Source: Candidatus Nitrosopumilus sp. (GTDB lineage Archaea > Thermoproteota > Nitrososphaeria > Nitrososphaerales > Nitrosopumilaceae). Taken from it: DNA of 38,766 bases. Location: the NCBI GenBank assembly GCA_029864235.1, contig JAOTTW010000003.1, positions 35,554 to 74,319 on the forward strand, given 5' to 3'. Shown here piece after piece: positions 1 through 38,766 of the stretch (the stretch's first letter is position 1; each line of letters begins with the position of its first letter). The position numbers were made by a program, and so were the translations under genes. The notes below the pieces were generated by a model, which saw only the letters and a program-made list of their open reading frames with translations, was not told the DNA's origin and did no database searches.

Positions 1-2
1 TA

Positions 3-1160
3 AGAGCATGGATGAGTCATGGAGATGAAGCAGAGCAAATTCCCTCAGGATTCAAAGTAATTGGACATACAGAAAGTGTAAAGGCAGCTGCAATTGCATC
101 TGAAAAAAAATCAATTTTTGGAATTCAATTTCATCCTGAAGTTGTACATACCGAGCAAGGAATAGAAATTTTGAAGAATTTTGTTTTGAAAGTTTGTGGT
201 GCCAAACAAGATTGGACAATGGAGGGATTTATTGAATCTACAGTAGAAAAAATTTCAAAGATTGAGGGTAATGTTTTATGTGGAGTTAGTGGTGGAATAG
301 ACTCTACTGTAGCAGCTTTACTTATTCATAAGGCAATAGGGAATAGACTCAAGTGTATTTTTGTAAATAATGGTCTTTTGCGGTTAAATGAAGAAATAGA
401 GATTGAAGAAATGTTTAAAAATAATTTCAAGGTTAATTTTACAGCAATTAATGCATCTCAAGTATTTTTGGATAAACTAGAGGGAGTAGATGATCCTGAA
501 AAGAAGAGAATGATTGTGGGTGAAGAATTCATTCATGTATTTACGGAGTTTGCAAAAATAAATGGTCCATTCAAGTGGCTTGCTCAAGGAACACTATATC
601 CAGATGTCATTGAAAGTGGAATTTCCAAAGGTCCTGCAGCAGTCATAAAATCTCACCATAATGTTGGTGGACTTCCTGATTGGCTTGATTTAGAAATTCT
701 AGAGCCATTAAGAGATATTTACAAAGACGAAGTTAGAAAAATTGCAAAACTTTTAGGAGTTCCTGAGAAACTCTTTATGAGACACCCATTCCCTGGACCA
801 GGATTGGCAGTCAGAATAATTGGAGAAGTAACCCCAAAGAAGCTAAGCATTGCAAAGGTGGCAAGCAAAATTGTAGAAGAGGAGCTTATTGAAGCTGATC
901 TTTATGGAAAAGTTTGGCAGGCATATGCATCTGTTGGAGATGATAAAGCAGTAGGAGTTGTAGGAGACGAAAGAAAATATGGAAATATTGTAATGATCAG
1001 AGTTGTGGATTCTATTGATGCGATGACGGCGGATTGGACAAGATTACCACATAAGTTACTAGAAAAAATGAGCAATAGAATAACAAATGAGATTGATGAT
1101 GTTACTTGGGTAACATATACAATTTCAAGTAAACCACCTGCAACGATTGAGCCTCAGTAA
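3..1160 (+). CDS. guaA: GMP synthase (glutamine-hydrolysing), 3' part
   Basis: This enzyme aminates XMP to GMP in the cytoplasm using glutamine and ATP. The gene enters from outside the window: the reading frame is open from base 3, and the residues just before the first ATG (R-A-W) belong to the conserved tail of the glutaminase domain, so base 12 is not the true start. Counting from that ATG, the glutaminase His is in FHPEV (about residue 41), followed by the PP-loop SGGIDS (93-98) of the ATP pyrophosphatase domain. The C-terminal dimerisation domain is complete and ends in the typical PPATIE segment. The first half of the class I glutaminase domain, with the catalytic Cys, is missing only because of the window edge. 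Identification is secure. Confidence 0.97.
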   Translation, partial: RAWMSHGDEAEQIPSGFKVIGHTESVKAAAIASEKKSIFGIQFHPEVVHTEQGIEILKNFVLKVCGAKQDWTMEGFIESTVEKISKIEGNVLCGVSGGIDSTVAALLIHKAIGNRLKCIFVNNGLLRLNEEIEIEEMFKNNFKVNFTAINASQVFLDKLEGVDDPEKKRMIVGEEFIHVFTEFAKINGPFKWLAQGTLYPDVIESGISKGPAAVIKSHHNVGGLPDWLDLEILEPLRDIYKDEVRKIAKLLGVPEKLFMRHPFPGPGLAVRIIGEVTPKKLSIAKVASKIVEEELIEADLYGKVWQAYASVGDDKAVGVVGDERKYGNIVMIRVVDSIDAMTADWTRLPHKLLEKMSNRITNEIDDVTWVTYTISSKPPATIEPQ

Positions 1161-1173
1161 TTAAATATAAGTT

Positions 1174-1304
1174 ATGAAAAAATTTGGCGCATTACCATTC
1201 CTATCAAAGGAGCAGGATTGATTCTAATAAGTACAGAATTAGATGCGAACATTAAAAAAAAAGTACGGAGAGTCTTGGAAATCATTCACAAATTTGGAGT
1301 TTAA
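1174..1304 (+). pseudogene. small frameshifted ORF downstream of guaA
   Basis: An ATG at 1174 opens a frame that stops after 15 codons. The -1 frame from about 1182 is open to the TAA at 1302 and reads like a real protein: IWRITIP, then a hydrophobic LILIST stretch, then a basic helix ending HKFGV. The two frames meet at a run of six A residues (1177-1182). One extra A would give a continuous protein of about 43 residues beginning MKKIWRI. The second frame is also in phase with guaA across its stop, but GuaA is already full length, so readthrough is unlikely. I do not recognise the protein. It may be a decayed gene, a homopolymer sequencing error or programmed slippage. Confidence 0.4.
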
Positions 1305-1339
1305 AAAACTACTTTAATACAAAACAACATACAATAATC

Positions 1340-1807
1340 ATGGTAAAAATTCCAGATGATATTAAGGAATTCATAGAGACGCAAGGAGTTTTTGCAGTTG
1401 CAACCATAGGAGGCAATAGTATTCCAAATGTATCTCCTAGGATTTTCTTCAAAGTAGAAGAAGATGCAATCTATTGGCTTGATTTTTTCAAACATAAATC
1501 TTTTAAAAATATGCAGTCAAATCCCTGGGTGACTATTTGTGTTTTTAATAAAAATGAGTTGAAAGGATTTCAGTTTAGAGGAGTCGTTACTTTCATTACT
1601 GATGAACCAACAAGATCTGAAATAAAAAATTCTATCATTAAGATCATATTGGAAAAAAATTTATCAGACAAAATAAAAAAAATTAGTCAGAATGAAGCTC
1701 AGGTAATTCAATTTGAGCCCAAAGTATGTTATTCTCTTAATCCTGAAGAGTATACGGATATGTGTATAGGTTCTGATATAGATTCTACACAGCTATTTCA
1801 AAAGTAA
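1340..1807 (+). CDS. pyridoxamine 5'-phosphate oxidase-like FMN-binding protein
   Basis: A 155-residue single-domain protein resembling the split-barrel flavin reductase/PNPOx-like family. It opens with a short helix, then VFAVATIGGNSIPNVSPR, the usual strand-turn-strand in which small-molecule oxidoreductases of this family hold the FMN phosphate. This is followed by IYWLDFFKHKSF and a typical central FRGVVTF strand. The length fits the family. The first ATG is used, and the gene stands alone on this strand between guaA and the convergent ROK gene. Substrate and cofactor (FMN, F420 or heme) cannot be told from sequence. Confidence 0.8.
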   Translation: MVKIPDDIKEFIETQGVFAVATIGGNSIPNVSPRIFFKVEEDAIYWLDFFKHKSFKNMQSNPWVTICVFNKNELKGFQFRGVVTFITDEPTRSEIKNSIIKIILEKNLSDKIKKISQNEAQVIQFEPKVCYSLNPEEYTDMCIGSDIDSTQLFQK

Positions 1808-1853
1808 TCTAACAATCTGATTCTAATTAATACTTAGAACATTGCTAAACTGC

Positions 1854-2717
1854 TTATTTTAGTAATGCGGCACCAAATACTCCTGCTGAATCACCAAGAT
1901 TGTTTTTTAGAATTGGTGTATCAACAAGTTCAGAAAAAACCTTTTCATATACTGATTCTTTTCCATCAACATATAAAAAATCAATATTTGATAGTCCACC
2001 CCCAAGCACAACAACATCAGGATCTAAGATATCAATTACATTTGCAATTCCAAATCCAAAATTTTCAAGGAATTCATCTTTCCATTGTTTTAACTTGGGA
2101 TTATCAGACTGTATAATTTCAGGCATAGTTTGAGAGTTTTCTGTTAATACTAACCATCGATTTTCTAATGCAGGTCCACTGAGATATGTCTCAACACATC
2201 CATGTTTTCCACAATAACACGCATTACCATTTTGATGTAATATATGATGTCCCCATTCTCCTGCAATATTTGTTCTGCCCTGATGAAGTTTACCATTAAT
2301 TACGATTCCTCCACCAACACCAGTTCCCATAATTACTCCAAAAACAATTTCGTATCCTTTTGCTGCTCCCAGTGTAGCTTCAGCAATAGTAAAACAGTTT
2401 GCGTCATTTTCTATGAAGATTTTTTTTCCTAATAATTTTTGCAAATCTTCTTTCAGGGGTTTTCCAATTAGAGATTGGGTATTACTATTTGTTATCAAGC
2501 CAGTTTTTCTTGAAATTACTCCGGGTGTACAAACTCCTAAAGTAAAATGATCTACATAAGATAAATCAAGTACAAGTGATTTTATCGATTCTAAGATTTC
2601 TTGATAACCATTTTTTGGAGTAGGAATTCTTTTTCTTTGTATTGTGTTAAGATTTGAATCTAGAAGAATTCCTTCAATTTTAGTTCCACCAAGGTCTATA
2701 CCAATTTTGTACAACAA
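1854..2717 (-). CDS. ROK-family sugar kinase (glucokinase-like)
   Basis: A 287-residue ATP-dependent hexose kinase of the ROK family. The N-terminal phosphate-binding motif GIDLGGT is at 6-12, the catalytic Asp lies in ENDAN (103-107) and the second glycine-rich ATP loop is GTGVGGG (131-137). The ROK zinc site is complete: His157 and the CxCGxxGC cluster at 167-174. The codon at 2717 is TTG, and a second TTG follows directly, so the start is one of these two. The gene lies 26 nt downstream of the thermosome gene on the same strand and may be co-transcribed, although an AT-rich TATA-like stretch fills the gap. The sugar substrate is not predictable; glucose or an N-acetyl sugar are both possible. 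Confidence 0.88.
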   Translation of the reverse strand: MLYKIGIDLGGTKIEGILLDSNLNTIQRKRIPTPKNGYQEILESIKSLVLDLSYVDHFTLGVCTPGVISRKTGLITNSNTQSLIGKPLKEDLQKLLGKKIFIENDANCFTIAEATLGAAKGYEIVFGVIMGTGVGGGIVINGKLHQGRTNIAGEWGHHILHQNGNACYCGKHGCVETYLSGPALENRWLVLTENSQTMPEIIQSDNPKLKQWKDEFLENFGFGIANVIDILDPDVVVLGGGLSNIDFLYVDGKESVYEKVFSELVDTPILKNNLGDSAGVFGAALLK

Positions 2718-2743
2718 TAATGAAAATAAATTATATCTTGAAT

Positions 2744-4363
2744 TTATCCCATTGGAGGCATGCCGCCACCTGAACCACCAGATACAGCAATTACGTCATC
2801 AATTCTGAGAATCATACAGGCTGCCTCTGTTGCAGATTTTATGATTTGCTCTTTTACCACAATTGGCTCAACAACATCAATGGATAACATATCTGCGATT
2901 TTTGTGTTTCGTGCATCAATCCCTGTCCATTTTCTACCTTGATTTTGTTTTGCTCTAAGATTAGCCATTGTATCAATTGGATCCATTCCAGCATTTTCAG
3001 CAATTGTCAATGGAATTGTTTCTAGAGCTTCTGCATATTTTTTAATTGCAAGTTGCTCACGACCATCAAAGCTATCTGCCCAATCTTTAAGTTGTGAAGC
3101 TGCATATGATTCTGGTGCACCACCTCCGGCAACAATTTCTGGTTTTTCAATAACATCCTTTACTACCATTAAGGAATCATGGATTGAGCGATCTACTTCA
3201 TCAATTACTCGTTGTGAGCCTCCTCTGATTAGAAGGGTAACTGATTGTGGATGTTTACAACCCTCAATGAAAACCCATTTGTCAGATTCTACTTTCTTTT
3301 GTTGTGCTAAATCTGCAATACCTAAGTCTTTTTCTGAAAGATCATCTAAATTTGATGAAACACGTCCACCAGTTGCTTTTCCAAGTTTAATCATATCACT
3401 TTCTTTAACACGACGAACTGCCATAATACCATGTTTTGCTAGATAGTGTTGCGCAATATCATCAATACCTTTTTGACAAATCAAAACATTTGCTCCAACA
3501 TCATGTAGTTTGTCAACCATTGCTTTTAGCATTCTGTTTTCTTCTTCCAAAAACATTTGCATTTGAGTAGGATCAGTAATTCTGATTTCTGAACTCATTT
3601 CAGTTTTTTCAATTTCAAGTGCAGAGTTAAGTAAGGCAATTTTTGCATTTTCAATTTTGGTCGGCATTCCACTATGAACAATTTCTTTATCCAAAACAAT
3701 TCCTTTAATAATTTGAGTATCTTGAATGGAGCCACCAGCTTTCTTTTCAACTTTAACGTTTTCAAGATCTATTGAATATATTTCACCTTTTTTAGTAGCC
3801 ACTTTAAGAATTGCATCAACTACAACTTTGGAAAGAATATCACTGTCTTCAGAGATTAGTTTTGATTGCATACTTGTAACTGCAATTTTAAGAAGTGTTT
3901 CTCGGTCATCAGGTTTAATCTTTTTTGCCATCTCTGAATAAATTTCTAGTGTTTTTTCTGCAGCTGCTTGATATCCTTCAACTATCACTGAAGAGTGTAC
4001 ATCTTTTTTGAGTAGTTCTTCTGCTTTAGATAGAAGAGCCCCCGCAAAAACCACTGATGAAGTTGTCCCATCACCTACTTCATTGTCAACTGTTTTGGAA
4101 ATTTCCACCATCATTTTAGCAGCTGGGTGTTGAACGTCAATTTCTTTTAGAATTGTTGCACCATCATTTGTAATAGTAACATCTCCTAAGGAGTCAACTA
4201 ACATTTTATCCAAACCTCTTGGTCCTAAGCTACTTCGAACTAATTCTGCGACTAACTTTGCAGCTGCTATGTTATTTTGTTGAGCGTCCTTGCCTTTTTG
4301 TTGTAAAGCACTCTCTTTTAGTACTAATACAGGTCCATTTGGTCCTTGTTGAATTGATGCCAT
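2744..4363 (-). CDS. thermosome subunit (group II chaperonin)
   Basis: A 539-residue subunit of the archaeal CCT-like chaperonin, which folds cytosolic proteins in an ATP-driven double ring. The sequence has the diagnostic equatorial motifs [14 protein letters not shown] and [10 protein letters not shown] near the N-terminus and the ATP-binding GDGTT (about 97-101). The apical and intermediate domains follow, and the C-terminal tail is glycine/methionine-rich ([11 protein letters not shown]) and would project into the cavity. Length is normal. The ATG start is followed directly by the usual N-terminal extension. Thaumarchaea often carry more than one thermosome gene, so I do not assign alpha or beta. 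Confidence 0.97.
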
Positions 4364-4407
4364 TAAGATTCAGCTTCAATTCCCTAATTCCCCCTTTTTA
4401 ATATTAC

Positions 4408-6171
4408 TTACTTGATCGGGTTGATATAAGATCTAGTTTTCACATCAACAATACCATTTGAGAGAATTCTTACAGAAGGAAGAGCTAGAAATGGTAAAAA
4501 TAATGGAATTAGATGTGGTCGTGAAAATTTGCAACCAGAATCAACTATCGAGTCATTAATTTTCTTAAAATTGGAAGAAACATCTTCAAATGAATCAGTT
4601 GATAAAATTCCTGCAAATTGTAATGGTAAAGAGGCTACAACTTTACCAGATTTTACAACTACTAAACCGCCTTGATTTTTTACTAGTATATTTGATGCAA
4701 TTGCCATATCTGAATCATCTGAGCCAATTACAATCAGATTATTTTCATGAAAGCTCCAAGTTGAGGCGAATGCACCAATATCTGCGCCAAAGTTTTCAAG
4801 GAATCCAATTGAATGTTTTTTTGTGCCAAAAATTCTATCAAAAGCAGCTACTTTCCATACATCATTATTATAAGAAGGTAATACATTTCCTTCCTCAACA
4901 TTTAGTTTTGCTTCTCCCAATTTTGTTATAATTTCAGTTTGCATAAAAATAGTATTTACATCAACTTGATTCTTTTTTGATTTAATAACAAAGTCATTTG
5001 GAGAGAATTTATTTAGTTTGACTGTATTTTTTATCCATGAGGGGATTGTTTTTTTCTTAATTGTAGTTACAATGCTTCCATTTGAAGCAACTAATTTTCC
5101 GCCTACAAATACTTTGGAGGGTTTAATTGTTTTTAAATTATCAAAAATTAGAATATCAGCTAACTTGCCTGGAGCTATTCCTCCTAAATCTTTGCCCATA
5201 TTATAATAATCAAAGCAGTTTTTTGATGCCATTGTTATTGCATCAATTGTTTCCAAGCCTAGATTGACAGATTCTCTTATGCAATGATCAATATGGCCAT
5301 AATTTGTCATATCCAAAGGATCTAGCCCATCAGAGCAAAACATCAGTTGATTAAGATGAGTTGTGTGAGATATAAGACGTGGAATGATTTGTTTTAAGTC
5401 ACGTCTAATTGAACCCTCTCTAATCATTATCCACATTCCTAAACGTAATCTTTCTAAGACTTGATCAAAATTTATGGGTTCATGACAAGATAGAATGCCG
5501 GATGAGACATATGCATTTAATTTTTTTTCACTTGCTCCTGCAGTATGACCATTAATAATACAATCAGCTTCCAACATAGAAGATAAGGATTTCATTGTCT
5601 TTGGATCACGAAGAGTAACTTTAGTCCACGAGAAAACTTCTCCTAATCCAAGTACATGAGGGTGTTTTATGGCAGATCTTTCTTGAGATGAAGACATTGT
5701 TTTACTATAGCTAAATTTTCCATCCACAGGTAAACCACCTGGAACTACCTGAAAAATTCTAATTGGTAAGTCTTCACCAAGTCTTAAAAATTCCTTAAAT
5801 CCTCCATATCCAGCTACGCTAACAATATCAATAGGATCAGAGAAAAGAGATGTAACTCCACATACAAGTGATTTTTTGGCAAGTTCAGAAGGCAATACAA
5901 ACTGATCAATATGTAAATGAGGATCGGCAAATCCAGGTCCAACAAATTTTTCGTTGACATCAATTGTAGTAGTTTTGGGCCCAATTGTATGACCTGCATT
6001 TGGACCAACATATGCAATTCTATCTTCAATAATTGCAATCTGAGTTTTAGGAATAATTTCTCTAGTATAGACAGATAATAAAGAGCAGTTTTTTAAAACA
6101 AGATCGGCTTTCTTATCTCCCATTGCAACGGAATTTAATGAGGAAATTGAATTGGCTAGGCTCGAAGTCAC
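4408..6171 (-). CDS. adenine deaminase-like amidohydrolase
   Basis: A 587-residue metal-dependent hydrolase of the Ade family, which converts adenine to hypoxanthine in purine salvage. The order of conserved blocks matches Ade: ADLVLKN, a DPHLHI metal motif, DPIDI, GLGE, NGHTAG, SCHE with MIREGS, a CSDG Asp, then the Ade-specific C-terminal domain (GFLENFGADIGAFAST, ILSTD). Several blocks differ from E. coli-type Ade: HIESS is HIDQF, DPHEI is DPIDI and the AHDSHN block is SFHENN. Substrate is therefore uncertain. The open frame starts with GTG at 6171; an ATG at 6123 is possible but would remove the N-terminal extension usual in this family. Confidence 0.82.
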   Translation of the reverse strand: MTSSLANSISSLNSVAMGDKKADLVLKNCSLLSVYTREIIPKTQIAIIEDRIAYVGPNAGHTIGPKTTTIDVNEKFVGPGFADPHLHIDQFVLPSELAKKSLVCGVTSLFSDPIDIVSVAGYGGFKEFLRLGEDLPIRIFQVVPGGLPVDGKFSYSKTMSSSQERSAIKHPHVLGLGEVFSWTKVTLRDPKTMKSLSSMLEADCIINGHTAGASEKKLNAYVSSGILSCHEPINFDQVLERLRLGMWIMIREGSIRRDLKQIIPRLISHTTHLNQLMFCSDGLDPLDMTNYGHIDHCIRESVNLGLETIDAITMASKNCFDYYNMGKDLGGIAPGKLADILIFDNLKTIKPSKVFVGGKLVASNGSIVTTIKKKTIPSWIKNTVKLNKFSPNDFVIKSKKNQVDVNTIFMQTEIITKLGEAKLNVEEGNVLPSYNNDVWKVAAFDRIFGTKKHSIGFLENFGADIGAFASTWSFHENNLIVIGSDDSDMAIASNILVKNQGGLVVVKSGKVVASLPLQFAGILSTDSFEDVSSNFKKINDSIVDSGCKFSRPHLIPLFLPFLALPSVRILSNGIVDVKTRSYINPIK

Positions 6172-6194
6172 GTATCATAGTTGTATTTTGCACC

Positions 6195-6202
6195 TATTAT
6201 AG
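6195..6202 (+). promoter_or_regulatory. candidate TATA box for L44e-S27e
   Basis: TATTATAG lies about 40 nt before the L44e ATG, in the short divergent gap to the adenine deaminase-like gene. Archaeal TATA boxes lie about 25 nt before the transcription start, so this would give a short leader. It is a weak call because the whole gap is AT-rich. Confidence 0.3.
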
Positions 6203-6241
6203 ATTCAATGCTTAAATTACCGTTGAAGCGGTTTTTTTGAT

Positions 6242-6523
6242 ATGAATATACCCAAGACCATAAGAAAGTATTGTGGAAAATGTAAGACACATACTGAACA
6301 AAAGGTCTCTATTTACAAGGCAGGAAAAAGACGTGGTTCTGCTAGGGGAGAGCGTAGACACGCTGAACGAAAAAAAGGATATGGTGGACAAAAGTTCCCA
6401 AAACTTGCAAAACCTGCAAAAGTTACCAAGAAAGTTACTCCCATAATGACTTGTACTGTATGTAAAAAGAAATACAATAAATCGGGTATAAGGATTAAGA
6501 AATTTGAATTGGTGGCTGCATGA
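6242..6523 (+). CDS. rpl44e: 50S ribosomal protein L44e
   Basis: A 93-residue zinc-binding protein of the large ribosomal subunit, found in archaea and eukaryotes. It begins MNIPKTIRKYCGKCKTHT, carrying the first CxxC pair, has the very basic middle segment expected (KRRGSARGERRH, GYGGQKFP), and a second CxxC pair near residues 75-78. Length is normal. Its stop overlaps the start of S27e in an ATGA junction, the usual L44e-S27e pair in archaea, which supports both starts. Confidence 0.97.
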   Translation: MNIPKTIRKYCGKCKTHTEQKVSIYKAGKRRGSARGERRHAERKKGYGGQKFPKLAKPAKVTKKVTPIMTCTVCKKKYNKSGIRIKKFELVAA

Positions 6524-6717
6524 AAAAAGATCATATTGAAATTCCAAAACCATCAAGTAAATTTCAGAAAGTTAATTGTAATGAATGCGGTGAACTTCAA
6601 GTGGTGTATTCACACGCTTCACAATCTGTAGCTTGTAATTCTTGTGGAAATAGTATTGCTGAACCAACTGGTTCAAAGGCAAAGATTAATGGAAAAATCT
6701 CAGGTAGTGCTGAGTAA
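6520..6717 (+). CDS. rps27e: 30S ribosomal protein S27e
   Basis: A 65-residue small-subunit protein with one four-cysteine zinc ribbon: CNEC about residues 20-23 and CNSC about 39-42, with the family phrase VVYSHASQSVAC between them. Translation is probably coupled to L44e through a 4-nt overlap. The last 18 bases overlap the 3' end of the convergent cobY gene. Confidence 0.97.
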   Translation: MKKDHIEIPKPSSKFQKVNCNECGELQVVYSHASQSVACNSCGNSIAEPTGSKAKINGKISGSAE

Positions 6718-7284
6718 ATCATAGTCTTCTTTTGTATTTAAGTTAAATCCAATTCTTTTATCATTAAAAACTATAAAATTTTCAGGAATTTTTTTTAGCT
6801 GAGATATTTTTTCTGCATTAATTAGAGAAATACCAGTATAACAGCAAGTCTGATTGTTAAAATTAATTTCATATTCAGTAGAAATTTTTAGTGAAGAAAG
6901 GAATTCTTTTGTTATAAGAAAACTAGTCCAAATATTTTCGGGATTATATTGTTTAACAATATTTTGAATTATTTTTCCATCTAAAAGCGGCAAATCACCT
7001 GAAGATACTAGAACAGGATCATTAATCATAGTTAAAACTTGATTGAGATCTTTAACATATCCATGTCCGTATGAATTAAAAAGTTCAATGTTATTTCGCT
7101 GCAACAGTTTTTTTGTTTCTGGTGAATTGGAACTTGTAACTGCTATTATTTTTGAGAAACATTTTGATTCTTTCAGTGCATCGATCACATGTATAATAAT
7201 TGGTTTTTTGTATTCAAGTAACAATTTTTCTTTAGCAATAGGCATTCTACTTCCTTTGCCACCAGCCATAACAATTCCAATCAT
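6700..7284 (-). CDS. cobY: adenosylcobinamide-phosphate guanylyltransferase (CobY)
   Basis: A 194-residue nucleotidyltransferase of the MobA-like fold. It opens with MIGIVMAGGKGSRM, the GTP-binding GGxGxR loop, followed by the Lys in KEKLLL. The DLPLL segment (about 97) supplies the metal-binding Asp. In archaea this enzyme replaces the bacterial CobU guanylyltransferase and activates adenosylcobinamide phosphate with GTP for nucleotide-loop assembly. MobA (molybdopterin) is the main alternative, but position as the last gene of a cobalamin operon, overlapping cobS by 4 nt, favours CobY. Its 3' end runs 18 nt into S27e on the opposite strand. Confidence 0.88.
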   Translation of the reverse strand: MIGIVMAGGKGSRMPIAKEKLLLEYKKPIIIHVIDALKESKCFSKIIAVTSSNSPETKKLLQRNNIELFNSYGHGYVKDLNQVLTMINDPVLVSSGDLPLLDGKIIQNIVKQYNPENIWTSFLITKEFLSSLKISTEYEINFNNQTCCYTGISLINAEKISQLKKIPENFIVFNDKRIGFNLNTKEDYDLLSTT

Positions 7285-8006
7285 ATTGAAACAAAAATTA
7301 GGATAGATGTTAATCTGGTAAGTTCATTTGTTGCACCTAAAATATCTCCTGTAATTCCTCCAAAACTATGTGTTGATATACCCACTAGAAAGATTGTCAA
7401 GATTATTCCAGTACAAAAAACTACTATTCCTGAAATTCCACTAAATAATACTAGTGGAATTAATGTAATTATGCCTGCAACTAGAAGTTTTTTCTGGTTT
7501 TTCATCAACTCAACGAACGGAGAATTTGAACCTAAAGACGCAGATTTTGCAATACTTGCCATCAATACCATTGAAAATTTTGCTAGAATTTCACTTAGCA
7601 AGATTGCCATAAACAATTGATATCCAGTTGATAATGAGAGTGCAACAATTAGACCCACAACATACAACACAATTGCCATAATTCCAGCTGAGCCAGTAGA
7701 AAGATCCTTCATTGCAGCTAGTTTTTTTTCTTTTGTTCCTTTAACCATCAAACCATCAGCAAAATCTGCCAATCCATCAGTATGGTGAATTCCAGTAATA
7801 ATTGCAAAAGATGCAACAACTAATAGACCAACTAATAGGGGATCCAAAAAAAACGATAAACTAAATCCAATTGTTCCAACAATCAGACCTATTACAATTC
7901 CAACAACAGGAAAAACATACATGTATTTTGCAATTGTTTCAAGCTTTGCATTTCCAGTTGGAATAATTGTTAAAAACGAGAATACTGAACCAATTTCTTT
8001 AAGCAT
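7281..8006 (-). CDS. cobS: adenosylcobinamide-GDP ribazoletransferase (cobalamin synthase)
   Basis: This integral membrane enzyme joins adenosylcobinamide-GDP to alpha-ribazole (phosphate), the last assembly step of cobalamin. The protein has the CobS signature GIHHTDGLADFADGLM (about residues 72-87) with its metal-binding acidic residues, then several hydrophobic helices. I place the start at the ATG at 8006 (MLKEIGSVFSFLT), which matches the family N-terminus. The open frame extends 15 codons upstream to 8051, but that part overlaps cbiB heavily and does not look like the family. The chosen start overlaps the cbiB stop by 8 nt and the 3' end overlaps cobY by 4 nt. Confidence 0.93.
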   Translation of the reverse strand: MLKEIGSVFSFLTIIPTGNAKLETIAKYMYVFPVVGIVIGLIVGTIGFSLSFFLDPLLVGLLVVASFAIITGIHHTDGLADFADGLMVKGTKEKKLAAMKDLSTGSAGIMAIVLYVVGLIVALSLSTGYQLFMAILLSEILAKFSMVLMASIAKSASLGSNSPFVELMKNQKKLLVAGIITLIPLVLFSGISGIVVFCTGIILTIFLVGISTHSFGGITGDILGATNELTRLTSILIFVSI

Positions 8007-8970
8007 GAATCCACCACCCAAGATAAGATAAGAACAAAATAATTGGTACAACTACAATACCTGAAAAAATTATTGAGGTTACTTTCATTAACGCAATTGC
8101 TGACTTGACATGATAAACTGAAAATGAAATATTACCATCTCCAAGGTTATAGTGATCAATTTTTTCAAATTTTTTCCCTAATGCACCAGCAATAGCTGCC
8201 ATAGGATACCCTGCATTACGGCTCTCAGTTTTCTTTCCGTCCCTAATCATTATTTTATATGATTTTTTCCAGTCATTTTTAAGAATCATAGCGCTTAGAA
8301 CCATCACAAAAGCAGTAAGCCTTGATGGGATGTAATTCAAAAAGGTATCACAATGTGCTCCGAACCATCCAATATTTTTGAAAATTTTCGATTTATATCC
8401 AATCATTGAATCTGCAGTGTTAATTACTCTATAAACAAATGCGCCTGGAAGACCAAATAACCCAAAATAGAACAATGGTGCTGTTATACCATCAACAGTA
8501 TTCTCACTAATACTCTCTATAATACCTGAAATAACATGGTTTCTATCCAAATTTTTTGTATTCCTTTTTACTATCATCGATAGGTTATTCCTTGCAGACA
8601 AGATATCATCTCGTTCTAAACATTTAACAACTGATAGAGCATGTCTTTCCATTCCTTTAATGGCAATAGTTACTTTTAACAAAATTGTTCCAACAATAAT
8701 AGAAATAATCATGGTCAGATAGTCTAGTGTTATTAATTCAATTCCTATTTCTAGTGAAATTATTAAAGATGATACAATTCCAGCTGAAATAAAAATTATA
8801 AAGATACCACCAATTTTTTCTAAATTTTCTGAAGAGTTTTTAAAAAAAGGAGTTAATTTTGCAATTAGTGAACCAATCCAAAAAGTTGGATGAAATTTAT
8901 TTTTTGGATCACCCAAAAAGAAATCGAATATTAGTGCAAAAAATACAATCAACACAGACTCAATTATCAT
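7999..8970 (-). CDS. cbiB: adenosylcobinamide-phosphate synthase (CbiB/CobD)
   Basis: A 323-residue multi-span membrane protein that attaches aminopropanol phosphate (or aminopropanol) to adenosylcobyric acid. Family features are the N-terminal DFFLGDPKNKFHPTFWIG, the ISENTVDGITAPLFYF block and YPMAAIAGAL near the end, with hydrophobic helices at about 3-20, 50-70, 75-100 and the C-terminus. It starts in an ATGA overlap with cobQ and overlaps cobS by 8 nt, so the three are surely one transcript. Length is normal for the family. Confidence 0.95.
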   Translation of the reverse strand: MIIESVLIVFFALIFDFFLGDPKNKFHPTFWIGSLIAKLTPFFKNSSENLEKIGGIFIIFISAGIVSSLIISLEIGIELITLDYLTMIISIIVGTILLKVTIAIKGMERHALSVVKCLERDDILSARNNLSMIVKRNTKNLDRNHVISGIIESISENTVDGITAPLFYFGLFGLPGAFVYRVINTADSMIGYKSKIFKNIGWFGAHCDTFLNYIPSRLTAFVMVLSAMILKNDWKKSYKIMIRDGKKTESRNAGYPMAAIAGALGKKFEKIDHYNLGDGNISFSVYHVKSAIALMKVTSIIFSGIVVVPIILFLSYLGWWIHA

Positions 8971-9806
8971 TTAATAATCCTCTCAATTTCTTTGATATTC
9001 AAGTTTTTAGTAATAAATTTGCTAATCTTTTCAATTTCTGAATCAATATTATCAATGTTTTTTTTAGTCCATGACAAATCTTTTGCTTTAACATTTAGAG
9101 AATCTTCTTCAGGTAAATTGAAATCCAGCATAGGAATTGTACCATATACAGGTCGTTTTGTTTTTTCTTTAATTTTTTTAAATCCAGGTTTTAAAATATT
9201 TACATCCCCTCGAAATTTATTAATTATAAAACCCTTGACTAGTTTTTGATATGGTTTATCCAATAGAGACAAGGTACCAACAATACTTGCAAATGAACCA
9301 CCTCTATCAATATCAGTGACTAATAATACTGGAGAATTTGCTTTCTCTGCCATTTTCATATTTGCGATATCAAATTTTTCTAGGTTAATTTCTGCAGGTG
9401 AGCCTGCACCTTCTAAAATTACGATATCATAATTTTTTTGTAAGTGATAAAGTGATTTTGTTGCCAAATTCAATCCTTTTGTTCTTACAAATTTTTGGTA
9501 ATATTCTGTAGCATGCATTTTCTTGAATTTTTTTCCCTGAAGATAGATGATGCTATAGTAGTTTCCAACGGGTTTAAGAAAAATTGGGTTAAGATCAGGT
9601 GTGATTTTACATCTTGCAGCTATAGCTTGAATAGCCTGAGCACGAGATATTTCGAAATTTTTTCCAACATATGAATAATTTGACATATTTTGAGATTTGA
9701 ATGGAGCGACAGAAAATCCCTTATCAGAAAAAATTCTGCACAAAGCTGTAACTAGTGTAGTTTTACCTGCTCCTGAAGAGGTACCTTGAATCATTAAGGA
9801 TTTCAT
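8967..9806 (-). CDS. cobQ: cobyric acid synthase, ATP-binding half only (CobQ/CbiP)
   Basis: CobQ amidates four side chains of adenosylcobyrinic a,c-diamide. The N-terminal dethiobiotin-synthetase-like domain is clear: Walker A GTSSGAGKTT (8-17), FKSQNMSN (37-43), LEGAGSPAEINL and TDIDRGGSFAS. The usual protein is about 480-500 residues because a class I glutaminase domain follows. This one ends at 279, after the LPEEDSL segment and a lysine-rich helix, with no glutaminase Cys or His. The stop overlaps the cbiB start in ATGA, so no hidden remnant lies downstream. It must use free ammonia or a separate glutaminase subunit. The start overlaps the Thr-P decarboxylase stop by 4 nt. Confidence 0.9.
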   Translation of the reverse strand: MKSLMIQGTSSGAGKTTLVTALCRIFSDKGFSVAPFKSQNMSNYSYVGKNFEISRAQAIQAIAARCKITPDLNPIFLKPVGNYYSIIYLQGKKFKKMHATEYYQKFVRTKGLNLATKSLYHLQKNYDIVILEGAGSPAEINLEKFDIANMKMAEKANSPVLLVTDIDRGGSFASIVGTLSLLDKPYQKLVKGFIINKFRGDVNILKPGFKKIKEKTKRPVYGTIPMLDFNLPEEDSLNVKAKDLSWTKKNIDNIDSEIEKISKFITKNLNIKEIERIIK

Positions 9807-10885
9807 TTAGTTTTCTCCAATGCCTTAACAAGTTTAAGATTATCTTTATGAGATTTTACTGCAATTCTAATAAAATGATTATTTAATCCATAAAAATTCT
9901 TACAGTCTCGTACAAGAATTTTTTTTTCAAGTAACTTTTTTTGTAACTTGGTTGAGTCTTGGTTTGTTTTAATTAGAATAAAATTTGTAGATGAGTTTAT
10001 ACATTCAAGGCCATCAATCATTGAAATTTTATTTTTTAGAAAATTATATTCTTTTTTTATAATAGATTTTGATTTTAAAATATGAGATGGATTATTTAAT
10101 GCAGATATTCCTGCATATTCAGCCATCAAGTTTACACTCCAAGGTATTTTAATTTTTTTTAGAATAGAAATAATATATTTTGATGAGATTGCATATCCAA
10201 TTCTAATTCCTGCAAGACCAAATGATTTAGTGAGAGATCTAAGAACTAAAATATTATCAAATTTTTTCACACTTGAAATTATTGATTCATTAGATTGTGG
10301 AACTAATTCAATAAAGCATTCATCGACAAAAACTATGGAGTTATGTTTTTTTGCTTTACGAATAATGTGTAATAAATTTTTTTTTCGAATTAATTTTCCG
10401 GTAGGATTATTAGGATTGCAAATAAAGATACACCCATTTTTTGGAATTTTTGAGATAAAAGTATTAAGATTTTTTGTCAAATCCATTGTTTTAAAAAAAG
10501 AAATTTTTGAGGTATTCAATTTTGAAGCTGCTTCATATTCTCCAAATGTGGGAACTGGAATCAATACAGGAGTATTTTTTGACAAAAATGTATTACAGAA
10601 ATTATATATTATTTCTATTGCACCATTTCCTACAATCAAGTTTGAACTTGATTGTTTGGTATATTTTTCAAGTGCCAACAATAGTTTAGAAGAATGAATA
10701 TCAGGATAATTCTCAATTTTTCCAATTTGCCTTTTGATGGTGTTTTTTACTTGGTTAGGCATGCCGATAGGAGTGATATTTGAACTAAAATCTAAAATTC
10801 CAGAAATAGAGGTATCTTTTGAGAGTAAACCACCATGAACTATAGGTTTGTATGTTTTAATTAGAGTTTTTGCTTTTATTTTCAT
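9803..10885 (-). CDS. threonine-phosphate decarboxylase / HisC-like aminotransferase
   Basis: A PLP enzyme of fold type I, related to histidinol-phosphate aminotransferase. The N-terminal VHGGL followed by LDFSSNITPIG is the signature of L-threonine-O-3-phosphate decarboxylase (Salmonella CobD), which makes (R)-1-amino-2-propanol phosphate for the cobalamin side arm. PLP residues are visible: NPNNPTG, DECFIEL (Asp), SLTKSFGLAGIRIGY (Schiff-base Lys). It leads the cobalamin operon and overlaps cobQ by ATGA, which supports the role. The frame is open to a TTG at 10930, but ATG at 10885 gives the family N-terminus and is preferred. A true HisC function cannot be excluded by sequence alone. Confidence 0.85.
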   Translation of the reverse strand: MKIKAKTLIKTYKPIVHGGLLSKDTSISGILDFSSNITPIGMPNQVKNTIKRQIGKIENYPDIHSSKLLLALEKYTKQSSSNLIVGNGAIEIIYNFCNTFLSKNTPVLIPVPTFGEYEAASKLNTSKISFFKTMDLTKNLNTFISKIPKNGCIFICNPNNPTGKLIRKKNLLHIIRKAKKHNSIVFVDECFIELVPQSNESIISSVKKFDNILVLRSLTKSFGLAGIRIGYAISSKYIISILKKIKIPWSVNLMAEYAGISALNNPSHILKSKSIIKKEYNFLKNKISMIDGLECINSSTNFILIKTNQDSTKLQKKLLEKKILVRDCKNFYGLNNHFIRIAVKSHKDNLKLVKALEKTK

Positions 10886-10966
10886 AGTTCCAAATGGTGT
10901 TATGTAATATAGTATCTTTTGGTATATCAAAAACGATTATTAATTGAAATTTCTAATGACTAGATT

Positions 10967-12043
10967 ATGGAGAAGAAAAAAGTAGCAATAATTGGTGTAA
11001 CTGGTGCAGTTGGTCAGGAATTTGTTCAATCTTTACATAATCATCCTTGGTTTGAAGTAACTCAAATTGCAGCCTCGGAGCGTTCTGCTGGAAAAAAATA
11101 TCTTGATGCAATTAGAGATGAAAGTGGAATTATTGGATGGGATGTTGGTGGTGAGATTCCAGAATATATCAAAGATATGACTGTGAAAAGAATTGACGAA
11201 CTTGATACTTCTCAACTAGATTTGGTATTTTCGTCTATAGAATCAGTAGCTGCAAGAGATATTGAAACTAAAATGGCAGCTGAGGTTCCTGTAATTTCAA
11301 CTAGTTCAGCTTATAGATATGAAGAAGATGTTCCAATTTTGATTCCAGGTATTAATGATGAACAAGCAGAACTTCTTGACATACAAAAGAAAAATCGTAA
11401 TTGGAAAGGCTGGATAGCACCACTTCCAAATTGTACTACTACAGGTCTTGCAATAACACTAAAACCACTACTTGAAAAATATGGTGCAAAAAAGGTCATG
11501 ATGACATCAATGCAAGCTATCTCAGGAGGTGGAAAATCTGGAGTATCAGCAATGGGAATTACAGACAACATTATTCCCTATATTCCAAAAGAAGAAGGAA
11601 AAGTTAGAATTGAAACAAAAAAGATCTTAGGCAAATTAAAAGATGGTAAGATTGAGGATGCAGATATCAAAGTAAGCTGTACATGCACACGTGTGCCAGT
11701 AATTGATGGACATACTGAATCGGTATTTGTTGAAACTCAAAAACCAATTGATCCAGAATTAGTTAAAAATACGTATGAGCAATACAATAAAGAAATCTCA
11801 GTAGCAGGGTTGCCCTCAGCACCAAAAGATTACTATGCATTTCACCAAGATCCAACAAGGCCTCAACCAAGAATGGAAAGAGAAGTTGGCGGTGGAATGA
11901 CTACAACTATCGGCCGTGTCGAAAAAGAAGAATTATTTGAAAATGGCCTGAAGTATATGTTATTTTCACATAACAAGAAAATGGGTTCAGCAAAAGGTGC
12001 AGTTTTGTTAGCAGAAATGCTTTACAAAAAAGGAAAAATATAG
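10967..12043 (+). CDS. asd: aspartate-semialdehyde dehydrogenase
   Basis: A 358-residue NADP-dependent enzyme that reduces aspartyl phosphate to aspartate semialdehyde, the branch point to threonine, methionine and lysine. The Rossmann motif GVTGAVGQEF is at the N-terminus, the catalytic Cys is in PLPNCTTTGLA (about 156), and the His of the active site lies in DGHTESVFVE. The length and the C-terminal GGGMTTTIGR block fit the archaeal/fungal class of the family. It is transcribed divergently from the cobalamin operon across an 81-nt gap; threonine made by this route is the precursor of the cobalamin side arm. Confidence 0.96.
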   Translation: MEKKKVAIIGVTGAVGQEFVQSLHNHPWFEVTQIAASERSAGKKYLDAIRDESGIIGWDVGGEIPEYIKDMTVKRIDELDTSQLDLVFSSIESVAARDIETKMAAEVPVISTSSAYRYEEDVPILIPGINDEQAELLDIQKKNRNWKGWIAPLPNCTTTGLAITLKPLLEKYGAKKVMMTSMQAISGGGKSGVSAMGITDNIIPYIPKEEGKVRIETKKILGKLKDGKIEDADIKVSCTCTRVPVIDGHTESVFVETQKPIDPELVKNTYEQYNKEISVAGLPSAPKDYYAFHQDPTRPQPRMEREVGGGMTTTIGRVEKEELFENGLKYMLFSHNKKMGSAKGAVLLAEMLYKKGKI

Positions 12044-12046
12044 AAA

Positions 12047-12062
12047 TTTTTTGAAATTTTTT
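12047..12062 (+). terminator. poly-T terminator after asd
   Basis: Two runs of six T residues follow the asd stop within 20 nt. Archaeal RNA polymerase ends transcription at such T-runs without needing a hairpin. Confidence 0.5.
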
Positions 12063-12072
12063 CAATAATAAC

Positions 12073-12079
12073 TTTATAA
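12073..12079 (+). promoter_or_regulatory. TATA box of the Lrp/ctaB unit
   Basis: TTTATAA begins 41 nt before the Lrp ATG. A purine-rich AAGGTG at 12102-12107 lies 6 nt before the ATG and would serve as ribosome-binding site on the resulting short leader. This pairing of TATA box, leader and Shine-Dalgarno-like site supports the start at 12114. Confidence 0.55.
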
Positions 12080-12113
12080 GAACCAAAAATCCAGATCGTT
12101 TAAGGTGTTTTAA

Positions 12114-12581
12114 ATGGTCAAAGTTGATAATTTGGACTTGCAAATTTTATCAGAATTATCAAATGATGCGTCAATTTCAGTTCCAAGGCTTTCAAAAAAA
12201 ATCAATGTTAATGCATCAGTAGTATATTCTAGAATCAAACGACTTGTCAAAAGAAAGTTAATTGAACGATTTACTATTGTTGTTAACGATGCTGAGCTTG
12301 GTTATAATGTAAAAGCATTAACAGGAATCAATATGGATACAAAAAAAAGAGATCATATTATTGAAGAATTATTCATGATTAATGGAGTTAGAGAAATTGC
12401 TGAAGTAACAGGTAGATTTGATATTTTAGTAACTATGTATGCTAAATCATTAGATCAGATCCATAAAATAATTTCAGAGCATATTGGACGAATTGAAGGT
12501 GTTCAGTCATCAGAGTCATTCATAGAGATGAAAACACGCGTAAAAGCAATGCCATATATGCAATCAAAGGACAGTGGCTAA
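12114..12581 (+). CDS. Lrp/AsnC-family transcriptional regulator
   Basis: A 155-residue regulator with an N-terminal winged helix-turn-helix (about 5-60: DLQILSELSNDASISVPRLSKKINVN, with the recognition helix around VVYSRIKRLVK) and a C-terminal ligand-binding RAM domain (about 65-145, including EVTGRFDILVTMYAKSLDQI). Members sense amino acids or other small metabolites and act as octamers. It is 2 nt upstream of ctaB, so it may control that gene; the ligand is unknown. Confidence 0.92.
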   Translation: MVKVDNLDLQILSELSNDASISVPRLSKKINVNASVVYSRIKRLVKRKLIERFTIVVNDAELGYNVKALTGINMDTKKRDHIIEELFMINGVREIAEVTGRFDILVTMYAKSLDQIHKIISEHIGRIEGVQSSESFIEMKTRVKAMPYMQSKDSG

Positions 12582-12583
12582 CA

Positions 12584-13513
12584 GTGCAAAAACAAAAATC
12601 AGAATCACGTATTGCAGTTTATTATGAGTTAACAAAACCAAAAATTTGGTATTTACTAGTTTTTACTGCTTTTGGAGCAACTTTAACTGCAGCCAACATT
12701 TATGAAATTGCTGTATCTCCATCCACCTGGGCCTTAATGCTATTTTCCGTTGCAGCAGGTTCTGCAGCTGCAAATACTCTGACAAATTATCATGATAGAG
12801 ATATAGACGCAATAATGGAAAGAACAAAGAAAAGACCTCTCCCATCAAAAAGAATCCATCCAGCTGAAAAAGCAAGAAACTTTGGATTGGTTTTGGCTGG
12901 AATTTCGCTTGTATTGGCATTTGGAATTTCATTTACAACTACTTTAGAACAAGGTGCGTGGGCTACAGGATTTATCGCATTTGGTTTGTTAAATAATGTG
13001 CTTGTATATTCATATGTATTAAAACGAAATTCAAGGACAAACATAATTTTAGGAGGATTATGTGGTGGTTCACCACCAATGATCGGATGGGTTGCAGTGA
13101 CAATGTCTGATTTATGGACAATGGGTCTTGCAATGGCAGGATTAGTTTTCATATGGATTCCAATGCATATTTGGGCCCTAACTTTACATTTCAAAGAGGA
13201 TTATAACAAAGTAAAAGTTCCAATGTTAACTGCTGTTCAATCTGAAAAGACTTCTGCAAGGACTATTGCAATTTCAACTTTTGTTATGGTGTTATTTTCA
13301 ATTGTACCATTCTTTTTGACAACTGAAAAAGGAGAACCGATGGTAGGTGCAACATATTTGTGGACTGCTATTGTGTCAGGAGTTGTAATGATAGTTTTAT
13401 CAGCATGGGTTATTGCAAAGCCAATAGAAAAAGCATCGTGGGCATTATTCAAATTTTCTAGTCCATATTTAGCAGTTTTATTCATAGCATTAATGATAGA
13501 CTCAGCATTATAA
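12584..13513 (+). CDS. ctaB: protoheme IX farnesyltransferase
   Basis: A 309-residue polytopic membrane prenyltransferase that converts heme B to heme O for terminal oxidases. The UbiA-superfamily prenyl-diphosphate motif NYHDRDID is at 68-75, followed by the CtaB-specific RTKKRPLPS. Later blocks include YSYVLKRNSRTNIILGGLCGG and PMHIWALTLHFKEDY with the second acidic site. About eight to nine hydrophobic helices are visible. It starts with GTG, 2 nt after the Lrp stop, so the two genes form one unit. Confidence 0.95.
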   Translation: MQKQKSESRIAVYYELTKPKIWYLLVFTAFGATLTAANIYEIAVSPSTWALMLFSVAAGSAAANTLTNYHDRDIDAIMERTKKRPLPSKRIHPAEKARNFGLVLAGISLVLAFGISFTTTLEQGAWATGFIAFGLLNNVLVYSYVLKRNSRTNIILGGLCGGSPPMIGWVAVTMSDLWTMGLAMAGLVFIWIPMHIWALTLHFKEDYNKVKVPMLTAVQSEKTSARTIAISTFVMVLFSIVPFFLTTEKGEPMVGATYLWTAIVSGVVMIVLSAWVIAKPIEKASWALFKFSSPYLAVLFIALMIDSAL

Positions 13514-13522
13514 AGACTATTT

Positions 13523-13714
13523 TTACTCTATGTTGTTTAGTTCCTTTGTTATTTCTGAATGTTGAATAATTAATAATTCAAGATCATTTTTTATATCTTC
13601 TGAATTCCAATCAGATTTCACTAGTGCAGTTAATTTAGAAACAATATTCCATTGAAGATTATTTTGCTTATCAATTAATTCTAAAAATTGTTTTCCTTTT
13701 TCATCTTCAGTCAT
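13523..13714 (-). CDS. small helical protein, unknown
   Basis: A 63-residue acidic, probably all-helical protein beginning MTEDEKGKQFLELID, with one tryptophan pair (NLQWNIV, SDWNSED). I do not recognise it. Amphipathic helix periodicity and a sensible ATG make it a likely gene. It converges with ctaB over 9 nt. Confidence 0.5.
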   Translation of the reverse strand: MTEDEKGKQFLELIDKQNNLQWNIVSKLTALVKSDWNSEDIKNDLELLIIQHSEITKELNNIE

Positions 13715-13799
13715 AACTTTTTAAAAATAAAGAATCATAAAAAGTTAGCAGTAGTTACAAAATATCATTTCAAAATTTGATTAATTAACAGAGATAAAA

Positions 13800-13964
13800 A
13801 TGAATATGCAGTGTAGTATTTCAGAGTGTAAAATGAAAGCCATTAAGTCAGTAAAGATTGCATTTAAAGAAAAAAGAAACCTATGTGAGTATCATTATAA
13901 ACTATTCATCAAAAAAAATGAAAAATATGAGCCACATTTTACCAGATCTTCAGAATTTAAATAA
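13800..13964 (+). CDS. 54-residue Cys/His small protein (putative zinc binder)
   Basis: A short ORF of 54 codons opens at the ATG at 13800 (second ATG at 13806). It carries Cys5 and Cys10 (CSISEC), then a basic helix, then CEYH (Cys29, His32), so four possible zinc ligands arranged C-x4-C-x18-C-x2-H. The rest is lysine-rich, which would suit RNA or DNA binding. It is followed by the first tryptophan-repeat protein 69 nt downstream on the same strand. I do not recognise the family; the ligand spacing and intact frame are the reasons for calling it. Confidence 0.55.
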   Translation: MNMQCSISECKMKAIKSVKIAFKEKRNLCEYHYKLFIKKNEKYEPHFTRSSEFK

Positions 13965-14033
13965 TATTAGGTAGAAATTTTTTGTCTTTAGGATTTTTGA
14001 AAGACTTAACACCTACTATTTAAAATTACAATT

Positions 14034-14513
14034 ATGGCAATCAAGGAAAAAACAGAACTAAAGAAGGCAATAAAGAAAGAATCTAGGCCAAAAAAACTAG
14101 TAACTAAAGCAAAAACAAAGTTGGAATCTAAATCAAAACCAGAATTTGAAAAAGCTTGGAGAGAGTATAATTCTGCCTTGAGTGTATGGAAAGAATCTCT
14201 TGCACAATGGCAAAAGGCCACAAACGAGATATTAATGACATATCATGATGCTTGTCAAAAAGCTCTTGAATCAGATGCAGAGTTATTGAGAAAAGTTAGT
14301 TCAAGTTGGGAAGAAACATGGGAGGAAATTGGACCGGAATACATTAAACAGCAAACAAAAATGATTGAGAATATTTTTAAGGAAACTAACATTGAAACAA
14401 TAAAAAAATTTAACGCGCAATGGGAAAAATTCTTAAAAACATCAGGAGATGATTCAATTAACGCATATCAAGAAGCTATTAAACGATTTAATGAAGCTTG
14501 GCAAACAAGATAA
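14034..14513 (+). CDS. tryptophan-rich helical protein (phasin/PhaE-like candidate)
   Basis: A 159-residue protein with a very basic tail (1-36, many Lys) followed by a long helical region. Residues 42-53 (W-REY-x6-W-K) match residues 13-24 of the protein encoded at 18416-18829. The C-terminal 27 residues (W-EK, SG, Y-QE, K-RF-NEA-W, Trp to Trp 26 apart) match that protein's last module as well, so the two are paralogues. No signal peptide or membrane segment is seen. Helical, Trp-rich proteins of this length resemble granule-coating phasins or the PhaE subunit of polyhydroxyalkanoate synthase, but that is inference. Confidence 0.7.
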   Translation: MAIKEKTELKKAIKKESRPKKLVTKAKTKLESKSKPEFEKAWREYNSALSVWKESLAQWQKATNEILMTYHDACQKALESDAELLRKVSSSWEETWEEIGPEYIKQQTKMIENIFKETNIETIKKFNAQWEKFLKTSGDDSINAYQEAIKRFNEAWQTR

Positions 14514-14899
14514 ATGTAAAAAAATTTTAAGTTGGAAATTAAACTTGAAGAGATAGCATAATTTGAAGAACGTGCTCTCCAAAAATTAAAATTATTGCAT
14601 TATTAAATGGAGTTAGAGAAAACGTTATATCAATATGGTAAGAAGGTAAGCTGTTTTTAATCACTACAATTATTCTAATTAGAATAAGATCAGTGCGTAA
14701 CGAATTTTTTTAATAGATAAAATTGAAGTAATAATAGGTTTAAGATTAATTATCTAACAAAAAATTTTGGAGCACCCATTGAGATCCTACTAATCTGTAA
14801 CACAAATTACTATCAAAATTATAATAAAATCTTGGATTAAATTTAATATGAAACAATTTGAATTATTAACAAACTTTACTGATAGATTTTATTTTAATT
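14514..14899. other. 386-bp gap without a gene
   Basis: Both strands are closed by stops; the longest frames are under about 40 codons and show no protein character. The gap contains an 18-nt perfect palindrome at 14670-14687. By a rough count for this base composition, one palindrome this long is not unlikely by chance in the window. Confidence 0.6.
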
Positions 14900-15553
14900 C
14901 TATAAGCTTTGAAGTTTATTTTCAATATGATTTAATTTTTTATTTTGTTTTTGCAAGATTTGGATAATTTCTTGCTCGATGTTATTATCAATTTTTTCAA
15001 TTATTTTTTTAGATTCATCGTCTCTTAATTGCTCAGGAGTAGCTTCTTCCTCTATTGGTGCTGGTACAAGATCTAGTTCTTGTGGAAGTTCTGTAGTTGT
15101 TTGCTTTGGTAATGAGCCTCTTGGACTGGGTAGTGGTTTTGCAGGTTGTGATTCTAGTTCTTGGATTTGTGCTTCTAATTGTGCTAATCTGGATAATTGC
15201 TCAGGAGTAGCTTCTTCCTCTATTGGTTCTGGTATAGAGAGTATCTTAGGAGAGGATACCTCAGGTAAATCTCCTAAATAATCCAACTTTACTTTATTTT
15301 CATCTATTCGAAAATAAGGTTGTCCATCAATTTGAAATGTTCTAATTCTATGACCTCGCTTCCAAGATGAAAGACCGCTGTAAATTGTAATGTACTCTAA
15401 GTGATTTTTTATGTCAGATATAATGGTGAGCCTATCAACAATATTTCCTTCCTCAATACCTTTTTCAGAGTCTTTATGTCGTTTGGCTTTAGAGATTAAG
15501 TGGTTTGAATCATAATTAACTTGGGAAATTACAAAATCTGCCCATTTATCCAT
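14900..15553 (-). CDS. DUF3892-like protein with proline/glutamate linker and coiled coil
   Basis: A 217-residue protein in three parts. Residues 1-98 resemble DUF3892 (WADFVISQVNYDS, DIKNH, W-KRG, YFRIDENKVKLDYLGDLPE), a small domain of unknown function, matched from memory of its consensus. Residues 100-180 are a Pro/Glu/Gln-rich linker in which the 11-residue unit PIEEEATPEQL occurs twice (110-120 and 166-176). Residues 180-217 form an acidic/basic coiled coil ending NKLQSL. The repeat is also near-perfect at DNA level, suggesting a recent internal duplication. The gene stands alone between two long gaps. Role unknown. Confidence 0.7.
   Translation of the reverse strand: MDKWADFVISQVNYDSNHLISKAKRHKDSEKGIEEGNIVDRLTIISDIKNHLEYITIYSGLSSWKRGHRIRTFQIDGQPYFRIDENKVKLDYLGDLPEVSSPKILSIPEPIEEEATPEQLSRLAQLEAQIQELESQPAKPLPSPRGSLPKQTTTELPQELDLVPAPIEEEATPEQLRDDESKKIIEKIDNNIEQEIIQILQKQNKKLNHIENKLQSL
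15026..15059 (-). repeat. 34-bp direct repeat, copy A (inside DUF3892-like gene)
   Basis: Identical over 34 bases to 15194-15227, offset 168 bp (56 codons, in frame). Encodes the second PIEEEATPEQL unit of the protein. Confidence 0.9.
15194..15227 (-). repeat. 34-bp direct repeat, copy B (inside DUF3892-like gene)
   Basis: Partner of 15026-15059; encodes the first PIEEEATPEQL unit. The match continues after one mismatch for six more bases. Confidence 0.9.
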
Positions 15554-16081
15554 ACAATGAGAACTGATAAGTTTCTAGTAATTAAGCAATAACATAACAT
15601 AATTGTTAACAGAAAATTATATCAATCATATGGAAAAGTAATGGTGTAAGAAAATACAGAAAACATAGGGTTTAAAAATTATTGAGTAACGTTCAGAAAT
15701 TATCAAAAAATTGGATAATCTTTTAATTCTTACCTCTTACCAAATTATTTGGTCTTGCAGGAATTAGAATTGAGAATCATCAAAATATATTATTTCTATT
15801 AAGTTCAAAAATCAAGTATTTCAAATTAAACAACATTAGTTAAGGTTTAATGTGATAATATTTCAAATTGCATTGATTTTATTAACACAGAATAAGACCT
15901 AAATTGTAATATTGAGAAATTCTTTAAAATTTAGGTATTATAGAATCATGTAAACACATTATTTATGATATAATTATAATAAAATAGTCAGAATTTAATT
16001 TATGCATAAGAATTATGGATGATATATACTCTAGAGATAAAAAAATACGATTATAATTGGTTTTTCTAATACCTTTATGAA
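15554..16081. other. 528-bp gap without a gene
   Basis: The longest gap in the window. All six frames are interrupted and I see no RNA gene. It holds one small hairpin-like sequence at 15739-15753 (arms ACCAAAT / ATTTGGT around one base). The promoter of the gene at 16082 probably lies at the right end, where AT-rich TATA-like strings (for example GATTATAATT near 16049) are found. Confidence 0.6.
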
Positions 16082-16456
16082 GTGGAAATTTTAATTGAAC
16101 CATGGAAAAAGCTAGTAATTCATGAAGTAATAGAATACAAATTTGATGACTGGGTAAAGCAAATTGCCTTTAGTACAAGATCATCAGGAGGTGCAATTCC
16201 TACTATGCAATGGACAAACGGAATTGTATTTTCACCTGCAAATTTTCCAACAACTAATGCTACCGTAGAAGAACAATTAAAAGGAATACTTCATTGGTCA
16301 TCTGTTTCATTTGCATTGAAAGAAAAATTTGAAAAACAAATAGTAATTGAAAATGCAACGATAAATCTTGTAGATGTTAGCGTTAATGAAATTTTTAAGG
16401 AATTATCCATAATATTAAAAAAACAATCTAAATTTAGAGATGATAGATCTGTTTAA
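16082..16456 (+). CDS. unknown protein, 124 residues
   Basis: Starts with GTG at 16082; an ATG 5 nt upstream is out of frame and closes at once. The protein is a mixed alpha/beta sequence with a central block rich in small residues and aromatic turns (STRSSGGAIPTMQWTNG, then ILHWSSVSF) and a lysine-rich C-terminal helix. No signal peptide or metal motif. I do not recognise the family. It is 5 nt upstream of the next gene and probably co-transcribed with it. Confidence 0.65.
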   Translation: MEILIEPWKKLVIHEVIEYKFDDWVKQIAFSTRSSGGAIPTMQWTNGIVFSPANFPTTNATVEEQLKGILHWSSVSFALKEKFEKQIVIENATINLVDVSVNEIFKELSIILKKQSKFRDDRSV

Positions 16457-16461
16457 CAATA

Positions 16462-17139
16462 ATGAATATTGAAGAAAAAATAGAAGAATGTGAATTTTAT
16501 TTAAATCAAATTAAACATTTTGAACCAGATCCATTTTATGTGAATTATTTTTTTCAATTATTTATAAAATATATAAATCAAATATATGATAGAATTTTTG
16601 AAGAGGCAAGTGTTGATTTTGGATTATTTATTTTAAAAGATTGTAATAAAGAAAGATTTTATAAAAAAGCATTAATAAAAAAAGATAAAAAAGCATTAGA
16701 ATTTGTAGACTGGTTTGAGAAAAAATTTGAAGATGAACATAAAACTCCCTATCCAAATTTTATAAAAGAGGTAACTGAATTTCAAAAAAAAAGTGACAAA
16801 TTACCAAAAATCAAGATCATGTTAAGAGCTAAAGAACGATACTTCAAAGATATCAATCAAGAAATTTTGGTAAATTTAACAGATAACAAATTAAGATCTA
16901 AAGAGGAATTAGAGATAGAAATTAAAAGAAATATTCAAGTATTTTTAGAGATTCTTAATAATAAGAGAATATTAAACAATGAGCCAAAAGTAAATCAAAA
17001 ACAAGTAATAGCTTCCACATTTATACAAATTAGAGAAAATGAGAGTTATGAAATTGCTTATGCCTCCGAAGTATACATTTCAGTTTTAAAGCGATTTTTA
17101 ACAGAATCAAGAGAAAAAATTAGGCATATTACAAAATAG
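16462..17139 (+). CDS. unknown helical protein, 225 residues
   Basis: A lysine- and glutamate-rich, mostly helical cytoplasmic protein beginning MNIEEKIEECEFYLNQIKHFE. A long aromatic segment (about 22-48: PFYVNYFFQLFIKYINQIYDRIF) looks like a packed helix rather than a membrane span because charged residues interrupt it. The last third (ASTFIQIRENESYEIAYASEVYISVLKRF) alternates strand and helix. The codons are even more A-rich than the neighbours. I do not recognise it; adjacency suggests it works with the 124-residue protein just upstream. Confidence 0.65.
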   Translation: MNIEEKIEECEFYLNQIKHFEPDPFYVNYFFQLFIKYINQIYDRIFEEASVDFGLFILKDCNKERFYKKALIKKDKKALEFVDWFEKKFEDEHKTPYPNFIKEVTEFQKKSDKLPKIKIMLRAKERYFKDINQEILVNLTDNKLRSKEELEIEIKRNIQVFLEILNNKRILNNEPKVNQKQVIASTFIQIRENESYEIAYASEVYISVLKRFLTESREKIRHITK

Positions 17140-17161
17140 AAGTGAATGCCATTATTTTGAA

Positions 17162-17827
17162 TTAGAAGTCTCTATTAAATCCAAAAATTTCATGCTCAGA
17201 TTTTGTTTTGATTATTGGAAGGTAAGAAAAGCCATGTTCAAAGTTGTCAGAGAATTCTGGTTCTTTTCCTATATGTCCCTGATATTTTACAAATGATTTT
17301 ACTGGTTCAGAATCTAATTCAACATAATTAAATTGATAGTAGACATTATCCATTTCTATTGATGTAAGATATCCTATTACCCAAGAATTTTTGTGGGGAA
17401 GTGCATATAATGTAAGATTTTGTTCTTCTGCCAGTTCAGGATTATATGTTAATCGAGCCAAACTACCAATATCTTTTACTCGAATTGGATAAAATATATC
17501 AGATATTTTATCTAATTTTGTTGGTAGTGGTGAAATTTCTGATTCCATATGAATAATTGGTGCATATGTGGAAATGTCTTTAGTTAATTCAACAACATCA
17601 CAATACTCTTTTCCAGCAGATGCTTGATAAGAAATGTATCTTCCAAATTTTGTCATAGGAGTATAAAACACAAGAAGAGTGTTTGCAAGGTTTAAACTGC
17701 TAGATAAAACCCTAGTTCCAGATAAATCATGAGAATATACTCTAAGAGGATACTCTCTAAATGCACAAACAAATCGTGCCAAATCATTAAAGCTATATAA
17801 TTCAATAAAACATTGACTTTGTGTCAT
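17162..17827 (-). CDS. unknown alpha/beta protein, 221 residues
   Basis: A well-formed ATG-started gene with balanced composition, unlike its A-rich neighbours. It begins MTQSQCFIELYSFNDLARFVCAFRE, with beta-rich stretches (LLVFYTPM, WVIGYLTSIEMDNVYYQFNYVELD) and a tail with FGFNRDF. No transmembrane segment, signal peptide or known catalytic motif is visible. The even codon use and long beta/alpha alternation suggest a conserved globular protein. Function unknown. Confidence 0.72.
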   Translation of the reverse strand: MTQSQCFIELYSFNDLARFVCAFREYPLRVYSHDLSGTRVLSSSLNLANTLLVFYTPMTKFGRYISYQASAGKEYCDVVELTKDISTYAPIIHMESEISPLPTKLDKISDIFYPIRVKDIGSLARLTYNPELAEEQNLTLYALPHKNSWVIGYLTSIEMDNVYYQFNYVELDSEPVKSFVKYQGHIGKEPEFSDNFEHGFSYLPIIKTKSEHEIFGFNRDF

Positions 17828-17897
17828 TAATACATAATCAAGTTAGTATTGTGTTTTAATTCTTTTAGATTTTTTTTAAAGTCTTATTAGTTTCAAT

Positions 17898-17911
17898 TCT
17901 CTATATAGAGA
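17898..17911 (+). promoter_or_regulatory. 14-nt palindrome directly before the ATG at 17914
   Basis: A perfect palindrome, TCTCTATATAGAGA, ends 2 nt before the start codon. It could be an operator over the transcription start of a leaderless gene, or a chance match. Confidence 0.3.
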
Positions 17912-17913
17912 GT

Positions 17914-18111
17914 ATGGTTACAAATAAAACTCGTAAAACTAGTTCTGAGGAATTGGAAAAGTTGCAAAAAGAAGAAGAAACACGAAATGCAGCTAGACGA
18001 AAAGCTCAGAAAAACGGTAAGAGTATAGCTACGGATAAATCAAAACTAAAGATACTAAAACCTACACGCCCAGCACGAAAAGTTACTAAAAAACGGGCAT
18101 CAGTGAGATGA
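17914..18111 (+). CDS. small basic protein, 65 residues
   Basis: A strongly basic protein (Lys/Arg-rich throughout) starting MVTNKTRKTSSEELEKLQKE, with a central charged helix and a C-terminal KPTRPARKVTKKRASVR tail. The composition suits nucleic-acid or ribosome binding. The PTRPARKVTKKR tail resembles extended tails of ribosomal or chromatin proteins, but no family is recognised. It is flanked by its own short promoter region. Confidence 0.62.
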   Translation: MVTNKTRKTSSEELEKLQKEEETRNAARRKAQKNGKSIATDKSKLKILKPTRPARKVTKKRASVR

Positions 18112-18415
18112 TGACATATTTTTAAAAAACCAAATTATTTTATTTTTTCTTTATTAACAGTCTATGATTCTATGAAAGATTTTTTATGAAAGTGGATTTA
18201 TTATAAAAATTGCCATTAGAAACCATTGTGTAATTCTTTTTATGAAAATATTCCATGATAAAATGAAATATGATTAATTTTCCAAAAACAACAGAAGAGA
18301 TCAGGGCTAGAATAAGTTCTTCGAGAAATAACATATAAATTGTAACGCTAACAGATGTCATAATTTCTAGGCTAATGCAAGTAAAAAGAAAGTAAAGGTT
18401 TTTTTGCGATTTAGT
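18112..18415. other. 304-bp gap without a supported gene
   Basis: A 63-codon frame at 18361-18170 (minus) reads as a short hydrophobic segment followed by Asn/Lys-rich low-complexity sequence. A 22-codon plus-strand frame (MINFPKTTEEIRARIS) overlaps it. Neither has a clear promoter or family; I call neither a gene. Confidence 0.5.
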
Positions 18416-18829
18416 TTAGGATTGGGATTTTGGCCACATAGATTTCCAGGTTTCCGAAAATTTTTTCATTATTTCACCATAGGTCTGCATTTGTTCCATT
18501 CCAGATGAACTAAAAGACTTCTGCCAATTTTCTGCAAATTGTTTGAAAGCGGTAGTACTAGAATCACTAAGTGTTTTTTGCCATGCCTCACTAAATTCTT
18601 TATAGGATTTCATTCCAGCATCAGCAAGTGCCTTTTGCCAATTTTCTGCAAATAATTTCATAGTTTCTGCACTAGATTCTTTGGATGCTTTTCTCCAAAC
18701 TTCATTAAATTTAGCTTGCATATCGTTATTTGCACTTTGAATTTGCTCAAAAAGGTTTTTCCAGTTTTCTAGAGATTTAGAATATTCTTGCCATAGTGAA
18801 TCCCACTCGTTTGATTTTTCTTCTGACAT
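18416..18829 (-). CDS. protein with 19-residue tryptophan repeats (phasin/PhaE-like candidate)
   Basis: A 137-residue acidic/helical protein. Tryptophans fall at 45, 64, 83 and 102, exactly 19 residues apart, each followed by Q/R-K, then a small D/S turn, then an amphipathic helix with F-x-E. A last module from 102 to 128 is 26 long. This is a tandem repeat of about WQKxLxDxGxxxxKxFxEx. The N-terminus (W13-QEY, W23-K) and the last module match the protein at 14034-14513. It lies 51 nt downstream of a thioesterase on the same strand. The likely role is a helical coat or scaffold; polyhydroxyalkanoate granule binding is possible but unproved. Confidence 0.75.
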   Translation of the reverse strand: MSEEKSNEWDSLWQEYSKSLENWKNLFEQIQSANNDMQAKFNEVWRKASKESSAETMKLFAENWQKALADAGMKSYKEFSEAWQKTLSDSSTTAFKQFAENWQKSFSSSGMEQMQTYGEIMKKFSETWKSMWPKSQS

Positions 18830-18880
18830 TATATAGTGTAAGATTTTAGTGACTCTTAAACTAATCCATTAATGAAGGAA

Positions 18881-19372
18881 TTATGCCTTCTGACGATGAT
18901 TTAGTCTTTCTTGCATTCTAAATTTTCCCTCTTCAAATTTTGTTCGATCTTCATCTGTTTTTAGCATTAGTTTAGGAACTGGTGTAGGTTTTCCATTTTT
19001 ATCTAATGCAACAAAAGTAACAAATGCTGTACCAGTAATTGTTCTAATTCCAGTGACAATATCTTCAGCTTCAGCTTTTACTTCAATTTCCATTGAGGAA
19101 TTATGAACATAGTTTATTCTTGCATTGAGTTTCAAAACATTGCCAACATAGACAGGTTTGATGAAATTTACACTATCCATACTAACTGTTACTGCATTTG
19201 ATTGAGAATGTCTTTGAGCAACTATTCCTGCAACCATGTCTATATGTTTCAAAATTTCTCCACCAAAAACATTACCCGCAGGATTAGCATCTGATGGAAA
19301 CATTCTGATTATTACTTCAGCATGGGATTCATCTGGACTTTTTTCCGATTTTGTAAAATTTTTAGTCGACAT
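18881..19372 (-). CDS. hotdog-fold acyl-CoA thioesterase
   Basis: A 163-residue enzyme of the acyl-CoA hydrolase (YciA/BACH) group that cleaves acyl-CoA to free acid and CoA. The core reads RMFPSDANPAGNVFGGEILKHIDMVAGIVAQRHS, with the catalytic Asp and Asn and the glycine loop before the hotdog helix, then VNFIKPVYVGN and the strands up to TFVALDKNGKPTPVP. The first 15 residues are a Lys/Ser-rich extension. The start follows the stop of the upstream gene by 1 nt, so the two are translated together. Confidence 0.93.
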   Translation of the reverse strand: MSTKNFTKSEKSPDESHAEVIIRMFPSDANPAGNVFGGEILKHIDMVAGIVAQRHSQSNAVTVSMDSVNFIKPVYVGNVLKLNARINYVHNSSMEIEVKAEAEDIVTGIRTITGTAFVTFVALDKNGKPTPVPKLMLKTDEDRTKFEEGKFRMQERLNHRQKA

Positions 19373-19373
19373 T

Positions 19374-19799
19374 TTATATTCTCTTTAATATCTCCTTTTT
19401 TTTATCTTGAAATTCCTTATCGGTAATTATTCCTTTTTTATTTAATTCTCCTAATTTAACTAAAATTATAAGATTTTTTTCTGATGATGCTAAGTACTTT
19501 GTATTTTCAACAGATTTAGATAGTTTTTTTCCTTTACTTAGAATTTTTTTTGAGACTGTTGAGCTTCGCTTTTTTGCAATGGAGTGTAATTCACTAGTTC
19601 TTTTCTTTGCTAATTCAGCATGTATCTTTAATTTTTTAATGACATCTTTTTTATTTTTTGCTTTAAATCTATGTTGATATTCCTTTATTACAAGCACTGG
19701 AAATGGTGTCCACTCTACATCGTCATAAAACTGAATTAGTTGATCATTTGTTATATTTTTTAAATACTGTCGAAAATAATCTTCAGACTTATTTTCCAA
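19374..19799 (-). CDS. SHOCT-like domain protein
   Basis: A 141-residue basic protein. The N-terminal half (about 1-50) is a small helical domain (YLKNITNDQLIQFYDDVEW, EYQHRFKAK); the middle is a Lys/Ser-rich linker. The last 33 residues (LIILVKLGELNKKGIITDKEFQDKKKEIL) match the SHOCT pattern L-x-L-x-x-G-x-I-T-x-x-E-F-x-x-K-K, a short oligomerisation module often tethered to other proteins. It is in one unit with the thioesterase. Specific role unknown. Confidence 0.78.
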   Translation of the reverse strand: MENKSEDYFRQYLKNITNDQLIQFYDDVEWTPFPVLVIKEYQHRFKAKNKKDVIKKLKIHAELAKKRTSELHSIAKKRSSTVSKKILSKGKKLSKSVENTKYLASSEKNLIILVKLGELNKKGIITDKEFQDKKKEILKRI

Positions 19800-19855
19800 T
19801 ATGATTATTCAGAAATCATCCCATTTAATTTAATCAGTCTAGACGAATTTTTTTA

Positions 19856-21184
19856 TCAAAAGTATTTTTCCAATTTAATTTTATTAATTTTTGGAATTTT
19901 TGCCAATTCAAATCCTTCAAGTCTCTTAGAGAGAGGTCTTGTAGCATCAATACCCATCTTAGCAGTTTGTAATTTCTTTTGATCACTTGATGGGTCTAAA
20001 CTAGAGCCTCTAACTTTTTTCAAAATAATAAGATCTGTGTCAGCTTGAAATCGTGTAGCCATTGCATATTCGACTGCCTCGGCATTATTAGGATCAATAT
20101 CTTCATCTACAACTGTAACTTGTTTTAATGAACGGTGGGATTCAAATGTTTTCTTGATGATTTTTTTGGCATCAGACTCTGTTCTCTTTTTTATTTGCAC
20201 TACTGCATGTAACCAATTACAACCACCATTTGTCATTGATATTTGTTTCGTTTGAGAAAATTCTTTTTTTAGATCTCTATTTAATTTAGACTCTATAGGC
20301 ATTCCCATTAGTAGTCTATGTTCTGAGAAGCCTGATAAAACATCATGATAAATTGGATTATTTCTAAAGAATAGATTTTCTAATTCAAAAACTGGTTGGG
20401 AACGATGGTGATCATATGTTTGAAGCATTTCTACCATCCATTCAGGATGTGTCTTATCACGTAAAATTTTTCCTTCCATGACAATTTCTGCGCCAGATGG
20501 TACATTCAAATCTGAGAATGGAAGTTTTGAGAGTGTAAGTTTCTCTCCTAAAAGCGAATTTGCGATATCAATTTCATCCTTACCCCATTCAGCTTGATAC
20601 GCACTTGCTATTGAAATGGCAGGATGTACACCCACGGTGATGGCAATCTTCAGATCTTCATCATGTTCTTTTGCATTCATAAAACATCTATGTAAATGGC
20701 GACCTTCAACCATTCTAATTGAAAAATGTGTTTTGTCTATTGGCATCATTCTATGAAATGATAAATTCTGTTTTTCAGTTTCTGGGTTTTTTACATATAC
20801 AATTGAAGAAGTTATGAAAGGGCCTGATTCTTTTTCAAAATGAGTCACTATAGGAAGAATAGACAAGTCTTTAGATTTATTTTCCATAAATTTTCCAGAG
20901 GAAATCACTTTAGGTTTTTTTGCATTTTTAATTGATTTTATAACATTTTCATGTATTTTAGCCTCAGAACTTTTAACTGCTAGTGCAAACCTTTTTCGTG
21001 TACCAACTAAATTAGAAACTAGGCTAAAGTTACTTTCTTTAATATTTTCAAACAAAATTGCATGAGAACCATCAAGTTTTGCAGTAATTCCTGCGATCTC
21101 ATATTTTGTAGAAACGAGTTTTTTTATAGTTTTTAATTCGCCAGTTTTTTTGACAAGTGATAAGTAATTTCTTAAATCAGTCAA
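19856..21184 (-). CDS. UbiD-family decarboxylase
   Basis: A 442-residue prenylated-FMN-dependent decarboxylase of the UbiD family (ubiquinone/menaquinone-type or aromatic acid decarboxylation). It matches the family along its length: LRNYLSLVKKTGELKTI at the start, PFITSSIVYVKNPE, the SFHRMMPID and MVEGRHLHR segment that binds the cofactor, PSGAEIVMEGKI, MTNGGCNWLHAVVQI and VVDEDIDPNNAEAVEYAMATRFQAD near the end. No UbiX (the flavin prenyltransferase) is in the window. The start overlaps the upstream gene by 8 nt. In this group a role in menaquinone synthesis is likely but not shown. Confidence 0.93.
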   Translation of the reverse strand: MTDLRNYLSLVKKTGELKTIKKLVSTKYEIAGITAKLDGSHAILFENIKESNFSLVSNLVGTRKRFALAVKSSEAKIHENVIKSIKNAKKPKVISSGKFMENKSKDLSILPIVTHFEKESGPFITSSIVYVKNPETEKQNLSFHRMMPIDKTHFSIRMVEGRHLHRCFMNAKEHDEDLKIAITVGVHPAISIASAYQAEWGKDEIDIANSLLGEKLTLSKLPFSDLNVPSGAEIVMEGKILRDKTHPEWMVEMLQTYDHHRSQPVFELENLFFRNNPIYHDVLSGFSEHRLLMGMPIESKLNRDLKKEFSQTKQISMTNGGCNWLHAVVQIKKRTESDAKKIIKKTFESHRSLKQVTVVDEDIDPNNAEAVEYAMATRFQADTDLIILKKVRGSSLDPSSDQKKLQTAKMGIDATRPLSKRLEGFELAKIPKINKIKLEKYF

Positions 21185-21518
21185 TTCTAATCATATCCAT
21201 TATTTCCGTCATTAAGGCTTTTACAGTATTAGTTTCTAATTCTTTTTGAATAAATGAAGAAATAATAGCAATTCCTTTCATTCTTGTACTAATTCTTTCA
21301 GCTGTTAATTTAAGAAAAAGGGAGTTAGATTTAGATGGAATCACAGTTGTGGTAATAGGAGTAGGGCCAGTAGCTAATGAAACCACCATCGAACCTATTT
21401 TGTTAGATCCTTCAGATATAGAAACAAAATATCCATTTTCAAACTTTTGAATGCGTAAAGAAAAACTGCGGCTCTCCAAATTTATGGTTTTTTGTAAAAA
21501 CCCATTCAGAGAGCTCAA
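21177..21518 (-). CDS. small alpha/beta protein, possible PAC3/PAC4-like proteasome chaperone
   Basis: A 113-residue protein with two N-terminal beta-rich stretches (SRSFSLRIQKFENGYFVSISEGSN and KIGSMVVSLA), an ITTTVIPSK strand, then a long amphipathic helix and a second helix (SSFIQKELETNTVKALMTEIM). This strand order and the KIGSMVV turn resemble the PAC3/PAC4 proteasome-assembly chaperone fold. The resemblance is by eye only and could be coincidental. It overlaps ubiD by 8 nt and follows the zinc-ribbon gene by 17 nt. Confidence 0.7.
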   Translation of the reverse strand: MSSLNGFLQKTINLESRSFSLRIQKFENGYFVSISEGSNKIGSMVVSLATGPTPITTTVIPSKSNSLFLKLTAERISTRMKGIAIISSFIQKELETNTVKALMTEIMDMIRID

Positions 21519-21535
21519 TAAACTTTGAACAAATC

Positions 21536-21970
21536 TTATGCTTTTATTGCTATTGATTCAGTTTTTGGAGAGGCTTTAACTTCAGCATTTGGATTTTTCT
21601 TGCAACGTTTTTCATGTTTTTCAATATTGAGAAGTAGTTTCTCACAATATTGACATGGAGTTTTTTTTGTTTTTGTAGTTTTAGTTTTGGTGGTTTTTGC
21701 TTTTGTTTTAATCTCTGCTATTTCAATTTCAGGAATTTCAGAAATTGCTTTTGCTTCAATTGAATCAGCTTCTACTCTAGCACGAAGTTTTGCTTTGTAT
21801 TTGAGATTACGTGGTTTTGTTCTGAGTCTATATCCACAACACGGACACCAAAGACCTTCCCATTTGATGAATATTTCACAAATTTGGCATCGACGTTGTC
21901 CAGAAGCATACCTTCCAGTACCTACAGGCTTTTGAGCCTTATATCGAACACAAATTCCTTTACAAGTCAT
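21536..21970 (-). CDS. double zinc-finger protein, 144 residues
   Basis: The N-terminal 55 residues form a zinc ribbon: C28-x2-C31 and C42-x2-C45, with conserved GTGRYASGQRRC before and GLWCPCCGYRLR after. Two further Cys at 3 and 7 may add a site. A Lys/Thr/Glu-rich linker (about 60-105) leads to a C-terminal C-x2-C...H-x4-C finger (CQYCEKL...HEKRC). Such proteins bind nucleic acid or act as adaptors. It is the first gene of the run into UbiD; no family name is recalled. Confidence 0.78.
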   Translation of the reverse strand: MTCKGICVRYKAQKPVGTGRYASGQRRCQICEIFIKWEGLWCPCCGYRLRTKPRNLKYKAKLRARVEADSIEAKAISEIPEIEIAEIKTKAKTTKTKTTKTKKTPCQYCEKLLLNIEKHEKRCKKNPNAEVKASPKTESIAIKA

Positions 21971-22264
21971 CTTTGTAAATAAATATAGAATTTATAGGTA
22001 TATAAGCATGGATCGAGAATTAATTGATTAATTTTTTAAAATAATGTAAGAATTTGAATAAAATAATTCATTATAGTTATTTGTTTTAAAAAAAAGAAAA
22101 AAATCTTCAATAAATATGTATAGCTAATTTAGGATTAAATTTATCAAAAATGTTTTTCAATATTTGTTTAATCAAAAATTTCATTTTTTAAAAAATAAAA
22201 CGTATATCATATTTTAACCAAAACAATATTTTTCATTTATAAGGATTTTTAAATATTTTAAAAA

Positions 22265-22729
22265 TTATCCAGTAATTGATAGTGGCAAGATAGAATATCG
22301 ATATCCATCTCTTTGAGAGATGTATTTTGCTGAAAGCATATCTCGTTTTCCTCTTTGATTAAAATTTTTAATTTTTAAGCTAGTTTTTCTTTCATCAACA
22401 AATTCCAATTCAAAAGAAGAACAGAATTTTAGATTAAGCATGTTTGCAATTTCTTTTGCAATGATCATATTTCCATTACCTATCTTAACAATTTTTCTTT
22501 TAGCTCTCAAACCTCCCAAAATTTGAATAATATGCATTATCAATTTATTAACTGATGAGTGAAACGAGCTTTCAATTTCACGTCCATAATAGAATACAGA
22601 TAATCCAGTCATTTGACCAGGATCAACTCCAATTACTAACTCTTCTGGGTCAAATCCTAGATCTAGTTTTTGGATCATCAATCCACGCATTACAGTTGGA
22701 TGTTGTTCAAAGATATCTTCATGAAGCAT
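22265..22729 (-). CDS. RNase-H-fold-like protein of unknown function (core)
   Basis: The first available ATG (22729) gives 154 residues. The core contains VIGVDPGQMTGLSVFYYG, a strand-Asp-turn-strand pattern typical of RNase H/RuvC-like folds (Asp in VDPG), then ILGGLRAKRKIVKIGNG, LEFVDERKTSL and a C-terminal RGKRDMLSAKYISQRDGYR segment with further acidic/basic residues. Protein-like sequence continues in frame upstream of the ATG for 71 codons, so this start is probably too late; see the next entry. Function is not known. Confidence 0.75.
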   Translation of the reverse strand: MLHEDIFEQHPTVMRGLMIQKLDLGFDPEELVIGVDPGQMTGLSVFYYGREIESSFHSSVNKLIMHIIQILGGLRAKRKIVKIGNGNMIIAKEIANMLNLKFCSSFELEFVDERKTSLKIKNFNQRGKRDMLSAKYISQRDGYRYSILPLSITG

Positions 22730-22942
22730 TGGTTTTTTACAATCATTTGGGGCTTCATTTCTAGTTGTTAAAACTAAATGACCATCATAATTTGAGATAT
22801 CTGTTGGTAAAATTGAATCAAATGAAAGATTAAGGGTTTTTAGAGAATTTGAAAATCTATAATATGGTTTACCATATGTAGTAGCAATTGCAATACGAGT
22901 ATTAACTAATGGATCGATATTTCGAGAGATGAAATGTATGAT
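22730..22942 (-). other. in-frame 5' extension without ATG/GTG/TTG
   Basis: Directly upstream of the ATG at 22729 the frame stays open for 71 codons to a TAA at 22943-22945 and reads as globular protein (VNTRIAIATTYGKPYYRF, LSFDSILPTDIS, DGHLVLTTRNEAP). No ATG, GTG or TTG occurs in this stretch. Start could be ATC, ATA, ATT or an edited/erroneous base; the preceding gene ends only 7 nt upstream, suggesting coupled translation. Confidence 0.55.
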
Positions 22943-22949
22943 TTAGGTT

Positions 22950-23285
22950 TTATGCCTTCAAAACAGTTGACACAACATGTTTTACTGCTTCATCAAAATT
23001 AGCATCAATATTTGACTGAATTTCAGATAATTTTGCCTCTCCTTCTTGAGTAATTTTTGCGGATTCGGCATTAGCCTTGTCTTTTGAGGCGTTGATTATG
23101 AGTTCAGCCTCGTTAGTGGCCATTTTCCTGATCTTTTCAACAAGTTTGTCAATTTCATTTTGAGCCTTTACAAAAAGTTGTTTTTTCATATCAGCAACTT
23201 TGCTATTTAGTGAATCGAGATCATCCTCAAGTCCATTAAGAGATTGAATAATCCCAGTAACCCTTGATTCAGCCATGCTGCTCAT
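22950..23285 (-). CDS. A-type ATP synthase peripheral-stalk-like protein (subunit H type)
   Basis: A 111-residue, almost wholly coiled-coil protein: heptad-rich helix from about 8 to 95 (LNGLEDDLDSLNSKVADMKKQLF; EKIRKMATNEAELIINASKDKANAESAKI) ending in NFDEAVKHVVSTVLKA. Length, charge pattern and the hydrophobic C-terminus fit AhaH, which pairs with subunit E in the peripheral stalk of the membrane ATPase. No other ATPase gene is nearby, so another coiled-coil role is possible. Confidence 0.6.
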   Translation of the reverse strand: MSSMAESRVTGIIQSLNGLEDDLDSLNSKVADMKKQLFVKAQNEIDKLVEKIRKMATNEAELIINASKDKANAESAKITQEGEAKLSEIQSNIDANFDEAVKHVVSTVLKA

Positions 23286-23366
23286 GATATAGTAAGTTCT
23301 TCAAATCCATTACTTAAATCATTCAATTTTAGCAAGTTTTATGTCAAATTTGAGGTTATATAGTTT

Positions 23367-23708
23367 TTAACTGGCTGTCAAAAGCAGGATTGCACGTGCA
23401 AGATCGCCTTTGGCTTCCTCAAGTGCATTTTTTGCTTTTTCTTCATCTACTCCCGCTTGTTGACTTACAAGTTGAATGTCTTCCTCTGAAAATATTGGTA
23501 CCTCTAACTCTCTTTCTTCATATGAATCAGCAGTTACTGTAAAAATTGAATTATCCTTGGCTTTCATCTCAGTGACTGATGGCTTGGAAATAATTATCTC
23601 CTTTTTATCAGTCTTGATGATAACCTCTTGAACATTTGGGATCTCTTTCATATCTAATCCCATCTTATCCATCATTCTTCGCATTTCACGATTACCGCCT
23701 CGCATCAT
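23367..23708 (-). CDS. nac: nascent polypeptide-associated complex protein (aNAC)
   Basis: A 113-residue ribosome-associated chaperone that contacts emerging polypeptides. It has the archaeal NAC start (MMRGGNREMRRMMDKMG), the NAC beta-barrel segment (VQEVIIKTDKKEIIISKPSV; SIFTVTADSYEER) and a C-terminal UBA domain (EDIQLVSQQAGVDEEKAKNALEEAKGDLARAILLL). An AAGGAG sequence precedes the ATG by about 10 nt. It follows the PUA gene by 14 nt, a pairing also known in other archaea. Confidence 0.95.
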   Translation of the reverse strand: MMRGGNREMRRMMDKMGLDMKEIPNVQEVIIKTDKKEIIISKPSVTEMKAKDNSIFTVTADSYEERELEVPIFSEEDIQLVSQQAGVDEEKAKNALEEAKGDLARAILLLTAS

Positions 23709-23722
23709 AACGATATTTCTCC

Positions 23723-24178
23723 TTAACGACTTTTTAAACTATCTCTAACTTTGACTGCCATTCCTCTATAAAAATCAGAAATCATTTCTGAAGAAAGAAC
23801 GGCTTTGCCGACAGCAATTACTTTATCATTAAATAACACTGGTGTATCAGATGTGATTCGAATGTTTTTCCCACACCAAACAACATGCTTACAAAATACA
23901 GATCTGCCTTCTTCAACGAAGGGTGCTGCATTCGAATTTACCTCCAAACAATTTTCTTTGAATTTTTTATTTTTTAATAGCAGTTGTGCAAAATATGGGC
24001 TAATTGCCAGACCACCATCAATTCTTAAAGTACACAATAATTTTCCATGATGAGATACAGTTTTGATTCTTCCATTTTTTCTGGAAAAAGTCATTTCAAT
24101 ATCTTTAGGTAAATATTTTGAAACACCATTTCCAAATAATGCGTCAATAGTATATTTCAGCTTTAGAAATTGATCCAT
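23723..24178 (-). CDS. PUA-domain RNA-binding protein
   Basis: About 151 residues with a C-terminal PUA domain (about 73-150: NAAPFVEEGRSVFCKHVVWCGKNIRITSDTPVLFNDKVIAVGKAVLSSEMISDFYRGMAVKVR), the RNA-binding fold of tRNA/rRNA modification enzymes. The N-terminal part (ISPYFAQLLL and the preceding strands) resembles the C2-type segment found before PUA in archaeosine transglycosylase-related proteins. I start at the ATG at 24178 (MDQFLKLKY); the open frame runs 20 codons further up, but that part is not family-like. It leads the PUA-aNAC unit and diverges from the PhoU-type gene. Confidence 0.88.
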   Translation of the reverse strand: MDQFLKLKYTIDALFGNGVSKYLPKDIEMTFSRKNGRIKTVSHHGKLLCTLRIDGGLAISPYFAQLLLKNKKFKENCLEVNSNAAPFVEEGRSVFCKHVVWCGKNIRITSDTPVLFNDKVIAVGKAVLSSEMISDFYRGMAVKVRDSLKSR

Positions 24179-24240
24179 ATCAATAATCCAATCTTTTCTA
24201 AATATTAGTTCAATGTAAGAACATATATTCCAAACCAAAC

Positions 24241-24247
24241 TATATAG
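24241..24247 (+). promoter_or_regulatory. TATA box of the PhoU-type gene
   Basis: TATATAG begins 29 nt before the ATG at 24270, the spacing expected for a leaderless or nearly leaderless archaeal transcript. Confidence 0.55.
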
Positions 24248-24269
24248 ATAAGATTTTTGTCTTTAGTTT

Positions 24270-25313
24270 ATGGAAGAGCGGGAAGAAACAAGAAAAATTC
24301 AGTTTACTGGTAAATCATCATATATTGTTTCATTGCCAAAACAATGGATTGTAGATCTTGGATTAAAACAGGGTGATCAAATTAGAATGGCTAGAAAAGG
24401 TTCATCTACATTAGAGTTGTATCCACCTAAAATTGAAGCATTTATTCAGAAAAAAGAAGAGGCGACCATTGAGATAGATACTGAAGAAGTATCTTCAATT
24501 GTTAGAAAATTAATTTCTCTGTATTTTTTGGGATTTAAGACAATTAATGTAAAGCCTAAAACTGGGAGATTAAGTCCAAGTCAAAGAAACACTGTGAAAG
24601 AAGCTGTGAAAAGAATGTTAATGGGTTCTGAAATTATTTCAGATTCTAGTGTAGGAATTACAGTGCAAGTTTTAGTAAACTTATTAGAACTATCAGTTGA
24701 TGGAGCATTTAAGAGGATGATTCATCTTGCAAAATCAATGTTAAGTGATGCAATTCTAGCAGTAAAGGAAAACAATTTGGATCTCGCTCAAGAAGTAATT
24801 AATACGGATGACGAAGTAGATAGATTTGGTTTTTACATTATTCGTCAATTAAAGATTGCAATTCAAAATGAACATATGTTAAAAGAAATGGGATTAAGAA
24901 ATGCAAGAAATTGTTTAGGATATAGACTTGTTGTCAAAAATATAGAGAGGACTGGAGATCATGCAGCATTTGTTGCAAAAGATATTCTAGAATTTAAAAA
25001 GCCCATAAGAAAAGAAATTATAAATAAAATTCAAGAAATGAATGAATTCTCTCTTTCAGTACTAGATGATTCTTGTCTTGCATTATTTAAAGAAGATTAT
25101 ACTCAAGCAGAAAAAACCATTGAGAAAACTAGTCTAATTTCAAAATATGAGAAAAAGGTTAGAGATGCCTCAAAATCACTCAAAGACGATGAAGAGATTT
25201 ATAGGATTAGAAGAATTACTGAAAATATTAGAAGAATTGCAGAATATGCCAGTGACATTTCAGAAATTGTTCTAAACATGAACATTGAGAAGACGTTAAA
25301 GAAAATTGAATAA
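24270..25313 (+). CDS. PhoU-domain phosphate uptake regulator with AbrB-like N-terminus
   Basis: A 347-residue protein. Residues 1-50 form a SpoVT/AbrB-type DNA-binding swapped hairpin (RKIQFTGKSSYIVSLPKQWIVDLGLKQGDQI), followed by two PhoU three-helix bundles (about 120-230 and 235-340). Metal-binding acidic repeats of PhoU show in EVINTDDEVDRFGFYIIRQ and in IRRIAEYASDISEI. This fusion is common in archaea and links phosphate status to gene control. No pst transporter genes are next to it. Start supported by the TATA box 29 nt upstream. Confidence 0.93.
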   Translation: MEEREETRKIQFTGKSSYIVSLPKQWIVDLGLKQGDQIRMARKGSSTLELYPPKIEAFIQKKEEATIEIDTEEVSSIVRKLISLYFLGFKTINVKPKTGRLSPSQRNTVKEAVKRMLMGSEIISDSSVGITVQVLVNLLELSVDGAFKRMIHLAKSMLSDAILAVKENNLDLAQEVINTDDEVDRFGFYIIRQLKIAIQNEHMLKEMGLRNARNCLGYRLVVKNIERTGDHAAFVAKDILEFKKPIRKEIINKIQEMNEFSLSVLDDSCLALFKEDYTQAEKTIEKTSLISKYEKKVRDASKSLKDDEEIYRIRRITENIRRIAEYASDISEIVLNMNIEKTLKKIE

Positions 25314-25319
25314 TTTTTT
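25314..25319 (+). terminator. poly-T after the PhoU-type gene
   Basis: Six T residues follow the stop codon at once. A plausible archaeal T-run terminator before hflX. Confidence 0.35.
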
Positions 25320-25379
25320 CCATAAAAGGACATACAAGTTTAAACTCTAGCGATATTTCGATGGATAATTGAAAGTAAA

Positions 25380-26453
25380 ATGAAATCTGCAATTTTGATA
25401 ACATACGATAAGGAAGATATGATTACTGAAGCAATTGGGCTATGTGATGCAGCAGGGTACGAAATCGTTCACACGGTTAAACAAAATTTTCTCAAAAAAC
25501 CAAAGTACGGAATTAGTGGAGGGGTTTTAGAAAAATTAGAAGGTATTACAGAGAGATTAAGGCCAGATGTCATAGTTTTTGATGAGATCTTAAAACCAAG
25601 TCAAAATTATAATTTGGCTTCAGTTCTCCATAGAGAAGTTTTAGATAGAGAAGCACTAATTCTTGAAATCTTTGAAAGTAGAGCATCAAGTGCAGAATCA
25701 AAGCTCCAAGTAAAATTAGCTCAATTAAGATATGAGATGGCAAGAGCAAAAGAAAAAGTTCGTCTTTCAAGTATGGGAGAACAGCCAGGATTTATGGGTA
25801 TTGGAAAATTTGAGGTGGATGTATACTATAATGATATTAAGCATAGAATGCAAACTATAAAGATCAAGCTGGAAAAAGCTGGAAAACAGAGGGAGCTTCA
25901 TCGTCAGGGAAGAAAAAGAATTGGATTTAAAACAATTTCACTTGCAGGATATACATCTGCAGGAAAGACTACATTATTTAATAAAATGACTGGAGAAACT
26001 CGTGAACAAAGTCATGAATTATTCACTACTCTTTCAACCACTACTAGAAGAATAACTATAAATCGTGAACCATTTTTAATTGCAGATACAGTAGGCTTTA
26101 TCAGTAAACTTCCGGCATATATGATTGATGCATTCAAATCAACATTAGAGGAGCTACTTTATACAGATATACTCATTCTAGTAATTGACATAAGTGATTC
26201 TATTTTTGATTTGAAAAAGAAATTTACAAGTTGTATGCGAACATTAAGTGATCTGGGAGTTGAAAGAGATAAAATAATTTTTACTTTGAACAAGTCAGAT
26301 TTATTATTAAAAGAACAAATTGAAGAAAAAATTGAGATACTTAATCTAAATGATAATAAAAAAAGAATTGCCATTTCTTCAAAAACAGGCCAAAATCTAA
26401 ATGAATTAAAGAAACTTGTCAAAGAAATTATGGACAAACAAAGATTACCTTAA
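25380..26453 (+). CDS. hflX: GTPase HflX
   Basis: A 357-residue ribosome-associated GTPase that splits or rescues stalled ribosomes. The N-terminal HflX domain (1-180) contains the usual [13 protein letters not shown] and [15 protein letters not shown], with a coiled segment ([21 protein letters not shown]). The G domain follows: G1 GYTSAGKTT (190-198), G2 Thr in [10 protein letters not shown]3 DTVGF (236-240), G4 NKSD, G5 SSKTG. Length is normal for archaeal HflX. It heads a run with aTrm56 and TFE. Confidence 0.96.
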
Positions 26454-26476
26454 ATGAAAAAAATTGAATGTAAACT

Positions 26477-27010
26477 ATGATGATTGAAGTTTTAAGAATT
26501 GGCCAAAGAATAATTAGAGATGATAGAGTAACAACGCATGTTGCTCTTGTAGCACGTGCTTTTGGGGCTTCAAAAATATTCATGACAGAGGTTAATCCAG
26601 AAATTAAAGAAACTATAAAAAAGATTAACAAAACATGGGGTGGAAATTTTGTTGTAGAGTTTATTGATAGCTGGAGAACCATTGCTAAAAAGAAAAGAAA
26701 AGAGAATTTCAAAATTGTACACCTTACAATGTATGGAGAGAGTATCAACGATACACAAAAGGAACTTTCAAAAGAAGAAAATCTGCTTGTGGTAGTAGGT
26801 GCTGAAAAAGTGCCAAGAGAAATCTATGAATTTGCTCATTATAATGTCAGTATTGGTAACCAGCCACACTCAGAAATCAGTGCTTTAGCCATACTTTTAG
26901 ATAGAATCCAGAAAGGAGAGCAATTTAAGAAAGATTTTTCTAGAGGTAGAAGAAAAATAATACCCACAAAAAAAGGGAAAAAGGTTCTAGTAAAAGAAAC
27001 AAGGGATTAA
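26477..27010 (+). CDS. tRNA (cytidine(56)-2'-O)-methyltransferase (aTrm56)
   Basis: A 177-residue SPOUT methyltransferase that 2'-O-methylates C56 in the T-loop of archaeal tRNA. Family features: VLRIGQRIIRDDRVTTHVALVARAFGA at the N-terminus (catalytic Arg in the RDDR motif), VHLTMYGE, and the knot region VVVGAEKVPREIYEFAHYNVSIGNQPHSEISALAILLDR. Two ATGs in tandem open the gene; either could be used. It lies 23 nt after hflX. Confidence 0.96.
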   Translation: MMIEVLRIGQRIIRDDRVTTHVALVARAFGASKIFMTEVNPEIKETIKKINKTWGGNFVVEFIDSWRTIAKKKRKENFKIVHLTMYGESINDTQKELSKEENLLVVVGAEKVPREIYEFAHYNVSIGNQPHSEISALAILLDRIQKGEQFKKDFSRGRRKIIPTKKGKKVLVKETRD

Positions 27011-27036
27011 TAATAGAAAATTTGAAATTAATATAG

Positions 27037-27552
27037 TTGGTAGACAAATACGAAGATCCTTTTGTTCGAATAGCATCTATGATTGGGGGAGATGAATACC
27101 TCAAGGTCGCAAGATCACTTTTGAAGGCCGAAGATGCTACTGATGAAGAAATTGCCAGTTCTACGGGATTGAGAATCAATATGGTAAGAAAAGTACTCTA
27201 TGATCTATTTGGAAAATCACTCATTACAGGAATTAGAGTCAAAGATGAACGAAAGGGATGGTTTGTGTATAGATGGAGAACAAGAAGAGAAGAAGTTGAA
27301 AACTTTATTGAAAATCAAAAAAAGAAGATCACTGAAAGACTTCAGCAGAGACTTGATTATGAAAATGCTTCAGATTTTTATCATTGTAGCAATGAAGATT
27401 GTCCGAGAGTAACATTTGAGGATGCATTAGAAGGAATGTTCAAGTGTTCATCATGTGGTAATGTTTTGAATTTGAAAAAGAATGACAAATCAAAAAAAGC
27501 ATATTCAAACAAAATTGATGATATCAAAAAAGACATGCAACAAACATTCTAG
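27037..27552 (+). CDS. tfe: transcription factor E (TFE alpha)
   Basis: A 171-residue general transcription factor that helps archaeal RNA polymerase open promoters. The N-terminal winged helix (about 1-80: FVRIASMIGGDEYLKVARSLLKAEDATDEEIA, NMVRKVLYDLF, WRTRREEV) is followed by a linker helix and a zinc ribbon with two Cys pairs (C-x4-C in CSNEDC and C-x2-C in CSSC), then a lysine-rich tail. The start codon is TTG at 27037. It follows aTrm56 by 26 nt. Confidence 0.96.
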   Translation: MVDKYEDPFVRIASMIGGDEYLKVARSLLKAEDATDEEIASSTGLRINMVRKVLYDLFGKSLITGIRVKDERKGWFVYRWRTRREEVENFIENQKKKITERLQQRLDYENASDFYHCSNEDCPRVTFEDALEGMFKCSSCGNVLNLKKNDKSKKAYSNKIDDIKKDMQQTF

Positions 27553-27578
27553 AATTAATGTTTTAAGGATGATGATAC

Positions 27579-28067
27579 GTGATCAGAAAAAAACAAGCAA
27601 GCAAAAGAATTCCTAGAAAATTAATTAAGAAAATTCTTGTACCAATTGATGGTTCAAGTAATTCCTTTCGTGCATTAAAAGAAGCAATTAACTTGGCAAA
27701 ATTTACAAATTCACAAATCATTGGGATTTATGTTATTCCAAAAGACATATCAGCGCTCCCTCTAATTGATCTGTTACAACCGCTCTCTACGCTTCGTCCA
27801 ATTGGGTTTCAAAAGAAAATTCTCAAGCATGGGACAAAAATTATTATTTACGCAAAAGAAATTTGTGAAAAGAATAAAACCAAGTTTTCAGGTCAGATTA
27901 TTAAAGGAAACCCAGGTTATGATATTGTAAAATTTTCAAACAAAAATAAAGTTGATTTTATCATTATTGGTTCAAGAGGTAAGGGACCCACCACAGAGAT
28001 CTTTCTAGGAAGTGTTTCAAACTATGTAATTCACAAGGCTAGATGTCCAGTTATTATAGTCAAATAA
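27579..28067 (+). CDS. universal stress protein (UspA family)
   Basis: A 162-residue single USP domain. After a basic N-terminal 18 residues it reads KILVPIDGSSNSFRALKEAI, the first strand with the nucleotide-contact Asp, and ends with the ATP-binding pattern G-S-R-G-x9-G-S: IIGSRGKGPTTEIFLGSVSNYVIHKARCPVIIV. It probably binds ATP or AMP. Start is GTG, preceded by AAGGAT 8 nt upstream. Confidence 0.93.
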   Translation: MIRKKQASKRIPRKLIKKILVPIDGSSNSFRALKEAINLAKFTNSQIIGIYVIPKDISALPLIDLLQPLSTLRPIGFQKKILKHGTKIIIYAKEICEKNKTKFSGQIIKGNPGYDIVKFSNKNKVDFIIIGSRGKGPTTEIFLGSVSNYVIHKARCPVIIVK

Positions 28068-28115
28068 GTTCTGAAAATTCTAAAAAAGGTTGAGAAATAG
28101 GTTACTAAATTAAAT

Positions 28116-29531
28116 ATGGAGAAATTGGAGATTAGATCCTTGAATCAATTAGTAACAGTAAATCCAGCAACAGGTGAGGAAATTGCAAAATATGATGCGA
28201 TGGGTAGAGAACAAATCTTTCAGATGGTCAGTAAGGCAAAGAGAGCATTTCCTGAATGGAAAAAAGACTATGAGAAAAGAAGAAGCTATATTTACAATTT
28301 AGTAGAATATCTAAAAAAGAACAAAATAGAACTAGCAAAAATAGCAACAACCGAAATGGGTAAAGCACTAAAAGAGTCGATTGGAGAAGTTGAAAAATGT
28401 GCATGGGCTTTAGAATTCTATGCTGATCATGGAGATAGTTTTATTTCAGATGAAGTTCTCAATACCGACGCAAGAAAAAGTTTCCTGACTTTTGAGCCAC
28501 TAGGAATTATTGGTTCGATAATGCCTTGGAATTTTCCATATTGGCAAGCTTTACGATTTGCTGCACCATGTTTAATGGCAGGAAATGTAATTGTAATGAA
28601 ACCATCGAGGGTTACTTTACAATCAGGCATAGAAATTGAAAAGGCCTTTGCTGAAGCAGGAATTCCAGACGGAATATTTCAGACAGTTGTAGGCAGTGTA
28701 GATTCTGCAAATCATCTGATTGATTCAGATGTTAATGCTGTGACTTTTACTGGGAGTACAAATGCCGGTGCTAAAGTAGGTGAAAGGGCTGCCATAAATT
28801 TAAAAAAATGTGTTTTAGAGTTAGGAGGAAGTGATCCCTTCATAGTTCTTGATGATGCAATTATTGAAAAAGCAGCTCAAGGAGCAGTTAAGGGGAGGTT
28901 CATCAATTGTGGTCAAAGTTGTGTTGCATCAAAAAGATTCTTTGTTGGAAAAAATATTGCAAAAGACTTTATTGAATTATTTATTAAAAAAACATCTCAA
29001 TTAAAGGTAGGAAATCCTAGCTTGATGGAAACTGATGTAGGTCCATTATCTAGCAAAGATAGTTTAGAGACTATTTCTGGAATTGTAGAAGATGCAAAAG
29101 AAAAAGGAGCTGAAATTCTTTTAGGAGGATCCGAAATTGATGGAAAGGGATACTTTTACAAACCAACCATCCTTACAAACATTAAACCAAACATGAGAAT
29201 TGCAAAAGAAGAGACATTTGGACCAGTTGCTCCAATCACCATAGTTGAAAATGAAAGTGAGGCAATAAAACTTGCAAATGACATTGAATTTGGATTAGGT
29301 GCAAGTATTTGGACAAAAGATCTTCAAAAAGCAGAAAAAATTTCAAGGCGTATTGAATCAGGAATTGTTAGTGTGAATAATGTGGTTATTTCAGATCCAA
29401 GAATTCCATTTGGTGGTATCAAGCATAGTGGATTTGGAAGAGAGCTTTCAAGATATGGAATGCTTGAGTTTGTCAACATTAAATCAGTTAGGTTTTATGA
29501 TAATCTTACACATCATCATTACGTAGAATAG
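28116..29531 (+). CDS. aldehyde dehydrogenase, succinate-semialdehyde type
   Basis: A 471-residue NAD(P)-dependent aldehyde dehydrogenase. Visible: the Rossmann and substrate blocks PWNFPYWQ (137-144) and FTGSTNAG (211-218), the general base Glu235 in LELGG, the catalytic Cys269 in NCGQSC, and the C-terminal PFGGIKHSGFGRE. The overall sequence, with NPATGE at the start and RYGMLEFVNIKSV at the end, is closest to the succinate-semialdehyde dehydrogenase (YneI/Sad) branch. In this lineage, which fixes carbon through 4-hydroxybutyrate, such an enzyme could feed semialdehyde to succinate; direction and partner are unknown. Confidence 0.9.
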   Translation: MEKLEIRSLNQLVTVNPATGEEIAKYDAMGREQIFQMVSKAKRAFPEWKKDYEKRRSYIYNLVEYLKKNKIELAKIATTEMGKALKESIGEVEKCAWALEFYADHGDSFISDEVLNTDARKSFLTFEPLGIIGSIMPWNFPYWQALRFAAPCLMAGNVIVMKPSRVTLQSGIEIEKAFAEAGIPDGIFQTVVGSVDSANHLIDSDVNAVTFTGSTNAGAKVGERAAINLKKCVLELGGSDPFIVLDDAIIEKAAQGAVKGRFINCGQSCVASKRFFVGKNIAKDFIELFIKKTSQLKVGNPSLMETDVGPLSSKDSLETISGIVEDAKEKGAEILLGGSEIDGKGYFYKPTILTNIKPNMRIAKEETFGPVAPITIVENESEAIKLANDIEFGLGASIWTKDLQKAEKISRRIESGIVSVNNVVISDPRIPFGGIKHSGFGRELSRYGMLEFVNIKSVRFYDNLTHHHYVE

Positions 29532-29541
29532 TTTTTTTCTT
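29532..29541 (+). terminator. poly-T after aldehyde dehydrogenase
   Basis: Seven T residues begin directly after the stop codon, with a further T-run after one C. Likely archaeal terminator. Confidence 0.45.
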
Positions 29542-29591
29542 TGCTACAAAATAATAATTTGATAGATTTCTAAATTTAGATTTCCAGATGA

Positions 29592-29866
29592 TTATTTCTG
29601 GTAAATTTCTTCATCATCATAATTACATTCTTCTAACTCAATATGAGTTGGATTTCCATTGTCTTCAAAATAAATTTTAACAAAGATATCAGATGCTAGA
29701 GTTGTTGCCAAAGTTTCTGCCAATTCCTTTGGAAAATTACCTAATCTTTAAGGATATGATGAATAACGATATTCACTAAGCTCATCTTCATGATAGAAAT
29801 CAATCTCAATATCCCCATTTGTGTATTTCTTACGCCTACAACTTCACCAAAAATGTTATAAGACAA
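29592..29866 (-). pseudogene. degraded small gene downstream of the hemerythrin-like gene
   Basis: Reading the minus strand, a TTG at 29866 (1 nt after the hemerythrin-like stop) opens SYNIFGEVVGVR. A one-base shift near 29826-29831 moves the frame to KYTNGDIEIDFYHEDELSEYR. A TAA stop at 29748-29750 then interrupts, and the same frame resumes with RLGNFPKELAETLATTLASD to a final TAA at 29592. Joined, it is an acidic protein of about 90 residues with clear coding character. One missing A and one substitution would explain both lesions. Family unknown. Either a real pseudogene or sequence error. Confidence 0.6.
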
Positions 29867-29867
29867 A

Positions 29868-30425
29868 TTAGTTTCCTTGTTTAGATATATTTCTTGATAA
29901 ATCTTCAGCTAATTTTTCAAAATGCTCTCGAGTTTTTCCAGTTTCCTTAAGCTTATCTTGTTCAATCTCATTAAGTTCTTTATCAACTTTTTCAGAAACA
30001 TATTGTAATCGAGCTTCTGCCATCATAAACAGCCTATTATTTTCTTTCCACAAATGTTCAGTAATGTGTTCAACATATTGCTTCATATCATTGATAAGAC
30101 GTTGAGAATTTCCTGAAGAAAGATATTCTTTTGCTGATTCTTCCATATGTTTTCCAATTTCTCTTGAACGCTCATGATCCATCAGCATCATAGCAATGGG
30201 TCCCATGTTTCGTGGCATTCCTGCTTGTTCAAGAGCAGGAAACAAAGAATTCTCTTCTTTACTATGATGGCAAACATCGGTAAAATTTTTTGAAAAATCA
30301 ATCACAGGCAATAAAATGGATTCAGGGATTTGTTTATTATCAATAAGTAATTGTATTGCAGACTCCATTGCTTTTATGACTTTTTCGATAAGATCATGAT
30401 CTTTTCGTAATGATGCGGTTGACAT
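29868..30425 (-). CDS. hemerythrin HHE-domain protein
   Basis: A 185-residue four-helix protein with a non-heme diiron hemerythrin-like fold. Candidate iron ligands: His in RKDHDLIE (helix 1), HHSKEEN (helix 2), MDHERSRE (helix 3) and YVEHITEHLWKENN (helix 4). The C-terminal 45 residues are an extra charged coiled coil. I use the ATG at 30425 (MSTASL); an in-frame ATG three codons earlier is possible. Members bind O2, NO or iron, or act as redox sensors. An unusual repeat cluster lies in its promoter. Confidence 0.9.
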   Translation of the reverse strand: MSTASLRKDHDLIEKVIKAMESAIQLLIDNKQIPESILLPVIDFSKNFTDVCHHSKEENSLFPALEQAGMPRNMGPIAMMLMDHERSREIGKHMEESAKEYLSSGNSQRLINDMKQYVEHITEHLWKENNRLFMMAEARLQYVSEKVDKELNEIEQDKLKETGKTREHFEKLAEDLSRNISKQGN

Positions 30426-30467
30426 ATTATGCATATCAAAAGTGAAGTATCTATATCTTTTTTTAAT

Positions 30468-30519
30468 TTAGTTAAATAACTAAAAGATATAAAATTAGTT
30501 AACGAGTTAATGTTAACTA
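30468..30519 (-). promoter_or_regulatory. cluster of AGTTAA sites and an inverted repeat
   Basis: Within 52 bp AGTTAA occurs at 30470, 30497 and 30505 and its complement TTAACT at 30513. The outer pair forms an exact inverted repeat, TAGTTAAC (30496-30503) and GTTAACTA (30512-30519). The inverted repeat sits just upstream of the TATA box of the hemerythrin-like gene and 6 nt beyond the end of the gene at 30526, so it may be an operator. Confidence 0.45.
30482..30494 (-). promoter_or_regulatory. TATA box of the hemerythrin-like gene
   Basis: On the minus strand TTTTATATCTTTT lies about 60 nt before the start codon, which would give a leader of roughly 30 nt. Confidence 0.45.
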
Positions 30520-30525
30520 TTTGTT

Positions 30526-30795
30526 TTAACGATTTGCAAGACTTTTTGCTTTAACAAATGCCCAAATCTTTTTTGTCATTTCACTTGGTGCTATAGGTTT
30601 CTTACCAAAAACATCTTCTACAGTTTCTTTACGTCCTGTAAAATTAATTGCATAACCACCAAATGCCTTTTTGCTAGATTTTGATGATTTGTTAGAACTC
30701 TTTGTTGTAGATTTACTTTTTGGTGCAACTTTTTTTGTTACAATTTTTCTTTTTGCTGGAATTTTTTTCTTTGTAGATTTCTTTTTTATTGCCAA
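30526..30795 (-). CDS. lysine-rich H1-like protein with SWIB-like C-terminus
   Basis: An 89-residue protein. Residues 1-43 are a Lys/Ser/Thr/Ala-rich tail like that of histone H1 or bacterial Hc1. Residues 65-89 (GKKPIAPSEMTKKIWAFVKAKSLANR) resemble part of the SWIB helix (tkkIW-x-Y/F-I/V-K-x-x-x-L). A full SWIB domain is about 75 residues, so only part is present. DNA binding is likely; a chromatin role is inference. Confidence 0.72.
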   Translation of the reverse strand: MAIKKKSTKKKIPAKRKIVTKKVAPKSKSTTKSSNKSSKSSKKAFGGYAINFTGRKETVEDVFGKKPIAPSEMTKKIWAFVKAKSLANR

Positions 30796-31246
30796 TTTCT
30801 TAAAATTTTACTCTAAATTAAGTATAATAACCTACACATTTAGGATCAAAATTGTTTTATAGGATTTGTTTTTAGGCATAACTAAGTGTTTTTTTGGGAT
30901 AGATAAAATTAAGAGGCATTAAAAATTAATTTACTTAAAATAATTAAAGAGATAGTTCAATCTTGGGAAATAATATTTTGTTAAAAAGTTAAAATTTGAA
31001 TTACTAATACTAAGGTAAACAAAAAACTACAAATTTTGTTTAACATTTTTATGCATAGATGTTTCAATGAGTGAAATATTAAATTTTTAAAATTATGAGA
31101 CTGTGGAATTATTAAAATATTAATATTTTTAGTTTAAGGATCTAGTATAATTTCTTGTTTAAGAAGAGAAATTAAAATGATATTATTTTCTAATTTTATA
31201 AAATAAGAGAAAAAATTAATGTATAATTAAAAAAATAATTAATTGT
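30796..31246. other. 451-bp gap without a gene
   Basis: No frame of protein character on either strand and no RNA gene seen. The stretch is very AT-rich and includes a 16-nt palindrome (31114-31129) that may be chance. The first 40-60 bases should hold the promoter of the H1-like gene at 30795. Confidence 0.6.
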
Positions 31247-31669
31247 CTAATTTTGTGTCTTTTGTTTTATAGCAGATAACATCAATTCTATCATATTTTT
31301 ATTCAATGAAGCAAGTGTCTTAGTATTTTCATTAAATGCATCAAATATTTTTTTTGAAGTTTCTGCAGAATCTATAGTAAATTTGTTTTGATTTTTGTAT
31401 GCTGTTATTGCTTGATCAGTAATGTTTTGAATTGCTTTCATAGTTTCTTCATTCATATTTACATTCAAACCAGATTTGGAAGCAAATTCTTGTTGTAAAG
31501 CAATAGATGAATTAATTACATTCTTCCATGCTTCCATAAAGCTTTGTTGAATATTTGTTGCTGTTTGATGGTATATCGGTGTTGACTTATCAACTTCATT
31601 AAAAAATTTTTCAGCATTTTTTTTGCATTCAGTAAAGATATCTTTTGATTCGTCTGTGGATTTACTCAT
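31247..31669 (-). CDS. phasin-like helical protein
   Basis: A 140-residue, fully helical, Asn/Lys/Glu-rich protein with no signal peptide. The middle segment QQSFMEAWKNVINSSIALQQEFASKSG is the pattern of phasins, the amphipathic proteins that coat polyhydroxyalkanoate granules; its length also fits. It has only one Trp and does not carry the 19-residue repeats of the two Trp-rich proteins. PHA genes are known in several thaumarchaea, but none are in this window. Confidence 0.68.
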   Translation of the reverse strand: MSKSTDESKDIFTECKKNAEKFFNEVDKSTPIYHQTATNIQQSFMEAWKNVINSSIALQQEFASKSGLNVNMNEETMKAIQNITDQAITAYKNQNKFTIDSAETSKKIFDAFNENTKTLASLNKNMIELMLSAIKQKTQN

Positions 31670-31827
31670 GAAATAAAATGGAATTTGTTGTAAATAAGTT
31701 TAATCTATAGATTTAATAACAAATTTTCAGATTTACCTGAGAATCGAGGCATTAGATTTTTTTTGGCTTTATGTATTATATACAATGTTCATACAAATAA
31801 ACCAATTTTAGACTATTTTTTATATAA

Positions 31828-32484
31828 TTATGTTTTGATATAATGTAGAAAAAGATGGTTTTCAAGCCTCTTAAATGACTTTAATTTGAGTTTAGGTGAT
31901 TGATTGATTTTTTCAAATCCTTTTCCTTGAACAAATGTGATTGCCTCAGTACCTCCAATTATAAACGGAGAAATTGTTATCAATATTTCATCAAAAAGAC
32001 AATTTTTAATGAATTGCCAATTAATTGTTCCACCTCCCTCTACAAGGATTGTTTTTATTCCTTTTTTCTGAAGTTTGCTCATTAAGGCTTTTATGCTAAC
32101 AGAGGTTTTTCCAGTAATAATTATTTCGACAGGGAATTTTTTTAGATTTTTTAGATTTTGTTGGCTAATGTTTCTTGAAACAGCGATAATAGTAGGTACA
32201 TTGTCAGATGTTTGAAGAATTTTGGATGTTTTAGATATTGTTCCTTGAGAATCAAGAATCACACGAATAGGATTTTTTCCTTTTGAGAACCTTACAGTAA
32301 GTAGGGGGTTATCATGTACAATAGTGTTTTTTCCAACAAGAATTGCATCTACTTTAGAGCGCAGTTTGTGTAATCTGATAACATCTTGTTTTGAGGATAG
32401 TTTTGAATCACCAGTGTGGGTTGCTATTTTTCCATCTATAGAAATAGCTGCGCTAAGAATAATATGCAATTTAGATTTTTCCAT
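31828..32484 (-). CDS. 2,5-diamino-6-(ribosylamino)pyrimidinone 5'-phosphate reductase
   Basis: A 218-residue NADPH-dependent reductase of the RibD C-terminal/DHFR-like family, the third step of archaeal riboflavin synthesis. Signature: LSAAISIDGKIAT at the N-terminus, the LRSKVDAILVGKNTIVHDNPLLTVR block and ILVEGGGTINWQF near the C-terminus for NADPH. The ATG at 32484 lies inside the 3' end of the amidohydrolase gene (14-nt overlap), with a strong GGAGGTGA 8 nt before it. Last gene of the riboflavin operon. Confidence 0.93.
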   Translation of the reverse strand: MEKSKLHIILSAAISIDGKIATHTGDSKLSSKQDVIRLHKLRSKVDAILVGKNTIVHDNPLLTVRFSKGKNPIRVILDSQGTISKTSKILQTSDNVPTIIAVSRNISQQNLKNLKKFPVEIIITGKTSVSIKALMSKLQKKGIKTILVEGGGTINWQFIKNCLFDEILITISPFIIGGTEAITFVQGKGFEKINQSPKLKLKSFKRLENHLFLHYIKT

Positions 32485-33661
32485 GAACTATTTCACCTCC
32501 AATCATAACTGCACGTATTGTTGATTGTGAAGCCCTATGAACAATAGATGCATGAGGATTATGCATGGGTTCTAAGTCCAATGAATGTTTTTCAATAAAA
32601 ATACAATCTGCAAGTTTTCCCGTTTCTATTACACCAATTTCTTTTCTCAAAAGTTTCCCACCATTCACTGTAGCCATTTTTAGAATTTCTTTTGGATTGA
32701 TTCTTTTCTTGTGAATAGCCATAGTTGCTTTCCACAAATAATCCATTTCTCTAAACATGTCAGGGGAATTAATCATAATATTATCTGTACCAAGTGCTAT
32801 AGTACAGCCTACCTTTTTCATCAATTCTATATCTGGAATTCCTTCTGCTAATGATGCATTTGCTCTTGGACAAATCACTATTCCCCTGGTTCTCTTTGAT
32901 ACTGTATTTAGATCTCCTATTGATGCATGAGTCATATGTATTAGAAAGTGTGGTTTCAAATTTAGAGCTCTTATGGCTTCAGATTTTCCAGTCATTTTCT
33001 TTGAGGCTAAAACACTTTGTTTAGTCTCAGAAGAATGAATTGCTCTGAGTTTTGATGTTTTTGAATACTGATTTAGGACCATTGTGCTGTTTTCATTAGC
33101 CCCACTTATTCCAAGACCGTCACACTTTTTTAGTAATTTTTCAAGGATCAAAAATTTTGAATTTGGTAATGAAATATTTTTTTTTATTTCATTAGGACTT
33201 TGGTAATAATCAAGTCTTCCTAGAACTATTGATCGAATTGGTGATTTTTTAAGAATGTTTTTGAGCAGTAAAACACCATCTATGCCTCCTTCTCTAAAAT
33301 CTACAAAAGTTGTAATGCCTTTTTGTAGCATGGAATTACATGAATTTTGCATAAAGCTTGCAAGAATTTCTTTATCTGTTTTTTTGAGAATTTGAGATTT
33401 AGCTCCAAAGATTGGGTGAATTCGTTTATCCACAGATGTATTCAGTCTTACATCTTTTCCAATTGAATCACCAATATGAGTATGACAATTAACAAAGCCA
33501 GGAATGACTAGTAACCCTTCACTATCAATAATTTTTTCATTAGGACTTGCTCCAATATTTGGTTGAATTCGTTTGAATTTTTGATTTTGTATTTTTATGT
33601 TAATATTTGAAATAAAGTCTAATTCTTTACCTAATAACACACTTGCATTTTTTATTAACAT
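32471..33661 (-). CDS. cytosine-deaminase-type amidohydrolase in the riboflavin operon
   Basis: A 396-residue TIM-barrel metal hydrolase of the SsnA/TrzN/guanine-deaminase group. Ligand motifs: H60-x-H62 (NCHTHIGDS), H209-x2-E212 (AIHSSE), H242/H245 (IHMTHAS) and D293 (LGTDN). This HxxE form is usual in aminopyrimidine and triazine deaminases. It overlaps the GTP cyclohydrolase III gene by 7 nt and the reductase gene by 14 nt. The archaeal pathway needs a formyl hydrolase (ArfB) and a pyrimidine deaminase here, so it may supply one of them. Substrate not known; the context is strong. Confidence 0.88.
   Translation of the reverse strand: MLIKNASVLLGKELDFISNINIKIQNQKFKRIQPNIGASPNEKIIDSEGLLVIPGFVNCHTHIGDSIGKDVRLNTSVDKRIHPIFGAKSQILKKTDKEILASFMQNSCNSMLQKGITTFVDFREGGIDGVLLLKNILKKSPIRSIVLGRLDYYQSPNEIKKNISLPNSKFLILEKLLKKCDGLGISGANENSTMVLNQYSKTSKLRAIHSSETKQSVLASKKMTGKSEAIRALNLKPHFLIHMTHASIGDLNTVSKRTRGIVICPRANASLAEGIPDIELMKKVGCTIALGTDNIMINSPDMFREMDYLWKATMAIHKKRINPKEILKMATVNGGKLLRKEIGVIETGKLADCIFIEKHSLDLEPMHNPHASIVHRASQSTIRAVMIGGEIVHGKI
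32493..32500 (-). promoter_or_regulatory. strong ribosome binding site of the reductase
   Basis: GGAGGTGA on the minus strand, 8 nt upstream of the reductase ATG and inside the amidohydrolase coding end. It fixes the reductase start and points to coupled translation. Confidence 0.7.
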
Positions 33662-34407
33662 GATAATTCATAAACATCAGGTTTTTCTTTACCTGAATCT
33701 CTAATTTCCCTAATCGTATCAAGAGATTTTGTAGCTAGTTTTACTGCTTCTCTAGCAGTAGTAGCATTTCCAATTCCACAATTTAAAATAATTTGATCTT
33801 CTTTTTTTGTGGAGTTTATAAAATCATTAACAAATTTTTTTGCATTATCACTTGCAACAATCATAAAATTATCTCCACCCATAAAGAAGGTCAGTGATTT
33901 TTTTTCAGCAAAATATTTTGCCATTTTTGCATATAAATTAAAAATCAGCAAGGAAATCTCATAAGGAGAATTTTTTTTTCTTCGTGATGTAAGATCATCA
34001 ACATCAAGATGCATTATTGAAACTGATGAATGTGATTCATTATCAATATAACCAAAAATATTATGTTCTTTGCTAAGAATTACTTCATTTTTCTTTCCAT
34101 CAGAAGCTTTTAGGTTGGCTGCAAATGGGGAATCACCATATCCAATAGATATTGAAAGTTGAAGATCAAAGGATTTTTCAAGTGATTGCTGGATTTGTAT
34201 ATGATCGTCTAATCCCAGACCATTTGAAACTACAAAGAACTCATCGGCTCTATTTAAGAAAACAAGACAGTTTTTTTCTGAAAATAATTTCTGTATTTGC
34301 TTGTATAGTGAAGCCTGAAGTATTTGTAGCTCATGTTCTCTATCACTACCTAGAGTAAGTGTCCAAGGTCCATATCCATTAATTTTCAAAATGCTTAGCT
34401 GGATCAT
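33655..34407 (-). CDS. arfA: GTP cyclohydrolase III (IIa), archaeal ArfA type
   Basis: A 250-residue enzyme that opens GTP to the formylaminopyrimidine phosphate, the first step of archaeal riboflavin (and deazaflavin) synthesis. It has two tandem nucleotidyl-cyclase-like folds; the second carries MHLDVDDLTSRR (about 132-143) and FMGGDN (175-180), the metal- and GTP-binding motifs related to GGDEF. Length fits. It overlaps ribH by ATGA at the 5' side. Confidence 0.94.
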   Translation of the reverse strand: MIQLSILKINGYGPWTLTLGSDREHELQILQASLYKQIQKLFSEKNCLVFLNRADEFFVVSNGLGLDDHIQIQQSLEKSFDLQLSISIGYGDSPFAANLKASDGKKNEVILSKEHNIFGYIDNESHSSVSIMHLDVDDLTSRRKKNSPYEISLLIFNLYAKMAKYFAEKKSLTFFMGGDNFMIVASDNAKKFVNDFINSTKKEDQIILNCGIGNATTAREAVKLATKSLDTIREIRDSGKEKPDVYELSC

Positions 34408-34820
34408 TTTTGAATCCTCTTTAGCTCGTTTGATATCTTTACAATAGCCTCAACTGCTCTCTCAGCAACAGGGCGTATTCTAGAATAAGCATGTTTTTCT
34501 TGCATTCCAGGTCCAGTTATTCCTAAAGAAACAGGTTTTTGATATTTTAATGAGAGATCAGTTAATGAATGAGCAACAGAATGGGCTATTACTTCGTCAT
34601 GTTTTGTTTGTCCTTTAATGATAGCACCAAGAGTGATTACACCGTCAATTTCTTTTTTTTGTAATAATGCATCTACAATTATTGGTATATCATAAGCTCC
34701 TGGAACATTACATGTGTATTTTATTTTCAATTTCATTTTTTCTGCTTTTTCTTTGGCTACTAAAAGCATTCTAGATGTCACTTCTTTATTAAATTCTGAA
34801 ACCACTACAGCAATATTCAA
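34404..34820 (-). CDS. ribH: 6,7-dimethyl-8-ribityllumazine synthase
   Basis: A 138-residue enzyme that condenses the ribitylaminopyrimidine with 3,4-dihydroxy-2-butanone 4-phosphate. Family marks: VVSEFNKEVT, VPGAYDIP, VITLGAIIKGQTKHDEVIAHSVAHSL with the catalytic His, then KPVSLGITGP. Start codon is TTG at 34820, 2 nt after the ribB stop. Subunits assemble into pentamers or 60-mers. Confidence 0.96.
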   Translation of the reverse strand: MNIAVVVSEFNKEVTSRMLLVAKEKAEKMKLKIKYTCNVPGAYDIPIIVDALLQKKEIDGVITLGAIIKGQTKHDEVIAHSVAHSLTDLSLKYQKPVSLGITGPGMQEKHAYSRIRPVAERAVEAIVKISNELKRIQK

Positions 34821-34822
34821 AA

Positions 34823-35488
34823 TTAATGCATCCTTGCATAATCTAAAAGTTCTTTTCCATCAATCAATGGAATTCCATTTTGTTTTGCATATTTTTCAGC
34901 TTTGTTTACGGATAATGCAGTGTAAGTTTCTGCATCCATCATTTCACAAATAGCAGTAACAGGGGTTAAACCAGCAATTTGAGCTAGGTAAACTGACATT
35001 TCGGTATGACCCTGTCTAGTGTTTAATAGTCCTTTAGATGCTAAAAGTAATGGAATGTGTCCTGGAGTTTTAAAAGATGAAACAAATTTTTTCTTTTGAT
35101 TGTCAACATTATAGATATTTGCCATTTCTCTTATGGTCAGTGATCTATCATTATCTGTTATTCCGGTGTATGTTTGATAATGGTTTATAGAAATTGAGAA
35201 TGTTGGATGATCACCATATGGTGCTAATCCCATAATCATTTCTTTGGTTGAAATATCAGATTTAGCCAAAATTTCATGCATGTATCTTAAATCTAAAGAG
35301 TTTGCAAAATTATTGTCAATTGCAATGCACAAAAGACCGCCAGCATGTTGACGCATTCTTGCAACGTGTTCAGGTGTAACAAATTCTGCTGCCACTACCA
35401 TATCTATTTCATTTTCTCTGCCTGCAGAATCAAATAACAATACAAATTCTCCTTGTTTTAATGATTGAAGTCCAGATTCAAGTGACAT
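34823..35488 (-). CDS. ribB: 3,4-dihydroxy-2-butanone 4-phosphate synthase
   Basis: A 221-residue magnesium enzyme that turns ribulose 5-phosphate into the four-carbon unit of lumazine. Signature residues: DSAGRENEIDMV with the acidic ligands, MRQHAGGLLCIAI, and RQGHTEMSVYLAQIAGLTPV with the metal-binding His. No GTP cyclohydrolase II domain is fused to it, as expected for an archaeon that uses ArfA. First gene of the rib operon, with its own TATA box 25 nt upstream. Confidence 0.96.
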   Translation of the reverse strand: MSLESGLQSLKQGEFVLLFDSAGRENEIDMVVAAEFVTPEHVARMRQHAGGLLCIAIDNNFANSLDLRYMHEILAKSDISTKEMIMGLAPYGDHPTFSISINHYQTYTGITDNDRSLTIREMANIYNVDNQKKKFVSSFKTPGHIPLLLASKGLLNTRQGHTEMSVYLAQIAGLTPVTAICEMMDAETYTALSVNKAEKYAKQNGIPLIDGKELLDYARMH

Positions 35489-35510
35489 GTAGAAAAATCG
35501 CTCGATCTAA

Positions 35511-35518
35511 TTATAAAG
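35511..35518 (-). promoter_or_regulatory. TATA box of the ribB operon
   Basis: CTTTATAA on the minus strand, centred about 26 nt before the ribB ATG, indicating a leaderless transcript start for the riboflavin operon. Confidence 0.6.
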
Positions 35519-35531
35519 TTTACTAAAATAT

Positions 35532-35543
35532 TGGTAATTACCA
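35532..35543. promoter_or_regulatory. palindrome in the ribB promoter (candidate operator)
   Basis: TGGTAATTACCA is a perfect 12-nt palindrome about 14 nt upstream of the ribB TATA box, with another half-site (ATGGTAAA, 35549-35556) beside it. Palindromes this short arise by chance often in AT-rich DNA, so only the position is suggestive. Confidence 0.4.
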
Positions 35544-35565
35544 GAAAAATGGTAAATATGGAATT

Positions 35566-36150
35566 TTACTTTAAAATATATTTGCCAAGTATGTCAGTTT
35601 CAATATTAATTTTATCGCCAACTTTCTTTGTTTGAAAGTTTGTAACTTCAATTGTATGTGGGATCAAGCAAACAGATGCAATATTGTTTTTCACATCTAC
35701 TACTGTTAGGCTAATTCCATCTACTGCTATTGATCCTTTTTTAACAACATATTTTGCCAGATTTTTAGGAACTGCAAACCATACTTGTACTTCTTTTGGT
35801 TTCTTTTGAATTTTTTTAATAATTCCTACACCATCAACATGACCCAATACAAAATGTCCTTCTAATCTATCTCCTGCTCTCAAACTTCGCTCAATATTGA
35901 CAATTCCTCCTGGTTTTAGATTACCAAGATCTGTTTTCTTGGTAGTTTCTTCAATCATCTCAAAAATGCAGTTAGGTTTTGAAAATTTTGTTACAGTAAG
36001 ACAAACTCCATTTAGCGCAACACTTTGTCCAATTTTCAATCCTTTGGAATGCTTACCAAGATTAACTGTCATTTGTATTGCACTTCTATTTTTGGTGTTT
36101 TTTGTAATTTTCTCTACTTTACCAATGCCCTCAACAATTCCAGTAAACAT
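35566..36150 (-). CDS. ribE: riboflavin synthase, alpha-chain type
   Basis: A 194-residue enzyme of two tandem lumazine-binding barrels that dismutates two lumazines to riboflavin. Barrel 1 starts MFTGIVEGIGKVE and carries LNGVCLTV; barrel 2 follows LEGHFVLGHVDGVG and carries VDGISLTV. This is the bacterial/eukaryotic form; most archaea use an unrelated pentameric RibC. Its TATA box is about 25 nt upstream. It is separate from, but just before, the ribB unit. Confidence 0.95.
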   Translation of the reverse strand: MFTGIVEGIGKVEKITKNTKNRSAIQMTVNLGKHSKGLKIGQSVALNGVCLTVTKFSKPNCIFEMIEETTKKTDLGNLKPGGIVNIERSLRAGDRLEGHFVLGHVDGVGIIKKIQKKPKEVQVWFAVPKNLAKYVVKKGSIAVDGISLTVVDVKNNIASVCLIPHTIEVTNFQTKKVGDKINIETDILGKYILK

Positions 36151-36170
36151 TATTTTACGTGAAAAATTCT

Positions 36171-36180
36171 TTTATAAATT
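36171..36180 (-). promoter_or_regulatory. TATA box of ribE
   Basis: AATTTATAAA on the minus strand, centred 26 nt upstream of the ribE ATG, consistent with a leaderless start. Confidence 0.55.
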
Positions 36181-36201
36181 GATTTAGTTAATTTAAAAAA
36201 A

Positions 36202-36870
36202 TTATTTCTCAGATGACAATTCAGTAAATTCGTTTTCACAGAATTGATGAAAGACTGTGCATTTATTATGTTTAGCATCATTTTTGATTTTTTCCATATC
36301 TTTTAGCAAAACTCCTTGAGCAGCCAAAAAGGCTTCATCTTCAAGACCTAGTTTTTGAAATGCTTTTGATTTTGCAATACTGGCTTCTTTTATAGTTGGA
36401 TCAGATATTTGTGTCCTATCATAGTATTTTATTGATTCTTCAATTTTTTTCAAATGATCAAGTGATATGGCCTTGTTCATCAAAGCTGTAATGTCGTTTT
36501 CATCCAGGTTTAGCACTTTATCATAAAATTCTATGGCCTCATTATGTCTGTCTAATTCATTTAGTGATAAACCTATACTATTTAGTGCCCAAATATCATT
36601 TTTAGAAATTTCAAGAATCTGTTTGCAACAATCTATGGCTTGATTGTGTTTTTTAAGATTTTCAAGTGAGTATGCTTTATTTTTGAGGGCATATACATCA
36701 GAGTTTTTTATTTCTAAAACTTTGTCACAGTAAGTAATTGCCTCATGGTATTTGCCCAAGTGTAACAGTGAAAGAGCTGTGTTTTGTAGCCCAATCATAT
36801 CCTCAGGATTGCTTTCAAGCAGTTTTTTACAATAAGATAATATGTCATCGTATTTTCCTGCATTAAACAT
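36202..36870 (-). CDS. TPR-repeat protein
   Basis: A 222-residue protein of at least four tetratricopeptide repeats of 34 residues, each with the pattern A-x4-YCDKVLEI/CCKQILEI-x-NDIWALNSIGLSL and an ending N-EAIEFYDKVL. Such proteins are adaptors for protein complexes. The last 35 residues leave the repeat pattern and hold two Cys and one His (NKCTVFHQFCE), perhaps a capping helix. Partner unknown; it lies 51 nt upstream of ribE in the same direction. Confidence 0.9.
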   Translation of the reverse strand: MFNAGKYDDILSYCKKLLESNPEDMIGLQNTALSLLHLGKYHEAITYCDKVLEIKNSDVYALKNKAYSLENLKKHNQAIDCCKQILEISKNDIWALNSIGLSLNELDRHNEAIEFYDKVLNLDENDITALMNKAISLDHLKKIEESIKYYDRTQISDPTIKEASIAKSKAFQKLGLEDEAFLAAQGVLLKDMEKIKNDAKHNKCTVFHQFCENEFTELSSEK

Positions 36871-36984
36871 TCTAGTGATAATGTTTGTTGGATCAAGTAA
36901 GTTTATCAGTTTAAATCAGTTGATAATAGAAGTTCATTGGCTATAATGTATTCTACTAAAAATAAAAGAGATATGGAAAAAGGT

Positions 36985-37128
36985 TTACTTCATATTTTTT
37001 CTTAGTACATCATTTAAGACTTTAGAATAGCTAAATGAAGCTTGTTCTTGTTGAATTAACTTTGCTTGACGAAGTCGGATTTTTTTGTCGAGTTCATCGT
37101 CAATCATTATTGTTACGCGTCTACTCAT
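36985..37128 (-). CDS. 47-residue ribbon-helix-helix protein
   Basis: A 47-codon frame beginning MSRRVTIMIDDELDKKIRLRQ. The strand RVTIMIDDEL followed by two helices (DKKIRLRQAKLIQQEQ; SYSKVLNDVLRKN) is the standard CopG/Arc RHH layout, with the DNA-contacting residues on the strand. RHH proteins act as dimers, often as transcriptional repressors or antitoxins. No toxin partner is seen beside it. It lies between the response regulator and the TPR gene, all on the minus strand. Confidence 0.72.
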   Translation of the reverse strand: MSRRVTIMIDDELDKKIRLRQAKLIQQEQASFSYSKVLNDVLRKNMK

Positions 37129-37194
37129 GTAAAGTCAAAAATTAGTTATGAAAATACCAATTTAATATTATGGGAAAAGTCCCAAAAATGGAAA

Positions 37195-37542
37195 TTAATG
37201 CATTATAGTAAAAATTACATTTTCAATATTAAATGGCTTATAAATAATTGGAATTGAAAGTTTGTTTGATTTTTCTTGGGTAAGTGAATTCATATCAGCT
37301 GTAACTGCAATAATTTTTGCAGTAGGATCTATTTTTTTAATTGCTTTAATGGCATAAAATCCATTGCCATTAGGCATCATGATATCAATTAAACATGCAT
37401 CAGGTTTATTCTCTTTAAATAAAGAAATTGCATCTTTTCCATTATATCCTTTTCCAATAACATTAATGCCATTTTCTTCTAAGAGTTCACTGAACAAACG
37501 TACAATATCTTTATCATCATCTATAACTATAACAGATACCAT
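37195..37542 (-). CDS. stand-alone response regulator receiver (CheY-like)
   Basis: A 115-residue receiver domain with no output domain. Acidic pocket D8/D9, phospho-acceptor D53 in IDIMMP, Thr81 and Lys102 (YKPF) are all in place. It should accept phosphate from a histidine kinase such as the one partly encoded at the window end. A winged-helix gene runs divergently from it over a 58-nt gap, so the three may form one signalling unit. Confidence 0.94.
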   Translation of the reverse strand: MVSVIVIDDDKDIVRLFSELLEENGINVIGKGYNGKDAISLFKENKPDACLIDIMMPNGNGFYAIKAIKKIDPTAKIIAVTADMNSLTQEKSNKLSIPIIYKPFNIENVIFTIMH

Positions 37543-37600
37543 AATAAAATAGTGAAAGTATACATTTAATATCTTTCTTTATTGCAAAAGGGAAATTACA

Positions 37601-38197
37601 ATGATTGATAGATTTTTTGCAGAAGTATTTGCAAAAAAGATTAAGGAACGCCTAGATAAAAACAAATTGAAAAAAATTGAAAGAGAGTTATTCCTTATAG
37701 AAGGAATGTCAATAAAGTTGTCAATAGAATTTTTTGAGAAATTGCATTTACAACTTAAGCAAATTATGAATGATTCCGAATCATTTGAGTTACAAATTCT
37801 TGATGAAATTTGTCAAATTCAATCTTCAAAGGATAAAGCAGTAATAACAATTCTAGATAAATCTTTGATTAATGAATTATTATATGATTTTGGAGATGAT
37901 AATATTAGAAGGATTTTATTAACAATTATGAAAAACGAATTGGTAATTACAGATATTTTAAAGCAGACTCATGTTTCAAAAACTTCAGGATATAGAATAA
38001 TTGAGGATTTAATCATAAAGGGATTAATTATAGAAACAAAAATGATTCTTAGTAAAAGTAAAAAAATATCAAAATTCAAATGCATTTTTGAAGAAATAGT
38101 TTTTAGATTAAATAATGAAAGAATTTTAATTGAAATAGTAATTCCAAAAAAAGATTTAGAAAAAAGCTCAATAATGAAAATACTTTGGCAAAACTAG
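37601..38197 (+). CDS. winged-helix transcriptional regulator-like protein
   Basis: A 198-residue protein. The N-terminal 90 residues are helical and charged (FAKKIKERLDKNKLKKIERELFLIEGMS). Residues 105-150 read as a winged helix (NIRRILLTIMKNELVITDILKQTHVSKTSGYRIIEDLIIKGLIIE), with KTSGYRIIEDL the recognition helix of ArsR/MarR-like proteins, followed by a short beta C-terminus. Start ATG at 37601. The stop overlaps the convergent kinase stop by 4 nt. Likely the transcription output of the adjacent two-component genes. Confidence 0.78.
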   Translation: MIDRFFAEVFAKKIKERLDKNKLKKIERELFLIEGMSIKLSIEFFEKLHLQLKQIMNDSESFELQILDEICQIQSSKDKAVITILDKSLINELLYDFGDDNIRRILLTIMKNELVITDILKQTHVSKTSGYRIIEDLIIKGLIIETKMILSKSKKISKFKCIFEEIVFRLNNERILIEIVIPKKDLEKSSIMKILWQN

Positions 38198-38766
38198 GTT
38201 TTCTGTGGAATCGTTATCACAAATCTAGTAGGGTCATTTACTACTAAAATGGTACCATTATGTTGTGATATGATAGATTTGCACGTTGCAAGTCCCAATT
38301 CAGTTCCTGTGCTTTTAGTGGTAAACAGAGGTAAAAAAATTGAATCTAGGTTTTTTGAAGGAATTGGAGGACCAGAATTTTCAATAATTATTTGCAAATT
38401 TTGTGGAAGTGATTTTATTTTAATGATTAATTCTCCTTTTCCATTCATTGCTTCTTTTGCGTTTTTAAATAAATTAACAAATACAATAATTATTTTTTCT
38501 TTATCACATTCTACTTCTACAGAAGATTTTTCAAATTCAACCCTAATTGTTTCTGGTAGATTTGAACGGATTATAGATTCTTCAATAATTTCATCAATTT
38601 TACATCTTGTTGAATTTAGAGGAGTTGTTCGGACATAATCCAAAACATCATCAATTTGATGAGTCATTCTAAAAATGGCCGAATCAATCATTTTTATTTT
38701 CTCATGTGATGATGAACTAAGATTTTCTTTGTTTTTAATTAATTCTAAACCCATTTTAATTGTAGA
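38194..38766 (-). CDS. histidine kinase, C-terminal part
   Basis: The frame runs off the window end, so the sensor part is missing; an in-frame Met at 38754 is not the true start. Residues visible: a dimerisation-domain helix (SAIFRMTHQIDDVLDYVRTTPL) and a HATPase domain with N-box FVNLFKNAKEAMNG, a G1-like ENSGPPIPS and G2 TELGLATCKSII. The G1 box lacks the usual DNG form. It probably phosphorylates the nearby receiver. Confidence 0.9.
   Translation of the reverse strand, partial: STIKMGLELIKNKENLSSSSHEKIKMIDSAIFRMTHQIDDVLDYVRTTPLNSTRCKIDEIIEESIIRSNLPETIRVEFEKSSVEVECDKEKIIIVFVNLFKNAKEAMNGKGELIIKIKSLPQNLQIIIENSGPPIPSKNLDSIFLPLFTTKSTGTELGLATCKSIISQHNGTILVVNDPTRFVITIPQKT

Follow-up and report, generated by a model that had tools for sequence, protein, structure and literature searches.

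A TIM-barrel amidohydrolase as the probable pyrimidine deaminase of archaeal riboflavin and F420 synthesis

In a member of the Nitrososphaeria, a class of archaea, that oxidises ammonia, we found that the gene between GTP cyclohydrolase III (arfA) and the pyrimidine nucleotide reductase (arfC) encodes a TIM-barrel amidohydrolase, here called X, which we consider, with a probability of about 85%, to be the pyrimidine deaminase of the trunk common to riboflavin and F420 synthesis. This assignment is supported by its co-occurrence with arfA, the absence of RibD, a deaminase-type active site, and operons which leave only the deaminase step. Few enzymes of vitamin B2 and F420 synthesis in archaea still await proof, and the deaminase is one of them. 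Should X prove to be this deaminase, a gap in the archaeal pathway maps would be filled, 'chlorohydrolase' annotations would have to be corrected by the thousand, and bacteria and archaea would present a clear case of unrelated enzymes for one vitamin step.

The rib operon and the family of the amidohydrolase

The DNA analysed (the window, 38,766 nucleotides) belongs to genome G000, which is 99.7% complete, and carries a rib operon on the minus strand in the order ribC-ribB-ribH-arfA-X-arfC (Table 1). The original prediction had described an amidohydrolase with an HxH, HxxE, H and D set, overlapping at its ends with arfA and the reductase gene, within a ribB-ribH-arfA-X-reductase operon. The reading frame, the ligands and the overlaps (7 bases for arfA/X, 14 bases for X/arfC) were confirmed, and the profile matches agreed with the operon and added a riboflavin synthase gene upstream. 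This synthase is of the bacterial lumazine-binding type, not of the archaeal RibC type. The arfC of the window has no deaminase domain. The closest named homologues of X were from Nitrosopumilus (69-73% identity).

Table 1. Genes of the rib operon and selected active-site codons of X (window positions)
Feature	Position	Strand	Remarks
X: TIM-barrel amidohydrolase, NF005552/PRK07213 family, proposed deaminase	32471..33661	-	ATG start, 396 aa
arfC: archaeal RibD_C-type pyrimidine nucleotide reductase	31828..32484	-	TIGR01508 210 bits (cut-off 186); RibD_C 1.5e-51
arfA: GTP cyclohydrolase III	33655..34407	-	GCH_III 1e-47
ribH: lumazine synthase	34404..34820	-	TIGR00114 over cut-off
ribB	34823..35488	-	TIGR00506 over cut-off
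ribC: riboflavin synthase, bacterial (lumazine-binding) type; first gene of the operon	35566..36150	-	NF006767/TIGR00187 over cut-off; Lum_binding 4e-48
Codons of metal-binding H60-x-H62 of X	33476..33484	-	approximate, counted from ATG
Codons of metal ligand D293 and family-specific N294 of X	32780..32785	-	approximate, counted from ATG

A second amidohydrolase of the window (4408-6171), of the adenine deaminase type and with the C-terminal domain of that type, is unrelated to the rib operon. Five window ORFs (31247-31669, 30526-30795, 14900-15553, 16462-17139 and 17162-17827) gave zero Pfam matches; the first, directly downstream of arfC, is phasin-like, judged by composition only.

X matched Amidohydro_1 (2e-37) and the NCBIfam equivalog NF005552 (PRK07213, 'chlorohydrolase') with 314.4 bits, above the curated cut-off of 294, and stayed far below the cut-offs of all NCBIfam models of named deaminases and hydrolases. 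An identity as chlorohydrolase or N-ethylammeline hydrolase was rejected, because X misses those model cut-offs by hundreds of bits; the label 'chlorohydrolase' was carried over to the family and matches nothing observed for X. X gave amidohydrolase matches only, with none to the cytidine deaminase fold (PF00383, N-terminal half of TIGR00326) and none to the creatininase family (PF02633, NF033501). Among PDB folds, the predicted structure of X (mean pLDDT 94.9, pTM 0.93) most closely resembles those of triazine hydrolases and of adenosine, guanine and isocytosine deaminases. Fold and motif fit deaminases, and they also fit hydrolases of this group that dechlorinate or catalyse other reactions.

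X has the COG0402-type pattern of a TIM barrel with HxH/H/D metal ligands and HxxE/H catalytic residues, and its set H60-x-H62, H209-x-x-E212, H242 and D293 is invariant across diverse homologues. In an alignment of 93 sequences of the X type and 51 further proteins of COG0402, H60, H62, H209, E212, H242 and D293 were common to both groups, whereas the X type was marked by the signature HxHxxD, K88, E124, CPRxN, TDN and R376. Among 56 X-type members outside the ammonia oxidisers, D65, K88 and N294 were present in all 56, E124 in 55, R266 in 54 and R376 in 51; the other COG0402 proteins have M at position 65, G or S at 294 and A or S at 376, and in those sampled K88, E124, R266 and R376 were absent. 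X itself carries HxHxxD, K88, E124, R266, N294 and R376 and falls in the separate archaeal riboflavin-linked clade. In an 88-row tree, which was built by a quick method with a single support value and contains several long branches, a branch with SH-aLRT 100 separated the X type, as a single clade, from the other COG0402 proteins. Members of the X clade came from ammonia oxidisers, Bathyarchaeota, Heimdallarchaeota, haloarchaea, Methanophagales, Methanoliparum, Thermoplasmata-like archaea and Aenigmatarchaeota.

The original prediction held that the archaeal deaminase had not been firmly assigned, which agrees with the literature searched: it offered no experimental assignment, and the one candidate, MJ0699/HVO_2483, is bioinformatic (cited in PMC8305020). 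According to PMC8305020, Rodionova et al. 2017 predicted candidates for two of three haloarchaeal pathway gaps, HVO_2483/MJ0699 among the predictions, and Table 6 places this entry between arfC and the phosphatase gap; it is apparently a deaminase prediction. The reviews consulted, which extend up to 2026, call the deaminase step 'conserved' and name no archaeal enzyme. NF005552 has matches in M. jannaschii and H. volcanii, with 2 of 14 control genomes over the cut-off, and the homologue of Haloferax marinum (L063) scored 298.9 bits against the cut-off of 294 and lies inside the X clade. Therefore, X is most likely a member of the family predicted earlier, which apparently includes MJ0699 and HVO_2483. 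The same family has thus apparently been proposed already for the deaminase step in other archaea; the genomic case for X as the deaminase is strong and testable, and it is not a new discovery.

Co-occurrence with arfA and bacterial-type deaminases

Two samples were searched, one of 120 genomes of the class (for arfA, X and arfC/RibD, with the results compared by script) and one of 151 genomes of the phylum (for arfA, X and arfC). Within the class, arfA was present in 90 genomes and a full X in 89 of these; in the remaining one (G051) an N-terminal fragment of X adjoins arfA. Of the 89 genomes in which both genes are full, 88 have X immediately after arfA and in the same orientation, and such adjacency means that the arrangement is not due to chance; the exception is G012, where arfA, X and arfC lie on three different contigs. 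Within the phylum, arfA exceeded the cut-off in 57 genomes, none of which was without a homologue of X: in 44 the match reached at least E 1e-30, in 12 the homologue was divergent and in 1 it was weak. The 12 divergent ones come from family f21, probably Sulfolobaceae, whose genomes had arfA and arfC, with X not coming up at E 1e-30; under a relaxed threshold each gave one divergent homologue, with the signature present in 12/12. The weak homologue (G184) retains HxHxxD, K88, E124 and the TDN-type N294. Phylum matches of 134-176 bits in G206, G164, G221, G171 and G143 were other COG0402 proteins (HxHxxM, TDG) and were left out of the counts. The co-occurrence of X with arfA, which was part of a check put forward in the original prediction, was thus observed in both samples. 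Some X-bearing genomes had no arfA detected.

Several genomes departed from the common pattern in other ways. G031 and G075 each have two GTP cyclohydrolase III genes, the second on another contig away from X, and the f13 genomes G189, G201, G231 and G246 have an arfC-type reductase, no arfA, and very weak X-profile matches (E about 1e-5). G096, of the same order and reported as 100% complete, has neither arfA nor X nor arfC, and matches to RibD and creatininase are absent as well; the trunk of riboflavin synthesis has probably been lost there, or other, unfamiliar enzymes are employed.

The closest solved folds, those of adenosine, guanine and isocytosine deaminases, would also suit a salvage deaminase (for adenosine, guanine or methylthioadenosine) that merely travels with the operon. 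We regard this as the remotest of the readings weighed here, since X co-occurs strictly with arfA, was lost along with arfA and arfC in G096, has family-specific active-site residues, and is found in several different riboflavin or F420 operons.

The bacterial and fungal enzymes of the deaminase step have the cytidine deaminase fold, and a protein of this fold elsewhere in the genome could therefore be the deaminase, X having another flavin or deazaflavin role. Genome G000 indeed has one PF00383 protein, the dCMP-deaminase-like L005. However, L005 is closest to ComEB/dCMP-type deaminases (101 bits) and does not lie near the rib genes; M. jannaschii and S. acidocaldarius both have arfA and an X-family match and gave no PF00383 match whatsoever; and the bacterial RibD cut-off was reached by 0 genomes in the class and phylum samples, in both of which the arfC matches to the RibD model covered the reductase half only. 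A deaminase of this fold is accordingly very unlikely, and we retain X as the candidate.

Gene neighbourhoods and the deformylase step

Four activities are required in the archaeal trunk once ArfA has acted, namely deformylation, reduction by ArfC, deamination and the removal of phosphate by a phosphatase. GTP cyclohydrolase II, by contrast with this route, carries out deformylation itself. In the Aenigmatarchaeota record L071 (3102-7474), a gene resembling riboflavin kinase or a regulator is followed without interruption by the genes for archaeal riboflavin synthase, ribH, RibBA, X and arfC; the RibBA has a full GTP cyclohydrolase II domain, and arfA was not found in the available sequence of that genome. 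Since this RibBA deformylates, X of L071 is not needed as a deformylase, and ArfA and ArfB are unnecessary. The L071 operon is a mixture of the bacterial and archaeal riboflavin pathways.

Other arrangements were arfA-X-arfC-creatininase-cofG-cofH (contiguous, G008), X-arfC-cofG-cofH with no arfA found (G136 and G213), cofG-cofH-arfA-X-arfC (G016), ribH, arfA, X, arfC (Bathyarchaeota L052), X overlapping arfC (Heimdallarchaeota L068), and further ribB-ribH-arfA-X, arfC-X and arfC-arfA-ribB-ribH-X; the cof genes were assigned by model in G136 and read from sequence in G213 and G016. The substrate of CofH, according to its family name, is 5-amino-6-(D-ribitylamino)uracil, which is the deaminated and dephosphorylated compound, and the cofG-cofH operons with X therefore need a deaminase. 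The constant partner of X is arfC or arfA, and deamination is the one trunk step without another candidate suiting a nucleobase-deaminase site.

The original prediction had allowed two functions for X, the deaminase or a replacement of ArfB, and had counted a separate RibD or ArfB elsewhere in the genome against itself. The first function gained from co-occurrence, the lack of RibD, the active site and the operons, and the second lost ground to the creatininase genes and the RibBA operon; no RibD exceeded the cut-off, whereas a separate creatininase-type protein (L004) is present in G000. L004 scored 43.8 against the archaeal ArfB model (cut-off 180) and 142 against MftE (cut-off 172), and being so far below the ArfB cut-off it leaves the deformylase of ammonia-oxidising archaea itself not certain. 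Creatininase was found in nearly all Nitrososphaerales with arfA, and separate creatininase genes accompany X in most Nitrososphaeria with arfA; in five f10 MAGs of 73-92% completeness, all of which have arfA, X and arfC, no creatininase exceeded the cut-off. These MAGs, together with the low-scoring L004, leave a small chance of a second or different role of X there.

If X were a formamide hydrolase replacing ArfB and taking formate off the ArfA product, its position directly behind arfA in nearly all arfA-bearing Nitrososphaeria would be accounted for, as would the f10 genomes and a G000 creatininase nearer to MftE than to archaeal ArfB, and amidohydrolases in general are able to cleave amides. 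Against this, X is kept beside arfC together with the formate-removing RibBA in a genome without arfA (L071), a creatininase gene stands in the X operon of G008, the X and arfC pair occurs without arfA in G136 and G213, the combination of HxxE and one metal site is characteristic of deaminases, and M. jannaschii has an X-family match in addition to its characterised ArfB (Grochowski 2009, as cited in PMC9478397). X is thus not confined to genomes otherwise missing a deformylase, and the ArfB-replacing function was rejected as highly improbable.

At L004:1465-3040 (contig C4 of G000), the creatininase-type gene lies downstream of a same-strand PurU-like gene (Formyl_trans_N and ACT domain), whose product may handle the released formate if the creatininase-type protein is the deformylase.

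Proposed reaction and comparison with known enzymes

With X as the deaminase, ArfA would open GTP, a creatininase-family protein of the ArfB type would then remove formate, and ArfC would reduce the ribosyl chain. X would hydrolyse the exocyclic 2-amino group of the ArfC product, 2,5-diamino-6-ribitylamino-4(3H)-pyrimidinone 5'-phosphate, whose ring is isocytosine-like, and give 5-amino-6-ribitylaminouracil 5'-phosphate and ammonia. The 2-amino-4-pyrimidinone ring of this proposed substrate is that of isocytosine and also the pyrimidine half of guanine. A single metal ion on H60, H62, H209 and D293 is predicted to activate water, E212 (of HxxE) and H242 would shuttle protons as in other COG0402 deaminases, and K88, R266, N268 and R376 with D65, E124 and N294 may bind the ring and the ribityl phosphate. 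From conservation and charge, we infer that K88, R266 and R376 would hold the phosphorylated ribityl chain. The gene, its fold, the invariant residues, the co-occurrence and the neighbourhoods are results of the analysis; on them rest the proposals for the substrate, the sequence of reactions, the metal and the part played by each residue.

The gene order would equally allow X to act before the reductase and deaminate the ribosyl compound, as in the bacterial order, or to accept both compounds, and the overlapping X and arfC could form a RibD-like bifunctional complex. However, in archaea reduction comes first, with the diamino compound as its substrate (Graupner 2002, cited in PMC13028884), and the order of reductase and then deaminase proposed above is taken from this methanogen literature. 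The earlier step is thus unlikely, and deamination after ArfC is the order which we prefer.

Isocytosine deaminases of the amidohydrolase superfamily convert isocytosine to uracil, that is, a 2-aminopyrimidinone to a uracil, and their specificity is tuned by the residue that follows the Asp ligand of the metal (PMC6186785). The isocytosine/8-oxoguanine deaminases such as Vcz (PDB 7ww2, 8is4) share superfamily, fold and metal site with X, with a TM-score of 0.85-0.87 by query length at about 19% identity, and their conversion of 2-amino-4-pyrimidinone to uracil is of the chemical type proposed for X. They differ in the residue after the metal-binding Asp, which is G in the Vcz type (PMC6186785) and N in X, where N294 is invariant and family-specific.

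ArfB and BrbF, the formamide hydrolases, share the pathway with X and are likewise metal-dependent hydrolases, but they belong to the creatininase family and X to a different one. The bacterial RibD/RibG and the fungal Rib2 catalyse the same net reaction as that proposed for X, with a cytidine deaminase fold unrelated to the TIM barrel of X. Further, RibD fuses deaminase and reductase, and the overlap of the X gene with the reductase gene is comparable. It is quite probable that a non-homologous TIM-barrel deaminase serves riboflavin and F420 synthesis across Thermoproteota, Euryarchaeota, Asgard and DPANN archaea, in some lineages even behind a bacterial RibBA, and that X and ArfC possibly form a two-protein counterpart of the bifunctional RibD.
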